IMG/VR virus record: IMGVR_UViG_3300032240_001244
Span: 1 to 64,000 of that record
Length of the DNA: 64,000 bases
Reading direction: 5' to 3' (one strand)
Source of the DNA: a virus
The position numbers were made by a program, and so were the translations under genes. Below are positions 1-64,000 of this stretch, in pieces. The notes below the pieces were generated by a model. That model ran no database searches. It was not told where the DNA came from and saw only the letters and a list, made by a program, of their open reading frames with translations. Every line of letters starts with the position of its first letter. Position 1 is the first letter of the stretch.

Positions 1-3000
1 CCATTAAAAATATCAGGCCATACATTACAAGCTAGTGGTAGTTCACCAACATTAAGTATTAAAAAATCAAGCGGTACTGCTTACAATAATGGATCTAACT
101 ATGTTAATAATCCAAATCATCCATCATTAACATCTGATCCTGATATTAATATATCTAAAATTTATCGTTATTATATTTCTGGATCTACTCCTATAATTGA
201 CACTGGTATTGCAAATGCTGGATATACAGCAATTGATAGTAAACAATATGTTGACACAACAACAGGAACTTTAACTGCAGTAGGTGCGGGTTTTTTTAGT
301 ATTCAAAGAGTTTTTTGGATTCCAAATTCACCAACAAATGCCTTTATTGTTTATTATGGTAATGCTAGATACGGTAATTTAGTAGATGCAAAAAATGGTA
401 TTGATACTGAAACTTTTTTAGAAGCTCCTAATACTGCTCAAAACGGAATATTATTAGGGTATATTATTATTCAAGGTGGAGGAGCAGGAACCCCAGCGCG
501 TGACTTATTAAACGCTAGTGAAGCCGCTATTATTCAAGCTGGATTATTTAGAAATGTAGGAGGAATAGGGTCATCAGGTACCGCTCCTATAGCCAGTACA
601 TTAGCTGGACTTGCAGATGTATCCATTGCTAGTAGAACATCTGGTGATTTATTAGTTTATAATGGAGCTCTATGGGTTAATAATAAAACATTAACTGGTA
701 ACTATAGTATTACAGGTTCTTTATCTGTAAAAGACCTAACTCTTAACTCAGGATTAACTAGATTTGTAGTATCAGATCCAACTACTGGTCAATTATATTA
801 TAATAACGCAGGTGCGGCAGGTTCTTCTGGAACCTCAGGAACAAGTGGTTCCTCAGGATCATCTGGCTCTAGCGGTTCTACAGGTTCTAGTGGAACCTCA
901 GGTAGTACAGGTACGTCTGGAAGCACGGGTACATCAGGTACTAGTGGTAGTTCTGGATCCACAGGTACATCAGGTAGTTCTGGCTCTTCTGGTCAAAATG
1001 GATCTTCTGGATCTTCCGGTAGTACTGGTACATCCGGTTCTACAGGTTCTAGTGGATCAAGTGGTTCAACTGGTACTAGTGGCAGTTCAGGAACTTCTGG
1101 TCAAAATGGATCTTCGGGTAGTTCAGGAAGTAGCGGATCAACAGGTACTAGCGGATCTAGTGGTTCAACAGGGTCTTCTGGTTCTAGTGGATCTACAGGT
1201 ACCAGTGGCACATCAGGTTCTACAGGTTCATCGGGTAGTTCTGGAAGTTCGGGACAAAACGGTTCTTCAGGTAGTTCAGGATCAAGTGGGTCAACAGGTA
1301 CTTCAGGAACATCTGGATCTACTGGTAGTTCTGGTTCGTCTGGCTCTAGTGGCACAACAGGAACTTCTGGATCAACTGGATCTTCTGGAAGTGCTGGCTC
1401 ATCTGGTAGTTCTGGTCAAAATGGATCATCTGGCTCATCTGGATCAACAGGTACTAGTGGATCAAGTGGAAGTACAGGAACATCAGGATCTAGCGGTTCT
1501 ACAGGTACCTCTGGTTCTACTGGTTCTTCAGGCTCTACTGGTTCTTCAGGGTCAACTGGTACATCTGGTACATCGGGTAGTTCTGGAAGTAGCGGAAGTA
1601 CAGGAACTTCTGGAACTAGCGGATCATCCGGAACAGGATTTACTACAATAAACAATCCTGCTATAGGTAGAGTCCTTTTAGCAGATGCAACAACTAACGC
1701 AGCAACTGCATCAGCAATTCTTACCGTTGATAATGGAGCAGTTAGTGCATCTGGTAGTATGTTTATTACAGGATCCTTAACTGTTACTAATACTATTAAC
1801 GCTCTAACATTAGTAGTACAGACCATATCATCATCTATAGAATTTGTAACTGGATCTACTCATTTCGGATCTACTATTAGTAACACTCACGAATTTACTG
1901 GTAGTGTAAAAATAAGTGGATCTTTGTTTATAAATGGTACATCATACACAGCTGCTACATCTGGAACTAGTGGATCATCCGGAAGCTCTGGATCAACAGG
2001 CTCTTCAGGTAGTACAGGATCATCTGGCTCTAGCGGATCAACAGGAACAAGTGGTTCATCAGGTTCTACAGGTACTTCTGGTTCTACAGGTACATCGGGT
2101 AGTTCTGGAAGTAGTGGTTCAACAGGAACCTCTGGATCTACAGGCACATCAGGATCTAGCGGATCTTCAGGTACCTCTGGTCAAAATGGTTCCTCTGGTT
2201 CCTCAGGAAGTAGTGGTTCAACAGGGACTTCAGGATCCACAGGTAGTTCTGGTTCTACTGGTTCTTCAGGCTCTACTGGTACATCAGGATCATCTGGAAG
2301 TACTGGTTCATCGGGTAGTTCTGGTCAAAATGGTTCTTCTGGATCATCTGGTTCAACCGGTACCTCAGGTACATCCGGATCTACAGGAACATCAGGCAGT
2401 AGTGGATCAACGGGAACATCAGGTTCTACAGGAACTAGTGGATCATCTGGCTCTTCTGGAAGCTCAGGATCTAGTGGAATTAATGGTACAAGCGGTACTT
2501 CCGGTAGCTCTGGTAGTACAGGTACTTCAGGCTCAACTGGAAGTAGTGGTTCAACAGGATCTTCAGGGAGCACAGGCACATCAGGATCTAGCGGTTCTAC
2601 AGGAACTAGTGGATCTTCTGGAACATCTGGATCTAGTGGCTCATCAGGTTCCACAGGTACTAGCGGTACTTCTGGTTCAACAGGATCTTCGGGATCTAGT
2701 GGTACAGGGTTTAACACAATTAATAGCCCAGCTATAGGTAGGGTATTATTAGCAGATAACTCTACTAATGCAGCAACAGCTTCTGCCAACTTAATATATA
2801 CAACTAGCGTATTTGCTATCAATTCAGCTTTATCTTCCTCAGAAAATACTTTAATTGTAGGTTTACCAGGAGGTGGAGGTGCTGGTGAAGGTGGACAGAT
2901 ACTACTACAAGCAAGCGGAGGACTTTATACTTCTGCTTCAATGCTTGATAATTACCAGAACAGACTTAGAATATTAAGAGGATCTAATGCAGGTAGTGAT

Positions 3001-3891
3001 TCAGAAATAGCTAGCTATAGTATGCAGACCGGTCAACTAGTAATAAACAGGTATACAGGCTCAGGAGCATTTCCAGGTACTCCGGCTGGGTACCTAGCAG
3101 TTGATACTAGCGGTAATGTATTAACAGTATCGGGTAGTGCTGGAGGCGGAGCTAATGGCTCGTCAGGCTCTAGCGGTACTTCTGGTACATCAGGATCTTC
3201 TGGTACAAGTGGAAGCACTGGATCAAGCGGTTCTACAGGATCCTCAGGTAGTACTGGAACAAGCGGATCTTCTGGTAGTACTGGAAGTTCAGGTTCTAGT
3301 GGATCAACTGGCACTAGCGGTAGTTCTGGATCTACAGGTACGTCTGGAAGTTCAGGTTCTTCTGGAACATCAGGAGCTACTACACTCTTGACAATAGGAG
3401 ATGAAGGAGTTACACAAGGAACAGCAGCTTATTTAAATTTCACAGGACCTGGAGTATCAGCCACTGTAACATCTAATACAGCATCTATAAATATAGCAAC
3501 TTTTCCATACACAGGATCAGCTATTATATCTGGATCCTTATCTGTAACAGGTTCTATAGGAACAACTAGCACTTTAAACGTAAGCAGTTCACTGTTCAGT
3601 AATACATCGTCCTTAACATCAGCAGGTACTACTGTAGTATCTTCAATACCAACAGGATCCTATACAGCAGCATTCTATCAATATACGATAGCTTCTGCAT
3701 CAAATGCAAGAGCTGGACAAATAATGTCAGTATGGAGTGGTAGCGTAGTTAGATATACTGAAGTAACAACTACTGATATAGGAACTACAACAACTGCTTC
3801 TTTTGCTGTATCAATGTCAAATACAAATATAAATTTGAACTTCTCAGCACCTGGAGTTTGGACAGTTAAAACTATTGCAAACTTGATATAA
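1..3891 (+). CDS. Giant collagen-like tail fibre protein (5' end outside window)
   Basis: The frame is open from base 1 to the stop at 3889-3891, so the gene starts upstream; at least 1296 residues are present. The first 270 residues are a non-repetitive fibre segment. Three long Gly-X-Y blocks follow at about 811-1638, 1957-2706 and 3157-3378. X and Y are almost only Ser or Thr (GSS, GST, GTS), with occasional GQN or GIN. Two related spacers begin GTGF and contain PAIGRVLLAD (1636-1740 and 2704-2800). The C-terminal 170 residues are beta-rich and contain several TGS motifs. By analogy with collagen-like phage fibres this should be a trimeric shaft for host binding. It has no proline-based stabilisation, which is unusual. 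The adhesin genes that follow are consistent with a tail-fibre role. Confidence 0.85.
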   Translation, partial: PLKISGHTLQASGSSPTLSIKKSSGTAYNNGSNYVNNPNHPSLTSDPDINISKIYRYYISGSTPIIDTGIANAGYTAIDSKQYVDTTTGTLTAVGAGFFSIQRVFWIPNSPTNAFIVYYGNARYGNLVDAKNGIDTETFLEAPNTAQNGILLGYIIIQGGGAGTPARDLLNASEAAIIQAGLFRNVGGIGSSGTAPIASTLAGLADVSIASRTSGDLLVYNGALWVNNKTLTGNYSITGSLSVKDLTLNSGLTRFVVSDPTTGQLYYNNAGAAGSSGTSGTSGSSGSSGSSGSTGSSGTSGSTGTSGSTGTSGTSGSSGSTGTSGSSGSSGQNGSSGSSGSTGTSGSTGSSGSSGSTGTSGSSGTSGQNGSSGSSGSSGSTGTSGSSGSTGSSGSSGSTGTSGTSGSTGSSGSSGSSGQNGSSGSSGSSGSTGTSGTSGSTGSSGSSGSSGTTGTSGSTGSSGSAGSSGSSGQNGSSGSSGSTGTSGSSGSTGTSGSSGSTGTSGSTGSSGSTGSSGSTGTSGTSGSSGSSGSTGTSGTSGSSGTGFTTINNPAIGRVLLADATTNAATASAILTVDNGAVSASGSMFITGSLTVTNTINALTLVVQTISSSIEFVTGSTHFGSTISNTHEFTGSVKISGSLFINGTSYTAATSGTSGSSGSSGSTGSSGSTGSSGSSGSTGTSGSSGSTGTSGSTGTSGSSGSSGSTGTSGSTGTSGSSGSSGTSGQNGSSGSSGSSGSTGTSGSTGSSGSTGSSGSTGTSGSSGSTGSSGSSGQNGSSGSSGSTGTSGTSGSTGTSGSSGSTGTSGSTGTSGSSGSSGSSGSSGINGTSGTSGSSGSTGTSGSTGSSGSTGSSGSTGTSGSSGSTGTSGSSGTSGSSGSSGSTGTSGTSGSTGSSGSSGTGFNTINSPAIGRVLLADNSTNAATASANLIYTTSVFAINSALSSSENTLIVGLPGGGGAGEGGQILLQASGGLYTSASMLDNYQNRLRILRGSNAGSDSEIASYSMQTGQLVINRYTGSGAFPGTPAGYLAVDTSGNVLTVSGSAGGGANGSSGSSGTSGTSGSSGTSGSTGSSGSTGSSGSTGTSGSSGSTGSSGSSGSTGTSGSSGSTGTSGSSGSSGTSGATTLLTIGDEGVTQGTAAYLNFTGPGVSATVTSNTASINIATFPYTGSAIISGSLSVTGSIGTTSTLNVSSSLFSNTSSLTSAGTTVVSSIPTGSYTAAFYQYTIASASNARAGQIMSVWSGSVVRYTEVTTTDIGTTTTASFAVSMSNTNINLNFSAPGVWTVKTIANLI
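811..3378 (+). repeat. Gly-Ser/Thr triplet repeat region (three blocks)
   Basis: Degenerate 9-bp-based repeats encode GSS, GST and GTS triplets in blocks 811-1638, 1957-2706 and 3157-3378. Because codons vary (tct, agt, tca, agc), the repeat is stronger in protein than in DNA. The low complexity also creates long spurious reading frames on both strands. Confidence 0.9.
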
Positions 3892-4745
3892 TGCCAATAT
3901 CATTTTTAAATACAAATAATTCAGGCAATATAGCACTATTAAATACCAATAATAGTGGTAGAGTATCAATGGCCATAGCAGGTTCAACACAAAATGGTTT
4001 GAGTGCAGAAACAGCAGGAAATTCTGCATATCAAATTAAAACTGATTTCCCAGCATCTACTGATGGGTTATATTGGATTAAAAATCCAAATATTAATAAC
4101 GGTTCTGCTTTTCAAATTTACGCAGATATGACAACTGCCGGTGGTGGTTGGACATTGATAATGCAAAACAATTACAATGGTGGTACTTGGAATCAAACTA
4201 ATGGGATATTATTAAACCAAACAATACCTCCTGTAACTTTACAAACAGGAATTGGAGCAGATGCTTCAAATAACTATAGCATTATTGGATGGGCTGACTA
4301 TATAAAGAGTTCACCTTCTAGTTTCCAATATATGTTCGATGCATATATTAGAGGGTATTATGGTGGAATATGGGAAGCAAATGAAAATTATAGTTTTACC
4401 GGTTCAGTTGATGCAACACAATATTCAATATCAGGTTCGGCATACTTTGGAAGTGATGTAATAGCAGGTTCAGATGGATTTAGACAAAATATAACTGAAA
4501 TACAAAAATTTCCTATATACCCATCTGGGATTTGGGATTATAGTAATGATGGTATAGAACATAGAATGCCTTGGTATTCAAACTATTCAAATTTTTATGT
4601 TGGAAACGCAGTCATTACTACAACACATGATGATGATGGTAGTTGGTGGGGTACTTTAATTACGGATAATAATTGGAATCCAACACCTTGGATGTCCGCT
4701 TATGGCATGGCCGATCCAGGAGTTGTTTGGTATTGGGTAAGATAG
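3891..4745 (+). CDS. Fibrinogen-like (FReD) adhesin / tail fibre tip
   Basis: A 284-residue protein whose ATG overlaps the stop of the collagen-like fibre gene, indicating coupled translation. From about residue 60 it shows a fibrinogen C-terminal-like fold: GLYWI, then FQIYADMTTAGGGWTLIMQ, and near the end WWGTLITDNNWNPTPWM and DPGVVWYWVR. FReD domains bind acetylated sugars or glycoproteins in animals, and phage versions sit at fibre tips. I infer a receptor-binding role, probably as a tip for the collagen-like shaft. The domain assignment is good; the ligand is unknown. Confidence 0.75.
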   Translation: MPISFLNTNNSGNIALLNTNNSGRVSMAIAGSTQNGLSAETAGNSAYQIKTDFPASTDGLYWIKNPNINNGSAFQIYADMTTAGGGWTLIMQNNYNGGTWNQTNGILLNQTIPPVTLQTGIGADASNNYSIIGWADYIKSSPSSFQYMFDAYIRGYYGGIWEANENYSFTGSVDATQYSISGSAYFGSDVIAGSDGFRQNITEIQKFPIYPSGIWDYSNDGIEHRMPWYSNYSNFYVGNAVITTTHDDDGSWWGTLITDNNWNPTPWMSAYGMADPGVVWYWVR

Positions 4746-4777
4746 TTTTTATAATAAAAAATATAAAGTGTAGTCAT

Positions 4778-5464
4778 ATGGGTTTTTACGATGGATCTAA
4801 AATTATTACCGACGGATTGGTGTTATCGTTAGATGCAGCTGATCTAAATTCTTATCCTGGTAGTGGAACTGTGTGGAATGATTTAAGTGGAAATAGTAAT
4901 AACTGCACATTAGTAAATAGTCCAACATTTACTAGTGCAAACCAAGGAAATTTTCTTCTTAACGGCAGTAACCAAAATATTACAGTTCCTATAACATCTA
5001 TACCTACAGGAAATCAAATAAGTATAAGTTTTTGGTCTAAACTAACTAACATATCTCCAACTTTTAGTTCAATTATTGAAGGTGTTGATGCTACTAATGC
5101 TAGAGTAGTTAATATTCATGCGCCTTTTGATTTTAATGCTATTGTATACTGGGATTGTGGAGGCGATAGAATACAATCAAGCGCATTAACAGTTGCTCAA
5201 AGAACAGGATGGCATCATTATACTTGTACTAAAAATGCAACAACTGGTATAATGGTTGTATATCTAGACAATAGTACTTTAATATCAGGTACAGGTAAAA
5301 TATTATCTATGATAGCCTGTACAACAGTAAAAATAGGAAGTTATTATAATAACACTAATTACTATGCGGGAAATGTAAGTCTATTCTCAATATATAATCG
5401 AGCCTTATCAGCAGATGAAGTATCTCAAAACTACAACGCACAAAAATCACGCTTCGGCTTATAG
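4778..5464 (+). CDS. LamG/concanavalin-like adhesin, paralogue 1
   Basis: 228 residues from the ATG in atATGGGTTTT. Upstream in-frame codons exist but overlap the previous gene, so this start is preferred. Features are LSLDAADLNSYPGSGTVWNDLSG near the N-terminus, a central GWHHYTCT strand typical of LamG/pentraxin jelly rolls, and the end NYNAQKSRFGL. It is the first of three tandem paralogues. LamG-3-like folds bind carbohydrates; here it is probably a decoration or tip protein of the tail fibre. There is no signal peptide. Confidence 0.7.
   Translation: MGFYDGSKIITDGLVLSLDAADLNSYPGSGTVWNDLSGNSNNCTLVNSPTFTSANQGNFLLNGSNQNITVPITSIPTGNQISISFWSKLTNISPTFSSIIEGVDATNARVVNIHAPFDFNAIVYWDCGGDRIQSSALTVAQRTGWHHYTCTKNATTGIMVVYLDNSTLISGTGKILSMIACTTVKIGSYYNNTNYYAGNVSLFSIYNRALSADEVSQNYNAQKSRFGL
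5424..5463 (+). repeat. 40-bp direct repeat, copy 1 (end of LamG paralogue 1)
   Basis: This stretch, which encodes the QNYNAQKSRFGL tail and stop, is identical to 6171-6210. A shorter 27-bp version is at 6925-6951 in paralogue 3. The DNA is much more similar than the gene centres, suggesting recent recombination or gene conversion at the ends. Confidence 0.85.
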
Positions 5465-5473
5465 TTATAATAT

Positions 5474-6211
5474 ATGGCAACACAATACGCTTTTGGACAA
5501 ATAGTAACAAACGGATTAGTACTATCTTGGGATGCTGCCGATAAGAATTCTTATCCTGGTAGTGGAACTGTATGGAGTAATTTAAGCGGATATGTTATTA
5601 GTGGGTCTTTAATTTCCGGATCTTTTCAAAATTCTCCTACGTATAATGTGTCTAATGGAGGAAACATCGTTTTTGATGGAACAAATCAAGTAGTTGTGCC
5701 TCAATACACAGGTAGTATTATAACTACAAATAACTTTACTATAGAAGTATGGTGTAGACCAACTTCTACTATCACGATTGCATCAGAAGCGACAACAGGT
5801 TTTGGAGCTTTTAGTGGAGAAAGATTTGTTACAGAACCCTATTTTGGAAGTTCTACAGATTGCGGTGCAGGCGTGTCAGTAGGAACAAATGGAATAGCAG
5901 TGGTAGAACACGCGGGTAGCTACATACCAGCTTTATTAAGTTATAATGGTTCTGTTTCAAGCACAGCATTTTCTCAAATAGTTGTTACTTATACGAACAA
6001 ACAACCAAGAGCTTATCTTAATACTAATTTAGTAAGAACAGGACTAACTAGCGCTAGAAGCGCAGTAAATTTAACAGTAGGACAAATTGGAGGAATGCAA
6101 TATGGATGGTTCGCAGGAGGAATAGCTATTGTTAAATTCTATACTAGAGTATTAAGTACTGATGAAATCACTCAAAACTACAACGCACAAAAATCACGCT
6201 TCGGCTTATAA
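5474..6211 (+). CDS. LamG/concanavalin-like adhesin, paralogue 2
   Basis: 245 residues. It shares the N-terminal LVLSWDAADKNSYPGSGTVW signature and the C-terminal NYNAQKSRFGL with the gene before it, and the middle is strongly diverged. It starts 9 bp after that gene. The jelly-roll pattern suggests a carbohydrate-binding adhesin displayed on the virion. Conserved ends around a variable centre suit exchange of binding specificity. The family call is fair; the ligand is unknown. Confidence 0.7.
   Translation: MATQYAFGQIVTNGLVLSWDAADKNSYPGSGTVWSNLSGYVISGSLISGSFQNSPTYNVSNGGNIVFDGTNQVVVPQYTGSIITTNNFTIEVWCRPTSTITIASEATTGFGAFSGERFVTEPYFGSSTDCGAGVSVGTNGIAVVEHAGSYIPALLSYNGSVSSTAFSQIVVTYTNKQPRAYLNTNLVRTGLTSARSAVNLTVGQIGGMQYGWFAGGIAIVKFYTRVLSTDEITQNYNAQKSRFGL
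6171..6210 (+). repeat. 40-bp direct repeat, copy 2 (end of LamG paralogue 2)
   Basis: Base-for-base copy of 5424-5463. The third, shorter copy is at 6925-6951. Confidence 0.85.
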
Positions 6212-6214
6212 TAA

Positions 6215-6961
6215 ATGGGAATATTAGGTGGACCATATATAAATAGAGATAGCAGCTTAATATTAGAATTAGATGCTGCTGATAAAAATAGTTATGTTTC
6301 TGGATCTACTATTTGGAATGATTTAAGTGGAAACGGAAATAACGCTGCTCTAACAGCTGCAACGTTTAGTACCTCTAGTAATAATGCTATTAATTTTAAT
6401 AGAAGCAATAATACTAGAGCTATTGTTTCTTCATTAAATTTAAGTACGACATCTGCAATAACTATAAATATGTGGGTTAAAATATTTTCTTTTCCTAGTG
6501 CTGGAGATTATAGATTTTTAACCGAGTTAAGCGAAAATTACAATTCGTATTCTGATAGTTTCTTTATAAACCTCCAAGTTGAATCATCAAATGTTGTATG
6601 GTTAACACAAGATAAAGGAAACATAGGATATAATGCTAAAAATTTAATAAGTCCACTTCCAGTAACTGGATCTTGGTATCATTTTACAGCCGTATACGAT
6701 CATAGCCAAGCAGCATCAAATCAAAGAACTCTTTATATAAATGGGCAGAATCAGACTAACATAGGTAGTACTGATGGAGGAGCCACTTATAATTCGGCTA
6801 ACACTAATAATTTTGGAAATAGACCTTTATATATAGGTGGAAGATCTACTACTTCATTTTCTTCTGATATGGATTTAGGAGTATTTCAAATATATAATAG
6901 ACCACTTTCAGCAACAGAAATCCTTCAAAACTACAACGCACAAAAATCACGATATTTATAA
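6215..6961 (+). CDS. LamG/concanavalin-like adhesin, paralogue 3
   Basis: 248 residues, starting 3 bp after paralogue 2. It has LELDAADKNSYVSGSTIWNDLSG near the start, a GSWYHFTAVYD strand and LYINGQNQT (classic LamG features), and ends NYNAQKSRYL. It completes a run of three related surface-binding proteins and is probably a virion adhesin. Confidence 0.72.
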   Translation: MGILGGPYINRDSSLILELDAADKNSYVSGSTIWNDLSGNGNNAALTAATFSTSSNNAINFNRSNNTRAIVSSLNLSTTSAITINMWVKIFSFPSAGDYRFLTELSENYNSYSDSFFINLQVESSNVVWLTQDKGNIGYNAKNLISPLPVTGSWYHFTAVYDHSQAASNQRTLYINGQNQTNIGSTDGGATYNSANTNNFGNRPLYIGGRSTTSFSSDMDLGVFQIYNRPLSATEILQNYNAQKSRYL

Positions 6962-6993
6962 ATAACTGTCGGAAAGTGAAAACAGTATAACAT

Positions 6994-8724
6994 ATGGCAA
7001 ACGAATTTAGAATAAAAAATGGCGTCTTAGTAGATCAGGGAGGGGCCAGTATAACAGGTTCCTCAGCTATTTCAGGATCTTTAGGAATATTATCATCAGG
7101 ATCAAATGTAGTAACTGTAGACGGGTCGTCAGGTAGATTATTTACAATAAATGATTCCCTTTCAGGATCTTTATTCTCAGTTAATACAATTGCAGGTTTA
7201 CCTGTAATAGAAGCTTTTTCAGATAATACAGTACGTATAGGTCAATACGGTCAAAAAGCTTTATACGTATCTCAATCAAAAGTTGGCATAGGTAATGAAA
7301 TTCCGGGAGGTAAATTTGATATTACTTATGGAGGACTCCTTAATGATCCTACAATTCTTGTAGGAGCTGATGACACAGGAGGAAATACTAGAACAAACAA
7401 TACAACAAAAATAGCTAGGATAGCAGGACCCCATTATAACAACAGTGCTACATCTTCTACTATATTAATAGCTGATTCAAATGCTACATCTAATAGGGTG
7501 TTTATTGGAGGCGGATCAGCATATATGAATGCAGCTACGGACATTAGATTCTTTGTTGGAGCTACTACAGCCTCATTAACAGGAACTGAACAAATGAGAA
7601 TTAGTTCTGGGTCTATAATAGTTACGTCTGCGTCAGTTTCTATTACAGGATCTATAGGGGGAAATATGGAAACACGCAGACTTGTGTACGGATCCATACT
7701 TGTTGATCCAGTAACAGATCAAAATGACTATAACCCAACAGGATGGAATGGTACAGACCCTAATAAAACAACCACAATAAACATAAGTAGTAGTAACTCT
7801 GTTAAGATTACAGGATTGACAGGAGGAGTAGATGGCAGGGTAGCCATTATAAGAAACGTATCCCCAGATCGTTTAGTAATATTAGAAGATTCATCATCAC
7901 TATCTACAGCAGGAAATAGGTTTGACTTTAGAAATCCGATATTTTTAATACCAGGAGAAACTGTTGAAATTATATACAGTGGTTATAGTTCTACATGGAC
8001 ATCTATAGGATCCTCAGGAGGTATAGGATATTCAAGTTTCTTTAATGAGGTGGATGACTTTGCAGGACAGTTTGCAGGAGTTGGTGTAGGTAGTCCTTTT
8101 GTTGCCGTAGTCAGTGGAGCTGCAGCAACAGCTTCTATAAGCTCATATCTACAAAACACAACTGAAAAACCACTAGGAATAGTACAAGGAGCTACTGGTA
8201 CAACTACTACAGGTCGTGTAAATATAGGATATTTGTCGTCTTCAGTAGTAATACCACAACAAGGCCAAGCTATATGTTTAAGTAGGGTAGCTACTCAACA
8301 ATTATCAACTACTGCACAGACTTATTTAATGTATTCTGGTTGGCATGATTCCGCAGTAAACCCTATATCTGCGTCTAATGGGATATTTTGGAGGTTCCTA
8401 AGTGGATCCAGTGGATTTCTTAGCAATAGATGGATACCAGCTGCCGCATCATCCTCGCTAACAATAACATCATCTATATATGGACCAGTAGCTGATTTAA
8501 CTTATGCATGGTTAGGTATATATGTTGATTCTACTTGGAAAAGAGCTACTTATTTCTATTCTACAGATAGTTTGGTATGGACTATAACAGCTGAAATAGC
8601 ATCCACTGCTCCTTTTTCTGTGCCTACTGGTTTCGGAGTGCACATAGGAAAACTGGTAGGAACTACTTCAGTCTTAAACTCAGTGGATTTTCTAGGACAT
8701 AGATACGATATTAGTAGGGGATAA
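6994..8724 (+). CDS. Tail fibre-like structural protein
   Basis: 576 residues, beginning MANEFRIKNGVLVDQGG, a start seen in phage fibre proteins that present a repeated beta-structured N-terminus. It is rich in Ser, Thr, Gly and Ile with TGS repeats (SITGSIGG, SITGSSAISG) like those in the collagen-like fibre, so the two proteins may share a structural module. The C-terminal third is probably a globular domain. No enzymatic motif is seen. It lies at the end of the fibre cluster. A virion or fibre role is inferred. Confidence 0.6.
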   Translation: MANEFRIKNGVLVDQGGASITGSSAISGSLGILSSGSNVVTVDGSSGRLFTINDSLSGSLFSVNTIAGLPVIEAFSDNTVRIGQYGQKALYVSQSKVGIGNEIPGGKFDITYGGLLNDPTILVGADDTGGNTRTNNTTKIARIAGPHYNNSATSSTILIADSNATSNRVFIGGGSAYMNAATDIRFFVGATTASLTGTEQMRISSGSIIVTSASVSITGSIGGNMETRRLVYGSILVDPVTDQNDYNPTGWNGTDPNKTTTINISSSNSVKITGLTGGVDGRVAIIRNVSPDRLVILEDSSSLSTAGNRFDFRNPIFLIPGETVEIIYSGYSSTWTSIGSSGGIGYSSFFNEVDDFAGQFAGVGVGSPFVAVVSGAAATASISSYLQNTTEKPLGIVQGATGTTTTGRVNIGYLSSSVVIPQQGQAICLSRVATQQLSTTAQTYLMYSGWHDSAVNPISASNGIFWRFLSGSSGFLSNRWIPAAASSSLTITSSIYGPVADLTYAWLGIYVDSTWKRATYFYSTDSLVWTITAEIASTAPFSVPTGFGVHIGKLVGTTSVLNSVDFLGHRYDISRG

Positions 8725-8752
8725 AAAAATATATATTAATAATATAAAATTG

Positions 8753-8775
8753 TATATTTGTATATATTTATTATA
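8753..8775 (+). promoter_or_regulatory. Probable promoter before 8794 (TATATTTG plus ATATTTATTATA)
   Basis: TATATTTG (8753-8760), matching the Bacteroidota -7 element TAnnTTTG, runs into ATATTTATTATA (8764-8775), the motif found before many tail genes. No clear TTTG -33 element is visible. Confidence 0.45.
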
Positions 8776-8793
8776 GAACAAAAACAATAATTT

Positions 8794-9033
8794 ATGAGTT
8801 TACTAGTTATCGTCTTAGTAGCTGCTTTAATTATAGGAGCTATAGTTGCAGCAAATAGCAAGTCAAAAGTAGAAGAAGTACCAGAACCTATTGTAAAAGA
8901 GAATTTCTACAAAGTAGCAGATCAATTAGAAGAAGCGCCAGTTAAGGCAGCTCCTGTAAAGAAAGCAAAAACCGCTACTAAACCAGTAGCTAAGACAAGC
9001 GCAAATAAAGCCTCAGCTAAAAAATTAAAATAG
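8794..9033 (+). CDS. Small single-pass membrane protein with Lys/Ala-rich tail
   Basis: 79 residues. Residues 1-20 form one hydrophobic helix (LLVIVLVAALIIGAIVAA); the rest is charged and ends in a Lys-Ala-Thr tail like histone H1 tails. It is the first gene after the fibre cluster, behind its own promoter-like motif. Function is not recognised. The basic tail could bind nucleic acid or an acidic partner on the cytoplasmic side (inference). Confidence 0.6.
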   Translation: MSLLVIVLVAALIIGAIVAANSKSKVEEVPEPIVKENFYKVADQLEEAPVKAAPVKKAKTATKPVAKTSANKASAKKLK

Positions 9034-9036
9034 CAT

Positions 9037-9504
9037 ATGCAAAAAGTTTCTTTAAAAATCTATGAGATATTAGCTCTAGATGTAGATCTCAATGGTTTTA
9101 CTGATCCACAAACTGGAAAATTAGTGTCTGAAGGAATATTAAGCAAGGATTTAAAACTTACTGTAAAGTATTGGTTGAGTGATCTTGCTGATAAAGTCAG
9201 TAAAGAAAAAGAAAAAATCGCGAAGCTAAGGGAAGATATTATTAAGAAGTTTGGAACTCAAGATGAAAAGGGAGGGGTATTCATCCCAATGTACATAAAT
9301 CAAGTGTTGGATGAAGAGGGTAAAGTAGTATCAGCTGACATAAACCCAGCATATGATAATTTCCAAAAAGAATATCAATTACTTTTAGAAGAGAGGGTAG
9401 ATTTAGAATGTAAAGAATTTACACTATCTGAATTAGAAGGGGTAACTATTAAAGATCTTCCTAAGGTATTTTTTAAATTAATAGTAAAAGAAGAAAGTGA
9501 ATAA
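9037..9504 (+). CDS. Hypothetical tail-region protein
   Basis: 155 residues, 3 bp after the membrane protein. Rich in Lys and Glu, with a helical stretch around residues 50-70 (DKVSKEKEKIAKLREDIIKK) and a C-terminus ending KLIVKEESE. I do not recognise the family. The position just before sheath and tube suggests virion assembly. Confidence 0.55.
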   Translation: MQKVSLKIYEILALDVDLNGFTDPQTGKLVSEGILSKDLKLTVKYWLSDLADKVSKEKEKIAKLREDIIKKFGTQDEKGGVFIPMYINQVLDEEGKVVSADINPAYDNFQKEYQLLLEERVDLECKEFTLSELEGVTIKDLPKVFFKLIVKEESE

Positions 9505-9730
9505 ACTATTAGAAATAGCATCAGCATGGATTGCTGCTGCAAATCCTAATGAGGCGGATAAAGAAAAGGCTGAGAAAAGGATTGAAGTGTGTAATGGGTG
9601 TGAAGAGAACAAGCTTAGCGAATTATTGGAATACCATTACTGTGGTAAATGTGGGTGCCCCCTCAAAAAGAAAATCTTTTCTCCACTACCTGGAAAAGAA
9701 GCATGCCCTTTAGCTAAGTGGGAAATATAA
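9497..9730 (+). CDS. Small zinc-ribbon protein
   Basis: 77 residues from a GTG that overlaps the previous gene by 8 bp. Cysteines are arranged as CNGC, then CGKCGC and a final C in ACPLAKW, a treble-clef or zinc-ribbon pattern; an N-terminal helix precedes it. Small Cys-rich proteins of this form are common next to tail genes in T4-like phages. The role is unknown. Confidence 0.65.
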   Translation: MNKLLEIASAWIAAANPNEADKEKAEKRIEVCNGCEENKLSELLEYHYCGKCGCPLKKKIFSPLPGKEACPLAKWEI

Positions 9731-9739
9731 AAAAAAGTT

Positions 9740-10012
9740 ATGCCAGAAACAAAAATGCTTACATCAGAAGAGATCGTTAAATTAAAAGATCTTAATAAAA
9801 ATTTCGGAAAAACCTTAAATTCTTTAGGTGATATAGAGATTAAATTAAATCTATTAAAACAAAAAGAAGTAGAATTACTTAAAGATAAGGAAGGATTGCT
9901 ATCCGATTATAATACTTTAAGGGGTCAAGAGACCGAAATAACCAGCCAACTGCTAGAAAAGTATGGCGAAGGTCAAATAGATATAGAATCAGGAAAAATA
10001 GAGTTATTATAA
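9740..10012 (+). CDS. Coiled-coil hypothetical protein
   Basis: 90 residues, almost entirely helical with heptads of Leu and Ile between Lys and Glu (LNLLKQKEVELLKDKEGLLSD). It ends in an acidic, Ile-rich segment. No family recognised. It lies directly before the sheath leader. Confidence 0.55.
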   Translation: MPETKMLTSEEIVKLKDLNKNFGKTLNSLGDIEIKLNLLKQKEVELLKDKEGLLSDYNTLRGQETEITSQLLEKYGEGQIDIESGKIELL

Positions 10013-10044
10013 AGTAGGTTTTGTCATTTTTGCTGAAAAATAGT

Positions 10045-10055
10045 GATATTTATTA
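10045..10055 (+). promoter_or_regulatory. Late-type promoter motif before sheath gene
   Basis: GATATTTATTA 38 bp upstream of the sheath ATG, one member of the recurring (G)ATATTTATA family that precedes virion genes. Confidence 0.45.
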
Positions 10056-10092
10056 ACGTATCAATACATATATTTTTCAAACTTTATAGAAA

Positions 10093-12339
10093 ATGACAGA
10101 ACAAATTCTTTCTGCTGGAGTTTACTCCTACGAAAATGACCAGAGTTATTATACTCAAGGTACGACTGAGACAGGTTTAGCCCTTGTAGGTCCTACTGAA
10201 AAAGGAGCTGCTTTCGTTCCTACTGATGTGTCTAGCTATAGCCAGTACACAGCTTTATTTGGATCGGATCCTAACGTATCTTACTTACCACAAACTGCTT
10301 ATAACTACTTACAGGCAGGAAACACTGTTAAAGTAACTCGTGTACTTGGTAATGGTGGATTCATTTATAGGGGTTCAAATCCACTAGTAGCTATTACAAG
10401 TGGATCTTACATCCTATCAGTGTTGTATCCTACAAAAAATGATACACCTACAGTAGGTATTACAGGTTCTATAACAGGAACTTTTAGTTCTTTTGGAGCT
10501 GTAATGTACGGTGCAAGCGGCAGTGGTGTATTAGGCACAGCTTCTTTTAGCGCATCTTTAAATCCAACATCTGCCACTTACATATCAAAAGTATTGGGAT
10601 CAGATGAGAACTATGCAACTAGTTCAGTATTTCCTTATTTGCTATTTAGTAATTTTATTACAGGAAGCGGTGCATTAGTTAGCAATGATGATATAGCAGG
10701 TAATTTAGAATTCCTTACAGGTACTTGTGAATTTTCTAGTTCTAACTCTAGCGGATATGATCATGCGATAACTCCATGGGTATATGCTGATAGCGGAGCT
10801 CCTTTGTTCAGGTTCCATCATAGATCTGATGGATTCAAAACCAATAAAGACATTAAAGTTTGTATAGCTGGTATTACACAAGGAGCAACAGCAGCAGACT
10901 ATTCTACTTTTAGTATTATAGTTCGTGCTTGGAATGATACAGATAGAACTCCATCTATCATAGAACAGTACAATAATCTTTCATTAAACCCAGATTCTGC
11001 TAATTACATCTCTAAGATGATTGGAGACAAGTATCAAGAGTTTAGTGAGACTACATTGAATGTAATGGAACATGGAGATTTTGCTAATGTGTCTAACTAT
11101 ATTCGTGTAGAAGTAGCTGGTGGTGTGTCTGGAAAATCAATACACCCACAGTTGTATCCAAATGGACATGCTGCACTGTATGAGACAATAGCAGGATTTG
11201 AGAATGTAAATATACCAGCAGCAGTTCTTATTGCAAGTACAGCAAGTAGCGCAGTATATTCTGGATTTGATTATACAAATACAGATAACTACAACTATTT
11301 AAACCCAATTCCTACTGGTGCAAGTGAAGGTCTTAACAGTGATTTTGTTAAGCCAGCAGGGGATAATAAGTTTGTACTTCCTTTCCAAGGTGGTACAGAT
11401 GGTGTAAACTACACAGTGATTAAGAAATCAGGCGCTGATATAACTTCTGGTAACTTATTCGGATATGACTTAACTAACAGTACATCTCCTGGATCTGTTG
11501 CCTATATCAAAGCTCTTAACATTATATCTAATAAAGAACTTTATAACTTTGATCTTATAGCAGTACCTGGTGTACTTGAAGAATTACACTCATCAGTAAC
11601 AGCCGTGGCTCAAAGTACAGCAGAAGAACGCACAGACTGTGTATACCTTCGCGATTTAACAAGACTAAACTCATCTGTAGTAACAGCTATAACAACTGCA
11701 GCAGGACTTGATTCTAGCTACAGTGCTGCATACTACCCTTGGGTTAAAGTTCGTAGTGTTGGAACTTCTAAAGATATCTATGTTCCACCAACAGTAGTAG
11801 TTCCTCAAGCATACGCTTACAATGATAAGGTAGCTGCTGAGTGGTTTGCTCCTGCAGGTTTGAATCGTGGAGGTCTTGGTAGTGCAATCGATACTCGTAT
11901 CCGCCTTACTAAAGCTGATAGAGACGCTCTTTACAATGGTAGAGTTAACCCAATCGCTAAATTCCAGAACACTGGGGTAGTAATCTGGGGTCAGAAGACT
12001 CTTCAAGTTAGAGACACAGCTCTTAACCGCATCAATGTACGTAGATTGTTGATCAATCTTCGTGAATACATCAGTGGTGTAGCTCTCAACTATGTGTTTG
12101 AGAACAACACTGCAGCTACTAGGAACAAATTGATTTCTGCTATCACTCCATACATGGAAAATGTACAATCTCGTCAAGGTTTGTATGCTTTCAGGATTGA
12201 TATCAGCGACGCATTGAATACTAACGATGTAATCGATCGTAACCAACTTGTAGGTAAGATCTACGTATCTCCTGTTAAGTCTATCGAATTCATCTTGTTG
12301 GAATTCAACATCACAGGTACTGGAGTAAGTTTTGAATAA
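10093..12339 (+). CDS. Contractile tail sheath protein (T4 gp18-like)
   Basis: 748 residues, somewhat longer than T4 gp18 (659). The N-terminus (LSAGVYSYENDQS, then GLALVGPTEKGAAFVPT) and C-terminus (INVRRLLINLREYI, then SPVKSIEFILLEFNI) match the conserved sheath ends that wrap the tube and link neighbouring subunits. The middle, about residues 100-300, is a variable Ser/Thr-rich insertion exposed on sheaths. It is directly followed by the tube gene, as in other myoviruses. In the virion, sheath contraction drives the tube through the cell envelope. Confidence 0.92.
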   Translation: MTEQILSAGVYSYENDQSYYTQGTTETGLALVGPTEKGAAFVPTDVSSYSQYTALFGSDPNVSYLPQTAYNYLQAGNTVKVTRVLGNGGFIYRGSNPLVAITSGSYILSVLYPTKNDTPTVGITGSITGTFSSFGAVMYGASGSGVLGTASFSASLNPTSATYISKVLGSDENYATSSVFPYLLFSNFITGSGALVSNDDIAGNLEFLTGTCEFSSSNSSGYDHAITPWVYADSGAPLFRFHHRSDGFKTNKDIKVCIAGITQGATAADYSTFSIIVRAWNDTDRTPSIIEQYNNLSLNPDSANYISKMIGDKYQEFSETTLNVMEHGDFANVSNYIRVEVAGGVSGKSIHPQLYPNGHAALYETIAGFENVNIPAAVLIASTASSAVYSGFDYTNTDNYNYLNPIPTGASEGLNSDFVKPAGDNKFVLPFQGGTDGVNYTVIKKSGADITSGNLFGYDLTNSTSPGSVAYIKALNIISNKELYNFDLIAVPGVLEELHSSVTAVAQSTAEERTDCVYLRDLTRLNSSVVTAITTAAGLDSSYSAAYYPWVKVRSVGTSKDIYVPPTVVVPQAYAYNDKVAAEWFAPAGLNRGGLGSAIDTRIRLTKADRDALYNGRVNPIAKFQNTGVVIWGQKTLQVRDTALNRINVRRLLINLREYISGVALNYVFENNTAATRNKLISAITPYMENVQSRQGLYAFRIDISDALNTNDVIDRNQLVGKIYVSPVKSIEFILLEFNITGTGVSFE

Positions 12340-12342
12340 TCA

Positions 12343-12355
12343 AATATTTATAATA
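12343..12355 (+). promoter_or_regulatory. Late-type promoter motif before tube gene
   Basis: AATATTTATAATA about 18 bp upstream of the tube gene ATG, giving the tube its own transcript in addition to read-through from the sheath. Confidence 0.45.
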
Positions 12356-12372
12356 GAATAAAATAACATAAA

Positions 12373-12861
12373 ATGGCATTACTTAGTACAGATGAGATGT
12401 TGGGTACCTTGTTCGAGCCTATGCTCCAACACAGGTTTATCATGTATATCGATGGAATCCCTTCATACTTGATCAAAAAAGTAGGTGGTATTGGATATGA
12501 TGATGGTGAAGTTATCATCGATCATATCAACTCTTATGTAAAATTCCGCGCTAAACGTAGGTGGAATGACGTTACCCTTAGCCTTTATAACCCAGTAACC
12601 CCTTCTGGTGCGCAAGCAGTAATGGAGTGGAGTAGATTAGGGTACGAGACTGTAACCGGAAGAGCTGGATACGGTGACTTCTACTGGAAAGATATTACTT
12701 TCAACGCAGTAGATCCTGTAGGTAACGTGGTAAACGAGTGGGTGATTAAGAAGGCTTTCATTAAGAGTGTAAGTTCTTTTGGAGACTGGGATTGGGGAGC
12801 TGATGCTTACACTACAATCGAAATGACTCTAGGAAATTCAGGGATGATCTTGAACTTCTAG
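12373..12861 (+). CDS. Tail tube protein (T4 gp19-like)
   Basis: 162 residues, the usual length for T4 gp19 (163). The gp19-type pattern is visible: MLQHRFIMYIDGIPSYLIKKVGG, then VTLSLYNPVTPSGAQAVMEW and a C-terminal GADAYTTIEMTLGN. It forms the inner tube through which DNA passes. It follows the sheath gene by 33 bp and is closed by a strong terminator. Confidence 0.92.
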   Translation: MALLSTDEMLGTLFEPMLQHRFIMYIDGIPSYLIKKVGGIGYDDGEVIIDHINSYVKFRAKRRWNDVTLSLYNPVTPSGAQAVMEWSRLGYETVTGRAGYGDFYWKDITFNAVDPVGNVVNEWVIKKAFIKSVSSFGDWDWGADAYTTIEMTLGNSGMILNF

Positions 12862-12879
12862 ATCTATAAATCATCAAGA

Positions 12880-12914
12880 AAGCCCGTATCATAGCAATAT
12901 GACGGGCTTTTTTT
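12880..12914 (+). terminator. Rho-independent terminator after tail tube gene
   Basis: Stem AGCCCGT (12881-12887) with ACGGGCT (12902-12908), inner CAT/ATG pairs, then a run of T. It closes the sheath-tube transcript. Confidence 0.9.
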
Positions 12915-12925
12915 ATCTTTATACT

Positions 12926-13519
12926 ATGAAAACAGCAGCCTCAAATTTTATAGAACACGTTAAATCAGAGTGCGAACACTACCATATTAAGTGTGATTTG
13001 AGGGATACAACGTATGTAAAGATATCAGATTCCATAAAAGCCTCAGGATATTTTGATGAATCTGTTCCTACTTTAGTGTGTTCTATGAAACGTAAAGATA
13101 GCATAGAGATACTGGCTCATGAGTACGGACATTTGACCCAATGGGTGGATAATATACCTCTGTGGAAGAGTGTAGAATACAGTATGCCAAAGCTAGATGC
13201 ATGGCTAGGAGGTGAGGAAGTGCCGAATATAAAGGAACACATCGCAAACTGTAGAGATCTAGAACTGGATAATGAAAAACGCACAATTAAAATTATAAAA
13301 AAGTTCAAATTACCTATAGACTTAGGAAATTACAGGAAGAAAGCTAATAGCTATGTCATGTTTTACAACTACATGCTTATTTCTAGAAGGTGGTGTACCC
13401 CGGAAAACAGTCCATATGGTAATAAACGGATTATAGAGGCTATGCCAAAAAGGTTTAATATGAATTATACCAAACTTCCTAAGAGAATAGAGAAGATATT
13501 TACAGAAGAAGGGTTCTAA
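12926..13519 (+). CDS. Putative zinc metallopeptidase (HEYGH)
   Basis: 197 residues from the ATG just after TATCTTTA; an upstream in-frame ATG at 12899 lies inside the terminator and is unlikely. The motif HEYGH (ILAHEYGHLTQW, about residue 71) is the HExxH zinc site of zincin peptidases, with a third ligand not identified. The rest is charged and helical. It could be a virion or prohead protease or a late lysis factor. The transcript leader would be very short if TATCTTTA is the promoter. Confidence 0.55.
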   Translation: MKTAASNFIEHVKSECEHYHIKCDLRDTTYVKISDSIKASGYFDESVPTLVCSMKRKDSIEILAHEYGHLTQWVDNIPLWKSVEYSMPKLDAWLGGEEVPNIKEHIANCRDLELDNEKRTIKIIKKFKLPIDLGNYRKKANSYVMFYNYMLISRRWCTPENSPYGNKRIIEAMPKRFNMNYTKLPKRIEKIFTEEGF

Positions 13520-13536
13520 TATTTATATTTATACCG

Positions 13537-13557
13537 TATATTTGATATTTATATACA
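13537..13557 (+). promoter_or_regulatory. Overlapping promoter motifs before 13573
   Basis: TATATTTG (13537-13544, Bacteroidota -7 form) shares its last base with GATATTTATATACA (13544-13557, late-type form), 15 bp before the start codon. Confidence 0.5.
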
Positions 13558-13572
13558 CAAATTGTATTAAAA

Positions 13573-14247
13573 ATGAAGCAATCTCAAAAGCTTGATGCAC
13601 TTATTAGCAAAATTATTAACGAGGAACTAGGCAGCATAAAAGAAGAAGACGCAGAAAAAGAATATGTAACACAGGATGGTACTGGGAAAACTGCTACTTC
13701 AAAGCAAAAACAGTCAATAGCTAAATCTAGACCCGGAACTACAATAACATACAGAAAAGCCGGATCAGCAACTACAAGTACAACTTTAGAAGAAAAAGAA
13801 GAAGAAATGCAAGAACCAAATATGGAACAGCAACCAAAAGGATCAGAAATAGCTGGTCAAGTAGCTGAGATTATGGAGAAACTTAAAGCCATGACTAGCG
13901 GAGATGATAAAAAGAAAGTAAGCCATGCTTCTAAAGTAATGAAGCACATGGAATCTGCTAAGGCTGCATTAGAAGCCCTTGCAGGACATGAAGCAATGCT
14001 TGAAGAGAAAGAGCAAGCTGCTAAAGAAAAAGACGCACAAGGCCATCTAAAAGCTATTGAGAAGCATCTTGGAAAGATTGTAAAGGATAAAGATGCTGTA
14101 GGCAAGATGATGAAGAAGATGCCTATCGAGAAAGTGATTGCTATGAAGCAGCAAATGCAAAGCAAAGAAAAAGAGCTTGATGAAGAAAAACTTGCTAAAA
14201 TAATGCTAAAGCATTCTTTGAAAGAAGGTTGGGTAAAAAAAAAGTAA
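13573..14247 (+). CDS. Charged helical protein, probable upstream partner of a -1 frameshift
   Basis: 224 residues, highly charged (Lys/Glu) and mostly helical, with a Thr/Gly-rich segment around residues 35-60. It ends GWVKKK followed by TAA. The last codons form A_AAA_AAG (14238-14244), a canonical -1 slippery heptamer in the correct frame, and the next gene lies in the -1 frame. No family recognised. It lies between tail genes and is probably a virion or assembly protein. Confidence 0.6.
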   Translation: MKQSQKLDALISKIINEELGSIKEEDAEKEYVTQDGTGKTATSKQKQSIAKSRPGTTITYRKAGSATTSTTLEEKEEEMQEPNMEQQPKGSEIAGQVAEIMEKLKAMTSGDDKKKVSHASKVMKHMESAKAALEALAGHEAMLEEKEQAAKEKDAQGHLKAIEKHLGKIVKDKDAVGKMMKKMPIEKVIAMKQQMQSKEKELDEEKLAKIMLKHSLKEGWVKKK

Positions 14248-14987
14248 ATTCTGAACAGATAAACGAAGGGGTTAAAGATGCTTTATTAGGTGCTTTAATG
14301 AGTTTGTCTTTTATGACACCTGCTAAAGCACAACAAACTGCTAATGCTTTAATTAGTAATATACCTGCTTCTAAGGTAGCAGCTATGTCACAGGATATTA
14401 AATCTGCAGATAATACAGCAGATCTATCTTCAATTATAAAGTCTTATAGTTCAGATACAGAAGATATAAAAGTTGATTCAAATATTCCAAAACCTTCTGG
14501 ATATAAGCCTCTTAGCGTAGAGCAAAGAGAAGATTGGAATAAATATCTCCATTATTTAGGGGACAAAGCCGGAAGTGCCAATTTGGATAAAGGAGCCCCA
14601 GAGACTCAAGGAATGAAAGAGCTAAAAGCTTATTTACAAGCTAATCCAAATAGTAGTTTATCAAAGTTTGGAAACCCAGAAGACCTGATAAAGAGTATTC
14701 AATATGAAATGAAACTAATAAGAGGAGGAAAAGAATTTCCACAACTTACTCCATTTGAATTAAAAGCTTTACAAACTCTATTATTAAAAAATAGAAAGCC
14801 CTTCATGATGGTCCACAAGTCAGACTCAGACGGAAATCCAGGACAATATACAACTCAAGAGTATTATCCTCTATTTGGGACAAGTGCTGATTATAAAAAA
14901 GTAATAAATATTGTATATAAAACTTTAGTTAGAGGCCATAATATTACAACTGTGGATGGAGTAAACCTGGAAAAAATGATTAAATAA
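14229..14987 (+). CDS. Hypothetical protein, possibly expressed by frameshift from 13573 gene
   Basis: The frame opens at a TTG (14229) inside the end of the upstream gene; no good ATG exists until well inside. It encodes up to 252 residues: NEGVKDALLGALMSLSFMTPAKAQQ at the start resembles a hydrophobic, signal-like segment, and the rest is soluble. Because the start is weak and the frame joins the upstream gene at A_AAA_AAG, a -1 fusion of about 470 residues is as likely as an independent TTG start. Function unknown. Confidence 0.55.
   Translation: MGKKKVNSEQINEGVKDALLGALMSLSFMTPAKAQQTANALISNIPASKVAAMSQDIKSADNTADLSSIIKSYSSDTEDIKVDSNIPKPSGYKPLSVEQREDWNKYLHYLGDKAGSANLDKGAPETQGMKELKAYLQANPNSSLSKFGNPEDLIKSIQYEMKLIRGGKEFPQLTPFELKALQTLLLKNRKPFMMVHKSDSDGNPGQYTTQEYYPLFGTSADYKKVINIVYKTLVRGHNITTVDGVNLEKMIK
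14238..14244 (+). promoter_or_regulatory. Candidate -1 ribosomal frameshift site A_AAA_AAG
   Basis: Nine A then G (14235-14244) placed so that zero-frame codons are AAA AAA AAG TAA. Slipping back one base enters the 14229-14987 frame. This is the same heptamer as in E. coli dnaX. No stimulatory hairpin was identified by eye. Confidence 0.5.
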
Positions 14988-15039
14988 AAAATACTCTATA
15001 CAAGTAAACTTCCTGCTACCTCAGGGCGCCTCACATAGA

Positions 15040-15077
15040 AAGCCACATCTCTTAGACCAGGTGTGGTTTTTCTTTTT
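15040..15077 (+). terminator. Terminator before the tail chaperone/tape measure transcript
   Basis: AAGCCACA (15040-15047) pairs with TGTGGTTT (15062-15069), followed by T-rich sequence. Confidence 0.8.
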
Positions 15078-15093
15078 ATAAAAACCCAAATCA

Positions 15094-15110
15094 ATATATT
15101 TATATATACA
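15094..15110 (+). promoter_or_regulatory. Late-type promoter motif before 15122
   Basis: ATATATTTATATATACA between a terminator and the chaperone gene ATG, 11 bp before the start. Confidence 0.5.
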
Positions 15111-15121
15111 AAATATAGTTT

Positions 15122-15886
15122 ATGCCAGATTTATTAAATGTTCCAACACAGACCTTAGATTTACCATCAAAAGGTTTACTTTATCCAGAATCTAGTCCAC
15201 TAAGTTCAGGACAAATTGAACTCTACTTGCCAACAGCAATGCACGAAGATATCCTTACTAATAGGAACTTCATCCAACAGGGAAGTGTAATAGACAAGTT
15301 CCTACAGGCTATTATAGCCTCAAAGATTGACTACAGTGAATTGTTAGTAGGAGATAAGAATGCTATTATGATAGGAGCTAGAATCCTTGCATATGGTAGC
15401 AAGTACTCATTCAAGTACACAGACCCCACTTCAAACCAATCAGAAGAAGTAACTATTGACCTTTCTGAGTTGAAAGAAAAAGAACTTGACTGGGATTCTG
15501 TAAAAAAAGGACAGAATGAGTTTGATTATCAACTACCTATGTCAAAGCAATTGGTGACGTATAAAATTCTCACCCACAAGGATGAAGCAGCTATTGAGGC
15601 TGAAATCAAAGGTTTACAGAAGATAAACAAAAACATGTCTGCTGAGATTACTGTGAGATTAGCACATTCTATTGTAGCTGTTAATGGAGATAGAGATAAG
15701 AAAGTAGTGAGAGATTTTATTAAGGCAATGCCAATGAGAGACTCCCAAGATCTTAGAAAGGCAATGACAACATCCACACCAGATATTGTAATGAAGTTTG
15801 ATTTTACCAGAAAGAATGGAGAGGTAGTGGAGGGCCTAAGTATACCGATGACGGTTGACTTTTTTTGGCCTGAACTCGGAGTATAG
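15122..15886 (+). CDS. T4 gp26-like baseplate/tail assembly chaperone
   Basis: 254 residues. The N-terminal half carries the T4 baseplate (gp26) family pattern: LPSKGLLYP, LPTAMHEDILTN, VIDKFLQAIIASKIDYSELLVGDKNAIMIGARILAYGSKY. T4 gp26 takes part in baseplate hub assembly, and its homologues occupy the tail assembly chaperone slot immediately before the tape measure gene. Here too the tape measure follows after a short overlapping frame, which fits a chaperone with an extended second form. Its gene ends in a T7 run where the second frame starts. Confidence 0.75.
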   Translation: MPDLLNVPTQTLDLPSKGLLYPESSPLSSGQIELYLPTAMHEDILTNRNFIQQGSVIDKFLQAIIASKIDYSELLVGDKNAIMIGARILAYGSKYSFKYTDPTSNQSEEVTIDLSELKEKELDWDSVKKGQNEFDYQLPMSKQLVTYKILTHKDEAAIEAEIKGLQKINKNMSAEITVRLAHSIVAVNGDRDKKVVRDFIKAMPMRDSQDLRKAMTTSTPDIVMKFDFTRKNGEVVEGLSIPMTVDFFWPELGV

Positions 15887-16136
15887 AAATCACCTGTTTG
15901 ATGAACTTCTATGGCTATCTATGAATAGCCAAGGTGGTATAAGTTATGCACAGGCATATCACATGCCTATAGCATATAGACTAATTAACATAAAAAAACT
16001 ATCCGACATCATTAAGAAACATAATGATGAAATGGAAAAGGCTAGTAGTAAGGGAAATACCATGAGTATGGAGGATTTAGCCAAGAGGAAAGAACAGACC
16101 CCAGACTATAAGTCTCCGAGAGCCGCTAAAAAATAG
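15855..16136 (+). CDS. Overlapping second frame of the tail chaperone (gp51/GT-like extension)
   Basis: Open for 93 codons from a TTG inside the end of the gp26-like gene. Past the overlap it reads RNHLFDELLWLSMNSQGGISY, then a helical Lys/Glu tail ending SPRAAKK. There is no good start of its own. Relative to the upstream frame it is reached by +1 (or -2) slippage on TTT TTT T (15860-15866). In many tailed phages the chaperone before the tape measure is extended in just this way. It may instead start at TTG by translational coupling. Confidence 0.6.
   Translation: MTFFGLNSEYRNHLFDELLWLSMNSQGGISYAQAYHMPIAYRLINIKKLSDIIKKHNDEMEKASSKGNTMSMEDLAKRKEQTPDYKSPRAAKK
15860..15866 (+). promoter_or_regulatory. 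Candidate +1/-2 frameshift site (T7 run)
   Basis: Zero-frame codons are GAC TTT TTT TGG; the second frame reads TTT TTT GGC, so a +1 or -2 shift is needed, not -1. Its position upstream of the tape measure is the classic tail-chaperone recoding position. Confidence 0.45.
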
Positions 16137-16143
16137 CGGCTTT

Positions 16144-16157
16144 CATATTTATATATA
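16144..16157 (+). promoter_or_regulatory. Late-type promoter motif before tape measure gene
   Basis: CATATTTATATATA, 10 bp upstream of the tape measure ATG. Confidence 0.45.
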
Positions 16158-16167
16158 AAGCATATAG

Positions 16168-18312
16168 ATGGCAACAACAGATCCATTTGAGAAGTTTAGA
16201 GAAGATGCAGCAAATGATATAAGTGCTGTAAATAGGGAGTTGTTGGCAACTACTGACTTAAGTAAAGAACTTGACAAGGAGTTTAATAAAATCAATAGTA
16301 ATTTAAGATCTACTTATAACAGTACTACAAGTGTAAGAGACGCTTTAATTAGTACTTTAGATTTAGTTTCTAAACTTGGTAGAGAGTATGTTGATGCAGA
16401 TAAAATAACAGAAAGAATTGTAGAAAATAATACTAAAAATTTAAACAGTCAAGCAAGTGCAAAAAGTATATATGATGGTATATTAACATCTTATACAAGT
16501 CAATTAGGAAGCCAAACTCAAGCTTTAAGTTTATTAGGTACTCAAGAACAGTATTACCAAGATATTTTATCAAGAATGGAAAGTAGCAGCGCTACTATCA
16601 GAGCTACTGTAGATAATGAAGAAAAAGAATTAGTTGTTTTAATGCAACAGATAGAATCGAGAAATATCATAAACAAATTATTAGCAGATGCACAAGCTAA
16701 AGTAGATGGGTTTAATAAAAAAGTACAAGAGACTTCCGTAAAAGCTACGGCCTTATCTAAGATATTTGGGTCTATTTCAGGAATTCCATTCCTAAAAGAT
16801 TTTATGAATTTTAAACAACTATCTGATGCATTCCAAAAAGGTTTTGGTCCTGGAATGAAGGATTTAGGGTCACAACTTAAATCTATATTAAGAAGTCCTT
16901 TATTTTTAGCGCTGGCATTAGTAGCTGCACTTAGAGCTATAGTAAAGCTAGCATTTGATTATGATAAGATAGTAACTGATATATCTAACAACACAGGCAT
17001 AACAAAAAATGCCAGCATAGATTTATTAGATACATTCAGAGGAATATCAGCAGAAGGTTCTAAAGTAGTAGGTTCTTTAAGTACTGCATTTTTATCTGTC
17101 AAGAATCAAGCTAATGCAATGCTTGAATTACAAGATACATTGGAAACAAATGCATTGTTTACCAATGAAAGAATTCAAAACGAAATCTTGTTAACAAAAC
17201 AGATGAAAATGTCCAAAGAAGAAGCTACCGGTATCCAAAAGCTATCTTTAATAACAGGACAATCAGCAGAGAAGATATTGAATACTGCTATGAAGCAGAA
17301 TAATACTGCTATATCATATAAAAAAGTATTTGCAGAAATATCAAAGCTTAATTCAGAAATATCAACAGCATATAAAAATAACCCAGAGTTAATAGCTAAA
17401 GCTGTAATAGAAGCTAATAAATTAGGAATGTCTTTAGAGCAAACTCAAAAGATATCTAAAAGTTTATTAGATTTTGAATCTTCTATATCTGGAGAATTAG
17501 AATCTGAGCTTCTTCTTGGTAAACAATTTAATTTTGAAAAAGCAAGAGCCTTAGCTCTTGACGGAAGATCAGCAGAAGCTGCTACTGAATTAATGAGTCA
17601 GATAGGAGGTATAAACGCTTTGACTCAAATGAATGTAATACAGCGTGAAAGATTGGCTGCTTCTATTGGAATGTCAGCAGAGGAATTAACTACTTCTGCT
17701 AGAGAACAAGCTGTATTAAATGCTTTAGGAGTAGAAAATAAAAATGCTTTAGAGGAAAGATATGAAATATTAAGGAAGAACGGAGATTTAGCTGGTATAG
17801 AAGCTCTTAAAGCTGAAGCAGCTAAGAAAGAAGGAGGGGCTTTATTGATCCAAGACATAGCAAGGGCTAATTTACAAGATAGATTCAACGCATCAATGGA
17901 AAGAGTAAAAGAGATATTTACTGAACTTTCTACAAGTTTAATTCCAATTATTGAAAATCTTGCTAAATTTTTATCAAATACAACTATTTTAAAAATTGTA
18001 TTAGCAAGTTTAGTGGGTATAACAGCTATGATAGCAGCAAACATAGCTATGGCAACAGGTGGAATATCCTTATTAGTTGGTGGATTAGCTGCATTAGGGG
18101 CAGGTTATATGATAAGCGGTGGAGCAGGTGAAGCTTCACTCCCAACTAAAAATACTGCTTTACCTACCTTTAATCAACAAGGAGGAGGAGGTACTTCTAC
18201 AGGAAATACTTCAGGAGGAAGCAGTAGCCAACAAACAACAGCACACTTTTATTTAGATAGTAAACAGTTTGCCACAGCAATAGCTAGTTCTAATCATACA
18301 TCAGGAACATAA
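16168..18312 (+). CDS. Tail tape measure protein
   Basis: 714 residues, mostly alpha-helical and charged, with hydrophobic segments at about 240-260 (LFLALALVAALRAIVKLAF) and 615-655 (a Gly-rich double membrane-like segment), then a Gly/Ser-rich linker and a short C-terminal domain. This composition and the position after the chaperone pair are typical of tape measures, which set tail length and probably help DNA cross the inner membrane. Confidence 0.85.
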   Translation: MATTDPFEKFREDAANDISAVNRELLATTDLSKELDKEFNKINSNLRSTYNSTTSVRDALISTLDLVSKLGREYVDADKITERIVENNTKNLNSQASAKSIYDGILTSYTSQLGSQTQALSLLGTQEQYYQDILSRMESSSATIRATVDNEEKELVVLMQQIESRNIINKLLADAQAKVDGFNKKVQETSVKATALSKIFGSISGIPFLKDFMNFKQLSDAFQKGFGPGMKDLGSQLKSILRSPLFLALALVAALRAIVKLAFDYDKIVTDISNNTGITKNASIDLLDTFRGISAEGSKVVGSLSTAFLSVKNQANAMLELQDTLETNALFTNERIQNEILLTKQMKMSKEEATGIQKLSLITGQSAEKILNTAMKQNNTAISYKKVFAEISKLNSEISTAYKNNPELIAKAVIEANKLGMSLEQTQKISKSLLDFESSISGELESELLLGKQFNFEKARALALDGRSAEAATELMSQIGGINALTQMNVIQRERLAASIGMSAEELTTSAREQAVLNALGVENKNALEERYEILRKNGDLAGIEALKAEAAKKEGGALLIQDIARANLQDRFNASMERVKEIFTELSTSLIPIIENLAKFLSNTTILKIVLASLVGITAMIAANIAMATGGISLLVGGLAALGAGYMISGGAGEASLPTKNTALPTFNQQGGGGTSTGNTSGGSSSQQTTAHFYLDSKQFATAIASSNHTSGT

Positions 18313-18324
18313 AATAAACACAAC

Positions 18325-20187
18325 GTGCCATCATTACAAGATTTATCAAATAATTTAGCAAACTATCGATACTATAGTGGAGTAGGTACATTTAATGCAA
18401 ACAAACTTCCTTTTGGTAAAGATACCCAAGGTGGAGGAGATAGTAGGCAACCGTTTGTAGTTAGAAAGATAGATCAAAGATGGTCCCCATCTAATTTTAA
18501 TGATACTTTAACTCAATTTGGAGCAGTAACAACTGTAACTAGAACTTTAAAAGATGTAGAAAGAATATCTAAATTTTTATACACTACTATACAAGGACCT
18601 TTGTTTTTGTTAAAACAGACAGGGTTACAAAGAATGAATCCTGATACAGAACAATCAGGAAACAAAATAGGTAAATTGAGAACTTATAATCCATTAGGAA
18701 TAAACACTATTGCACAAGTAGCAGTAAATGCTAGTGGAGTTAAATTTACAAAACATGGATTATACCCTACTGTTAGTAAACAAGATTCCTATGAAAAATT
18801 TGCTAAAAAAAGAGATACAGATTATGTAGATAGGTTATATCTTTTAACAAGAGATTTAAGTAATAAAGATAGACGTAATTATATAGAAAAATATATTGGA
18901 GGATCTGAATCTTTTTATGGAATAGGAAAGACTACTATTAATAGATCATACTATACTTTAAATAATGGAGTAGCAGATGACTTTAGCGGATTTATATCAA
19001 TACCAATAACTAATCTTTATAAAATATCCCCTACTATGACTGGTGGAGGAATTCCAACAACTAGGGATATACCTGTAGATCCTACAAAAATTAAAGAAGC
19101 AGAGGGAGAATTAATACCTGCTAATTTAATAGCTCCTGGAGTAATAACTCCTGAAGTTAGAGGCAATACTTACAGTTTAAATAGTACAGAAGATTTTAGA
19201 AAGTATAAAAACGCATTAAATAAAAAGAACGAATCTAAAGGAGCAGAGTTACTTGAATCAAATTACGGTTATTTTAATATAGAAAAAAGAATAGGGGTAG
19301 CTAGAGTCAGAAAACCAGAAGAAAAAACAAATTATACAACACCAGCAGATACCGCAGATAGACTAAATGCTATTGGTTTATATTATGCCGCAGGCCCAGC
19401 AGCAACCACTACAGATGTTAATGGCAAGCCTGTTAATAATAAAGATAATCCGGAAAGCTTTATTCGTGACATTATAAAATTTCGTATAAAGATATTAGAT
19501 AATGATGTTAGACCTGACGCTAAGGGTAATAGTATGGGTGTGTACATAGTGTTCAGGGCTTATATATCAAACATTCGTAGAAACGTAGTGTCTAAGTGGG
19601 ATGCTTACAAGTATGTGGGTAGAGGAGAATCATTTTATGCATATGATGGATTCACAGAAACTATAACATATTCTTTTGTTATAGCAGCATCTTCCCGTGC
19701 AGAGATGAAACCTTTATATCAAAAATTAAACTATCTAATATCTTCAATGACTCCTGATTATAAGGATAATTTAATGAGGGGAAATATAGCAGAATTAACT
19801 ATAGGGGATTTTGTATTGTATCAACCAGGTATAATTACTAACTTTGATATGAACATAGACGAAGATTCTAACTGGGAAATAGCTTTGCAAGAACCTGATA
19901 CAGGAACTACAGGAACCGATACAGATATGCATGAGTTACCGCAGTTAATAAAATGTAATATGACATTTATACCTATATACAATTTCTTACCTAGAAAGTC
20001 TTCTGAAGCTCCGTTTATAGGAATAGATGGATTGTCAGAGAATAAACCTGGCAAACAATGGTTAAGAGGAACTCAAGCAGCGTTAGACAAAGGAAAAGAG
20101 ACAGCATTGGCCAGTTTAAAATCTGGAAAAAAGAAAGGTACTGTGTATGTAGAGCCAGTAGATAAATCTTATAAAATAGGAGAATGA
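18325..20187 (+). CDS. Baseplate/tail structural protein
   Basis: 620 residues from a GTG start 12 bp after the tape measure. It opens with a Gly/Arg-rich segment and then RISKFLYTTIQGPLFLLKQTGLQRMNP. Large Gly/Thr/Pro-rich loops occur in the middle, and a conserved-looking domain at 390-560 contains FRAYISNIRRNVVSKWDAYKY. It overlaps the LysM-like gene by 4 bp. No catalytic motif. It is probably a baseplate wedge or hub component. Confidence 0.6.
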   Translation: MPSLQDLSNNLANYRYYSGVGTFNANKLPFGKDTQGGGDSRQPFVVRKIDQRWSPSNFNDTLTQFGAVTTVTRTLKDVERISKFLYTTIQGPLFLLKQTGLQRMNPDTEQSGNKIGKLRTYNPLGINTIAQVAVNASGVKFTKHGLYPTVSKQDSYEKFAKKRDTDYVDRLYLLTRDLSNKDRRNYIEKYIGGSESFYGIGKTTINRSYYTLNNGVADDFSGFISIPITNLYKISPTMTGGGIPTTRDIPVDPTKIKEAEGELIPANLIAPGVITPEVRGNTYSLNSTEDFRKYKNALNKKNESKGAELLESNYGYFNIEKRIGVARVRKPEEKTNYTTPADTADRLNAIGLYYAAGPAATTTDVNGKPVNNKDNPESFIRDIIKFRIKILDNDVRPDAKGNSMGVYIVFRAYISNIRRNVVSKWDAYKYVGRGESFYAYDGFTETITYSFVIAASSRAEMKPLYQKLNYLISSMTPDYKDNLMRGNIAELTIGDFVLYQPGIITNFDMNIDEDSNWEIALQEPDTGTTGTDTDMHELPQLIKCNMTFIPIYNFLPRKSSEAPFIGIDGLSENKPGKQWLRGTQAALDKGKETALASLKSGKKKGTVYVEPVDKSYKIGE

Positions 20188-20486
20188 GCAGATATTCAAA
20201 CATAAAAGTATTAAAAGATAGTGAAAATAGCAGAAGATACTATAGGGCATCCAAGTACCCGGACATAGCATTTTCTGAGGCAGATACATACATAGAAGCT
20301 GCCTACGGAGATAGACTAGATATAATATCATATGATTATTATAAATCTACAGAATACTATTGGGTCATATTGGTAGCAAACAATCTCCCAGGAGATAGCA
20401 TCTTTATACCCCCAGGAACTCAACTAAGAATACCAGCAGACCTTGGTCAAATATTAGCCGATTATGACTCTCTAAACAGTATATAA
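20184..20486 (+). CDS. Baseplate wedge protein, T4 gp53-like (LysM-like)
   Basis: 100 residues. The segment YGDRLDIISYDYYKSTEYYW, followed by VILVANNL, DSIFIPPGTQLRIPAD and a short tail, is the LysM-like pattern of T4 gp53 and tail X proteins. In T4, gp53 joins neighbouring wedges in the baseplate. It is shorter than T4 gp53 (196), covering mainly the LysM-like part. Translation is coupled to the upstream gene. Confidence 0.7.
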   Translation: MSRYSNIKVLKDSENSRRYYRASKYPDIAFSEADTYIEAAYGDRLDIISYDYYKSTEYYWVILVANNLPGDSIFIPPGTQLRIPADLGQILADYDSLNSI

Positions 20487-20491
20487 TAGTT

Positions 20492-23400
20492 ATGTCCATA
20501 TTTAAAAGCACTTTCAAACCATATGTAGTACGTCAGATTAATACCAGACAGAATCTACTATCTGAAGTAAATAGGCCTGTGGATTTCGCACACTACGTAT
20601 CTAGCAAAGCTCCTTGGATAAGAATGACCTCTCTAGTAGATTATGGACCGGTAGGCAACGAAGGACCGGAACTAGCAAAAAAGTACATACTGATGGGAGG
20701 ATCTTTATACCATACTAGAGCAGGTGGGTATGCACAAAGACGTGGAGTAGGAGGAGCTGGTGCTACCTATGATGGTGATATTGGTACTAATCAATACGGT
20801 ATTCGACCAATGCCTGGTATAACTAGTATGAAAACTAGATCACTAGGAGCGTATGGATCTCTCACAGAAGCTACTATTAAATTTCAAGCTTGGGATGTAA
20901 AACAATTAGAGGATCTTACTGTATTGTTTATGAGGCCTGGCTATAAAGTAGTTTTAGAATGGGGTTGGTCAATGTATTTAGATACATCGGTTAATGGAGA
21001 AAGTTACAAGGCAAAAACAACTACAAACGCCTTGAATCAATCAGCCGGCAATTATAAAACACAGACTATGGTTTTTAATACCATAGATTGTTTTAACAGT
21101 AGTATAACGCAAGATGATCTATATAACCAATTAGATATATTGAGACATAGATATTCTGGAAATTATGACGGAGTTCTTGGATCAATAAAGAATTTTGATT
21201 ATACATTAATGCCTAATGGAGCATATGAATGTACCACAGTCCTTATTAGTATAGGGGATACTATAGATACTATAAGAATGAATGATACTATAGGAGTAAG
21301 TGTAGGCCCTAGAGATGTGGTTAAACTTGAAAATCCAAACGTAGATGATCAGTCTTTAGATACTGTAGATTATAGCGAAATAAAAAGTCAATTTGAGTTA
21401 TTAATGGATGAGTATTGTACTCTAAGTGATGATAATCCTAGGTCTAATTCTCAAAATATAACTGCTATTGATAGCACTATTAGAGACGTAGATAAGACAT
21501 ACATAGATCCTTTCATATATAAGTACAAGTCTGGATTTTCTGTAAGTCCGTCTAATGCATATCTAAGTACAGAAGAAGCAGCAAGAAAAGGACTTCAGGA
21601 AAATATATCTTATTGGGAAGATCCTTATAAAGTTAATAATAATGCAAATAATACTGAAACTTCTTTAGGGGGAAAACCAATTGGGATAAACAAAGAAGAA
21701 CAACAAGCAGCACCAGTATCTCAAGACAATCCGGGGGATAAAAGATCTTATTATTATATACAGTTTGCATATTTGTTGCACATATTAAATGTTTTTAAAA
21801 ATGTATTTGCTTCAAAAGAGCAGACTTTAGTAGATATAGAAATACCAGGAGATCCGTTAAAACCAGATTCTATATCTAATGGATTATGTCAAGCATCTTA
21901 TAACTCTATAAGCATAGATCCAAATGTGGCAATAATAAGAAATAGCAGAGCAAATTTATTCACAGACGTAGAAGGAAACAAAGCGTTTAGACCAGAAATT
22001 TTTAAAACAGAAACACAAGCCGTTTCTGGTATAGTAACAGCAGACTATAACTTAAAAGAGTATCTGTATGGTAATACTAATTTCGGTCAGATAGGGAACA
22101 TATATATTAACATAAAAGAAATAGTATCTATATATAAACAAGAATCAATATCAAATAGAGGATATGTTTATTTAGGAAAAGTTATTAATGAAGTCTTATC
22201 AAGAGCTGCCTTTTCTTTAGGTTCTATAAACGATTTTGATAAGTTTGTAAGAAATAATAAAATTGTTATTATAGACAAACACTATACAGAATTACCGGAA
22301 GATTCCTCATACAACTCTAAATTTAAAATAAATGTATCAGGAAATAACAGTATTGTAAGGAATCACAAAATAGAATCTAAGATATTCCCATCTCAAGCAA
22401 CTATGATAGCTATAGCTGCTCAAGATAGAGAGAATGTATCTGCAATACAAACATCTACTTACAATTATTTAAATAAAGGATTGAAGGATAGATTGTTTGT
22501 TAGCATAAATAATGCAAAAGTAGATACACAAGTATCAGAAATAGTAGCAAAAAGAAAAAAATTATCCTCAATACTATTACTCATACAGTATGTAAATAGT
22601 TATGTTATAGTAAATAAGAGTATAGGGGTGTATTATAATTCTAACATTGTAGCTATGAATGGGTATTTAAATACTCTATTGGTAGAAATGGAAGGAGGAA
22701 CTGATTATAAAGCAGTGGTCCCTATATCAGTAAACTTAACTATTGATGGGTTGTCTGGATTAACTATAGGGGAAATTTTTACTGTTGATAAAAAAGTACT
22801 TCCTAGAGATTATGAGTCAAAACATATTGGATTTATAGTAACTGGCATAACTAACGATATACTTACAAATGGATGGACAACTGAGTTAAGCTCACAAATG
22901 TGCATTTTAGATCAAGAAGAAAAACAGATATTATCTAAAATAAAAGGAGAGGAAGTTTTAAAAGATATATTGGAAGAAGCAGAAAATAAAAAAACAGAAA
23001 ATAGAACTGCTATTATATACTACAACATACTAGCTGCTTTGGTAATGGATTGTTTGTTAAACAGGTATAAAATTGAAACTCCTAGCGGTGTTGTAAGCAT
23101 AAGAAATGCTGCGGATCCTTTATATACAAAAATTGCAATTGGAGAATTTTCTAATGGTTTAGTTGATTTTGATTATGTTTTTAAAGATTTTAGTAGCGCT
23201 TATTTGAGGGCATTTCCACTTGCTGCGTACGATGCAAATAGAAAAATAGACTATAGAAGAGACAATATGAATAACCCAATAGTATTAACTAAGGTTATAT
23301 CTGAAATGTCTCTATATAAAGCCATGGGATCCGTCAATTCCGAAGTAGGTATGGCGTTTAATAATGAAGCCAATAAAGTTATAAGCGGAATACAAACCTA

Positions 23401-23734
23401 TATAATAAATCCAGATCCTACTATATCTGTATCCAAAGCATCTACCTTAGATAAGCTTATATGGTATCCTGTGTTTACCAGAGCTGGTGAGGCAGCTGCA
23501 ACGACTGGGAATGTGATTGGATCTATTTGGGAGTGGGTAAAAGGAAATGGATTTAACTATGATAGTAACATATTAAATGATAGGAATTTTATATATAAGA
23601 GAAATGAAACAGTAAATACAACTATCTATAAAATAGATGTAGATCGTGCTATAGATGTAAATACTGGATTATTAAAAGGACCTATTACTAGTTTCTTTAT
23701 TAGTGGGTATCAATATACAACACCTTCTTATTAA
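20492..23734 (+). CDS. Large baseplate hub-like protein
   Basis: 1080 residues, the largest complete protein in the window. The N-terminal 270 residues form one domain (contains GAYGSLTEATIKFQAWDVKQ). A central region is rich in Asn/Ser. Residues 770-830 read VNLTIDGLSGLTIGEIFTVD and HIGFIVTGITNDILTNGWTT, typical of the late-control/gp27-like barrels that form baseplate hubs. The C-terminus has hydrophobic patches. I infer a hub protein, possibly a fusion of several T4 baseplate functions; no lysozyme motif is seen. Confidence 0.6.
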   Translation: MSIFKSTFKPYVVRQINTRQNLLSEVNRPVDFAHYVSSKAPWIRMTSLVDYGPVGNEGPELAKKYILMGGSLYHTRAGGYAQRRGVGGAGATYDGDIGTNQYGIRPMPGITSMKTRSLGAYGSLTEATIKFQAWDVKQLEDLTVLFMRPGYKVVLEWGWSMYLDTSVNGESYKAKTTTNALNQSAGNYKTQTMVFNTIDCFNSSITQDDLYNQLDILRHRYSGNYDGVLGSIKNFDYTLMPNGAYECTTVLISIGDTIDTIRMNDTIGVSVGPRDVVKLENPNVDDQSLDTVDYSEIKSQFELLMDEYCTLSDDNPRSNSQNITAIDSTIRDVDKTYIDPFIYKYKSGFSVSPSNAYLSTEEAARKGLQENISYWEDPYKVNNNANNTETSLGGKPIGINKEEQQAAPVSQDNPGDKRSYYYIQFAYLLHILNVFKNVFASKEQTLVDIEIPGDPLKPDSISNGLCQASYNSISIDPNVAIIRNSRANLFTDVEGNKAFRPEIFKTETQAVSGIVTADYNLKEYLYGNTNFGQIGNIYINIKEIVSIYKQESISNRGYVYLGKVINEVLSRAAFSLGSINDFDKFVRNNKIVIIDKHYTELPEDSSYNSKFKINVSGNNSIVRNHKIESKIFPSQATMIAIAAQDRENVSAIQTSTYNYLNKGLKDRLFVSINNAKVDTQVSEIVAKRKKLSSILLLIQYVNSYVIVNKSIGVYYNSNIVAMNGYLNTLLVEMEGGTDYKAVVPISVNLTIDGLSGLTIGEIFTVDKKVLPRDYESKHIGFIVTGITNDILTNGWTTELSSQMCILDQEEKQILSKIKGEEVLKDILEEAENKKTENRTAIIYYNILAALVMDCLLNRYKIETPSGVVSIRNAADPLYTKIAIGEFSNGLVDFDYVFKDFSSAYLRAFPLAAYDANRKIDYRRDNMNNPIVLTKVISEMSLYKAMGSVNSEVGMAFNNEANKVISGIQTYIINPDPTISVSKASTLDKLIWYPVFTRAGEAAATTGNVIGSIWEWVKGNGFNYDSNILNDRNFIYKRNETVNTTIYKIDVDRAIDVNTGLLKGPITSFFISGYQYTTPSY

Positions 23735-23742
23735 AATTAATA

Positions 23743-24258
23743 ATGTATTACCCTAAATCAGAAATAGCATTAGTATCAAGTACCACAGGTACACAACTTC
23801 TTGTAAAAAAGACTAAGAAACCATATACAGGGGATTACTATATAACTAATGATGGTAGATTTTTTTCTGGTAAAGAGTATACAGTTACTACTCAAGAATT
23901 AGTACCAATAATAAAAAACTCTATTAAAAACAATGATGTTAAATCTTACGACTTTCACTACGCAATGCCATCTGATGATGATTATAATAAAGGATTCTTT
24001 ATTCGATATACAATAAAAAGAGTAAATAGTGGATTTGAAACTATACTAGAAGTAGACCAAACAGAGTATGAAAGAGCTGTTAAAGATCCCTTATATTCAG
24101 CAGTAAAGTTTTCCTGGAAATTAACAGGACCATTGTACACAACCCAACAAGGAATTCCAGGAATTGTAAACACCAATCAAAAAACATTAGAAGGATTGGA
24201 AAAATCCATACCGGGCATAACAAATTATTTTACAAATTTGGCACAGTACGCAAAATAA
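23743..24258 (+). CDS. Hypothetical baseplate-region protein
   Basis: 171 residues, 8 bp after the hub-like gene. It has an N-terminal YTGDYYITNDGRFFSGKEYT segment and a central beta-rich part, and ends in an Ile/Pro-rich helix. No family recognised. As the last gene of the tail cluster it is likely structural. Confidence 0.55.
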   Translation: MYYPKSEIALVSSTTGTQLLVKKTKKPYTGDYYITNDGRFFSGKEYTVTTQELVPIIKNSIKNNDVKSYDFHYAMPSDDDYNKGFFIRYTIKRVNSGFETILEVDQTEYERAVKDPLYSAVKFSWKLTGPLYTTQQGIPGIVNTNQKTLEGLEKSIPGITNYFTNLAQYAK

Positions 24259-24269
24259 CCTTATCTTTG
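24237..24269 (+). promoter_or_regulatory. Bacteroidota-type promoter (TTTG-N21-TATCTTTG)
   Basis: TTTG 24237-24240 and TATCTTTG 24262-24269, spacing 21. It lies at the junction between tail genes and replication genes and starts a new transcript toward the GTG at 24286. Confidence 0.7.
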
Positions 24270-24285
24270 TACAAAGGTTATAAAA

Positions 24286-25623
24286 GTGTATTACATAATA
24301 GAGACTGAAGAACAACTTCAGAAGTTTTCTACATACGATTTTACTAATTGTTTCATTGATGTAATTCCATCAAACGACAACTGCCACCCTAAACTGGCAG
24401 ACATTTCCTTATTATACATAAAGCCTTTTAGATCCAGAATGGGATTTATTCTATCCCTAGATCACACAGAAGCGTTTTCATTGTCTAAAGACTCTGTAGA
24501 GGCCTTTATAATCAATAAGCTTGGTAATATTTACGCTATTGATGGAAAGAGGATGAGATACTTCACCAAAAGAGATAACGCCTTATATTGTCTTAAAATG
24601 GCCAAGTATTTAGCTACTGGAGAAGTTATAGACGAGTCTAAATTCAATACAACAGCGCACAACTTCTTTTGTCAGAAGTATGAATATCGTTCTGACATAA
24701 ATAAGATTATCCCGATAGCTAAACATTTTGAAAAGTATGAAAAGCTAGTTGCTTCTATTAAGATAGATCAGGCTTGGTTAAAAACTAAGTACTATAAACT
24801 GTACGGAGATATAGCCCCTAGACTATTTAATTCCATCGAATCTAATGGAATTAGTATAAATAATGACGTATTTTTCATTCACTATACTCCAAAAGAGGCC
24901 TTAATGTCGGTTAAATCAGACAAAACCTATACTCAATATAACCTATATACAGCTACAGGCAGACCATCAAATGCATTTAATGGTATCAATTATGGAGCCA
25001 TTAACAAGACTGATGGTAGCAGAAAGTCTTTTATAGCCGGCAAAGATAGATTGGTTGAGTTTGATTACAGTTCGTATCATATTCGTATATTAGCGTATCA
25101 TATCGGATATGCTTTTGACGACGAAGACATCCATACTCATTTAGCCAAATACTATTTTGACAGTAAAGATATTACTAGATCTCAGTATGAAGAGAGTAAA
25201 GGATTGACTTTCAAACTTTTGTACACGGATTCAATTACAGAAGAGGTAAAAGATATACCTTTCTTTGCAAAAGTAAAAGAGTTTAAAGATCATTTATGGA
25301 GTGTTTATAAAAAACAGGGATATATTGAAAGTTTTTTATCAAAAAGACCAATTAGGGGTATAACTTCTAAGACCCAGGTTCTTCCTTTTATTTTACAAAA
25401 CTATGAAACTGAGAGAAATATTCTTGTTTTAAATGATATTTTTAAATATCTTTGCGATAAGAAGTCTAAATTGATCCTGTATAACTACGACTCTTTTCTT
25501 TTTGATTATAGTAAAGAGGATGGAAAACAGGCACTTTGTGACATACAGATGATTCTGGAACAGGATGGGTACAAAACATCTTGTAAATATGGCCAGAACT
25601 ATCAGGAAATGAAGAATTTATAA
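24286..25623 (+). CDS. Family A DNA polymerase-like protein (small, divergent)
   Basis: 445 residues from a GTG start. The C-terminal half has family A palm motifs: motif A as EFDYSSYHIRILAYHI (residues 258-272, compare DYSQIELR), a degenerate motif B (KGLTFKLLYTDS, about 305-316) and motif C as YNYDSFLFDY (compare VHDE). YTATGRPSNAFNGINYG just before motif A is also typical. It lacks a recognisable 3'-5' exonuclease domain and much of the fingers. A full-length family A polymerase lies at 33379, so this is a second, possibly specialised or inactive enzyme (primase-like or repair role are guesses). Confidence 0.65.
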   Translation: MYYIIETEEQLQKFSTYDFTNCFIDVIPSNDNCHPKLADISLLYIKPFRSRMGFILSLDHTEAFSLSKDSVEAFIINKLGNIYAIDGKRMRYFTKRDNALYCLKMAKYLATGEVIDESKFNTTAHNFFCQKYEYRSDINKIIPIAKHFEKYEKLVASIKIDQAWLKTKYYKLYGDIAPRLFNSIESNGISINNDVFFIHYTPKEALMSVKSDKTYTQYNLYTATGRPSNAFNGINYGAINKTDGSRKSFIAGKDRLVEFDYSSYHIRILAYHIGYAFDDEDIHTHLAKYYFDSKDITRSQYEESKGLTFKLLYTDSITEEVKDIPFFAKVKEFKDHLWSVYKKQGYIESFLSKRPIRGITSKTQVLPFILQNYETERNILVLNDIFKYLCDKKSKLILYNYDSFLFDYSKEDGKQALCDIQMILEQDGYKTSCKYGQNYQEMKNL

Positions 25624-25642
25624 AATTTTACCGTTTTTATTA

Positions 25643-25655
25643 GATATTTATATAT
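25643..25655 (+). promoter_or_regulatory. Late-type promoter motif overlapping a start codon
   Basis: GATATTTATATAT runs into the ATG at 25654. If this is a -10-like element, either the transcript is leaderless or the true start is further down. Confidence 0.35.
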
Positions 25656-26088
25656 GCACAATAATATTTTTGATTTAACTTACGATTACTTGAACAAGCT
25701 TTTTTGCACGTTTACAAAAAAAGAAGACTTAAATGTCACCATATCTGATATAAAAACCAGATATGAAGTAATCTATTCTAAAATATTCATACTAGAAACG
25801 GACAATGACAATGAATATGTGTGCACATATAACATTGACAGCGACAATATCAATAAGAATAATGTCCTTCCTAACACAATCCTTATGCACCGCCGTAAAG
25901 AATGCAATGTTCTTTATACAATAAACTCTCTGAATAAGCTTATAGAATCTCTTAATGGCGGAGTTAGGGATAATAATTACAAGGTTAACTGGAAAGACTA
26001 TGAAAATAGCATACTGCTTACCCAGAAAGACCAGTTCGTACAACTTAAGACTAAGATCCACGATATAGTTAATGTGGATAAAAAATAA
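25654..26088 (+). CDS. Hypothetical protein
   Basis: 144 residues, with a mixed helical/beta composition; CTYNIDSDNINKNNVLPNT and MHRRKECNVLYTINSLNKLI are the most distinctive stretches. No family recognised. It sits between the small polymerase and the SSB gene, suggesting a DNA metabolism role. Its start codon lies inside the late-type motif, so the start is uncertain. Confidence 0.5.
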   Translation: MHNNIFDLTYDYLNKLFCTFTKKEDLNVTISDIKTRYEVIYSKIFILETDNDNEYVCTYNIDSDNINKNNVLPNTILMHRRKECNVLYTINSLNKLIESLNGGVRDNNYKVNWKDYENSILLTQKDQFVQLKTKIHDIVNVDKK

Positions 26089-26119
26089 TTTGGAATAGTA
26101 AATATATTCCTTACTTTTG
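26089..26119 (+). promoter_or_regulatory. Bacteroidota-type promoter before SSB (TTTG-N19-TACTTTTG)
   Basis: TTTG 26089-26092 and TACTTTTG 26112-26119. It drives the core replication operon starting at 26146. Confidence 0.65.
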
Positions 26120-26145
26120 TTCTTCACTTTTAAAAAAAACAAGTT

Positions 26146-27018
26146 ATGTCCAAGATTGATTTGATCAAAGAAAGACTGAATAAGCTACAGTCTAAAAACT
26201 CAGGCTCTGCATTTGAAAAGATTGATTTCACAACAATTTTCTGGAAACCAAAGTTAGGTAAGCAAGTAGTTAGGATCTTACCTAGAAAAACAAACAAAGA
26301 CTTCCCATTTTCAGAAGTAAGCTTCCATCAGTACAACATTTTCAAAAAGAATGTTTACAGTCTTGAAAACTTCGGTGAGAAAGATCCGGTAGTTCAATTG
26401 ATGCGTGAACTTTATGATGAGAACACAGAAGAAAGCAAAGACTTGGCTCGTAAGCTTAGGCCTCGTACTAAATTCTTTGCACAAGTATTAGTTCGTGGTG
26501 AAGAAGGTTTGGGTGCTAGACTTTGGGAGTTTAACAAAACTACCTACGAGAAATTGCTTAGCATCATGGCTGATGATGATTTCGGTGATGTATCAGATGT
26601 AACAGAAGGTACTGATCTTACTGTAGAAGGTTACAATGATGTAATTAAGATTGGTAAGCGTGATGTAAACTATGTTGCCGTTAACGTAACTCCAAAGAGA
26701 AACATTTCTTCTATTTCTGAAGATGCTGCTCTGGTACAAAAAGTACTGGAAAATCAAAAAGAGATTACTGAAATTTACAAGAAGTACTCTTATGATGAAA
26801 TTAAGAAGATGCTTCATGATTACATTAATCCACAAGAAGCACAATCTGAAGAAGTCTCAACTCCTACAGTAGAGGCAGCAGCCCCTGTTGCATCAAATGA
26901 TGATGAGGATACTCCACCATTCGATGGTCCTTACAAATCAGTAACTCCTGAAGCAACAGCTCCAAAGCCTAGCTCAGTAGCGTCTAAGTTTGACGATTTA
27001 TTTGGAGAAGAAAATTAA
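26146..27018 (+). CDS. Single-stranded DNA-binding protein (T4 gp32-like)
   Basis: 290 residues, close to T4 gp32 (301). Layout matches gp32: a basic N-terminus for cooperativity, a central OB-like core (FWKPKLGKQVVRILPRKTNKD at its start, ATP-independent binding aromatic residues such as YNIFKKNVY), and an acidic flexible tail ending FDDLFGEEN, which in gp32-type proteins recruits partners. The Cys/His zinc site of T4 gp32 is not seen. It heads an operon with the recombinase, exonuclease and helicase, consistent with the role. Confidence 0.8.
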   Translation: MSKIDLIKERLNKLQSKNSGSAFEKIDFTTIFWKPKLGKQVVRILPRKTNKDFPFSEVSFHQYNIFKKNVYSLENFGEKDPVVQLMRELYDENTEESKDLARKLRPRTKFFAQVLVRGEEGLGARLWEFNKTTYEKLLSIMADDDFGDVSDVTEGTDLTVEGYNDVIKIGKRDVNYVAVNVTPKRNISSISEDAALVQKVLENQKEITEIYKKYSYDEIKKMLHDYINPQEAQSEEVSTPTVEAAAPVASNDDEDTPPFDGPYKSVTPEATAPKPSSVASKFDDLFGEEN

Positions 27019-27030
27019 AAAAAATAACAT

Positions 27031-28149
27031 ATGGCAGATTCAAAGAACATTAAAGGTGCTGTAGCAAGCGCTTTAGGTAAAGGTGTATCCTTTAATTTAG
27101 AGAATTTTAAGAAATCAAAGAATTTAACTGAAAATATCGCCTATAAGAAACAAGAATGGATTCCATTATCAGAAGCTTTTCAACAGGCAATAAGTTTGCC
27201 AGGACTTCCTCATGGGCACGTTATTAATCTTAGAGGTCATAGTGATACCGGAAAAACTACAGCACTTATCGAAGCAGCTGTTAGCGTGCAGAAGATGGGC
27301 AAACTCCCAGTCTTTATCATCACTGAGATGAAATGGGATTGGAGTCATGCCAAGATCATGGGATTTGAAGTAGATACTAAAGTGAATCAAGTAGTAAATG
27401 AGGATACAGGAGAAGTTACTCAAACAATATCTTATGAAGGCAACTTTATTTACATAGATAAGGATAGTATAACTACCGTAGAAGATGTAGCTGCCTTTAT
27501 CATGGATTTACTTGATGAACAAGCAAAAGGAAAGCTTCCCTATGATCTTGTATTTCTTTGGGATTCAGTAGGATCCTTACCATGTAAGATGTCTATAGAA
27601 TCTAACAAAAATAATAATGAGTGGAACGCAGGAGCTATGTCTCAACAGTTTGGAAATTTTATAAATCAAAGAATTGTTGGTTCTAGAAAAGAAAGCTCTA
27701 AGTATACAAACACGCTTATTGCTGTAAACAAAGTATGGGTAGAAAAACCAACTACATATGGTGAGATGCCTAAGCTAAAGAACAAAGGAGGAAACACAAT
27801 GTTCTTTGACTCTACAATAGTAGTAACTTTTGGTAATTCTACTGGAGCAGGTACCAACAAGATCAAAGCCACTAAAAATGGTAAAGATGTTGAGTTTGCA
27901 AAAAGGACTAAGATTGCAGTGGACAAAAATCATATCAATGGTGTAACTACCACTGGTAAAATTATTGCAACTCCCCATGGATTTATCATAGATGATAAAA
28001 AATATATTGACGCTTATAAGAAAGAACATTCAGCAGAGTGGTTGAAAATTCTTGGAAGCGAAGACTTTGATATAATAGAAGAAATAGATAATGGTGATAT
28101 GATAGATAATCATGGAGATGCTACCATTAATAATTTAGGAAATGAATAA
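27031..28149 (+). CDS. uvsX: UvsX/RecA-like recombinase
   Basis: 372 residues; T4 UvsX has 391. Walker A is GHSDTGKT (residues 69-76) and Walker B-like is LVFLWDSVGSL. A Glu follows in FIITEMKW, matching the catalytic region of RecA-family proteins, and loop-2-like VNKVWVEKPTTYGEMPKLKN is visible. It should form filaments on ssDNA and drive strand exchange for recombination-dependent replication. It overlaps the exonuclease gene by 8 bp, showing translational coupling. Confidence 0.85.
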   Translation: MADSKNIKGAVASALGKGVSFNLENFKKSKNLTENIAYKKQEWIPLSEAFQQAISLPGLPHGHVINLRGHSDTGKTTALIEAAVSVQKMGKLPVFIITEMKWDWSHAKIMGFEVDTKVNQVVNEDTGEVTQTISYEGNFIYIDKDSITTVEDVAAFIMDLLDEQAKGKLPYDLVFLWDSVGSLPCKMSIESNKNNNEWNAGAMSQQFGNFINQRIVGSRKESSKYTNTLIAVNKVWVEKPTTYGEMPKLKNKGGNTMFFDSTIVVTFGNSTGAGTNKIKATKNGKDVEFAKRTKIAVDKNHINGVTTTGKIIATPHGFIIDDKKYIDAYKKEHSAEWLKILGSEDFDIIEEIDNGDMIDNHGDATINNLGNE

Positions 28150-29179
28150 GGATAGACTCCTTGACATATTTTCTAAACTCAAAAACGATGAGAAGCCTAC
28201 TAATCTACACTACAATAGTAAAGTGTTGATTATAGATGGGATGAATACATTCCTTAGAAGCTTCGCAGTTGTTAATAGGATAAACCTAGCAGGTAATGAT
28301 GTAGGTGGGTTGATTGGATTTTTGAAATCACTTGGACATGCAATAAAACTGTTATCCCCGACTCGTGTAGTAATCGTCTTTGACGGTGAAGGCGGGTCGG
28401 GAAACAGAAAATATCTTTACAGCCAATACAAAGGAAATAGAGATACCGGGAGAATTATGAACTATAAATCCTTCCAGACAAAAGATGCAGAAGATGATTC
28501 CAAATACAACCAGATAACCAGACTGGTAGACTATCTACATTTTTTACCTGTGTCTTTACTATCTTTTGATAAGCTTGAGGCAGATGATGTAATGGGATAT
28601 TTAGCAGGAAGAATCTATAAAGATTATAAGGATTCTCAAGTATACCTCATGTCTTCAGACAATGACTTTATGCAGTTAGTAAACGATAGAGTTAAAGTAT
28701 ATAGTCCAACAAAGAAAAAGATATATGGGGTTGAGAATGTGTTAGAAGATTTTGGTATACATCCAGACAACTTCTTATTGTACAAAGCTCTAGTAGGAGA
28801 CACATCAGACAATATACCTGGAGTAAATGGATTAGGTGAAAAGAATGTAGTGAAGCTTTTTGAATTTATATCAAAGCCAGAAAGAAAAACATTACAGGAC
28901 GTTTATCAGGTATGCGAAAATCCCCCTAAGAAGTCAGCACTATATGAAAGAATATTGAATGTTAGTAAGCAAGTAGAAATTTTCTATAAGATTATGAACA
29001 TCATGGAACCTAATATATCTGAAGATACGATTGTAGAAATTATGGAAAAATACCATACTAAGGCTCCGGCTTTGAATAAGTATGATTTCATGAAACTATA
29101 TAATCATGATAAAATGGGAGATGCTATACCGCATTTAGATCTATGGATAAATTTATATTCCACATTGAACAATTATTAA
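28142..29179 (+). CDS. 5'-3' exonuclease / RNase H (flap endonuclease-like)
   Basis: 345 residues. FEN/5'-exonuclease motifs are present: LIIDGMNTFLRSF near residue 30, VVIVFDGEGG, EADDVMGYLAG, SSDNDFMQLV and GDTSDNIPGVNGLGEKN (helix-hairpin-helix). Acidic residues in these motifs bind the two metals. T4 Rnh of this family removes RNA primers and flaps during lagging-strand synthesis. The operon context with helicase and recombinase agrees. Confidence 0.88.
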   Translation: MNKDRLLDIFSKLKNDEKPTNLHYNSKVLIIDGMNTFLRSFAVVNRINLAGNDVGGLIGFLKSLGHAIKLLSPTRVVIVFDGEGGSGNRKYLYSQYKGNRDTGRIMNYKSFQTKDAEDDSKYNQITRLVDYLHFLPVSLLSFDKLEADDVMGYLAGRIYKDYKDSQVYLMSSDNDFMQLVNDRVKVYSPTKKKIYGVENVLEDFGIHPDNFLLYKALVGDTSDNIPGVNGLGEKNVVKLFEFISKPERKTLQDVYQVCENPPKKSALYERILNVSKQVEIFYKIMNIMEPNISEDTIVEIMEKYHTKAPALNKYDFMKLYNHDKMGDAIPHLDLWINLYSTLNNY

Positions 29180-29186
29180 ATAAGTT

Positions 29187-30539
29187 ATGACGCAGCAAAG
29201 ATTGACAAGTTATGGACATCAATTTCAAATAAAAGTTCTATACTCCTTACTAAACGACAAACAGTTTCTTCAAAACATAGCAGATGTGATCACAGCTGAG
29301 TATTTTGAATCTCCTGCTCACAAGTGGATTATTGGGACTATTCTTGAGTATTATAGCAAATATCATACGTACCCTACTATGGAAGTTCTCAAGATAGAAC
29401 TTAAGAAGGAGAAGAATGAAGTATTACAAATATCAATAAAGGAAGAACTTAAGCAAGCTTACACAGCAACTCAAGATGATATTGATTATGTAAAAGAAGA
29501 GTTCTTCAACTTTTGTAAAAACCAAAAGCTTAAGGATGCACTATTATCATCCGTAGACCTTCTTACAAGCGGAGAGTTTGAAGGAATCAGAAAGATCATT
29601 GACGAAGCACTGAGAGCAGGTGCTACAAAAGAAATAGGACACGAGTACGATAAGGATATCGAGTCCAGATTTAGAGAAGAAGAAGATAGGAAGATCCCAT
29701 TCCCATGGAAAGTATTTAACGATATTACAGATGGAGGAATAGGTGGAAGTAATCTAATGCTTCTGTTTGCACCTCCTGGTATTGGTAAATCTACTGTGGT
29801 TTGTAATATTGCATCTCACTGTCTTAAGATGGGATACAACGTAGTGTACTACACATTAGAGCTGGATGAAAGATATGTAGGCAAAAAAATTGACTCTATT
29901 CTTACTGGAGTAGAAGTTAAGATGCTAAAGTTTCACCGTAAAGAAGTAGAAACTGCCGTTAAAAACCTTAAGGGAAAGATTGTGATTAAGGAATATTCAC
30001 CTGGCAGGGCCTCCCTAAGCACTATAGAATCCCATATAAAGCAATTAGAAGCCAATAATGACTTCATCCCTGATTTGATTATAATAGACTACCCAGATCT
30101 TTTAAAGCCTCGTAAATCGAGGAAAGAAAGCAAAGAAGAACTAGATGACATCTACACTGATCTAAAAGGAATGGCTAAAGATCTTAAGATCCCATTTGTA
30201 TGCCCCTCTCAGATTAATCGTATGGGAGCCAAGGATGAGATCATTGAAGGAGATAAAGTAGCCGGAAGTTTCCAAAAGATGATGATTGCCGATCTAAGCG
30301 TATCATTGTCTAGGCGTAGAAAAGATAAAATAAATGGCACTGGAAGGTTCCACATCATGAAATCCAGACTAGGTCCAGATGGACAAACTTATGCCGCCAA
30401 AATAGACTTGAACAAAGGGTTTATTGATATATCAGAAGATCTTTATGAGGAAGAGTCTGATGGTGAGGACGTTGGGTCCAAAGGAGACTTTAGTTCAGAT
30501 GATATGTCTTTGCTAAAGAAAAAGTTCCTTAAAGCATAA
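29187..30539 (+). CDS. Replicative DNA helicase (DnaB/gp41-like)
   Basis: 450 residues. After a helical N-terminal domain comes a RecA-fold helicase core: Walker A APPGIGKST, Walker B LIIIDYPDLL, then VCPSQINRMGA (Gln motif H3) and a LSLSRR-type arginine segment with FHIMKSRLGPDG (compare KNRxGPTG of DnaB). Acts as a hexamer unwinding the fork 5'-3'. It ends the SSB-recombinase-exonuclease operon. Confidence 0.88.
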   Translation: MTQQRLTSYGHQFQIKVLYSLLNDKQFLQNIADVITAEYFESPAHKWIIGTILEYYSKYHTYPTMEVLKIELKKEKNEVLQISIKEELKQAYTATQDDIDYVKEEFFNFCKNQKLKDALLSSVDLLTSGEFEGIRKIIDEALRAGATKEIGHEYDKDIESRFREEEDRKIPFPWKVFNDITDGGIGGSNLMLLFAPPGIGKSTVVCNIASHCLKMGYNVVYYTLELDERYVGKKIDSILTGVEVKMLKFHRKEVETAVKNLKGKIVIKEYSPGRASLSTIESHIKQLEANNDFIPDLIIIDYPDLLKPRKSRKESKEELDDIYTDLKGMAKDLKIPFVCPSQINRMGAKDEIIEGDKVAGSFQKMMIADLSVSLSRRRKDKINGTGRFHIMKSRLGPDGQTYAAKIDLNKGFIDISEDLYEEESDGEDVGSKGDFSSDDMSLLKKKFLKA

Positions 30540-30563
30540 TCTCATAAGCATCAAAAAAGTGGC

Positions 30564-30595
30564 AAAAAAAAAGCTGAGCAAGTCAACTTTTTTTC
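30564..30595 (+). terminator. Possible terminator after helicase gene
   Basis: An A-run plus G (30564-30572) faces CTTTTTTT after a short loop. The stem is almost only A-T, so this is weak. TACCTTTA at 30619-30626 could be a -7 element for the next gene. Confidence 0.35.
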
Positions 30596-30647
30596 CATTT
30601 TCAGTGGGTATTTATTTTTACCTTTACAAAAATTTAAAACAAAAAAC

Positions 30648-32501
30648 ATGGAATTAGGATCGGAGATACTAAGTCAAATTACTATTTTTTCAAAGTACGC
30701 CAAGTACATCCCTGAAGTAAAAAGAAGAGAAACATGGGAAGAAATAGTAACTAGATATGAGGTTATGTTAATGCAAAAGTTCCCAACTTTAAAGAAAGAA
30801 ATAATGGGGAACGCTAGTTATATAGTGGATAAAAAAGTACTCCCATCAATGAGAGCCTTACAGTTTTCAGGAACAGCAGCTGAAGTAAACAACGCACGTA
30901 TATACAACTGCTGCTACCTTCCAATGGATAGCGTGCATTGTTTTTCAGAATCTATGTTTCTATTGCTTGGAGGTACCGGAGTAGGATATTCCGTACAGTT
31001 TCAACACGTAGAAAAGCTACCAGAAATTATAAAGCCAGTAAAACAAAAAAGATATTTAGTACAGGATAGTATTATTGGATGGGCTGATGCTGTAAAAGTA
31101 TTGATGAAATCCTATTTTGGTAAAGGAGCTAAACCCACATTTGACTACAGAGATGTACGTCCTAAAGGAGCTAGGCTTATTACTGCAGGCGGTAAAGCAC
31201 CTGGACCAGAACCTCTTAAGATCTGTCTTACGCATATAGAAGCTATCTTAGATCGTAAACAAAACGGTGAGAAGCTGACTACCTTAGAAGTACACGATAT
31301 CATGTGCCATATTGCTAATAGTGTATTATCAGGAGGCATTAGAAGGGCTGCTATGATTGCATTGTTTAGCCACGATGATGAAGAAATGCTTACTTGTAAA
31401 TACGGTAATTGGTGGGAGCTGAATGAACAAAGAGGAAGGTCAAATAACTCTGCAGTATTGGAAAGAGGTCAGATTACAGAAGAACAGTTTAAAGCTTTGT
31501 GGAAGAAGATAGAGTTGAGTAATTCTGGAGAGCCAGGATTCTATTGGACAAAGAATGCTGAGTGGGGAACTAACCCATGCTGCGAAATAGCTTTGCGTCC
31601 ATATCAATTCTGTAACCTGTGTGAGGTTAATGTATCTGATATCAAAGATGAACAGGATCTATTTGATAGAGTGCGTGTAGCTGCGTTCTTTGGAACTCTA
31701 CAAGCGTCATTCACTGATTTCCACTACCTCCGTCCTATATGGCAGAAAACTACTGAAAAAGATGCATTGCTTGGAATAGGCATGACAGGTATAGGAAGTG
31801 GTGAGATCCTTAAATACGATCTTGAAAAAGCTGCTGAGATTGCAAAAGAAGTAAATGCAGAGTACGCAGATCTTATAGGTATTAACAGAGCGGCTCGTGT
31901 AACTTGCATAAAGCCATCAGGAACAACATCTTGTGTATTGGGTACTGCTTCTGGAATACATGCATGGCATAATGACTATTATCTCAGAACAGTAAGATTT
32001 AATAAGAGTGAAGATATTGCTAAGTATCTTATTGCAAACCATCCTGAGATGTGTGAAGACGATGTGTTGAGATCTCATGATACATTGTGTGCAAGAATCC
32101 CTATCAAAGCACCAGAAGGATCAATAATGAGAAGTGAAACTCCAATAGAGTTGTTGGAAAGAGTAAAGCACTTCTCAGTTAATTGGATTAAGAGTGGCCA
32201 TAGGAATGGATATAATACTCACAACGTATCAGCTACCGTATCTCTTAAAGAAGATGAATGGCTGCCAGTAGGAGAATGGATGTGGAAAAACAGGGAACAT
32301 TATAACGGTTTGTCAGTACTACCTTATTGGGGAGGTACTTATCAACAGGCTCCTTTTGAAGATATTACTAAAGAGGAGTATGAAGAAAGAGTAAGCCGTC
32401 TTACTTCTATGGACTTGACTAGTATTGTAGAAGAAGATGATACTGTAAACTTTGGGGCGATCGCAGCTTGCAGTGGTGCCAACTGTAGCGTAGAACAGTA
32501 A
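30648..32501 (+). CDS. Adenosylcobalamin-dependent (class II) ribonucleoside-triphosphate reductase
   Basis: 617 residues; the monomeric Lactobacillus enzyme is 739. Class II RTPR signatures: YNCCYLPMDS at about residue 87, LLGGTGVGYSVQ, IANSVLSGGIRRAAMI and NPCCEIALRPYQFCNLCEVN (active-site Cys-x-Glu). The C-terminal AACSGANCSVEQ gives the redox Cys pair that hands electrons to the active site. It makes dNTPs without oxygen dependence but needs B12 from the host. No class I small subunit is seen nearby. The gene is followed by dUTPase and polymerase, a nucleotide supply cluster. Confidence 0.8.
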   Translation: MELGSEILSQITIFSKYAKYIPEVKRRETWEEIVTRYEVMLMQKFPTLKKEIMGNASYIVDKKVLPSMRALQFSGTAAEVNNARIYNCCYLPMDSVHCFSESMFLLLGGTGVGYSVQFQHVEKLPEIIKPVKQKRYLVQDSIIGWADAVKVLMKSYFGKGAKPTFDYRDVRPKGARLITAGGKAPGPEPLKICLTHIEAILDRKQNGEKLTTLEVHDIMCHIANSVLSGGIRRAAMIALFSHDDEEMLTCKYGNWWELNEQRGRSNNSAVLERGQITEEQFKALWKKIELSNSGEPGFYWTKNAEWGTNPCCEIALRPYQFCNLCEVNVSDIKDEQDLFDRVRVAAFFGTLQASFTDFHYLRPIWQKTTEKDALLGIGMTGIGSGEILKYDLEKAAEIAKEVNAEYADLIGINRAARVTCIKPSGTTSCVLGTASGIHAWHNDYYLRTVRFNKSEDIAKYLIANHPEMCEDDVLRSHDTLCARIPIKAPEGSIMRSETPIELLERVKHFSVNWIKSGHRNGYNTHNVSATVSLKEDEWLPVGEWMWKNREHYNGLSVLPYWGGTYQQAPFEDITKEEYEERVSRLTSMDLTSIVEEDDTVNFGAIAACSGANCSVEQ

Positions 32502-32526
32502 ATTTTTTAAATAATGCATTTTCAAA

Positions 32527-32706
32527 GTGTCGAACAGTAAATTACAAAAAGGGATTGATTATTATATAGATGAGCAGACTGGGTACATCGTACTCACTGC
32601 TCTCTATCTTTCCCAAAGAGGAGTATGCTGTGGTAACGGTTGTAAAGAATGCTGTTATGATCCAAAATGGACAAAAGGAAATAAAAATTTGATACAACAA
32701 GAATAA
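32527..32706 (+). CDS. DUF5522-like small Cys-rich protein
   Basis: 59 residues from GTG 32527, ending at TAA 32704-32706. It reads DYYIDEQTGYIVLTALYLSQ, then RGVCCGNGCKECCYDP, the pattern of the DUF5522 family that is common in Bacteroidota and binds an unknown metal or partner. It sits between RNR and dUTPase. Family call from memory of the Cys pattern. Confidence 0.65.
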   Translation: MSNSKLQKGIDYYIDEQTGYIVLTALYLSQRGVCCGNGCKECCYDPKWTKGNKNLIQQE

Positions 32707-32718
32707 TATCTATATTTG
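32688..32718 (+). promoter_or_regulatory. Bacteroidota-type promoter (TTTG-N19-TATATTTG)
   Basis: TTTG 32688-32691 and TATATTTG 32711-32718, 14 bp before the ATG of the membrane protein gene at 32733. Confidence 0.7.
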
Positions 32719-32732
32719 TTAAAATTAATGTT

Positions 32733-32930
32733 ATGACTATATACATTGTCTTTCTTGTTTTAAATCTTCTCGGAATGGGTTTTCTTTTTTTTGTATATGA
32801 AAAACAGAAACAAATAAACACAGAGTTTTTAAAAAATGCAATTATTCATAATGCTGTTTTAGAAATGCTAAAAGAAAAAACAGATGAGTTAGAAAAGCTT
32901 ATAGCTGATACAAATAAAGATAAAAAATAA
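32733..32930 (+). CDS. Small N-terminally anchored membrane protein
   Basis: 65 residues. Residues 2-22 form one transmembrane helix (IYIVFLVLNLLGMGFLFFVY); the rest is a Lys/Glu-rich coiled coil. It opens the transcript that continues with dUTPase. Function unknown. Confidence 0.6.
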   Translation: MTIYIVFLVLNLLGMGFLFFVYEKQKQINTEFLKNAIIHNAVLEMLKEKTDELEKLIADTNKDKK

Positions 32931-32937
32931 AAAGGTT

Positions 32938-33363
32938 ATGCTAGTAAAAATAAAAAAATTACATCCAGAAGCTGTAATTCCTTCCTATGCAAAAGATGGA
33001 GATGCTGGAATGGATCTGGTAGCTGTAAGAAAAGAAGATCTATCTCCTACTCAAGTAAAGTATTACACAGGTCTTGCAATTGAAATCCCTTATGGATTTG
33101 TAGGATTGATATTCCCAAGATCTTCCATCTTTAAAGCAGGATTATCATTGAGCAATGCAGTTGGAGTTATTGATAGTGGGTACAGAGGAGAGATTATGGC
33201 GGTGTTCAATAAAAAGTTTGGTATGAACTTAACTAACTATGAAGTCGGAGATAGAGTAGCACAGATAATGATACTGCCATATCCAGTGGTAACTTTTGTT
33301 GAATCAGAAGAATTGACAGATACAGATAGAGGATCCGGTGGTTTTGGCAGTACAGGAAAATAA
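32938..33363 (+). CDS. dut: dUTPase
   Basis: 141 residues, the usual trimeric dUTPase length. All five motifs are present in order: AGMDLVA, PRSSIFKAG, GVIDSGYRGEI, GDRVAQIMI and RGSGGFGSTG (C-terminal arm closing the active site). It hydrolyses dUTP to dUMP, keeping uracil out of DNA and supplying substrate for thymidylate synthase (start of thyA is at 63781). Confidence 0.93.
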   Translation: MLVKIKKLHPEAVIPSYAKDGDAGMDLVAVRKEDLSPTQVKYYTGLAIEIPYGFVGLIFPRSSIFKAGLSLSNAVGVIDSGYRGEIMAVFNKKFGMNLTNYEVGDRVAQIMILPYPVVTFVESEELTDTDRGSGGFGSTGK

Positions 33364-33378
33364 AATAAAATAAAGGTT

Positions 33379-35685
33379 ATGAATGAAAAGAAGTATGTCA
33401 CGGTAGACACACCGCAGACACTAAGAGATATGGTTAAACATATCAAAGCATTTGATATAATAGCTTTTGATACAGAGACTACAAGTTTAAATCCAAGAAA
33501 AGGAAAGATAATAGGATTGTCAGTATCAGGAGAAGTAGGAGTAGGATACTATATGCCAACAATGGTATTCAAAGATGGCGAATTAAAGGATGATGCTATA
33601 TACGGAGAGAGTTGTCATGAGTTAGCTAAAAAAGTGCTTACTATTTTATGCAGTAAGAAATTGATAGGGCACAATCTTTCTTTTGATTCTAGGTTTGTAA
33701 AGGAGTTTTATGGTATAGATATTGTTCCTTCTATATATGCAGATACAATGTTACTAGTCCATACAGTAGCAGAAGAAGGTGCAGGAGATGGATTTGGCAG
33801 TTCTTTTGGTCTTAAAGACATTGCTAAGGCTATACAAGAACATATTGGGTTAGACATGGAGAAAGAGGCCAACGAAGAACAAGTAGAGCTTAAAGAGTCT
33901 ATAAAATCCAATGGAGGCACTACCACTAAAGAAAACTATGAGATCTGGAAGGCAGACCTGCCTATACTGTCCAAGTACGCTTGCGCAGACACAGACCTTA
34001 CACTCAGAGTATATAACTACTATATAGAGAAACTAAAATCAGAAAATTTAGAGAAATTCTTTTTTGAAGATGAAGTAATGCCTTTGTATAAAGAAGTTAC
34101 TATTCCAATGGAAAGTAACGGTATGATGCTTGATATGGATCTTATAGTACAGTCTAGAGAAGAAATTATAAAAGACTTAGAAGAATATAAAAGCCTTGTT
34201 ATTAAAACTCTACTTAAAGATCCTAGAGTAAAAGAGTGGGTAATTGATAAAGCTTTAGAAAAGTTTCCTCCTACACATAAAGGTAGCTACGCACAGCAAC
34301 TAATAACTGAATCAGGATATACTTTACCAAAGTCTGAAAAGACTGGTAAGTATACAATGAATGCTGCAACTCTTAAGACTTTACAAGAAGGTTCTATTAA
34401 AGAATTTTTAACAACTGGCAACATGGATGTTCTTGATGCTGATCTAGCTGTTAAAGTTAGCATGAAGCTATGGAAAGAAAGCCAGGATGGAGATTTTTTT
34501 AATATACAGTCTAAAGATCACTTAGGCAGTATTGCTTTTACAGCTTTGGGAATGGAACCTATATCTGCTACAGATAAAGGAAAAGATAAGTTTGATGATG
34601 ACTTCATTCAGTCTATTGCGGAAAAACATGAGTGGGCTAAGAATCTTCGCATTTATAATAAATTGCTAAAGATAAAGTCTACTTACATGGATAGGTTCCT
34701 GGATAAACAGGAAGACGGCATGTATTATTTCTACTACAAACAACACGCAACAGTATCAGGAAGGTACGGATCAGATGCACAACAACTTCCCAGACCTAAA
34801 GAAGAAGGAGAAGAGGATCCTATAGTATTGAAATATAATAATATGATTCGTGCGTTCTTTGTTTGCAAACCGGGAACAGTGTTTATAGATTGCGATTATG
34901 AAAGCTTGGAACCAAAAGTATTCTCTCACGTGGCTGATGATGAAGGATTAAAAGACATCTTTAGAAATGGATGGGATTTTTATTCTACAATCGCTATAAA
35001 AACAGAGAAACTGGATCAGTACTCTCCTGACAAGAAAGCCCCTAACTATTTAAAAAAGATGGCTAATAACATAAGACAGAAAGCTAAGGCTTACTCTCTT
35101 GGAATTCCTTACGGAATGGGCTCATATGCATTAGGTAAGAATATAGATGTATCAACTAAAGAAGCTCAAAAGCTTATTGATGGATATCTTAATGGGTTTC
35201 CTAATTTAAAAAAATGGATGGAAGATTCTAAAGCTTTTGTAAAAGAGCATGGATATATAAAAACACAGGTAGGGAGAATTCGCCATTTACCAAAAGTTTC
35301 ATATCTTTACAAAAAGTTTGGAGATTCTTTATTACAATGGGATTTTCAAAATAAATTGGAAGATCAGCTTGGAAAAGAGTTAGTATCCAATATGTCTAAA
35401 GATTATAAGAATGGACTTAACAATTCACTTAACGTACAGATACAGGGACTAGCTGCATCTATTGTAAACAGGGCTGCTATATCCATAAACAGAGAATTTA
35501 AAAAAGCTGGTATAAAAGGACAAGTAGTAGCTCAAATTCATGACCAATTGGTTATGGAAGTAGAGGAGGAAAGGTCAGAGGAAGCAGCAGCTATTGTTAA
35601 AGATAGGATGGAGAATACTACAAGATTGTCTCTTGATCTAGTAGCACCACCATCTTTGGCACACAATTTGAGAGACGGACACTAA
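33379..35685 (+). CDS. DNA polymerase, family A, with 3'-5' exonuclease domain
   Basis: 768 residues. The N-terminal exonuclease has AFDTETTSLNP (residues 29-39) with its DTET acidic pair, GHNLSFDSRF and a YACADTDLTLRVY Exo III. The polymerase domain has motif A DCDYESLEPKVFSH, motif B with RQKAKAYSLGIPYGMG and motif C QIHDQLVMEVEEE. No 5' nuclease domain is fused; that job fits the gene at 28142. It is the likely replicative polymerase, since a T4-like family B enzyme is not seen in this window. Confidence 0.92.
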   Translation: MNEKKYVTVDTPQTLRDMVKHIKAFDIIAFDTETTSLNPRKGKIIGLSVSGEVGVGYYMPTMVFKDGELKDDAIYGESCHELAKKVLTILCSKKLIGHNLSFDSRFVKEFYGIDIVPSIYADTMLLVHTVAEEGAGDGFGSSFGLKDIAKAIQEHIGLDMEKEANEEQVELKESIKSNGGTTTKENYEIWKADLPILSKYACADTDLTLRVYNYYIEKLKSENLEKFFFEDEVMPLYKEVTIPMESNGMMLDMDLIVQSREEIIKDLEEYKSLVIKTLLKDPRVKEWVIDKALEKFPPTHKGSYAQQLITESGYTLPKSEKTGKYTMNAATLKTLQEGSIKEFLTTGNMDVLDADLAVKVSMKLWKESQDGDFFNIQSKDHLGSIAFTALGMEPISATDKGKDKFDDDFIQSIAEKHEWAKNLRIYNKLLKIKSTYMDRFLDKQEDGMYYFYYKQHATVSGRYGSDAQQLPRPKEEGEEDPIVLKYNNMIRAFFVCKPGTVFIDCDYESLEPKVFSHVADDEGLKDIFRNGWDFYSTIAIKTEKLDQYSPDKKAPNYLKKMANNIRQKAKAYSLGIPYGMGSYALGKNIDVSTKEAQKLIDGYLNGFPNLKKWMEDSKAFVKEHGYIKTQVGRIRHLPKVSYLYKKFGDSLLQWDFQNKLEDQLGKELVSNMSKDYKNGLNNSLNVQIQGLAASIVNRAAISINREFKKAGIKGQVVAQIHDQLVMEVEEERSEEAAAIVKDRMENTTRLSLDLVAPPSLAHNLRDGH

Positions 35686-35700
35686 ATAAAATAAAAAAAA

Positions 35701-35997
35701 ATGAGTACATTAGTTGCATTACACGACAAAGTCATTCTTAAAAAGATTGACACAGAAGACAAAATGGTAGGTGGCATTATTGTGCCGGATATGGGGGCTG
35801 AAAAATCTAACTACTTTGAAGTAGTAAGCGCAGGTCCTGGCATGTATGATACGCAAAATGGTAAGTACTTTCCTATGCATGTAGAAGTGGGAGACACAGT
35901 AGTTGTCCCAAAAGCAGTAGTAACACAGATCTTAGTAGACAGGGACGAGTACTACGTATGCCGTGAAGTAGAAATCCTTTCAATTATTAAAGATTAA
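35701..35997 (+). CDS. groES: GroES co-chaperonin
   Basis: 98 residues, normal GroES length. LHDKVILKKIDTED at the start, GGIIVPDMGAEKS as the mobile-loop region and VGDTVVVPK, then EYYVCREVEIL at the end match GroES. T4 gp31 is an analogous phage co-chaperonin for capsid folding, but here a GroEL follows too. Confidence 0.88.
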   Translation: MSTLVALHDKVILKKIDTEDKMVGGIIVPDMGAEKSNYFEVVSAGPGMYDTQNGKYFPMHVEVGDTVVVPKAVVTQILVDRDEYYVCREVEILSIIKD

Positions 35998-36248
35998 TGG
36001 ATATAACATATTCTATAACAGAATTTGTATGGGTTAAAAAAGATAATTCTTTTTATGCCGATGCGGATAGATTACATCCCGAAGGAGATTACAAGTGTAC
36101 TTTCCCAAATGGTAGGAAGAAGTTTTATATTAAAAATAATAATACAAAAGGATTTAGAAGATTTATATTAAATAAGGAATGCGGTACCGTTTTACAGTTT
36201 ATAAGTGAAGATGGTATATTATGTAACATACAAACAAAAACAAAATGA
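35997..36248 (+). CDS. Hypothetical protein between groES and groEL
   Basis: 83 residues, overlapping groES by 1 bp and groEL by 4 bp, so it is part of the same translation unit. Aromatic and Lys-rich (ITYSITEFVWVKKDNSFYAD). No family recognised. Its conserved position suggests a partner or substrate-specific factor, but this is inference. Confidence 0.55.
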   Translation: MDITYSITEFVWVKKDNSFYADADRLHPEGDYKCTFPNGRKKFYIKNNNTKGFRRFILNKECGTVLQFISEDGILCNIQTKTK

Positions 36249-37897
36249 TAAAGACAGAATTTGGAACAGATCTTAAAAAAAGACTCTTAGACGGAGTAAA
36301 CAAGATTAATGCCAGTGTTTCATCAACACTAGGTCCAGCAGGTAGGAATGTGATCATTAGAGGTTCTGATGGTGCTATTAAGATTACTAAGGATGGTGTT
36401 ACTGTAGCACAATCTTTTACTAAACTTGAAGATCCTATTGAAGATATCGGAGCACAAATGATTAAAAGCGTATCAGTTCGTTCAGCAGATAAAGCTGGTG
36501 ATGGTACAACTACATCAACACTTTTGGCATCTGTAATGGTTAATGAAGGTATTAAAGCTATCACGCAAGGATCAAATGCAGTAGAAGTTAAGAAAGGTAT
36601 TGATAAAGCAGTATCAGTTGTAGTAACTGCGCTAAAAGGAATATCTAAAGATATATCCTCAGAAGATCAGATCAAACAAGTAGCTACAATTTCAGCCAAT
36701 AATGATACTGAGATTGGAACATTAATCGCCACTGCTTTGGATAAAGTAGGTACTGATGGTGTAGTGGCTATTGAAGAATCAAAGTCTGGTGAGACTTCTT
36801 TGGAAGTTGTAGAAGGTATGATGTTTGATAGAGGATTTAAATCTCCATACTTTGTTACAGACAATTCAACAATGCAAGCTGTGTTTGATAAACCATTAAT
36901 TTTCTTGTATGATGGTAGACTTACAAGTACTGCACAAGTGCTCCCTCTTCTTCAAGCAGCTCATGCTGAAAGTCTTCCTTTGCTTATCATTGCTGAAGAC
37001 ATTGAACACGAGGCTTTGGCTATCTTAGTAGTAAATAAAGCAAATGCTACAATCAAAGTATGTGCTGTAAAGGCTCCTGACTTTGGTGATCGTAGAACAG
37101 CAATTCTAGAAGACATTGCAATCCTTACTGGCGGTACTGTTGTATCTCCTACCAAGGGTAATAAGATTGATAAGATGAAGCCTGATGAGTTTAAGCCATT
37201 GTTTGGTAAGGCTCGAATGGTGAATGTATCATCTAAAGATACTACTATCATTGATGGTAAAGGATCAGTAGAAGGAATTGAGCAAAGACTGAACGATATT
37301 AAAACTCAGATTGATATAGCCAAGTCTAACTTTGAAGTTGAAAAGCTTCAAGAAAGATTATCAAAGCTTACTGGCGGTGTTGCTATTATCAATGTTGGTG
37401 GTATGAGTGAGATTGAAATGAAAGAAAAGAAGGATCGTGTAGATGACGCACTACACGCTACTAAAGCTGCCTTAGATCAAGGTATTGTTCCTGGTGGTGG
37501 TATGGCTTTGATTAACTGTATAGAGTTGCTTAAAGAGGCTGTATTGGATTGTGACAACGATGATCAAGAGCTTGGTGTACGAATTGTCACTAAAGCTTTA
37601 TACGCACCGTTTAAAACTATTCTTACCAACGCTGGTATTGAGAATGCTTATGAGATTTTAAGCAGTGTTAAGAGCTATTCTCAAGATGAAGATAACTCAG
37701 ATTGGTACGGATATAATGCTAAGACGGGAGAGATCCAAGATTTTCTACAAGCAGGTATTCTAGATCCAACCAAAGTAACTAGAACAGCTATTGAGAATGC
37801 TGCTAGCGTAGCCGGTACTATTCTAACTACAGAGTCAGTAGTATACTTTACTGGAGATGATAAGAAAGAAGATATAGATTATAGTCAATTCATGTAA
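36245..37897 (+). CDS. groEL: GroEL chaperonin
   Basis: 550 residues, full length. Equatorial ATP motif AGDGTTTST (residues 84-92), [12 protein letters not shown] and [20 protein letters not shown], with [11 protein letters not shown] in the apical domain and VPGGGMALI at the C-terminal part. The GGM-rich tail of host GroEL is absent; the end reads [11 protein letters not shown]. It probably folds abundant phage proteins. Diverged from the host-type sequence, suggesting long residence in phage. Confidence 0.92.
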
Positions 37898-37910
37898 TAA
37901 AAAAATTAAT

Positions 37911-38177
37911 ATGCAACAACAAAATCCGTTAGCAAATGTAAGGTTTGATCAAACTACAGGAGTAGTTTGTGAAAAATGTGGCAATAATGTATTTACTGAA
38001 GGTTTGTACCTTCGTAAGGTTTCTAAATTTCTTGTAGCCGCTAGTAGCGATAAAGATCAAGTGATACCAGTACCAACATTTTACTGTGTTAAATGTCAAC
38101 ATGTAAATAAAGAGTTCTCTCCTATAGGTATGGAAGAGGAACAAGAGACTGATAAAGGAGTTGATCGTATCTATTAA
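37911..38177 (+). CDS. Small zinc-ribbon protein
   Basis: 88 residues with two Cys pairs, CEKCGNN near residue 21 and FYCVKCQHV near residue 61, giving a four-Cys zinc ribbon. It lies 13 bp after groEL. No family recognised; zinc ribbons in phages often contact nucleic acid or transcription proteins. Confidence 0.6.
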   Translation: MQQQNPLANVRFDQTTGVVCEKCGNNVFTEGLYLRKVSKFLVAASSDKDQVIPVPTFYCVKCQHVNKEFSPIGMEEEQETDKGVDRIY

Positions 38178-38189
38178 AAAATAAATGTT

Positions 38190-38384
38190 ATGACCCTTGA
38201 TGAAATCAATGAAGGCATAGAAAACTGTAATAAGAAATTAGACGATTACAATATTCAAATAGAAGCTTTATCTAGTAAAGAAGATTTAATGTCTGAAGAA
38301 GTACAATCACAGTTTGATTACTTGATTAGAGAGATTGAAAAAACAGCAGAAGAGCTAGAAGATTTGATAAAAAAAATAGAATGA
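38190..38384 (+). CDS. Small coiled-coil protein
   Basis: 64 residues, all helical and Glu/Lys-rich (IENCNKKLDDYNIQIEALSS). Its stop overlaps the start of the nuclease gene, so the two are co-translated. Function unknown. Confidence 0.5.
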   Translation: MTLDEINEGIENCNKKLDDYNIQIEALSSKEDLMSEEVQSQFDYLIREIEKTAEELEDLIKKIE

Positions 38385-39325
38385 AAGAAGCAATAGCTTT
38401 ATCAGAAAGTATAGCTCCTAAGATTAGAACAGAGAAGAGAGAAGGACAAAAACAAATATCCTTCTCTCAATACTCTGTTTATGAGTCATGTCCCCATCGT
38501 TGGTATCTTACCTACGCCAAGGGGCATTACTTGTTTACAGCAAGTATTAATACTGTTTTTGGAACCGCTATACATGAAGCAATACAAAAGTATTTGGCTA
38601 TATTATTTAATGAGTCTGTTAAAGCATCCGATGCTTTTGATATGATAGAACACTTTGAGAAGGTATTCAAAGAAGAGTACATCAAAGAAGTTACTAACAA
38701 TGGTGGAGCTCACTTCTCTACAAAACAAGAGATGGCAGAGTTTTACCAGGATGGAGTAGAGATATTGAATTATTTCAGAAAGAAGAGAGTAGCATACTTC
38801 TCAACTAGAGATATGGAGATGTTGGGCATGGAAATACCCATCCTTACAGAGATCAGAGATGTAGCTGATAATTTTTTATTTCACGGCTATATAGATTTAG
38901 TTCTTAGAGATAAGACTGATGGTACTATATACATTGAAGATTTTAAAACATCTACTAAAGGCTGGAAGGATTATGAAAAGAAAGATGAGACTAAACAAGC
39001 TCAAATTCTTTTATACAAGAAGTATTTTGCAAAGCAGTTTGGAGTAGAAGAAGCTAAGATAGTTCCTAGATTTAGAATACTTAAAAGAAAGCTGTATGAA
39101 AATGCAGACTTTCCACAATCAAGAGTGCAGGTACACGAACCAGCTAATGGAAAATCTAAGGTACATCAAGCTGGTCAGCGTCTTATAAACTTTATAAATG
39201 AGTGTTTTAATGAAGACGGGACTGCAAAAGATAAAGCGCATACTAAATTATTTTCTGGAAATAACTGTAGATTCTGCCCATTTAAAGACAGGCCGGATCT
39301 TTGTGATAAAAAAAATATAAGATAA
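38381..39325 (+). CDS. PD-(D/E)XK nuclease (RecB/Cas4-like)
   Basis: 314 residues. It starts with ISFSQYSVYESCPHRWYLTY (RecB/Cas4 N-terminal Cys), then FGTAIHEAIQKYL, GYIDLVLRDK and YIEDFKTSTKGW (the D-EXK core with the catalytic Asp, Glu and Lys), with QAQILLYKKYF and a C-terminal NCRFCPFKDRPDLC cluster. With the early Cys this could hold an iron-sulfur cluster, as in Cas4. Probably DNA end processing during replication and recombination. No CRISPR array is present. Confidence 0.75.
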   Translation: MKEAIALSESIAPKIRTEKREGQKQISFSQYSVYESCPHRWYLTYAKGHYLFTASINTVFGTAIHEAIQKYLAILFNESVKASDAFDMIEHFEKVFKEEYIKEVTNNGGAHFSTKQEMAEFYQDGVEILNYFRKKRVAYFSTRDMEMLGMEIPILTEIRDVADNFLFHGYIDLVLRDKTDGTIYIEDFKTSTKGWKDYEKKDETKQAQILLYKKYFAKQFGVEEAKIVPRFRILKRKLYENADFPQSRVQVHEPANGKSKVHQAGQRLINFINECFNEDGTAKDKAHTKLFSGNNCRFCPFKDRPDLCDKKNIR

Positions 39326-39347
39326 TTTTAATTTTAATGTAATTTTT

Positions 39348-39360
39348 ATATATTTATTAT
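39348..39360 (+). promoter_or_regulatory. Late-type promoter motif before 39374
   Basis: ATATATTTATTAT in an AT-rich leader, 13 bp before the start. Confidence 0.4.
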
Positions 39361-39373
39361 ATATAACTATATT

Positions 39374-39568
39374 ATGAAAGATAAATTAAAATTAACAAGT
39401 GTTAAAATACACAAAGATCTATCTGAAAATTTCAAGATAGAAAGTGCAAGGACAGGCTTATCTCTACAGAAATTTGTAAACAGGACCATTCATTTGTACT
39501 TAACTGATCCCGAATTTCAAGTTAAAATGTTGACTTATAACAATTTAGCAACTAGTGGAAGTTTATAA
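39374..39568 (+). CDS. Ribbon-helix-helix-like small DNA-binding protein
   Basis: 64 residues with VKIHKDLSENFKIESARTG then LSLQKFVNRTIHLYL, the strand-helix-helix pattern of RHH/Arc-type repressors. It could regulate its own promoter region (ATATATTTATTAT just upstream). The start of the sugar-modification island follows. Confidence 0.55.
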   Translation: MKDKLKLTSVKIHKDLSENFKIESARTGLSLQKFVNRTIHLYLTDPEFQVKMLTYNNLATSGSL

Positions 39569-39578
39569 ATTACTCAAT

Positions 39579-39911
39579 ATGAAAAAAATAATAGAAAAAT
39601 TTGCATTTTGGATATTAAGAAAAAAGTACATTTACAAAGGAACAAATTGTATTATATTGACAGATGCACCTTTATCTGAACGTTGCCAAAAGATAGTATC
39701 TGTTAACATAAGCGATGACTTTAAAAAAGAAAAAATTAAATTTAACATAAATAAAACTATGTTAGATATGATAGAAAAGCATAAAGGTACAGTAGAAGAC
39801 GGTAAATGCTTTTTGGCTTCTGAGGATTTTGTTCTTGGTATAGATGAAGAAGGAAAAGTAAAAACATTAGTAGATTGCAACGGAGATAAAACAAAAGTTT
39901 CGGTAGTATAA
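39579..39911 (+). CDS. Hypothetical protein
   Basis: 110 residues from ATG 39579; an in-frame GTG at 39555 would add eight residues but overlaps the previous gene. It starts MKKIIEKFAFWILRKKYIYK and is otherwise a mixed sequence with CIILTDAPLSERCQK. No family recognised. It precedes the glycosyltransferase genes. Confidence 0.5.
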   Translation: MKKIIEKFAFWILRKKYIYKGTNCIILTDAPLSERCQKIVSVNISDDFKKEKIKFNINKTMLDMIEKHKGTVEDGKCFLASEDFVLGIDEEGKVKTLVDCNGDKTKVSVV

Positions 39912-39925
39912 AATAAAAATAAAGA

Positions 39926-41365
39926 ATGAAAGCAGGTTACATTAAAAAAGAAGACAGGAAAAAAATCCTATTCATAGGGGATGATATTAGGTTTTTCTCA
40001 GGGATTGCAACCATATCTAGAGAATTGGTGTTAGGAACATCTCATGCATTTAACTACGCTTGTATAGGTGGTGCCATAGATCATCCGGATAAAAACAAAA
40101 GAATGGATCTATCACAGTCTACAAGTGATATAGCAGGCATACCAGATGCTTCTGTTATACTATACCCTACTAATGGATATGGAACTCAAGATTTAATAAG
40201 GCAATTAATTAATATAGAAAAGCCTGACTTGTTAGTGTTCATTACGGATCCTAGGTACTATGAATGGTTGTTTAGATTAGAACAAGAGATCAGAAAGACC
40301 ATTCCTATGGTATATATAAACATTTGGGATTGTGAACCAGCTCCTCTGTATAATAAAAACTACTACAGATCTTGTGACACTCTACTGTCAATATCTAAAC
40401 AAACAAAGATATTAAATGAGGTAGTATTGGGAGAGTATGCTAAGGATAAGACTATTAAATATTTTCCACACGGTATTAACGAAAACAACTTCTACCCAAT
40501 AAGAAAAGGACATGATCTGTATCCAAAACTACAAGCATTTAAAAACAATCTTCTTAAAGATAAGGATTTTGATTTTGTAGTTTTATTCAATAGCAGAAAC
40601 ATTAGAAGAAAGTCTATACCAGATACTATACTAGCGTTTAGACACTTCTTAGAACAATTACCTTCAGAAAAAGCGGATAAGTGTTGTTTAGTATTACATA
40701 CTCACAGAGTAGATGATAACGGCACAGATCTACCAGCAGTAATTGATTTATTTATGGGAGATAAAAAAGATCAAATAATATTTTCAAATCCTGGGGAAGG
40801 AATTGAGTATATGAATTTGTTGTACAATTCTTCTGATGCTACTATACTTCTATCTTCTAATGAGGGATGGGGATTATCTCTTACGGAGTCTATGATGTGC
40901 GGTAAAATGATTATTGCAAATGTAACTGGTGGTATGCAAGATCAAATGAGATTTGAGGATGAAAATGGTAACTGGATTGAGTTTGATGAGTCGTTCTGCA
41001 CTAATCATTTGGGAAAATATAAAAAATGTGGAGAGTGGGCTATTCCAGTATTCCCCTGTGGAATTAGCATACAAGGATCACCACCCACTCCATACATCTC
41101 AGATGATAGAGTAGATTTTAGAGATGCATCTAAAGCTATAATGGATCTGTACAATATGGGTGTAGAGGAAAGAGATAGAAAAGGATTAGCAGCTAGAAAT
41201 TGGGTAACCTCTTCAGAATCTATGATGAGTGCAAGAGCTATGTCAGAAAATTTTATTGCAGCTATAAATCACACTCTGGATAATTGGAAGCCTAGAGAAA
41301 GGTTTCACATTAAAAAAATAGAAGAAAGACCATTGAAAACTATTAAACATTATATATCTTTGTAA
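39926..41365 (+). CDS. Glycosyltransferase, GT-B fold (GT4-like)
   Basis: 479 residues. It has ILFIGDDIRFFSGIATISRE in the N-terminal Rossmann domain and SSNEGWGLSLTESMMCGKMI in the C-terminal domain, the E-x7-E motif of GT4 retaining transferases. A Gly-rich loop around FSGIA binds the nucleotide sugar. It is the first of the sugar island. The acceptor could be the phage capsid, fibres or host surface glycans (inference). Confidence 0.78.
   Translation: MKAGYIKKEDRKKILFIGDDIRFFSGIATISRELVLGTSHAFNYACIGGAIDHPDKNKRMDLSQSTSDIAGIPDASVILYPTNGYGTQDLIRQLINIEKPDLLVFITDPRYYEWLFRLEQEIRKTIPMVYINIWDCEPAPLYNKNYYRSCDTLLSISKQTKILNEVVLGEYAKDKTIKYFPHGINENNFYPIRKGHDLYPKLQAFKNNLLKDKDFDFVVLFNSRNIRRKSIPDTILAFRHFLEQLPSEKADKCCLVLHTHRVDDNGTDLPAVIDLFMGDKKDQIIFSNPGEGIEYMNLLYNSSDATILLSSNEGWGLSLTESMMCGKMIIANVTGGMQDQMRFEDENGNWIEFDESFCTNHLGKYKKCGEWAIPVFPCGISIQGSPPTPYISDDRVDFRDASKAIMDLYNMGVEERDRKGLAARNWVTSSESMMSARAMSENFIAAINHTLDNWKPRERFHIKKIEERPLKTIKHYISL
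41333..41362 (+). promoter_or_regulatory. Bacteroidota-type promoter (TTG-N19-TATCTTTG)
   Basis: TTG 41333-41335 and TATCTTTG 41355-41362, inside the end of the previous gene and 12 bp before the ATG at 41375. Confidence 0.6.
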
Positions 41366-41374
41366 TCAATTGTT

Positions 41375-42640
41375 ATGAATAAACTTACTTGCGTTGTTTC
41401 TTGTCCAATAGATATTATATCAGGTTATGGATCCCGTAGTCGTGATTTTGTAAAAGCTTTGATAAAAGCTAAAGGTGAAGAGTGGGATATTAAAATACTA
41501 TCTCAAAGATGGGGAGAGTGTCCATATGGAGCTTTAAGTAGTGATATACCGGAAGAGTTAGACCTCATTAATAGAGTTATACCTCAGATGCAAAGTCAAC
41601 CTGATATTTGGTTTCAAATAACAGTAGCTAATGAATTTGAGCCTGTAGGAAAGGTTAGCATAGGAGTATCCGCTTTAGTAGAAACTACAATACTCCCAGC
41701 TGAACTATTGGAAGGTTTGAATAGAATGAATTTTAATATAGTGTCTTCTAACTTTGTAAAAGATGTAGCAGAGAAGACTAGCTTTGATAGGATAGATCAG
41801 AATACAAACCAAAAGCAAGGTACTGTAAGGTTGAGTAAACCTATTGAAGTTTTGTTTGAAGGCGTTGATACAAACAAGTATAAAAGATTAGAAAAGTCTA
41901 ATTTTGATTTATCCGAAATAAAAGAAGAGTTTTGTTTTTTATCTGTAGGACATTGGTTAACTGGTGAGATCGGGGAAGATAGAAAACAATTAACAACTTT
42001 AATCAAAGCGTTCCTCACTGCATTTAAAGATAAAAAGAAACGTCCTGCTCTTATACTTAAAACAAGTTTAGCAGGTTTTAGTATTATAGAAGAAGAAAAG
42101 ATTTTAGATAATATAGATGCTATTAGAAAAACTGTTGGAGGAGATATGCCAAACATTTATCTTTTATACGGTGAATTAACTGAGGAAGAGATGAACAACC
42201 TTTACAACCATGAAAAAGTAAAAGCCTTTGCTTTGGTAGGTAATGAAGGGTTTGGAAGACCCTACTTAGAGTTCTCCGCAGCTTCTAGCAAACCTGTTAT
42301 AACATCTCCTTTCAGTGGACATATTGATTTTTTAAACGAAGAGTTTAATATCTTTGTACAAGGAAAAGTAGAACAGCTGCACCCATCAGCCGCTAATCAG
42401 TTCTTGATAAAAGAATCAAGTTGGTTTAAAGCAGATCCTAAGTCAGTTGAAGATAGTTTAAAAGCTGTGTATGAAAACTATAACAAGTACGTAGACAATG
42501 CAAAGAGACAAGGACATCAATCAAGGACTCAATTTAGTTATGATAAAATGGTAGAGAGGTTATCTGAAATACTAGAAAAGAATGTTCCTAAGTTGAGTGT
42601 ACCTCAAATGATAAATTTGCCAAAGCTTAAAACTTTGTAA
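41375..42640 (+). CDS. Glycosyltransferase, GT-B fold
   Basis: 421 residues. The N-terminus holds ISGYGSRSRDFVKALI, and the C-terminal domain ALVGNEGFGRPYLEFSAASS (an E-x7-E type motif) then KPVITSPFSGHIDFL. It differs from the first transferase, so it is not a recent copy. Role probably in assembling a surface oligosaccharide. Confidence 0.75.
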   Translation: MNKLTCVVSCPIDIISGYGSRSRDFVKALIKAKGEEWDIKILSQRWGECPYGALSSDIPEELDLINRVIPQMQSQPDIWFQITVANEFEPVGKVSIGVSALVETTILPAELLEGLNRMNFNIVSSNFVKDVAEKTSFDRIDQNTNQKQGTVRLSKPIEVLFEGVDTNKYKRLEKSNFDLSEIKEEFCFLSVGHWLTGEIGEDRKQLTTLIKAFLTAFKDKKKRPALILKTSLAGFSIIEEEKILDNIDAIRKTVGGDMPNIYLLYGELTEEEMNNLYNHEKVKAFALVGNEGFGRPYLEFSAASSKPVITSPFSGHIDFLNEEFNIFVQGKVEQLHPSAANQFLIKESSWFKADPKSVEDSLKAVYENYNKYVDNAKRQGHQSRTQFSYDKMVERLSEILEKNVPKLSVPQMINLPKLKTL

Positions 42641-42655
42641 TATGACAAGTAAAGA

Positions 42656-42778
42656 ATTCCGCCTAATAAAGGCATACCTCAATCGGAAGAGGTTAAACAA
42701 AAAATAAGTGATAGCAAGAAAGGAAAGCCGTGAACAGAGGCAAGAAGATTAGCTCAAAAAAATAAAAAACAAAAATAG
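42656..42778 (+). pseudogene. Remnant of a homing endonuclease C-terminus (NUMOD3-like)
   Basis: The frame of 42665-42733 reads NKGIPQSEEVKQKISDSKKG then KP-stop; after TGA (42731-42733) it goes on TEARRLAQKNKKQK to TAG. This is the NUMOD3 motif (KG..HSEETK.KIS...KGKP) that follows HNH or GIY-YIG homing endonucleases. There is no start codon and an in-frame stop, so it is a decayed fragment. It marks an old mobile-element insertion between two island genes. Confidence 0.65.
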
Positions 42779-42779
42779 C

Positions 42780-43085
42780 ATGGATAGCAAAAGTTTTATA
42801 AGTTGGCTAAAGGGTTTTACAGAAGCCTGTCCAGAATTTCATCCAACTCCTAAACAGTGGGATAGATTAAAAGAAGTGCTGAACGAAGTAGAAGACCATG
42901 AAGAAGATAATGGATTAGTTTGGGAAATAGATGATTTTGAACCTGAGAACCCTGAGCCTTCTCCTCAATCTCAGTATCCTTTTGATCCACAACTATATCG
43001 TAATCCTAAAGGATTTGGATACTATACAAATAGCACACTGGATAAAACAACTCCAGAAGAAACAAAAAAACAATTATTAGATTAA
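42780..43085 (+). CDS. Acidic hypothetical protein
   Basis: 101 residues with a WEIDDFEPENPEPSPQSQYP acidic, Pro-rich segment. No family recognised. It lies directly after the homing endonuclease remnant and 1 bp before a zinc-containing protein gene. Confidence 0.5.
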   Translation: MDSKSFISWLKGFTEACPEFHPTPKQWDRLKEVLNEVEDHEEDNGLVWEIDDFEPENPEPSPQSQYPFDPQLYRNPKGFGYYTNSTLDKTTPEETKKQLLD

Positions 43086-43086
43086 T

Positions 43087-43530
43087 ATGCAAGATCAATT
43101 AACAACCTGCAGAAAATGTGGAAGTCCTCTTTGTTACGAAAGACATATAGACGGTACTATTAGCTGGGACTGTTTGCAATGTGGATTCACTACAAACACA
43201 CTCCTCTTAGAAAACACAGAGGCTGTAATGTCTTACGAATCTATGATACCTAATTTATTTAGAGATATAAAATACATAGACAAAGATGGTTTCGTATGGT
43301 ACCCAACAACTATCACTAAAGATGGAGTAGGTATTGTATTTGCTGATGGTACTTCTAAAGATAATTGGAAGTGGGCGTTTGCTCCACACATACCAGTAGC
43401 TGAGGAAGAAAAAGAGAGATTTAAGAAGACGGACGGCACTTACCACCAATATAAAACAGATATGAAGCATGTCCTTCATTTCGATCAAGAATATTTTTCA
43501 AGGGCTTTAGAAGCCGCAGGACTAATTTAA
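43087..43530 (+). CDS. Hypothetical protein with N-terminal zinc ribbon
   Basis: 147 residues with CRKCGSPLCYERH and CLQCGFTTN in the first 40 residues, a four-Cys zinc ribbon. The C-terminal two thirds are unrecognised. It precedes the GT2 gene. Confidence 0.55.
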   Translation: MQDQLTTCRKCGSPLCYERHIDGTISWDCLQCGFTTNTLLLENTEAVMSYESMIPNLFRDIKYIDKDGFVWYPTTITKDGVGIVFADGTSKDNWKWAFAPHIPVAEEEKERFKKTDGTYHQYKTDMKHVLHFDQEYFSRALEAAGLI

Positions 43531-43535
43531 ATGTT

Positions 43536-44159
43536 ATGGTACCTATATCATATTGTATAACAACTCATGACGAAGGAGCAGCTTATATAAAACCCCTTCT
43601 AGATAGATTGTTGAAGCATCTTCAACCAGAAGATGAAATAGTAGTAGTAGATGATTTTTCCACGGAAGAGTCTACAGTAAACGTATTGAACGAGTATAGA
43701 GATAGAGTTAACCTATACTTTAATTCTTTGAATAATGATTTTGCTGCACACAAAAACTTTGCTAAATCAAAATGTACAAAAGACTACATCTTTTTTATAG
43801 ACGCAGATGAAAATGTACATGAGAATCTTTTGCTGACAATTAAAGAAATACTGCTTAATAATTCATCAGTAGAGATGTTTTTAGTGCCAAGAATCAATGT
43901 TGTACCTGGACTGACTCAAGAGCATATTAATAAGTGGGGGTGGCAGGTTAATGACAAAGGGTATATAAATTATCCAGATCCACAGACTAGGATTGTTGTA
44001 AATAATCCTAATATACTATGGGAGAATAAAGTACATGAAAGGTTAATAGGGCATAGCACACATGCTATTTTACCTTTTGAAACAGAAGACTATTGCTTAT
44101 TACATATCAAAGATATTAAAAGGCAAGAGGCCCAAAACAACTTCTACAATACATTATAA
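43536..44159 (+). CDS. Glycosyltransferase family 2
   Basis: 207 residues. GT-A motifs: ISYCITTHDEGAAYIKPLLD, EIVVVDDFSTEEST (nucleotide binding) and FFIDADENVHE (DxD metal motif). An inverting transferase that adds sugars from nucleotide donors. Overlaps the next gene by 1 bp. Confidence 0.8.
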   Translation: MVPISYCITTHDEGAAYIKPLLDRLLKHLQPEDEIVVVDDFSTEESTVNVLNEYRDRVNLYFNSLNNDFAAHKNFAKSKCTKDYIFFIDADENVHENLLLTIKEILLNNSSVEMFLVPRINVVPGLTQEHINKWGWQVNDKGYINYPDPQTRIVVNNPNILWENKVHERLIGHSTHAILPFETEDYCLLHIKDIKRQEAQNNFYNTL

Positions 44160-45073
44160 TGAACATACTATTTCACTCCAATCAGTTAGGAGTAAGAGGG
44201 ACTGAAGTGGCTCTATATGACTATGCTCACTATAATGAAACTATTTTAGGAAACGTATCTTATGTAGCAGCTCCTGCTAATTCAGACATGACCGCTTTAG
44301 GAAAGTTTAAGACTAGATTTGGAGATAGGATTATACTATATAATTCTTTTGAGGAACTATACTCTTTACCTATAGAAGCAGCCTATTTTATAAAAGCTGG
44401 GTTTAATGATGGCCTTTTAATTCCAGGAGTAAGAAACATAGTACATGCAGTATTTAATGCATCAGATAAACATGGGGAAGTTTATGTAGCAGTTAGTGAG
44501 TGGTTAGGTAAAATACATAATGTAGATCATCTTCCTCATATAGTATCTCTTCCAGATATAGCAGCGGACTTTAGGGAGTTTATTCGAGCTTCTAACAATG
44601 ACATAGTATTTGGAAGGTATGGTGGGTTTGATCAATTTGATGTACCTTATTTAGGAGACGCTATAAAAGCTGCTGCTGATAAGGGAATAAAGTTCTTATT
44701 CATGAATACTAAACAACTGAACTTCCAACACCCTAATGTAATGTATTCTGAAGCTAATACAGATATTGCTACTAAAACAGCATTTATTAATACTTGTGAT
44801 GCTATGATCCACGGTAGAAATGAAGGAGAGTCTTTTGGTTTATCTATAGCAGAGTTCCTGCATCAGAATAAACCTGTGCTAACTAATATTCAATGTAGGG
44901 ATAGGAATCATATTCATGTATTAGGGGATAAAGGCTTTTATTATAGCAACGGTAATGAGTTGTATGCTATGTTGACTTCTTTTGAAAAGAAAGAATACAA
45001 TGTTAAATCTTTAGTAGATAAATTTAGACCAGAGATAGTAATGGAAAATTTTAAAGGTTTAATATATGAGTAA
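44159..45073 (+). CDS. Glycosyltransferase-like protein, GT-B
   Basis: 304 residues. MNILFHSNQLGVRGTEVALYD gives the N-terminal Gly-rich loop, and IHGRNEGESFGLSIAEFLHQ the E-x7-E-like C-terminal motif. It overlaps the GT2 gene by 1 bp and the next gene by 8 bp. Confidence 0.7.
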   Translation: MNILFHSNQLGVRGTEVALYDYAHYNETILGNVSYVAAPANSDMTALGKFKTRFGDRIILYNSFEELYSLPIEAAYFIKAGFNDGLLIPGVRNIVHAVFNASDKHGEVYVAVSEWLGKIHNVDHLPHIVSLPDIAADFREFIRASNNDIVFGRYGGFDQFDVPYLGDAIKAAADKGIKFLFMNTKQLNFQHPNVMYSEANTDIATKTAFINTCDAMIHGRNEGESFGLSIAEFLHQNKPVLTNIQCRDRNHIHVLGDKGFYYSNGNELYAMLTSFEKKEYNVKSLVDKFRPEIVMENFKGLIYE

Positions 45074-45983
45074 TTTTAAGATAGCTTTTATATTCGCACA
45101 TCGATCCACAGACGTTTGGAATACACCATTAAGTGTAGTCAAAGAGTTTGAATCAAGGGGATGGGAAACTAGAATATATTCTTTGTTTGATATCTACGAT
45201 AATTATGTAGATACAAATATACAAAAGCTTATAGATGATAGTAAGTCAAAAGAATTTAATCCTGATATTGTAATGTATATGGACTGGGGTAGATTTGATT
45301 CTCCTTTGTTAGATATGAAAAATATACCAGGAGCTTTTTGGGTAATGGAGTCTGGAGACGATCCACAAAACTTTGAAAGAAACTCTAGCAAGGCCTCCAA
45401 GTTTAATCTCGTATTAACCCCGGCATATGATTCTTATTTAGAGTATAAAAAAAGATATATAAACGCAGAGTGGTGGACTCACTTTGCAGATAGCAATATA
45501 CATAAACCATATTCAGGGTTTACTCCTTTTGATGAGTTGCCAAAGGTAAGATCAACTAGAGGGCCTGGAGGATCTAATCTTATGGACTACTTAAGTCAGA
45601 TAATGCCTGATAAGTTTATAAATAGGAATGGGCTATCTGGTATGGAATACGGTGACTTTCTTAACAGTGGAGTTATAGTATTTCAACAGAGTAGATGGAG
45701 AGAGATAACTAGAAGATTGTTTGAAGGAATGGCTTGTGGAAAGTTAATTATAACAGATAGGCTTCCTATTCAAAGTAATATAGATGAATTGTTTATAGAA
45801 AATGAAGATATAATTTATTACGATAGTTTAGGAGATTGTATTTCCAAAATAAACTACTACCTTAGCGAAGAAGCAAAATCAGAAAGAGAAAGAATTGCTT
45901 TGAATGGTTACAATAAAGTTATCAAAGATCACACACAAGTAGAAAGAGTAAATACTATTATAAAAAAGTTTAAAGAGTATTGA
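45066..45983 (+). CDS. CgeB/DUF3880-like glycosyltransferase
   Basis: 305 residues. SRWREITRRLFEGMACGKLI then ITDRLPIQSNIDELF is the C-terminal signature of CgeB-like transferases; the N-terminal part reads FAHRSTDVWNTPLSVVKEFE. Probably a retaining GT-B transferase. Confidence 0.65.
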   Translation: MSNFKIAFIFAHRSTDVWNTPLSVVKEFESRGWETRIYSLFDIYDNYVDTNIQKLIDDSKSKEFNPDIVMYMDWGRFDSPLLDMKNIPGAFWVMESGDDPQNFERNSSKASKFNLVLTPAYDSYLEYKKRYINAEWWTHFADSNIHKPYSGFTPFDELPKVRSTRGPGGSNLMDYLSQIMPDKFINRNGLSGMEYGDFLNSGVIVFQQSRWREITRRLFEGMACGKLIITDRLPIQSNIDELFIENEDIIYYDSLGDCISKINYYLSEEAKSERERIALNGYNKVIKDHTQVERVNTIIKKFKEY

Positions 45984-45985
45984 TA

Positions 45986-46645
45986 ATGTCTAGAAAATTT
46001 TCTATTATAATACCTACAATGTTCAAATGTCCGGACATTACAAATGAACTTTTGGCTAATTTGTATGAAGATCCTGCTGTATCTGAAGTAATACTAATAA
46101 ATAATACAGAAGAGCATAATAACGTTACTAAAATAAATGTTAACGGAAAACTTCAAATACATTCAAAAAATAAAAATTTATACGTAAATCCTTCTTGGAA
46201 TTTAGGAGTGTCTGTTGCTAAAGAATCTTATCTGGGCATCCTTAATGATGATATTATTATTGCAGAGGGGTTATTTTCTGGGCTATCTAAGGTAGCTATT
46301 GAAAATTTAGGCGTAATAGGGGCGTCACATGGATCAATTATGGGATTAGATAAACCGGAAAGATTTTTGGCAACAGAGTTCCATATTGTAGGTATGCCAG
46401 AAAGAACGTGGGGATTTGGTGTTTTTATGGTTATTTATAAAAATCACTACTCGCAAATACCCGAAGACATGAAAATATGGTGCGGAGATGATTACATATA
46501 CCACCAGAATAGAATAGCAGGTAGACAAAATTGCGTGCTAATGTGTCCAATAAAAACAAAAATGAGTATGACTTCTAATAATTCCGTATTTGAAGAGATA
46601 AAAAATAATGATATAGAAGTGTACAATTCAAAATATAAAGTATGA
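45986..46645 (+). CDS. Glycosyltransferase family 2-like
   Basis: 219 residues from ATG 45986; a TTG at 45980 is less likely. The N-terminus reads KFSIIIPTMFKCPDITNELL and the DxD position LGILNDDIIIAEGLF. A GT-A-like transferase, short for the family. Confidence 0.65.
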   Translation: MSRKFSIIIPTMFKCPDITNELLANLYEDPAVSEVILINNTEEHNNVTKINVNGKLQIHSKNKNLYVNPSWNLGVSVAKESYLGILNDDIIIAEGLFSGLSKVAIENLGVIGASHGSIMGLDKPERFLATEFHIVGMPERTWGFGVFMVIYKNHYSQIPEDMKIWCGDDYIYHQNRIAGRQNCVLMCPIKTKMSMTSNNSVFEEIKNNDIEVYNSKYKV

Positions 46646-47283
46646 ATATAACAGAAAAGTATGGGTTTAAGATGTTTGTGAACCAATTTGGAGCCGTTAT
46701 ACCAGAAAACTTCTACGATGAAAGTGAAATAATATTGATAGAAGCTTTTGAAAAATGTATTTTAGATTTAAAAAATAAAAATAAAAATCTTTATACTATG
46801 ATAGAATTGGGAAGCAATCAAGCTTACTATTCTATGTTATTTAAAGCCATTCTAAAAGGACAAGACACTCTTAATTTAATGATAGAACCTACAGATGAAT
46901 ATATGGCAAGAGGTAAACATCATTTTAGTATAAATAACTATGATGGTATTTTCATAAATAAGTGCATAGGAAAAAGATGGATAGCACATAGTTACGACTT
47001 TGAAAAAAAAGAAACATCCGTAGATAAATTAATAGAAGATTACAAAATAGAAAAACTAGACGTACTACACTCTGATATAGACGGTGCTGAGTTTACAATG
47101 CTAGAAGGGGCTACAGAATCTTTAAAAAATAAAAAAATAGAGTATGCCTTTATACTCACTCATTATTTAGGAATGCATGAAGAGTGTTTAAAATTTATAA
47201 CACAATTTGATTACGACATACTACTCGATCATAGAGAAGAGACCGTAGGAGGTGATAGACTTATAATAATTAAAAGTAAATAA
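46642..47283 (+). CDS. FkbM-type SAM methyltransferase
   Basis: 213 residues. IELGSNQAYYSMLFK is the SAM-binding motif I, IEPTDEYMARG motif II and LHSDIDGAEFTMLEGA the FkbM signature. FkbM enzymes O-methylate sugars and related hydroxyls, consistent with the glycan island. Overlaps the preceding GT gene by 4 bp. Confidence 0.8.
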   Translation: MNITEKYGFKMFVNQFGAVIPENFYDESEIILIEAFEKCILDLKNKNKNLYTMIELGSNQAYYSMLFKAILKGQDTLNLMIEPTDEYMARGKHHFSINNYDGIFINKCIGKRWIAHSYDFEKKETSVDKLIEDYKIEKLDVLHSDIDGAEFTMLEGATESLKNKKIEYAFILTHYLGMHEECLKFITQFDYDILLDHREETVGGDRLIIIKSK

Positions 47284-47284
47284 T

Positions 47285-47914
47285 ATGCAAAGGTACGATA
47301 TTATAAACAGATTTATAAAAGAAAGAGGGTATAAAGATTATTTAGAGATAGGAGTTTATACCGGACAATGTATGAGAGAGATAGTAGCAGACAATAAGAC
47401 TGGGGTAGATCCTGGATCTGAAGGTCACGTAGCTACCGAAGTCACTCATGTAATGACATCAGACGCTTTCTTTGATAGTATTAAAGAATCTAATAAAGTA
47501 TATGATATTATATTCATAGACGGGTTACATCATTCTTATCAGGTAGATGTGGACATAGAGAACGCTTTAAAATATCTTAAAGATGGAGGGGTTATAGTAA
47601 TGCACGATTGCAATCCTGAACAAGAAGTTTACACACTTATTCCTAGGGTAAGTGGTATATGGCATGGGGATGTTTATAAATCAGTACTAAGGTTTAGGTC
47701 TAAGAACTTACACAGTTTTTTCACAGTAGATACAGACTGTGGATGTGGAGTTATATTTAAGGATTACAAAGGAGACTCACAAAATAATATAGAAGATTAT
47801 AAAAAAGCACTATCTTCGTGGAATTATTTCTTTGATAACAAACAAAGACTTTTAAATTTAATCACCGTAGATGAATTTTTAAATACAAGTTATAATGAGG
47901 TGGGACATAATTAA
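47285..47914 (+). CDS. SAM methyltransferase (Methyltransf_24-like)
   Basis: 209 residues. YLEIGVYTGQCMREI (SAM motif I), YDIIFIDGLHHSYQVDVDIE and GGVIVMHDCNP are typical of this small class I family acting on sugars. Paralogous to the next gene; both share YLEIGV, FIDGLH and the CGCGVIF/WGCGIVQ region. Confidence 0.75.
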   Translation: MQRYDIINRFIKERGYKDYLEIGVYTGQCMREIVADNKTGVDPGSEGHVATEVTHVMTSDAFFDSIKESNKVYDIIFIDGLHHSYQVDVDIENALKYLKDGGVIVMHDCNPEQEVYTLIPRVSGIWHGDVYKSVLRFRSKNLHSFFTVDTDCGCGVIFKDYKGDSQNNIEDYKKALSSWNYFFDNKQRLLNLITVDEFLNTSYNEVGHN

Positions 47915-48491
47915 TTACTTAGTAGATCAAAATAAATACAGTAGATATCTAGAGATAGGAGTTCAAGAGTATTATTCTAATTGTGATAAAATAAAAGCAG
48001 AGTATAAAGTAGCAGTTGATCCAGCTCCCAAAAGCAAGTGCGACTTTATAGGAACTTCAGATGCTTATTTTAAATCTATAGATAAAGATGTTTTGTTTGA
48101 CATAGTCTTTATAGATGGACTACATCAAAGTGATCAAGTGTTAATAGATATAGAAAATTCTTTAAATCATTTATCTGAAGGCGGCACAATTGTAGTACAT
48201 GATTGTTTACCAGAAGCCGAGTATCAGCAAGTTAGAGAAGATAATCACAGAGAGTGGACTGGAGATGTATGGAAAGCTATTGCATTCCTAAAAGGAACTA
48301 GAAGTGATTTAGATATAAAAGTTGTAGATCATGATTGGGGATGTGGGATTGTACAAAAAGGTAGACAAGAGCTAGGCAAATATAAGACAGTAGAAGAGCT
48401 TAACTGGACAATATTTGAGTCTAATAGGAACTCATTGATGGGAGTTATATCAGTAGATGAATTTTTAAATACATACAAAAATGAAGCTTAA
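47895..48491 (+). CDS. SAM methyltransferase (Methyltransf_24-like), paralogue
   Basis: 198 residues, overlapping the preceding paralogue by 20 bp. YLEIGVQEYYSNCDK, DIVFIDGLHQSDQVLIDIEN and GGTIVVHDCLPE match it. A tandem duplication probably gave two position-specific methyltransferases. Confidence 0.75.
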   Translation: MRWDIINYLVDQNKYSRYLEIGVQEYYSNCDKIKAEYKVAVDPAPKSKCDFIGTSDAYFKSIDKDVLFDIVFIDGLHQSDQVLIDIENSLNHLSEGGTIVVHDCLPEAEYQQVREDNHREWTGDVWKAIAFLKGTRSDLDIKVVDHDWGCGIVQKGRQELGKYKTVEELNWTIFESNRNSLMGVISVDEFLNTYKNEA

Positions 48492-49200
48492 TCTGTCAGT
48501 AGGCATACTAACTTGGAATTCTTATAACACCTTACAAAATACTTTAGAAAGTTATAAACAATCTGGATTACTGGATATGGTAAATGACGTTTGTATTTTT
48601 GCACAAGAGGGTAAAGATATAGATTATAAAATAGCTGCCAAGTATAACACAGACGTAATACTAAGCCCAGATAATGTGGGTATAGGTAAAGGTTTAAGTA
48701 CATTAGCCCACGCAGCAGAGACTGATACTATACTACTACTAGAAAATGATTGGGTAATATTAACTGATTTTTTTTCTATAGTATATGAGGAACTTAAGAA
48801 AGGAATGGATATGTTAGAGTCAAATAAGGCAGACGTGATTAAATATAGAAGTAGAAGGGTTCCTGGAGATCCTTTATATACTTTGCAATTTTCAAATCGT
48901 GAAATGGATAGCCCTAAACATTTATTTGAATGCGTACATTGGAGAGAAAACCCAGACGTAGATTTCCCAGAATATATAAGTAAGGACAAGGACACAGGAT
49001 TGTATTATGCTAAATCAAAATATGCTAATCAAACTAACAATCCATGTTTATATAAAAAAGAATTTTACACTAAAAACATATCTCCCTTTTCTGGAGAAGG
49101 TAACGAGTTAGAAGGAAAGATAGATGGTTGGTGGCAAGAACAAGACTTTACAGTTGCACATGGGGAAGGATTATTTACACATTATAGATTAGACCGATGA
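48481..49200 (+). CDS. Glycosyltransferase family 2-like
   Basis: 239 residues. LSVGILTWNSYNTLQNTLES, then ILSPDNVGIGKGLSTLAHAA and LLLENDWVIL (DxD-like position as END) fit GT2. Overlaps the previous gene by 11 bp and the nuclease gene by 4 bp. Confidence 0.7.
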   Translation: MKLNLSVGILTWNSYNTLQNTLESYKQSGLLDMVNDVCIFAQEGKDIDYKIAAKYNTDVILSPDNVGIGKGLSTLAHAAETDTILLLENDWVILTDFFSIVYEELKKGMDMLESNKADVIKYRSRRVPGDPLYTLQFSNREMDSPKHLFECVHWRENPDVDFPEYISKDKDTGLYYAKSKYANQTNNPCLYKKEFYTKNISPFSGEGNELEGKIDGWWQEQDFTVAHGEGLFTHYRLDR

Positions 49201-49829
49201 AAAAATTATTATTTATTACATTAGGATTATTAGTAAGTTTTTATGTTTCTGCACAACATACGGTGGCACTAAAGCACAAACAGTATCAAACGGTATTTGA
49301 CACAGTACTTAAATATCCAATAGAAGTAAGTTGGGTATTGACAAAGGAATCTGTAGATTGTAAAAACAAATATACCAGAACAAATAAATTTGTTGCAGAC
49401 CCTCTATTACACAAACAAACAGATTTAGAAGATTCTTATGCTGGGTCTGGCTATGACAGAGGTCATAACTTTCCAGCTGCTGATGCTGCTTGTGATTCTA
49501 CATCTATGATAGAATGTTTTTATTTTTCTAATATGACTCCACAAGATCCTACTGTTAATAGAGGTGATTGGAAACAACTAGAAGAATTAGAAAGAAATCT
49601 TTCTATAAAATACGACTCGGTAAAAGTATGGTGCGGATCTTGGGGATCAAAAAAGAAAATAGGACAAGTAACAGTCCCTACAGATTGTTGGAAAGTTATT
49701 TATATAGTAAAGACAAAAGAGTGGACGGCATATCATTTTTATAATAAGAAATCAAATTCAGCAGGGACAAAGTCACATGAAGTACCTTTGTCTTTTATAG
49801 AAAAACAAACACACATAAAGTTTAAATAA
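49197..49829 (+). CDS. Exported DNA/RNA non-specific endonuclease (DRGH, NUC family)
   Basis: 210 residues. Residues 1-19 are a clear signal peptide (KLLFITLGLLVSFYVSA-Q). The catalytic motif DRGHNFPAAD (about residue 87) and FSNMTPQDPTVNRGDWKQLE (metal Asn) match the beta-beta-alpha metal NUC1/EndA family. It should degrade DNA or RNA in the periplasm or outside the cell. It sits inside the sugar island. A role in blocking superinfection or in scavenging host DNA is inference. Confidence 0.85.
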   Translation: MKKLLFITLGLLVSFYVSAQHTVALKHKQYQTVFDTVLKYPIEVSWVLTKESVDCKNKYTRTNKFVADPLLHKQTDLEDSYAGSGYDRGHNFPAADAACDSTSMIECFYFSNMTPQDPTVNRGDWKQLEELERNLSIKYDSVKVWCGSWGSKKKIGQVTVPTDCWKVIYIVKTKEWTAYHFYNKKSNSAGTKSHEVPLSFIEKQTHIKFK

Positions 49830-49836
49830 AAAAAAT

Positions 49837-50679
49837 ATGGTTTTTGATTGCTTTACATTCTTTAATGAATTAGATCTACTGGAATTCAGATTAAAACTGT
49901 TATCAGATGTAGTTGATAAGTTTGTCATTTGTGAGTCTAATTACACTCATAGCGGTAAGTTAAAGCCTTATTATTTTGAAGAAAACAAAGATAGGTATAG
50001 TAAATGGCTAGATAAAATAGTATACCTTCCAATAGAACAGTCTATAGAAGGTTTGAATTTTGATACAGTAAATAGCTACACTCCAACAAATGGATCTTGG
50101 ATATTAGAAAATGAACAGAGGATGGCTCTTCTATACGCAGGAGAGATCATGAGAGATGACGATCTTGTACTTGTAGGAGACCTAGACGAGATACCAAATC
50201 CGGGAGCTCTGGTAGCTATATTGCAAAATGATATGCTACATAAAAACAACGTAGCAATATCTTTATCTCTTTTGTTTCATTACTATTATTTTAACTGTCA
50301 AATGGAAGGGTTTGATAGAATATGGAATGGTACAGTGGTTTGTTTAGCCGATTACTTTAGGTCTAATAACCCTCAGTATCTTAGAGATAATAGAAATAAC
50401 TTTACCAGATTGCCTAATGCTGGGTGGCATTTTTCATATCTTGGAGGAATAGATAAAATCAAAAAAAAGATAGAATCTTTTGCACATACAGAATTTAATA
50501 GACCGGATATAACATCTGATGAGAATATTAAAGATGCTATAGAAAATGGTAAGGACATATTTAAAAGACAGGGTGTATCATATAAAGTAGTGCCTGTAGC
50601 ATACTACCCAGAACCTATAAGATCATTAATGCTTGAGTATCCACAATTTATTAAAAATGAAGTTACGTTCCATAGTTGA
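49837..50679 (+). CDS. Glycosyltransferase family 17-like
   Basis: 280 residues. It starts FDCFTFFNELDLLEFRLKLL, then VVDKFVICESNYTHSGKLKP and LVLVGDLDEIPNP (DLDE metal motif), the pattern of GT17 N-acetylglucosaminyltransferases. GT17 is otherwise known from eukaryotes and a few bacteria and giant viruses. Confidence 0.75.
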   Translation: MVFDCFTFFNELDLLEFRLKLLSDVVDKFVICESNYTHSGKLKPYYFEENKDRYSKWLDKIVYLPIEQSIEGLNFDTVNSYTPTNGSWILENEQRMALLYAGEIMRDDDLVLVGDLDEIPNPGALVAILQNDMLHKNNVAISLSLLFHYYYFNCQMEGFDRIWNGTVVCLADYFRSNNPQYLRDNRNNFTRLPNAGWHFSYLGGIDKIKKKIESFAHTEFNRPDITSDENIKDAIENGKDIFKRQGVSYKVVPVAYYPEPIRSLMLEYPQFIKNEVTFHS

Positions 50680-51487
50680 TAAGTCTTGTTACGCAACCAT
50701 AGCCACCATTACTGAAGATAGCTTTGATAAGTTAAATTTTTTCTTACAGTATAACGGAGAGTTTATAAAACAGTTCCCACACGTCATTATCTCCACAAAT
50801 AGCTTAGAAGATACTCCTATACGTAAAATTAATCAATACCATAATACATGGCGTAGATTAGCCCCTAATTGCGTTATACTGCATTCTGATAAAAATAGAG
50901 GTCATATGTTTGGAACCATAGACTTGGAAGAGAGTATATTAAAGCACATTAAAAGTCATTTGCCTGAAATTAAATATTTATGGAAGGCAATGGATGATAT
51001 TATTAGTACAACAGATCTTCTAGATTTAGAAGTAGAGGAGGCAGAGTTTTACTATCTTCCAGGGTTTAGTTACGAATCTATACAGAAAGCAGGAGGAAAA
51101 GAAAAACTATATGAGATATACGAAAATTTTGAGAGCAATTTTTGGACTCCTCAAACTCCTTTTTTTATTCTCGATATCACTAATATTGATAATCTTTACG
51201 GGACTGATGTCGATACTAAGATTAGTATTTATGAGGAAGTTAAGGCACGGAATCCGTCTGTAAAGCCATGGGAAGTGCCATTCAATCTTAAGTTTGATTG
51301 TGAAACTCATCTAGGAAGAACTACTAAGGATCTAAAAAAATACTGTCTACTTAAGGATCAATTCAAAGATCTCCTCGATATGGTAGAGATAAATAAGATA
51401 GGGGATCCATCCCACAAGAATATATATTTTGAAAAATTGGGAGTCTGCCATTATCATTTCTATAAAGATTTGATATATAACGTATAA
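50657..51487 (+). CDS. Hypothetical protein of the sugar island
   Basis: 276 residues from ATG 50657, overlapping the GT17 gene by 23 bp; a TTG at 50633 is also possible. It has HVIISTNSLEDTPIRKINQY and LHSDKNRGHMFGTIDLEESI, resembling GT2-type transferases in layout (LWKAMDDIISTTDLLDLEVE in the DxD position). I think it may be another transferase, but the motifs are weak. Confidence 0.5.
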   Translation: MKLRSIVDKSCYATIATITEDSFDKLNFFLQYNGEFIKQFPHVIISTNSLEDTPIRKINQYHNTWRRLAPNCVILHSDKNRGHMFGTIDLEESILKHIKSHLPEIKYLWKAMDDIISTTDLLDLEVEEAEFYYLPGFSYESIQKAGGKEKLYEIYENFESNFWTPQTPFFILDITNIDNLYGTDVDTKISIYEEVKARNPSVKPWEVPFNLKFDCETHLGRTTKDLKKYCLLKDQFKDLLDMVEINKIGDPSHKNIYFEKLGVCHYHFYKDLIYNV

Positions 51488-51491
51488 TGAT

Positions 51492-51514
51492 TATCTTTGC
51501 TATAGATATTTATA
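51492..51514 (+). promoter_or_regulatory. Tandem promoter motifs before 51518
   Basis: TATCTTTG (51492-51499) followed by GATATTTATA (51505-51514), the latter ending 3 bp before the GTG start. Confidence 0.5.
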
Positions 51515-51517
51515 TGC

Positions 51518-52309
51518 GTGAGAAACTTACTTAATTTACTACTAGAAGCACCTATAGATGCAGCCACTATCCAGAAAATGATTAATTCTGGTAAGCAGGT
51601 ATCTATATACTATCAAGGAGACGATAATAGCAAGAAAGGTTGGAAAAAAGTAGAACCTGTTAAGGTTGAAACTGTTGATGGTAAGGAGACTCTTATTGCA
51701 TATGAGATAGAAGGTTTAGGAAAAAAACCTATTAAAAAACAGTTCACTCAAGAAAAGATTACCAACTGGAACGTCCTAAGCACTGTCACAGCTACCACTG
51801 CAGCTAAGGAAAAGGAGAAAGAAAAGAAATTACCAAAAAAACCTGGAGCTAAGCCTCCTACCCCAAAGCAAAGAAGTTTGGGGTCTCAAGGAGATGACTT
51901 CTGTGATGCTATAACTAATAAGAGAATAGTTAAAATGTACTATAAGGGAGACGAAGAAGAGGCTCCTGGATGGCGTACAGATGTACAGGCGGTGTGCTAC
52001 GGATCTCGTAAAGGAGTTAAGTATGTAAGAGCTTGGGTAGGGTCAGGCAAATCAGTTAGCGCAGATAAAAATCCACAAAAGAAAGCATTACCAGGTTGGA
52101 GATTCTTTCGTCAAGATAGAATACAAAAGTGGGAAGTAGACGCTACAAAAACTTTCAAAGCACCGCCTAAGGCAGACTTTAATCCTAAAGGAGACAAGTT
52201 AATGGATACCATATTATGTATATCAGATTTTGCACCAGATGCACCGCCAGCAGCATTACAAGAAGGATCAATACTTTCAGCTATAAAGGAGGCAATCAAA
52301 ATCTTTTAA
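51518..52309 (+). CDS. Protein with two WYL-like domain repeats
   Basis: 263 residues from GTG 51518. Two similar segments occur: residues 14-85 (GKQVSIYYQGDD, then KKGWKKVEPVKVE, TLIAYEIEGLG, and KITNWNVL) and residues 125-205 (NKRIVKMYYKGDEEEAPGWR, then VKYVRAWVGSG, GWRFFRQDRIQKWEV). The layout resembles the WYL/SH3-like beta barrels that bind nucleic acid or nucleotides, so this may be a small regulator. A Lys/Pro-rich linker joins the two. Confidence 0.5.
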   Translation: MRNLLNLLLEAPIDAATIQKMINSGKQVSIYYQGDDNSKKGWKKVEPVKVETVDGKETLIAYEIEGLGKKPIKKQFTQEKITNWNVLSTVTATTAAKEKEKEKKLPKKPGAKPPTPKQRSLGSQGDDFCDAITNKRIVKMYYKGDEEEAPGWRTDVQAVCYGSRKGVKYVRAWVGSGKSVSADKNPQKKALPGWRFFRQDRIQKWEVDATKTFKAPPKADFNPKGDKLMDTILCISDFAPDAPPAALQEGSILSAIKEAIKIF

Positions 52310-52319
52310 AACTAGGAAG

Positions 52320-52658
52320 ATGAATCAGAAAGGAAAGAAGCAGTCGGTTAAAAAAAGAGTTGTGCCTTTTCTGAACTACACAGTGAGAAACTTCTCAGAC
52401 TATAATGAAATATCGGATATGGCAGAGACTCAAAAAATTATATTCGATAATCTTGTAGAAGCTATAAACTTTAGTGTAAGTAAAAATAAAAACCAAGCAG
52501 ACATTTTTAAATTAAATGAAGATGTTTGTGTAACTTTGGAAAAAGAAAAGTGGGCAACATCTCTTAAAAAAGCTATAGAGTTTTACTCTTCAACTGAGGT
52601 GGAAGACTACGAAAAATGTAAACAGTGTAGAGATATTATTGAAAAAATAACGTTATGA
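52320..52658 (+). CDS. Hypothetical protein
   Basis: 112 residues, helical, with two Cys in KCKQCRD near the C-terminus and a Lys-rich N-terminus. Overlaps the next gene by 4 bp. No family recognised. Confidence 0.5.
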   Translation: MNQKGKKQSVKKRVVPFLNYTVRNFSDYNEISDMAETQKIIFDNLVEAINFSVSKNKNQADIFKLNEDVCVTLEKEKWATSLKKAIEFYSSTEVEDYEKCKQCRDIIEKITL

Positions 52659-53068
52659 AAAAAGACTTCGACCCAGATAATAGCCACGATCAAAATGTAA
52701 AGATTGCAATAGATAAGATCATTGGACAGGAAACTTCATTTAGGAAGCTAAAGAAAACACAAGAAGACCACAAAAGGATTCTATTTGTTAGAATAATAGA
52801 GTCCATAATAAATGCAGAAGAAAGAGCAATAGGGTTGGATGAAGGATTTCAAATGGATATGACCAAATATAATCAACTGTTCTTTGATATTATTACAGAC
52901 TTCTTTTCATTTACTTTCAATAAACAACAGGTCAATCTTATTAACTTCTACTTGTACGACAGATACGCTGCGGATGGATCTGTACTTGATTTAATAAACG
53001 ATGATGAGACTGTAGTACCATTACACACACCAAATGATCTTTGGTATCTATTGAACAAAAATGAATAG
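52655..53068 (+). CDS. Hypothetical protein
   Basis: 137 residues, acidic, helical N-terminus (HDQNVKIAIDKIIGQETS) and an aromatic central part. Coupled to its upstream neighbour; not recognised. It is followed by a DNA-binding HTH gene. Confidence 0.5.
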   Translation: MKKDFDPDNSHDQNVKIAIDKIIGQETSFRKLKKTQEDHKRILFVRIIESIINAEERAIGLDEGFQMDMTKYNQLFFDIITDFFSFTFNKQQVNLINFYLYDRYAADGSVLDLINDDETVVPLHTPNDLWYLLNKNE

Positions 53069-53070
53069 TT

Positions 53071-53772
53071 ATGCAAATCAAATCTTTCAAAAAAGAGAAA
53101 TCTAATAGAGGGCAAGACCTTAATATAGAAAGGCAAGCTATTGAAAGAGCTATGAGAGATACTATGTCAAACAAAGCTGCGGCAAGGTTCTTAGGAGTAT
53201 CTTTTAAAACATATAAGAAATACGCCCAGATGTACCGTAATGAAGATGGTATAACCTTATATGAGCTACATAAGAACCAAGCTGCTAAAGGTATTCCTAA
53301 GTTTGGCAAGAGGAGGCATGACAAGGCTTCCATCATGGATATCATGGAAGGGAGAGTCCCTAAAACATTTGTATCAATTAAAATATTAAAACATCAAATA
53401 ATACAGCATGGAATCTTAAAAGAAGAATGTTGTAGGTGTGGATTCAAAGAGCAGCGTGTATTAGATTACAAGACCCCTCTTATAATGAATTTTAGGGATG
53501 GAGATAAAAAAAATTGGGCTTTAGAAAACATAGAATTTCTATGCTATAATTGTTTTTTTCTTTGTGTAGGAGAAGTTTTTACAAATAAACAACTGTCTGT
53601 AATGGAAGATTTTACAGATTTAAGATCTGTTAAAATAGATCTAGACTTGCCAGTAAAACATGAGGAAGCCATAAAAGAATCAATTAACCTGGAAAATAAA
53701 CATATTTATAGTAGTGAAGAAAGGCCAGAGGATTACGGAGATGATTTAATATCAACATTCAGAAGACGATGA
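53071..53772 (+). CDS. HTH plus HNH-like zinc domain protein
   Basis: 233 residues. Residues 33-50 (SNKAAARFLGVSFKTYKKYA) look like a helix-turn-helix. Later, ECCRCGFKEQR, then FRDGDKKNWALENIEFLCYN and CFF form an HNH-like zinc cluster (CxxC...CxxC) in which the catalytic His is missing. It may be a DNA-binding regulator derived from a homing nuclease, or a phage transcription factor. Its stop overlaps the next start. Confidence 0.55.
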   Translation: MQIKSFKKEKSNRGQDLNIERQAIERAMRDTMSNKAAARFLGVSFKTYKKYAQMYRNEDGITLYELHKNQAAKGIPKFGKRRHDKASIMDIMEGRVPKTFVSIKILKHQIIQHGILKEECCRCGFKEQRVLDYKTPLIMNFRDGDKKNWALENIEFLCYNCFFLCVGEVFTNKQLSVMEDFTDLRSVKIDLDLPVKHEEAIKESINLENKHIYSSEERPEDYGDDLISTFRRR

Positions 53773-54134
53773 AAAGAAAAGATTACGTTGATAAAACTGC
53801 TGATGATCTTATAAAAAAGAAAGATGCTTCAGATAAGTTATTAGCGTTTGCTGGAAGAGCATCTAGTCTAACAGCGTTTTTAGTAAACAAGTCTAAGGAA
53901 GAGGTATTGATGAAGGAGGCTCATAAGAAACTACCAGCACTTAAAGAAAAGCTTGTAGAACATAAGGTATTTTTTGAAAGGAAGACAATAAAAAGTGATA
54001 ATATAAGGAACTTAAACAATGAGATCACCAAGTGTGAAAAGTTTATTGAAGGGTTGGGAGAAAAAACTACTATTGAGGATCTCAAAATTATTTTGGACTG
54101 GTACTATAAAACCTCGGAGAAATATGGATTTTGA
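53769..54134 (+). CDS. Helical hypothetical protein
   Basis: 121 residues, Lys/Glu-rich helix bundle. Translation is coupled to the HTH gene. No family recognised. Confidence 0.5.
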   Translation: MKRKDYVDKTADDLIKKKDASDKLLAFAGRASSLTAFLVNKSKEEVLMKEAHKKLPALKEKLVEHKVFFERKTIKSDNIRNLNNEITKCEKFIEGLGEKTTIEDLKIILDWYYKTSEKYGF

Positions 54135-54462
54135 TGCTGAAGACTTGTATATAATAGAAGTCAGTGATAAGGATATGACAATTAAGCAAGTTCTAGTGGA
54201 ACACGAAAGAGCTTTGTCTTTAGCCATAGTAGAAAAAATTTGCTACGCTATGGACAATAACTTGAAAAAAATAAACATTGCTAGAATATACACAGACTCA
54301 ATTGCAATAACACTTCATACTTCTTTACCAAGTTTCCAAGAGACTTTGGAGACAAACATTGAAAATCTCATAAAGCATGAGGAGTATGAGATGTGTGCTA
54401 TAGGTAAAAAACACCTTGATATCCTAAAAGAAAAACCCGATAGAAAATATTTGAATATATAA
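54124..54462 (+). CDS. Hypothetical protein
   Basis: 112 residues from ATG 54124, overlapping the previous gene by 11 bp; longer upstream starts would lie deep inside that gene. Starts MDFDAEDLYIIEVSDKDMTI. No family recognised. Confidence 0.5.
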   Translation: MDFDAEDLYIIEVSDKDMTIKQVLVEHERALSLAIVEKICYAMDNNLKKINIARIYTDSIAITLHTSLPSFQETLETNIENLIKHEEYEMCAIGKKHLDILKEKPDRKYLNI

Positions 54463-54481
54463 ATATTTATATATATCTTTG
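54450..54481 (+). promoter_or_regulatory. Promoter for lipoprotein/tmRNA transcript (TTTG-N20-TATCTTTG)
   Basis: TTTG 54450-54453 and TATCTTTG 54474-54481, with AATATTTATATATA (54462-54475) in between, so both promoter types overlap. It drives the lipoprotein gene and probably the tmRNA. Confidence 0.7.
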
Positions 54482-54501
54482 TAAATATAATATAATATAA
54501 A

Positions 54502-54696
54502 ATGAAAAAAGCATTTATTATTTTTTTGTTATCTTTGTTTGTAGTATCCTGTGGAGGATCTAATGAAAGTAAACCTGTAGAAGCTACATATGCACCAGTA
54601 GGAGTTGATAGTTCAAATATACTACCTCCACTTACGGATAGTGCTAAGATTGAATTGAATGGAGAAAAACCAAAGCCACAGTTGAACGAGAATTAA
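54502..54696 (+). CDS. Small lipoprotein
   Basis: 64 residues. KKAFIIFLLSLFVVSCGG is a lipoprotein signal with VVSC lipobox; the mature part is short, polar and Pro-rich. It ends 6 bp before the tmRNA. Possibly a surface-exclusion or envelope factor; function unknown. Confidence 0.7.
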   Translation: MKKAFIIFLLSLFVVSCGGSNESKPVEATYAPVGVDSSNILPPLTDSAKIELNGEKPKPQLNEN

Positions 54697-54790
54697 AAAT
54701 AAGGGCCTAACCGGTATCGATTCGTAATCGGAGGGTAGTACCACACGCAGAGATAAGTACTAGATCTCTTTAAACTCTGTACAAAATATA

Positions 54791-54865
54791 AACGACGAAA
54801 TGTCTACTATGACCTTCGATGACCTTATGGCCTTCGTTGGTGCCGATGAAGCAACATTTGCTTAG
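54791..54865 (+). other. tmRNA tag reading frame
   Basis: In frame with AAC GAC GAA, it encodes a long tag of about 24 residues that begins NDEM and ends ATFA before TAG (54863-54865). Host-type tags have about ten residues and often end in ALAA. The preceding codon (ATA 54788-54790) may be the resume codon or lie just before it. The other two frames stop early or end in polar residues, which fits tags poorly. Confidence 0.7.
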
Positions 54866-55092
54866 TCCGCCGAGGTGTCTACAACCTCGCTTCAAACAAA
54901 GTGGAACACAGAGTTTCCCCGATCGACTCTTTAAATAAGGACTGGGGTGGTGGAAAGCTGTCTCCGGACAACCCCTTACTGATCAGCTTGCAGATCAAAA
55001 CTACGGTGCAGATGACGGGGGATCTCCCTCTTGATTGTCAGTACTAAGCGTGTGATATGCTGGTATTATTGTTCATTACGAAGACGTGGGTT

Positions 55093-55370
55093 TGTGGAAT
55101 CGGACCCATCTAGTAGGAATACTAGATTAAAAACTGGATGAATTGCTGGAACTCCTATGACATAGGACAATCAGCAGCCAAGCCTAAAGTACACTTTAGG
55201 AAGGTTCAACGACTAGCGGAGAGATAAAGTTCTCTTAATAACCGCACTAGCGTCCAGCACCCAGATCGGGTGATGATATAGTCTGATCCTCTTGGTAACA
55301 AGAGTTGTAGTTCTTTACGAGGCTGTCTATGAAATCTAAAGTTTCTGGATCTAACAAAAGAATACCAGTG
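55093..55370 (+). other. ORF-less group I intron in the tmRNA T-loop
   Basis: 278 nt. P1 is exon TGGGTT (55087-55092) with GACCCA (55103-55108), leaving the U-G pair at the 5' splice site. P2 is CTAGTA/TACTAG (55110-55125). P3 is CTGGA (55134-55138)/TCCAG (55253-55257). P4 is TGCTG/CAGCA. P6 includes a CCTAAAGT/ACTTTAGG hairpin. P7 is GACTA (55211-55215)/TAGTC (55279-55283), and the conserved GTTCAACGACTAGCGG and GATGATATAGTCTGATCC are both present. P8 is CACCC/GGGTG (55258-55272). P9 is CTCTTG-GTAA-CAAGAG (55289-55304). P10 pairs UCG 55100-55102 with the 3' exon CGA. The intron ends in G (55370). No homing endonuclease lies inside it. Confidence 0.9.
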
Positions 55371-55422
55371 CGAATCCCACTAGGTCCACTTAAAGGTTTA
55401 GGTTAGGATTATGGTTAAAACG

Positions 55423-55452
55423 AAGGGGGGTTTCTACCCCCTTTCTCTTTTT
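55423..55452 (+). terminator. Terminator after tmRNA
   Basis: AAGGGGGG (55423-55430), loop TTTCTA, CCCCCTTT (55437-55444), then CTCTTTTT. Confidence 0.85.
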
Positions 55453-55453
55453 G

Positions 55454-55467
55454 TATATATTTATATT
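55454..55467 (+). promoter_or_regulatory. Late-type promoter motif before 55484
   Basis: TATATATTTATATT right after the tmRNA terminator, 16 bp before ATG 55484. Confidence 0.45.
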
Positions 55468-55483
55468 AAACAAAATAATTTAT

Positions 55484-56005
55484 ATGAAAAGTTTAATGTT
55501 AGCAGTTATTGTTTTAATTGGGATGGTTTCATGTTCTAAAGTCCCAGACAATAAAGTACACGAATCCAAAGTAGAATTAGGCGGATTTCAGTACGATCCA
55601 ATAGTAAAAAAACCGGTTCAAGTTCAAGAAGAGTATTATCAAATAGCACCTACATGGGGACAGGCTTTTGATTACGCTTCTAAGAGAAGTGATCACATTA
55701 TTTATACTGTACTAGGGGTGATATTCTTAATAGCTTTCGTTGCTTTATTCTATGGAAAAGCCTCAGATGCTAGCTGGCTACCTAAGTTCCTTGATAATGA
55801 AATTATATTTGTAGCTGCTTTATTTCTTCTAGTAGCATCTACAGTTACATTTTTTACTACCCATGCTTCTGAAGTTAGATGGCAAAATGACAAGTGGGTT
55901 AAAAAAGAAGTGTACGATAAGGCAATAAAAGAAGCAGGATCTACTCAGCCAATTTGGGATAGCCTTGAGGCCAATCATTTGATCATAGGTGGACCATGGA
56001 AGTAG
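55484..56005 (+). CDS. Lipoprotein with two additional membrane helices
   Basis: 173 residues from ATG 55484; an upstream in-frame TTG would lie in the promoter. Residues 1-17 are a lipoprotein signal (LAVIVLIGMVSC). Further helices are at about 78-98 (TVLGVIFLIAFVALFYG) and 110-130 (IIFVAALFLLVASTVTFF). A mix of lipobox and internal helices is unusual; spanin-like or inner-membrane anchoring are guesses. Overlaps the next gene by 10 bp. Confidence 0.6.
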   Translation: MKSLMLAVIVLIGMVSCSKVPDNKVHESKVELGGFQYDPIVKKPVQVQEEYYQIAPTWGQAFDYASKRSDHIIYTVLGVIFLIAFVALFYGKASDASWLPKFLDNEIIFVAALFLLVASTVTFFTTHASEVRWQNDKWVKKEVYDKAIKEAGSTQPIWDSLEANHLIIGGPWK

Positions 56006-56367
56006 TAGAAAGTCTTATACTGTCTTTATTATTCACAGGCATCAATATCGGGTTAGCCCGGTATGATGCTTGGAGAATAAAACATAACATTAGAATAAGA
56101 CATGCAATTAATGCTTTATTGTATTGTATTTTATTAATACCTTTCTATAGATGCCTATCAATTTATAATTTGATAGGTCTTTTATTAATTAGAATACCTG
56201 TGTTTAATACCTGTTTAAATGTGTTTAGGGGGCTATCTGCTACATACATAAGCCACACTACTACCAGTATAGTAGATAAAATAATGAATGGTGTAGTAGA
56301 AAAGCTAGGGTATTGGGTATATCATATTATAATATACATCATAGCTATAGTATTAATATTTATGTAA
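55996..56367 (+). CDS. Multi-pass membrane protein
   Basis: 123 residues with hydrophobic segments at 5-20, 36-66 and 105-123 (HIIIYIIAIVLIFM). Co-translated with its lipoprotein neighbour. Function unknown; small phage membrane proteins in such clusters often act in lysis. Confidence 0.55.
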   Translation: MEVVESLILSLLFTGINIGLARYDAWRIKHNIRIRHAINALLYCILLIPFYRCLSIYNLIGLLLIRIPVFNTCLNVFRGLSATYISHTTTSIVDKIMNGVVEKLGYWVYHIIIYIIAIVLIFM

Positions 56368-56407
56368 AATAAAATAGAGAATGTTCTTCTGAATAAATTT
56401 TAATAGT

Positions 56408-56653
56408 ATGAAGAAGTTTTTTCAAGATCTATTTAATGATAATAACAGTATTAATGAGAAAGCTGTTATAGGATTCATGTCATTTGTAATGATGTGTGTA
56501 TTTGCAATTACTGATATTGTTTTAGGTACTAAAAATAAAACACTAGTTATAAATGAATATATATTTGATGCGTTTAAATGGTTAACAGCTATTTGCTTTG
56601 GAATAGCCAGTGTGGATAAGTTTATAAACAAGAGATCTGAAAAGGGAGACTAG
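56408..56653 (+). CDS. Holin-like two-helix membrane protein
   Basis: 81 residues with helices at 19-40 (AVIGFMSFVMMCVFAITDIV) and 54-70 (FKWLTAICFGIASVDKF), and charged ends. The layout resembles class II-type phage holins and also small phage membrane proteins. A second holin-like gene is on the other strand at 57980. Confidence 0.5.
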   Translation: MKKFFQDLFNDNNSINEKAVIGFMSFVMMCVFAITDIVLGTKNKTLVINEYIFDAFKWLTAICFGIASVDKFINKRSEKGD

Positions 56654-56669
56654 TATTTTTTAAAATAAA

Positions 56670-56701
56670 TTTGTTTTATATATACATTATATTTATCTTT
56701 G
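56670..56701 (+). promoter_or_regulatory. Bacteroidota-type promoter (TTTG-N20-TATCTTTG)
   Basis: TTTG 56670-56673 and TATCTTTG 56694-56701, 16 bp before ATG 56718. Confidence 0.7.
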
Positions 56702-56717
56702 ATAAAAATTAAAAGTT

Positions 56718-56888
56718 ATGAGTAACGCAAACATCACCCCAGAACAGCAATTGATTATAGAAAAAGTTGAATATCAACTATCTGAAATCAAAGATCAGGA
56801 TCTCCTCTACTCATCTATTAGAGAAATACTTTATAGTATCCCAAACAATTACGATTTAGGAGTAGTAATCAGACAATTATTTAGTTAA
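56718..56888 (+). CDS. Small hypothetical protein
   Basis: 56 residues, MSNANITPEQQLIIEKVEYQ at the start and a helical remainder ending IRQLFS. The ATG is 16 bp after a good promoter, which supports a real gene. No family recognised. Confidence 0.6.
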   Translation: MSNANITPEQQLIIEKVEYQLSEIKDQDLLYSSIREILYSIPNNYDLGVVIRQLFS

Positions 56889-56903
56889 AAAACGCATAAT
56901 GAT

Positions 56904-57194
56904 ATGGCAGAGTTTTCAAAACAATGGTGTGAAATTTGGGACCCTTCTATGCCTCATGACTTTGATATTGAGGATATTATAAAAGATATGAATAGAGATA
57001 GGTATTATCCTATAGTATGCGAAGGCTTTGGTTTTAATTGTATACATAAAGATGCGCATGGGAATATATGGCTATCTTATGGGTATGATAAAGATGGCAA
57101 CAGTACTAGTTGGAGAAGATATAAGACTGTCTTGCTAGAAGAAAAGAAAAAAACACCAAATAATGAAAATTGCAGTATTCAGCGACACTCATAA
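56904..57194 (+). CDS. Hypothetical protein
   Basis: 96 residues, Asp- and aromatic-rich (EIWDPSMPHDFDIEDIIKDM). It overlaps the start of the phosphoesterase gene by 32 bp. No family recognised. Confidence 0.5.
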   Translation: MAEFSKQWCEIWDPSMPHDFDIEDIIKDMNRDRYYPIVCEGFGFNCIHKDAHGNIWLSYGYDKDGNSTSWRRYKTVLLEEKKKTPNNENCSIQRHS

Positions 57195-57900
57195 TAAACA
57201 CAAACAAGTAACTCTTCCAGAGTGTGATATTGCTATATTTGCCGGAGATGCCACTTCGGTTGGACAAAAGCACGAAGTAGAGAGCTTCCTTAATTGGTAC
57301 GGTAAGCAATATCAGTGTAAGCACAAAGTCTTTATTGCTGGTAATCATGATAAGTCTTTTGATAAAAAATTCTATAGAAATTTTGAAGACCATGATTTAT
57401 TTAAAGAGAACGAGCATCTAGGAAAGCCTGGGTGGTTAGTAGATATGTTAGAGAGAGCCAGAGTTGTATTAAATGTACAGTATCTTGAAAATCAATCTAG
57501 TATTATAGAAGGTATAAAAATATGGGGTAGTCCTATTACTCCAAGTTTCTATAAACAATACTGGGCTTTCAATGCTGATAGAAATGAAGAGGTCCGATCT
57601 TATTGGGATAAAATTCCCCAAGATACCAACATAGTTGTTACTCACGGACCTGTTCATGGTAAACTAGATTATATACCAGAGAGTGGTGAATATGTAGGAT
57701 GCGTGGATTTAAAATCCAAGATAGAAGAAATAAAACCTATGATGTTTATTTGTGGTCATATACATTCTGGAAGAGGGGTATATAACACAGATAAAACATT
57801 GTATGTCAATTCCTCTATAATGGATAATGCGTATAATAAACAAGGAGAGCCAATGGTATTTAAAATAAATGTGGATAAGATGTATGTAGATTTTTATTAA
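57163..57900 (+). CDS. Calcineurin-like metallophosphoesterase
   Basis: 245 residues. The five metal-binding motifs are in order: FSDTHNKHK (DxH), FAGDAT (GD), IAGNHDKSF (GNHD), VTHGPVHGK (H) and CGHIHSGRG (GHxH). The enzyme hydrolyses phosphodiesters or phosphomonoesters. Related phage proteins attack nucleotides or cyclic dinucleotides, so a role against host signalling is possible but not shown. Confidence 0.85.
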   Translation: MKIAVFSDTHNKHKQVTLPECDIAIFAGDATSVGQKHEVESFLNWYGKQYQCKHKVFIAGNHDKSFDKKFYRNFEDHDLFKENEHLGKPGWLVDMLERARVVLNVQYLENQSSIIEGIKIWGSPITPSFYKQYWAFNADRNEEVRSYWDKIPQDTNIVVTHGPVHGKLDYIPESGEYVGCVDLKSKIEEIKPMMFICGHIHSGRGVYNTDKTLYVNSSIMDNAYNKQGEPMVFKINVDKMYVDFY

Positions 57901-57937
57901 CTTTTTGTATCTTTACATTAGTTCTTTGAAATAAAAA

Positions 57938-57957
57938 AGGTCGGCATGAACCGACCT
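57938..57957 (-). terminator. Terminator of the minus-strand holin-like gene
   Basis: AGGTCGG (57938-57944) and CCGACCT (57951-57957) with a run of A before it on the + strand, which is a T-run on the minus strand. It may also close the preceding + strand transcript. Confidence 0.85.
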
Positions 57958-57979
57958 ATTAAAAGTAAAAGCAATAAAA

Positions 57980-58141
57980 TTAAGCTTTCTTAGATACTAC
58001 AGACCATATTGAACCAACGATAGTCATAATGCCACCAATTACTTCAATAGAAACTCCTTCGCTAACAATACCTTTTGTTACAAGGATACCACCAGCAAAA
58101 GTAAGAATGTGTCTTACAAGGCCTAAAATTTGATCTTTCAT
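57980..58141 (-). CDS. Small holin-like membrane protein (minus strand)
   Basis: 53 residues; the only gene on the minus strand. MKDQILGLVRHILTFAGGIL at the start has one hydrophobic segment, followed by a second at about 36-49 (GGIMTIVGSIWSVV). This layout resembles Pam3_gp28-like phage holins. It has its own GATATTTATAT promoter motif upstream and its own terminator, so it is a separate lysis-type unit. Confidence 0.65.
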   Translation of the reverse strand: MKDQILGLVRHILTFAGGILVTKGIVSEGVSIEVIGGIMTIVGSIWSVVSKKA

Positions 58142-58182
58142 GTTTGTTTGTTTTAATTAAAAATGCGTACCTTGTGGTACAC

Positions 58183-58193
58183 ATATAAATATC
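58183..58193 (-). promoter_or_regulatory. Late-type promoter motif for the holin-like gene
   Basis: On the minus strand GATATTTATAT, about 42 bp upstream of its ATG. A GTACC/GGTAC hairpin lies between. This supports the motif being a real promoter element in both orientations. Confidence 0.5.
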
Positions 58194-58210
58194 TAAAAAA
58201 TTAAAAATAA

Positions 58211-58443
58211 TTAGCCCGAAGGCCACGGGATCGAAAATTCAGGAATGCCTCTCTAATTGCCTTGAGATAGTATCGACTAGGATTACGAAGCACACTGCTC
58301 CTCTAGATCGTTAGCTAGCGGTGTAAAGCAATCCCACTGGAAAATAGGATTGCAAATAAGGTTGATTGGGATGAATGCAAGTGCATCATCGGTTAGAAAT
58401 GCCAATCGTAAAAGCAGGTGTCCACGCACCCATCTCCTGCTTT
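58211..58443 (+). ncRNA. Structured non-coding RNA region (unassigned)
   Basis: No open frame. Hairpins in order: CCCG/CGGG (58215-58229), ACACTGC (58292-58298)/GCGGTGT (58318-58324), GCAATCC (58328-58334)/GGATTGC (58347-58353), GATTGG (58364-58369)/CCAATC (58402-58407) with an inner GATG/CATC and ATGCA/TGCAT, and AAAGCAGG (58411-58418)/CCTGCTTT (58436-58443). Long perfect stems in succession suggest a functional RNA. Strand is inferred from the surrounding + strand genes, with no firm evidence. I could not match it to a known class. Confidence 0.55.
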
Positions 58444-58550
58444 CCTAAAATTATTGAGAGAAGAAGACGAAAGTGATTTTATGGTCAGTGTACATATTCC
58501 ATAGATAGCTCCTGACTACTAAACTATTTAATAATTAAAACAAAACAAAA
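58444..58550 (+). other. Leader before YceI cassette
   Basis: Contains GTCAG (58484-58488) and CTGAC (58512-58516) that can pair, with CCTGACTAC at 58511-58519 resembling the 3' ends of the tRNA-like elements at 61202 and 61402. No promoter of either type is clear. Confidence 0.35.
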
Positions 58551-59087
58551 ATGAAAAAATTTATTATTGATCCACTGCACTCAGAAATTGGGTTTAAAAT
58601 TAAACACTTAATGATTTCGACTGTGACAGGTAATTTTGGAAAATTTAACGCAACTATGGAATCGGAATCGAGCGATTTTACAGATGCAAAAATTAATTTT
58701 ACAGCAGACGTTAATGCTCTGTCTACTAATATTTCCGATAGAGATCATCACTTAAAGTCACCTGATTTTTTTGATACAGATAATTTTCCGAATATTACAT
58801 TTGAGTCAACTAAAGTTGAAAAATTAGGAGAAGAATACGAAGTTTCTGGCAATCTAACTATTAAAAGCGTAACCCTACCAGTAAAGCTTAAAGGTACATA
58901 CAATGGTAATGACGTTGATGCTTACGGACAAACAAAGTACGGTTTTGAGTTAGAGGGTAAAATTAACCGTAAGGATTGGGGATTGACTTTTAATTTAGAA
59001 GGCGGCAAGGGCAGTTTACTTATTGGCGACGAAGTTAGACTTATAGTTAGTATTCAAATGACTGAACTCCAAAAAATAGAAGAGTAG
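58551..59087 (+). CDS. YceI-like protein (cytoplasmic form)
   Basis: 178 residues, normal YceI length without its signal peptide. FIIDPLHSEIGFKIKHLMIS, VTGNFGKFNATME, DRDHHLKSPDFFDTDNFPNI and FESTKVEK are the YceI landmarks. These are lipocalin-like barrels that bind polyisoprenoid ligands, and also occur fused or next to electron-transfer proteins. It lacks a signal, so it should stay in the cytoplasm. It is rare in phages. Isoleucine is nearly always ATT here, unlike the ATA-rich phage genes, suggesting recent transfer. Confidence 0.85.
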   Translation: MKKFIIDPLHSEIGFKIKHLMISTVTGNFGKFNATMESESSDFTDAKINFTADVNALSTNISDRDHHLKSPDFFDTDNFPNITFESTKVEKLGEEYEVSGNLTIKSVTLPVKLKGTYNGNDVDAYGQTKYGFELEGKINRKDWGLTFNLEGGKGSLLIGDEVRLIVSIQMTELQKIEE

Positions 59088-59089
59088 TA

Positions 59090-59974
59090 ATGGATAATAA
59101 AAATAAAATACTACTGGTAGTATCGGCATTAATCATGATTACATTCTTTGTAATAAAATCATTGTCTGTATTTGAATTAATAGAATACACTAAACGCGTA
59201 CAAGTATTCGAGTACCTTTGTTTTATTTTATTCTGCCCGCCGTCATTTATTTTTGTTAAGAATTTTTTAAGAAAAAAAGACGGAGAACATCAACGGACGG
59301 TTGACCAATTAAGTTATAAAAATACATACTTAGAACACGCTGCTAAGATACTCAGGCACGATATGCACTCAGGAATCAATGTTTATATGCCAAAGGGTAT
59401 CTCAGCGATAGAAAGAAAGTTACCCGGGGAAATAATAGAACGCTATAAATTAGAAAATTCTTTAAAATTATTAAAAGAGGGTTTATTGCATACTCAAAAA
59501 GTTTATAGAGGAGTTTATGAGTTTACTAATTTGGTTAAAGAAGGTAGTGGTATTGAATTAAAACCACATAAACTTTCTAATATTTTAATTTCGTATTTGG
59601 ATTCAACATCATACAAAGAACAAGTTATATTCGATAGTTTTAGTTTACCGACTATTAATGTAAATGAACCTTTGTTTTGTACCGCTATAGATAACTTGAT
59701 TAGAAATGGTTTAAAGTATAATGATAGTGAAACTAAAGTTGTTGCTGTATATATGTTAGATGATAATACTTTAGTTGTTCAAGATAATGGCCGAGGAATG
59801 ACAAATGAAGAATTTACCTATATGTCAAAGACAAATACTCGTAAAGAAAATCAAAAAGAAACTGGTTCCGGTTTAGGATTGGGTATTTGTGTTGCAATTT
59901 TGAATGAACATGGATTTAGTGCTAGTTGTGATAAAATTGAAGAAGGAACTCAAATTAAAATTAAAATTAAATAA
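59090..59974 (+). CDS. Membrane sensor histidine kinase
   Basis: 294 residues. Two helices at 7-27 (LLVVSALIMITFFVIKSL) and 39-58 (VFEYLCFILFCPPSFIFV) with little outside domain. The H-box is LRHDMHSGINVY (His at about residue 92), the N-box NLIRNGLKYND, then VQDNGRGMT and GSGLGLGICVAI (G boxes). It can autophosphorylate and pass phosphate to the receiver next door (6 bp away). It may sense the membrane or a YceI-bound ligand. Confidence 0.88.
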   Translation: MDNKNKILLVVSALIMITFFVIKSLSVFELIEYTKRVQVFEYLCFILFCPPSFIFVKNFLRKKDGEHQRTVDQLSYKNTYLEHAAKILRHDMHSGINVYMPKGISAIERKLPGEIIERYKLENSLKLLKEGLLHTQKVYRGVYEFTNLVKEGSGIELKPHKLSNILISYLDSTSYKEQVIFDSFSLPTINVNEPLFCTAIDNLIRNGLKYNDSETKVVAVYMLDDNTLVVQDNGRGMTNEEFTYMSKTNTRKENQKETGSGLGLGICVAILNEHGFSASCDKIEEGTQIKIKIK

Positions 59975-59980
59975 AAAAAA

Positions 59981-60412
59981 ATGATAAAATCAATTTTATT
60001 AGTAGACGATGAAAGTTTATTTCATCTTGTTTTTGAAGATGCGTGTAGCCTATTAGACATTGCATTACATCTCCATAGTATAGACAGCTCGGATAAAGCT
60101 GAAAAATTATTTAAAGACTGGAATAAAAATCCAAATACTCGACCAGAGTGTGTTTTTGTTGATTTAAACATAGTCGGCAGCTCTTATGATGGTATTGAGC
60201 TTATTCGTAAGATTAATTTTGAATACGGTAATGGCGTTGTTATAGGAATAATTTCATCAAGTTCGGATAAAATGGAACAGGCTAAAGCAATACAAGCAGG
60301 AGCACAATTTTGGATTGTTAAATCAGATGAAATTGAACCTAGGCTCGAGGAATTTAAAAAAGACTATAGTGCATATCTAAATAAAACCGCTTCTTTTAAA
60401 GTTTATCAGTAA
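59981..60412 (+). CDS. Stand-alone response regulator receiver
   Basis: 143 residues, one receiver domain only. LLVDDESLFH (acidic pair), CVFVDLNIVG (phosphoacceptor Asp), GIISSSSDK (Thr/Ser switch) and WIVKSDEIE (Lys). No output domain follows, so it works by protein contact or phosphorelay. It is paired with the kinase just upstream. Confidence 0.88.
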   Translation: MIKSILLVDDESLFHLVFEDACSLLDIALHLHSIDSSDKAEKLFKDWNKNPNTRPECVFVDLNIVGSSYDGIELIRKINFEYGNGVVIGIISSSSDKMEQAKAIQAGAQFWIVKSDEIEPRLEEFKKDYSAYLNKTASFKVYQ

Positions 60413-60425
60413 TAACTTCTAGCTT

Positions 60426-60986
60426 ATGATCAAATTTAATGCCGAATTAAAAAAACAAATAATCGACATTTACAATAAAAATGGTATTTTTTTAGAGGGT
60501 AATATTCTTAAACTCATAGATGCTGAAAACGATAATCAATTTAAAGATTATCTTGAGAGGGCGATTAATAACGACAAAGAAACCAGAAAAAAAAGATTAG
60601 ATGTTACAAAACAAATTCAATCTCAAAATAAAGAATTGGTTGCAGCGCAGGAAAATAATTCTAAATTAATGGCAGAGCTCACTGAAGCTCTACAAAAGGC
60701 TGAACGTGCAAAAAAAGACGCAGAAGATGATTTAGACTTATTACAAAAGAAGACCCAAACTGAGTTAATTGGAACAATCGTTAAAGTTGCTCTTGCTATT
60801 GTTATAGGCATAGGCGTTATGACCACTCTGTTATTTGCTACTGCATTTTTTTTAAATAAAGACACTACCTTATTAGGTAATGCCTGGTCAAACATGTTTG
60901 GAATACTATTAACAAATTCTTTTAGTATTATTGGTACTATTATGGGAGTTAAGTATGCGACTGAAAATGGAAAAACTAAGACTTAA
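60426..60986 (+). CDS. Coiled-coil membrane protein of the two-component cassette
   Basis: 186 residues. Residues 45-105 are a long coiled coil (KKRLDVTKQIQSQNKELVAA and on), then two helices: about 115-140 (GTIVKVALAIVIGIGVMTTL) and 150-175. It starts 13 bp after the receiver. Candidate output of the phosphorelay or a membrane anchor; not recognised. Confidence 0.65.
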   Translation: MIKFNAELKKQIIDIYNKNGIFLEGNILKLIDAENDNQFKDYLERAINNDKETRKKRLDVTKQIQSQNKELVAAQENNSKLMAELTEALQKAERAKKDAEDDLDLLQKKTQTELIGTIVKVALAIVIGIGVMTTLLFATAFFLNKDTTLLGNAWSNMFGILLTNSFSIIGTIMGVKYATENGKTKT

Positions 60987-60989
60987 TAA

Positions 60990-61110
60990 ATTTTGACACG
61001 CACGGCAACCGAAAGCATACTAGACACTGCTTAGGCAATGCGAGCAATCACGAAGAATACCTCACAGTGCGTAGGTAAGCTCTAAGTTCTTCTGACCGTG
61101 GGGAAAGGCC
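60990..61110 (+). ncRNA. Structured non-coding region after the cassette (unassigned)
   Basis: No open frame. Possible pairings are ACGCAC/GTGCGT, AAGCA/TGCTT, TACCT/AGGTA and CACGG/CCGTG (the last closing the whole block). The sequence runs directly into the first tRNA-like element. Several of these stems are mutually exclusive, so folding is uncertain. Confidence 0.4.
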
Positions 61111-61118
61111 CATCATAT

Positions 61119-61209
61119 AGTCAGGTGGCGGAATGGTATTCGTTACAATGTGGGAAGACCCCTGCAACGTTCTAAAACCACACTACAGGTTCGAATCCTG
61201 TCCTGGCTA
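61119..61209 (+). tRNA. tRNA-like element 1 (anticodon unassigned)
   Basis: AGTCAGG (61119-61125) pairs with CCTGGCT (61202-61208), discriminator A 61209. T-arm ACAGG-TTCGAAT-CCTGT is perfect (61185-61201), and GCGGAATGGTATTCGT resembles a D-arm. The middle does not form a normal anticodon arm (an AATGT/ACGTT stem with a 15-nt loop is the best I find). It could be a decayed tRNA, a tRNA with an insertion, or a tRNA mimic. Confidence 0.5.
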
Positions 61210-61330
61210 CGAGGGGAAAGTAACTTAAAGGGAGCCCCAAATGGAGAATCTGTAAAATCTTTCTAGGTTATATACAGTGCGACCGCCGGTAAAGATCTCA
61301 GCAAGTGACACACGGGGAGAGACCCGACCA
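61210..61330 (+). other. Spacer between the tRNA-like elements
   Basis: No gene seen. It has GC-rich hairpin-prone stretches (GGGGAAAG...GCCCC; CGGGGAGAGACCCG). Confidence 0.35.
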
Positions 61331-61409
61331 AGTCAGGTGGGCGTAATGCGGGATGGTTCCCAAGTCCAATAGAATGGTTGCTTATCCGGTTCGAGTCCGG
61401 CCCTGACTA
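61331..61409 (+). tRNA. tRNA-like element 2 (anticodon unassigned)
   Basis: AGTCAGG (61331-61337) pairs perfectly with CCTGACT (61402-61408), discriminator A 61409. T-arm TCCGG-TTCGAGT-CCGGC has four of five pairs. No standard D-arm and anticodon arm fit the 45 nt between. The acceptor is the same as element 1, so the two may be related. Confidence 0.5.
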
Positions 61410-61430
61410 CGCTGTTGTTCTTTGACATAT

Positions 61431-61436
61431 AAGGAG
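61431..61436 (+). promoter_or_regulatory. Strong ribosome binding site AAGGAG
   Basis: Nine bases before ATG 61446. Most genes here lack such a site, so it is an exception and fixes the start. Confidence 0.7.
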
Positions 61437-61445
61437 AATCAAATT

Positions 61446-61721
61446 ATGGATACATTATCATTCGCTTTAGGGATTGCGACTGTGGTGGTTATTGCTATTG
61501 CAATAGTTGCTGTTTATGCTTTCTTTAAGGTAAGAGAAGTAAAACAAGACAATAGTCTTTTTATTATGGATTTAGATAAAAGATTTGAAGATTTATATAA
61601 CCTTCTAGGTAGAAATGAAGAAGCAATAAATCGGAAAATATATGAAGTAGAGCGAGATGTATACTCTGCATTAGACTCAAGATTAGATAAACTAGAAAGT
61701 AAATTAACAATTAAAAAATAA
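61446..61721 (+). CDS. Membrane-anchored coiled-coil protein
   Basis: 91 residues from ATG 61446, preceded by AAGGAG (61431-61436), one of the few strong Shine-Dalgarno sites in the window; this decides against the TTG at 61422. One helix at 5-28 (SFALGIATVVVIAIAIVAVY), then a coiled coil. Function unknown. Confidence 0.65.
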   Translation: MDTLSFALGIATVVVIAIAIVAVYAFFKVREVKQDNSLFIMDLDKRFEDLYNLLGRNEEAINRKIYEVERDVYSALDSRLDKLESKLTIKK

Positions 61722-61748
61722 AAAATAAGTTAAAGAACAACAGCGCCC

Positions 61749-61822
61749 GGACTTATAGCTCAGTCGGTTAGAGCATCTGACTCATAATCAGAGGGTCCCT
61801 GGTTCAAGCCCAGGTGAGTCCA
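61749..61822 (+). tRNA. tRNA-Met (CAT)
   Basis: Acceptor GGACTTA/TGAGTCC, D-arm GCTC/GAGC with GG in the loop, anticodon arm TCTGA-CTCATAA-TCAGA with anticodon CAT, variable GGGTC, and T-arm CCTGG-TTCAAGC-CCAGG. 74 nt; CCA is not encoded. Could also be read as tRNA-Ile2 if the C34 is modified. Confidence 0.92.
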
Positions 61823-61852
61823 CTAAAATTTATTAAACATAAAATAAAAACT

Positions 61853-62059
61853 ATGAAAAAACCAATCACCATTCTATTTTTTTTATTATTGACATTAATT
61901 TCCAGTTGTTCAGTATATGTAAAGCCTGCTGTATGGAAACTAAGGCATGGAAATAGGACTACTTATGGATACTGGAGATGCCCATCTGTAAACCCTTATA
62001 GACATCAGTTTAAAATGGTGAGAAAGAAAGCTTTTAAAATAAGACTAATTAAACATTAA
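61853..62059 (+). CDS. Small lipoprotein with basic tail
   Basis: 68 residues from ATG 61853; the longer upstream frame begins inside the tRNA. TILFFLLLTLISSC is a lipoprotein signal (ISSC lipobox). The mature part is strongly basic with aromatic residues. Unknown function. Confidence 0.65.
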   Translation: MKKPITILFFLLLTLISSCSVYVKPAVWKLRHGNRTTYGYWRCPSVNPYRHQFKMVRKKAFKIRLIKH

Positions 62060-62063
62060 TAGC

Positions 62064-62288
62064 ATGAAAGCAACACTAGAATTCGATCTGCCAGATGATC
62101 AAATAGATTTTGATTTTGCAACTAAAGGGCAAAAGTATTACAGCACTCTTTGGGAAATGGATCAATGGTTGAGAAGTCAGATAAAATATAACGAGAAGCT
62201 AACTGATGAACAACATGATACATACGAAGCGTGTAGAGATCAGCTTAGAGAAATAATGAATGATAATAGTGTATCCTTTGATGATTAA
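62064..62288 (+). CDS. Small acidic hypothetical protein
   Basis: 74 residues; ATLEFDLPDDQIDFDFATKG then an acidic helix with LWEMDQWLRSQIKY. Proteins with this start are common in phages (often before nucleotide genes). Function unknown. Confidence 0.6.
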   Translation: MKATLEFDLPDDQIDFDFATKGQKYYSTLWEMDQWLRSQIKYNEKLTDEQHDTYEACRDQLREIMNDNSVSFDD

Positions 62289-62298
62289 TAAATAGTTT

Positions 62299-62925
62299 AT
62301 GGAAAACAGTAAGTTTTATGTAAAGACTCCTTTCAAAGAAAGGTTTATAGATTTTATGAAAGGTCTATTGTTTTGGAAAGGAAGGAAGAAAGGTATGATT
62401 CATACTAGAGATATTAAGTGGGATGACATCCGTGCTGTGTTCTTTCCTAAAAACTTCTACGAGAAATACAAATACTTAGGATCTGTGCCATGGAAGGAAG
62501 AAGGGGATATCTTTAAAGCTATGGAGCCATTAGTTATATTCATGGACTACAAGGCAAAACCATGGTGGTGTCCGAGATGGTTCTTAAGATTCTTACATTT
62601 GTTTGGTTCTGATAATTCTATTGTAAGAGTTCGGAACAGGACTCTATCTACTCTGGGACATAGGATCACAGGAGGTTACCTGATATTTGATTTTAAAACA
62701 AAATGGCAGAGTTACGATCTTAGAATCAGTGTATACGGTACTAGTCAAATGCAGGACCTATCTGACGCAATAGAGCGTAAGTTCTACGATGATGGAGTTA
62801 GGGTAGATTTGTATGAACAAATACTAGAACTAGACCCGAATACAAAATTCAGTCCAGGACATCTACCATCAGATCTAAGAATTGAACTTGATAGATTAGA
62901 AAATTTAATTGAAAAAAATAAATAA
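62299..62925 (+). CDS. Hypothetical protein
   Basis: 208 residues, rich in aromatic and basic residues (KPWWCPRWFLRFLHLFG), with beta-strand-like segments. No family recognised. Confidence 0.55.
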   Translation: MENSKFYVKTPFKERFIDFMKGLLFWKGRKKGMIHTRDIKWDDIRAVFFPKNFYEKYKYLGSVPWKEEGDIFKAMEPLVIFMDYKAKPWWCPRWFLRFLHLFGSDNSIVRVRNRTLSTLGHRITGGYLIFDFKTKWQSYDLRISVYGTSQMQDLSDAIERKFYDDGVRVDLYEQILELDPNTKFSPGHLPSDLRIELDRLENLIEKNK

Positions 62926-62928
62926 GTT

Positions 62929-63090
62929 ATGAAAACATTTGGATTATTTATGCTAATATGGTTAGCATCTGTTTTGGCATCATTTAATATATGGAAGGGT
63001 ACATCCGAAAACGAAATGCTTGAAATGATATTCGCAACGCAATTTGCTTATATTATGTATAGATTAGTTAAGGAAGAAAATAAAGACTAA
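62929..63090 (+). CDS. Small membrane protein
   Basis: 53 residues, start 3 bp after the previous stop. KTFGLFMLIWLASVLASFNI and MIFATQFAYIMYRLV are two hydrophobic segments. Function unknown. Confidence 0.55.
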   Translation: MKTFGLFMLIWLASVLASFNIWKGTSENEMLEMIFATQFAYIMYRLVKEENKD

Positions 63091-63093
63091 ATT

Positions 63094-63363
63094 ATGGAGA
63101 ATAATCGTAGATCATTTTTTAAAGGACTGGCAGCATTCGCAGCAGGAGTAGTATCAGCTAAGGTAGCATCTTACACTCCAAAGAAAGAAGAACCGAAAGA
63201 GTTAATGATGGTATCTAGTACAATTACTATTAAACATGGAAATGAAGAATATCATCCACTTGTAGTAAAGAAAACAGACGCAGATGGATTGGTATATGAA
63301 GAACCGAAAAGTCCATTTAGCATAAATTCAGGAACACCTAAAATTAGAGAAGCAAACGTATGA
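63094..63363 (+). CDS. Small protein with twin-arginine-like signal
   Basis: 89 residues. The start MENNRRSFFKGLAAFAAGVV has RRSFFK, the Tat signal core, followed by a hydrophobic region and VAS cleavage-like site. The mature part is soluble with HGNEEYHPLVVKK. Tat export would mean a folded protein is sent to the periplasm. Overlaps the next gene by 4 bp. Confidence 0.6.
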   Translation: MENNRRSFFKGLAAFAAGVVSAKVASYTPKKEEPKELMMVSSTITIKHGNEEYHPLVVKKTDADGLVYEEPKSPFSINSGTPKIREANV

Positions 63364-63788
63364 GCCTAAAACCTATCCATAAGTTTAACGGAGGTATAGG
63401 GGCAACCTTATGCAATTCCTGTAGAGTTATCATATCAGAAGGTCATACAGATTTTCTATACTGCAAAGAGTGCGATCCTATATACTACAAAGCAAAGCAG
63501 GAAGAAGAGATAGAGATTGATTATAAAGATGAATCAAAGTATAGATTGTATAGATCGGATGGACTACAGAAGAGAGGAGAAAGTGCTATGTGGGTAGAAT
63601 GGAATGAAAATGGTACATTTAAAGTCAGTCATAAAGAACCGGCTGTAGGCAGGAGTCTTATTATAGATGGGAATAAATTTACTTATACATGGTTGACAAC
63701 TCCTGTAAAAGAAATTTTGGAGCAGAAAGAAAATTTCATTAGCTTTACAACTAATAACAGCCAGTATAAACTATATACGTATGAATAA
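63360..63788 (+). CDS. Hypothetical protein with zinc ribbon
   Basis: 142 residues with LCNSCRVI and LYCKECDP (four Cys) in the first 40 residues. The C-terminal part is beta-rich. Its stop overlaps the thyA start by 8 bp. Function unknown. Confidence 0.55.
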
Positions 63789-64000
63789 CTTGGACCGCCA
63801 ATACAAAGAGCTACTACTTCAGATTATACATTTTGGAGTAGATAAAAAAGATAGAACAGGTACAGGAACCAAATCAATTTTCGGTTGGCAGATCAGACAC
63901 AACATGAAAGAAGGGTTTCCATTATTAACTACAAAGAAGATGGCTTGGAAAACTATAGTGACCGAACTGCTGTGGTTTTTAAGAGGTGATACAAACATCA
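63781..64000 (+). CDS. thyA: Thymidylate synthase (3' end outside window)
   Basis: The first 73 residues are visible. [18 protein letters not shown] and [20 protein letters not shown] are the N-terminal ThyA landmarks (folate and dUMP site residues), then WFLRGDTNI. It makes dTMP from dUMP using methylene-THF, completing the dUTPase pathway. The ATG overlaps the preceding stop by 8 bp. Confidence 0.9.

Follow-up and report, generated by a model that had tools for sequence, protein, structure and literature searches.

A phage tmRNA gene is interrupted in its T-loop by a group I intron, a reading supported by a covariance model match, recognition of the tmRNA by ARAGORN after splicing in silico, an intronless allele in a sister phage, and independent cases in other phages. 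The gene lies in the stretch of DNA analyzed here (the window; 64,000 nucleotides), taken from a virus record of 87,181 bases (G000). From the arrangement it can be soundly inferred that the activity of this tmRNA would depend on splicing.

The tmRNA, described in an earlier sequence-only reading as split between U and C of the T-loop, was recovered with both its acceptor stem and its T-arm. The 5' exon (54703..55092, plus strand, ARAGORN on the spliced sequence) comprises the 5' strand of the acceptor, the tag region, pseudoknots, the T-stem strand GTGGG, and the loop bases TT; the 3' exon (55371..55388, plus strand) comprises CGAAT, the T-stem strand CCCAC, the acceptor strand TAGGTCC, and an A, with no CCA tail encoded at the 3' end. 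The 7-bp acceptor stem (GGGCCTA at 54703-54709 with TAGGTCC at 55381-55387) includes G3-U70, and U70 is present in all 3' exons of the set. The T-stem pairs 55086-55090 with 55376-55380, and the loop TTCGAAT is interrupted after 55092, its second base. A candidate H-type pseudoknot (54944..54989, plus strand) can be drawn from complementary stretches (GGGG/CCCC and AAGCTG/CAGCTT).

ARAGORN found no tmRNA in the raw, interrupted DNA; with 55093-55370 omitted, it called a complete tmRNA, including the tRNA-like domain, G3-U70, and the TTCGAAT T-arm. In a random-join control, 0 of 1,000 joins yielded an ARAGORN tmRNA. Moving both cuts together by a few bases left the call the same, and three features fix the cut at 55092/55371: the P1 U-G pair, the G that ends the intron, and the sister allele without an intron. 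The covariance-model check proposed earlier gave a split outcome: the intron passed its model (see below), whereas the tmRNA model RF00023 stayed below its cut-off on the interrupted gene and was passed by the intronless allele of the sister record G002 (67.4 bits, cut-off 47), the exons of which are 94% identical to those in the window.

The tag frame is open from its resume codon to its stop and reads DEMSTMTFDDLMAFVGADEATFA* (54794..54865, plus strand, ARAGORN resume site; 23 codons and the stop TAG at 54863-54865). The tag frame proposed from sequence stands, with its start corrected, most likely to GAC at 54794 rather than AAC. Bacterial tmRNA tags are mostly about 10 residues long. A DNA pattern for the tag retrieved about 48 viral sequences encoding DEMSTMTF[DE]DLM[AD]FVGADYA[VL]AA or close variants. 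Among the viral loci with the 23-residue tag (L191-L243), synonymous variation exceeds amino acid variation (23 extra codons versus 17 extra residues). The ending ADEATFA is shared by the window, G001, G002, and L216, and the rest of the family carries the degron-like ADYAVAA or ADYALAA; as ADEATFA takes the place of that ending, proteins tagged with it may meet a different fate. Apart from the window and G001, all members of this tag family with a readable T-arm are intronless (L219 judged by eye). The intron is therefore rare within the tag-matched family, as had been supposed, but less rare across phages than was thought. SmpB was not found in G000, G001, G002, or G016, the window's record being possibly incomplete.

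The 278-nt insert (55093..55370, plus strand; edges taken from the intronless G002) matched the group I intron model RF00028 at 55082-55305 with 96.3 bits (E = 1e-23, cut-off 50), covering model positions 1-253 of 253. The main elements listed in the sequence-only reading were all located at the positions given there. In P1 (55088..55107, plus strand), the exon sequence GGGTT (55088-55092) pairs with the internal guide GACCC (55103-55107), placing U55092-G55103 at the 5' splice site. The core helices P3, P4, P6, P7, P8, and P9 were identified, P3 to P9 fitting the family model: P7 (55211..55283, plus strand; GACTA 55211-55215 with TAGTC 55279-55283) encloses the 3' strand of P3 together with P8, and P9 (55289..55304, plus strand) is a hairpin with a GTAA loop. 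The terminal intron base is G55370, and P10 is short (UCG 55100-55102 with CGA 55371-55373). A search of this intron for ORFs, including long ones, returned none.

Relatives of the window, all of them metagenome assemblies, were located via the tail sheath protein. G002 (sheath 87% identical) encodes an intronless copy of the tmRNA with an identical tag and the T-arm GTGGGTTCGAATCCCAC, which matches the predicted spliced form exactly; the predicted junction GTGGGTT^CGAATCCCAC thus exists naturally as an uninterrupted gene, bearing out the earlier expectation that removal of the insert restores GTGGG-TTCGAAT-CCCAC. A more distant intronless tmRNA, with the tag DEMSTMTFEDLMDFVGADYAVAA, is encoded by G016 (sheath 77%). 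G001 (sheath 91%) carries the tmRNA in a syntenic locus with an intron at the identical base, and this intron contains an additional 520-bp insert after P9 (corresponding to 55345..55346 of the window, plus strand) with an antisense 198-aa HNH-like ORF (phrog_3322, 7e-23). Thus, the intron is optional at this exact site among close relatives, being present in G000 and G001 and absent from G002.

Between G000 and G001, the introns are identical at 273 of 278 positions (98%) and the exons at 385 of 411 (94%, with one gap; Fisher p = 0.0045), the flanks being about 80% identical. Between G001 and G002, 403 of 412 exon positions (98%) are identical although only G001 has the intron, with flanks mostly 80-90% identical. 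Such a pattern would be expected if the intron had recently been gained, lost, or transferred; its lower divergence could also reflect constraint instead of, or besides, transfer. Because close relatives either have the intron or lack it precisely, and one of them carries an internal HNH ORF, homing is the likely route of the intron, and the window's copy is the endonuclease-free form of a probably mobile element, given the HNH ORF inside the corresponding G001 intron. The earlier suggestion that the intron is fixed or moves in trans can be refined accordingly: the window's copy does lack an ORF, and its counterpart in G001 has one. An HNH-like ORF at 53071-53769 of the window (phrog_14736, 1e-7) was weighed as a possible homing endonuclease acting in trans but rejected because the region aligns without gaps in the intronless G002 and the ORF is dissimilar to the G001 HNH.

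The search of other phage genomes that had been advised revealed the same arrangement in nine viral contigs as well as in LR756501, a phage of 735 kb. LR756501 (L001 3000-3240) encodes its own SmpB and a tmRNA whose T-loop is split at the same point by a 229-nt intron. The tag of this tmRNA is GDYKMNAEDMMSIPTSLTGKVATESFVEDLVLA; the last base of its intron is A rather than G, which means that some copies may be inactive. A scan of IMG/VR with a core pattern including GGGTT yielded 78 stretches, which were then spliced in silico; 10 of the 78 gave a tmRNA, 9 at the window's subsite and 1 at another, compared with 1 of 2,920 random positions. RF00028 confirmed L113, L115, L135, L136, L159, and L168, and also L120-L122 and L085, which are less certain cases. 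L144, L173/L175 (which carry one and the same intron), and L188 also splice to tmRNAs; the three of them that were scanned, L144, L173, and L188, score below the RF00028 cut-off, making these weaker cases. Applied to 84,980 prokaryote genomes, this pattern retrieved 28 stretches and two tmRNAs. The first, from a Prolixibacteraceae genome, is interrupted at the window's subsite and comes with a LAGLIDADG ORF; the second is interrupted at a later subsite. As the pattern is strict, the viral and prokaryote counts are lower bounds; the contigs are classed as viral on the basis of IMG/VR and a few phage genes. A search with intron DNA among 395 Bacteroidia genomes found a single tmRNA case, L071, together with two partial matches that are at best putative tmRNA genes.

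Two scanning variants were abandoned. In an early viral scan anchored on P7 and the 3' part of the T-loop, no locus gave a tmRNA or tRNA after splicing; matches at a relaxed ARAGORN threshold (L121, L122, L163, L190, and others) were dropped as strict cases since 8% of random positions were also positive. The L175 contig (G452, 345 kb) encodes SmpB at 82646-83065 besides the interrupted tmRNA; the near-identical L173 contig had no SmpB match. Introns at a later T-loop subsite of the tmRNA occur in the viral contig L135, which has an antisense HNH-like ORF, and in a Flavobacteriaceae genome (L082), which has an antisense LAGLIDADG ORF. Deep branches of the intron-core tree were weakly supported, and for this reason we claim no direction of transfer.

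A single HNH family recurs around these genes. In G001 and L159, members are encoded within the intron in antisense orientation; in L219, a free-standing member lies just 3' of the intronless tmRNA (about 0.8 kb after the tag); and in L085 (3000-4110), a member lies just 3' of a tmRNA that is interrupted by a group I intron of 207 nt. The L085 intron is at or near the window's subsite, with ambiguous exact boundaries because a cut after TT leaves an insert ending in T. Other viral tmRNA introns, in L136, L144, and L168, contain LAGLIDADG ORFs. The HNH placement fits homing to the tmRNA locus, and the overall arrangement is what would be expected if endonucleases targeting the T-arm join and leave introns at one site, as in collaborative homing. 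Extending this reading, we tentatively entertain the possibility, on balance somewhat doubtful, that Bacteroidota phages of about 80 kb to 735 kb are a main reservoir of tmRNA introns at this subsite and host an HNH family adapted to the tmRNA T-arm; the adaptation is suggested by the occurrence of this family inside introns and beside both interrupted and intact tmRNA genes. If true, this would amount to collaborative homing that targets an RNA gene, and introns would pass in both directions between phages and Bacteroidia chromosomes.

By sequence reading, the tmRNA gene sits between two small lipoprotein-like genes. Upstream is a candidate promoter (54450..54482, plus strand) with the motif TTTG, 20 nt, TATCTTTG, a type characteristic of Bacteroidota, from which one transcript would probably cover a 64-aa lipoprotein-like ORF (54502-54696) and the tmRNA downstream. 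This ORF is absent from G002, and a similar one is present in G001; in G002, an equivalent box, TATATTTG, is found about 10 bases ahead of the tmRNA. An intrinsic terminator with a 10-bp stem and a T-rich tail follows the gene (55422..55452, plus strand). Among isolated phages, Flavobacterium phage immuto comes nearest, with a DNA polymerase 54% identical to the window's and a similar order of genes, but no tmRNA match was found in it; a blastn search of isolated phages with the tmRNA exons gave no match. A chaperonin of the GroEL (Cpn60) family is encoded at 36245-37897 in a gene order resembling that of immuto. The relationship to immuto, the promoter motif, and the T-loop subsite point to a Bacteroidota host, probably Flavobacterium-type bacteria.

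Taken together, it is very probable, judging from sequence, that the tRNA-like end of this phage tmRNA can form only once a group I intron has been removed from the transcript, the intron being a mobile passenger that likely moves by homing. Transcription would probably start at the TTTG/TATCTTTG promoter and end at the terminator; the intron would fold, present the splice site as the P1 U-G pair, and excise itself with GTP, so that 55092 is ligated to 55371 and the loop TTCGAAT is made whole again. Maturation of tmRNA involves RNase P cleavage, 3' trimming, CCA addition, alanine charging via G3-U70, and partnership with SmpB; the spliced RNA is assumed to pass through the same steps and to be used with host SmpB. 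In infection, the mature tmRNA would presumably free stalled ribosomes and tag nascent proteins. At the DNA level, the intron would be gained and lost as a passenger, with homing the likely route and probably little benefit to the phage.

That splicing is instead tied to the state of the cell, so that the phage tmRNA is active only at a certain stage of infection, is improbable: nothing speaks for it directly, apart from the presence of the intron at one shared point in several phage lineages, whereas close sister phages live without the intron, and related introns contain HNH and LAGLIDADG ORFs, as a selfish element would. Slightly less probable still is a dead gene, with an intron past splicing or a tmRNA that is a relic. 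The tag ending ATFA, in place of the usual VAA or LAA degron, might be taken as decay, but it recurs in G002 and L216, both intronless; furthermore, the acceptor, T-arm, G3-U70, and 23-codon open tag are intact, the intron core is full length with its U-G pair and terminal G, and both intron and exons are better conserved than the flanks. Fusion of an intron from another gene or organism into the tmRNA during assembly, conceivable for a metagenomic record, is highly implausible given that the independent record G001 has the intron at the identical base of a syntenic locus and that the boundaries obey group I rules exactly.

The intron in this phage tmRNA extends phage group I introns from protein genes to a structured RNA of translation. 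The phages with and without it are natural material for asking what a tmRNA intron costs, and they provide both a candidate vector and a candidate endonuclease that could explain why tmRNA introns have spread so patchily among bacteria. The case also illustrates one reason for the undercounting of phage tmRNAs: interrupted genes like this one escape ARAGORN and the standard tmRNA model of Rfam.

T-loop group I introns in tmRNA had been noted for a few bacteria in the sequence-only reading, and the accessible part of a 2025 survey (PMC11915505) bears this out with 883 bacterial sequences at four subsites; the kind of element is thus already known, and its phage setting looks new against that text. 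Self-splicing has been demonstrated for the Clostridium botulinum tmRNA intron (PMC2729099). The window's intron resembles those surveyed in its T-loop location, preceding U, terminal G, and length (278 nt against an average of 293 bp). By the survey's preceding-U rule, we read its site as position 3, after loop base 2, a subsite that the accessible text reports from Bacteroidia only and that is occupied here in a phage. It differs from those introns further in residing in a phage tmRNA and in the HNH-like endonuclease of its sister intron, compared with the LAGLIDADG genes of the survey. With the standard phage tmRNAs of that survey (79, with no phage intron form in its main text) and of a huge-phage study that used ARAGORN (PMC7162821), the window's gene shares a tag frame and a G3-U70 acceptor. 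As far as the accessible text goes, these reports mention no intron, and ARAGORN misses the interrupted gene of the window; the 735-kb phage of the latter study also has SmpB. According to a 2014 review, every phage intron then known was in a protein-coding gene (PMC3984707), and collaborative homing has been described for F-CphI (PMC6083498; see also PMC3984707). As in phage group I introns such as those of T4 td and cyanophage psbA, and in F-CphI, the endonucleases are found within the intron or beside the target gene; unlike td and psbA, the host gene here is an RNA gene.
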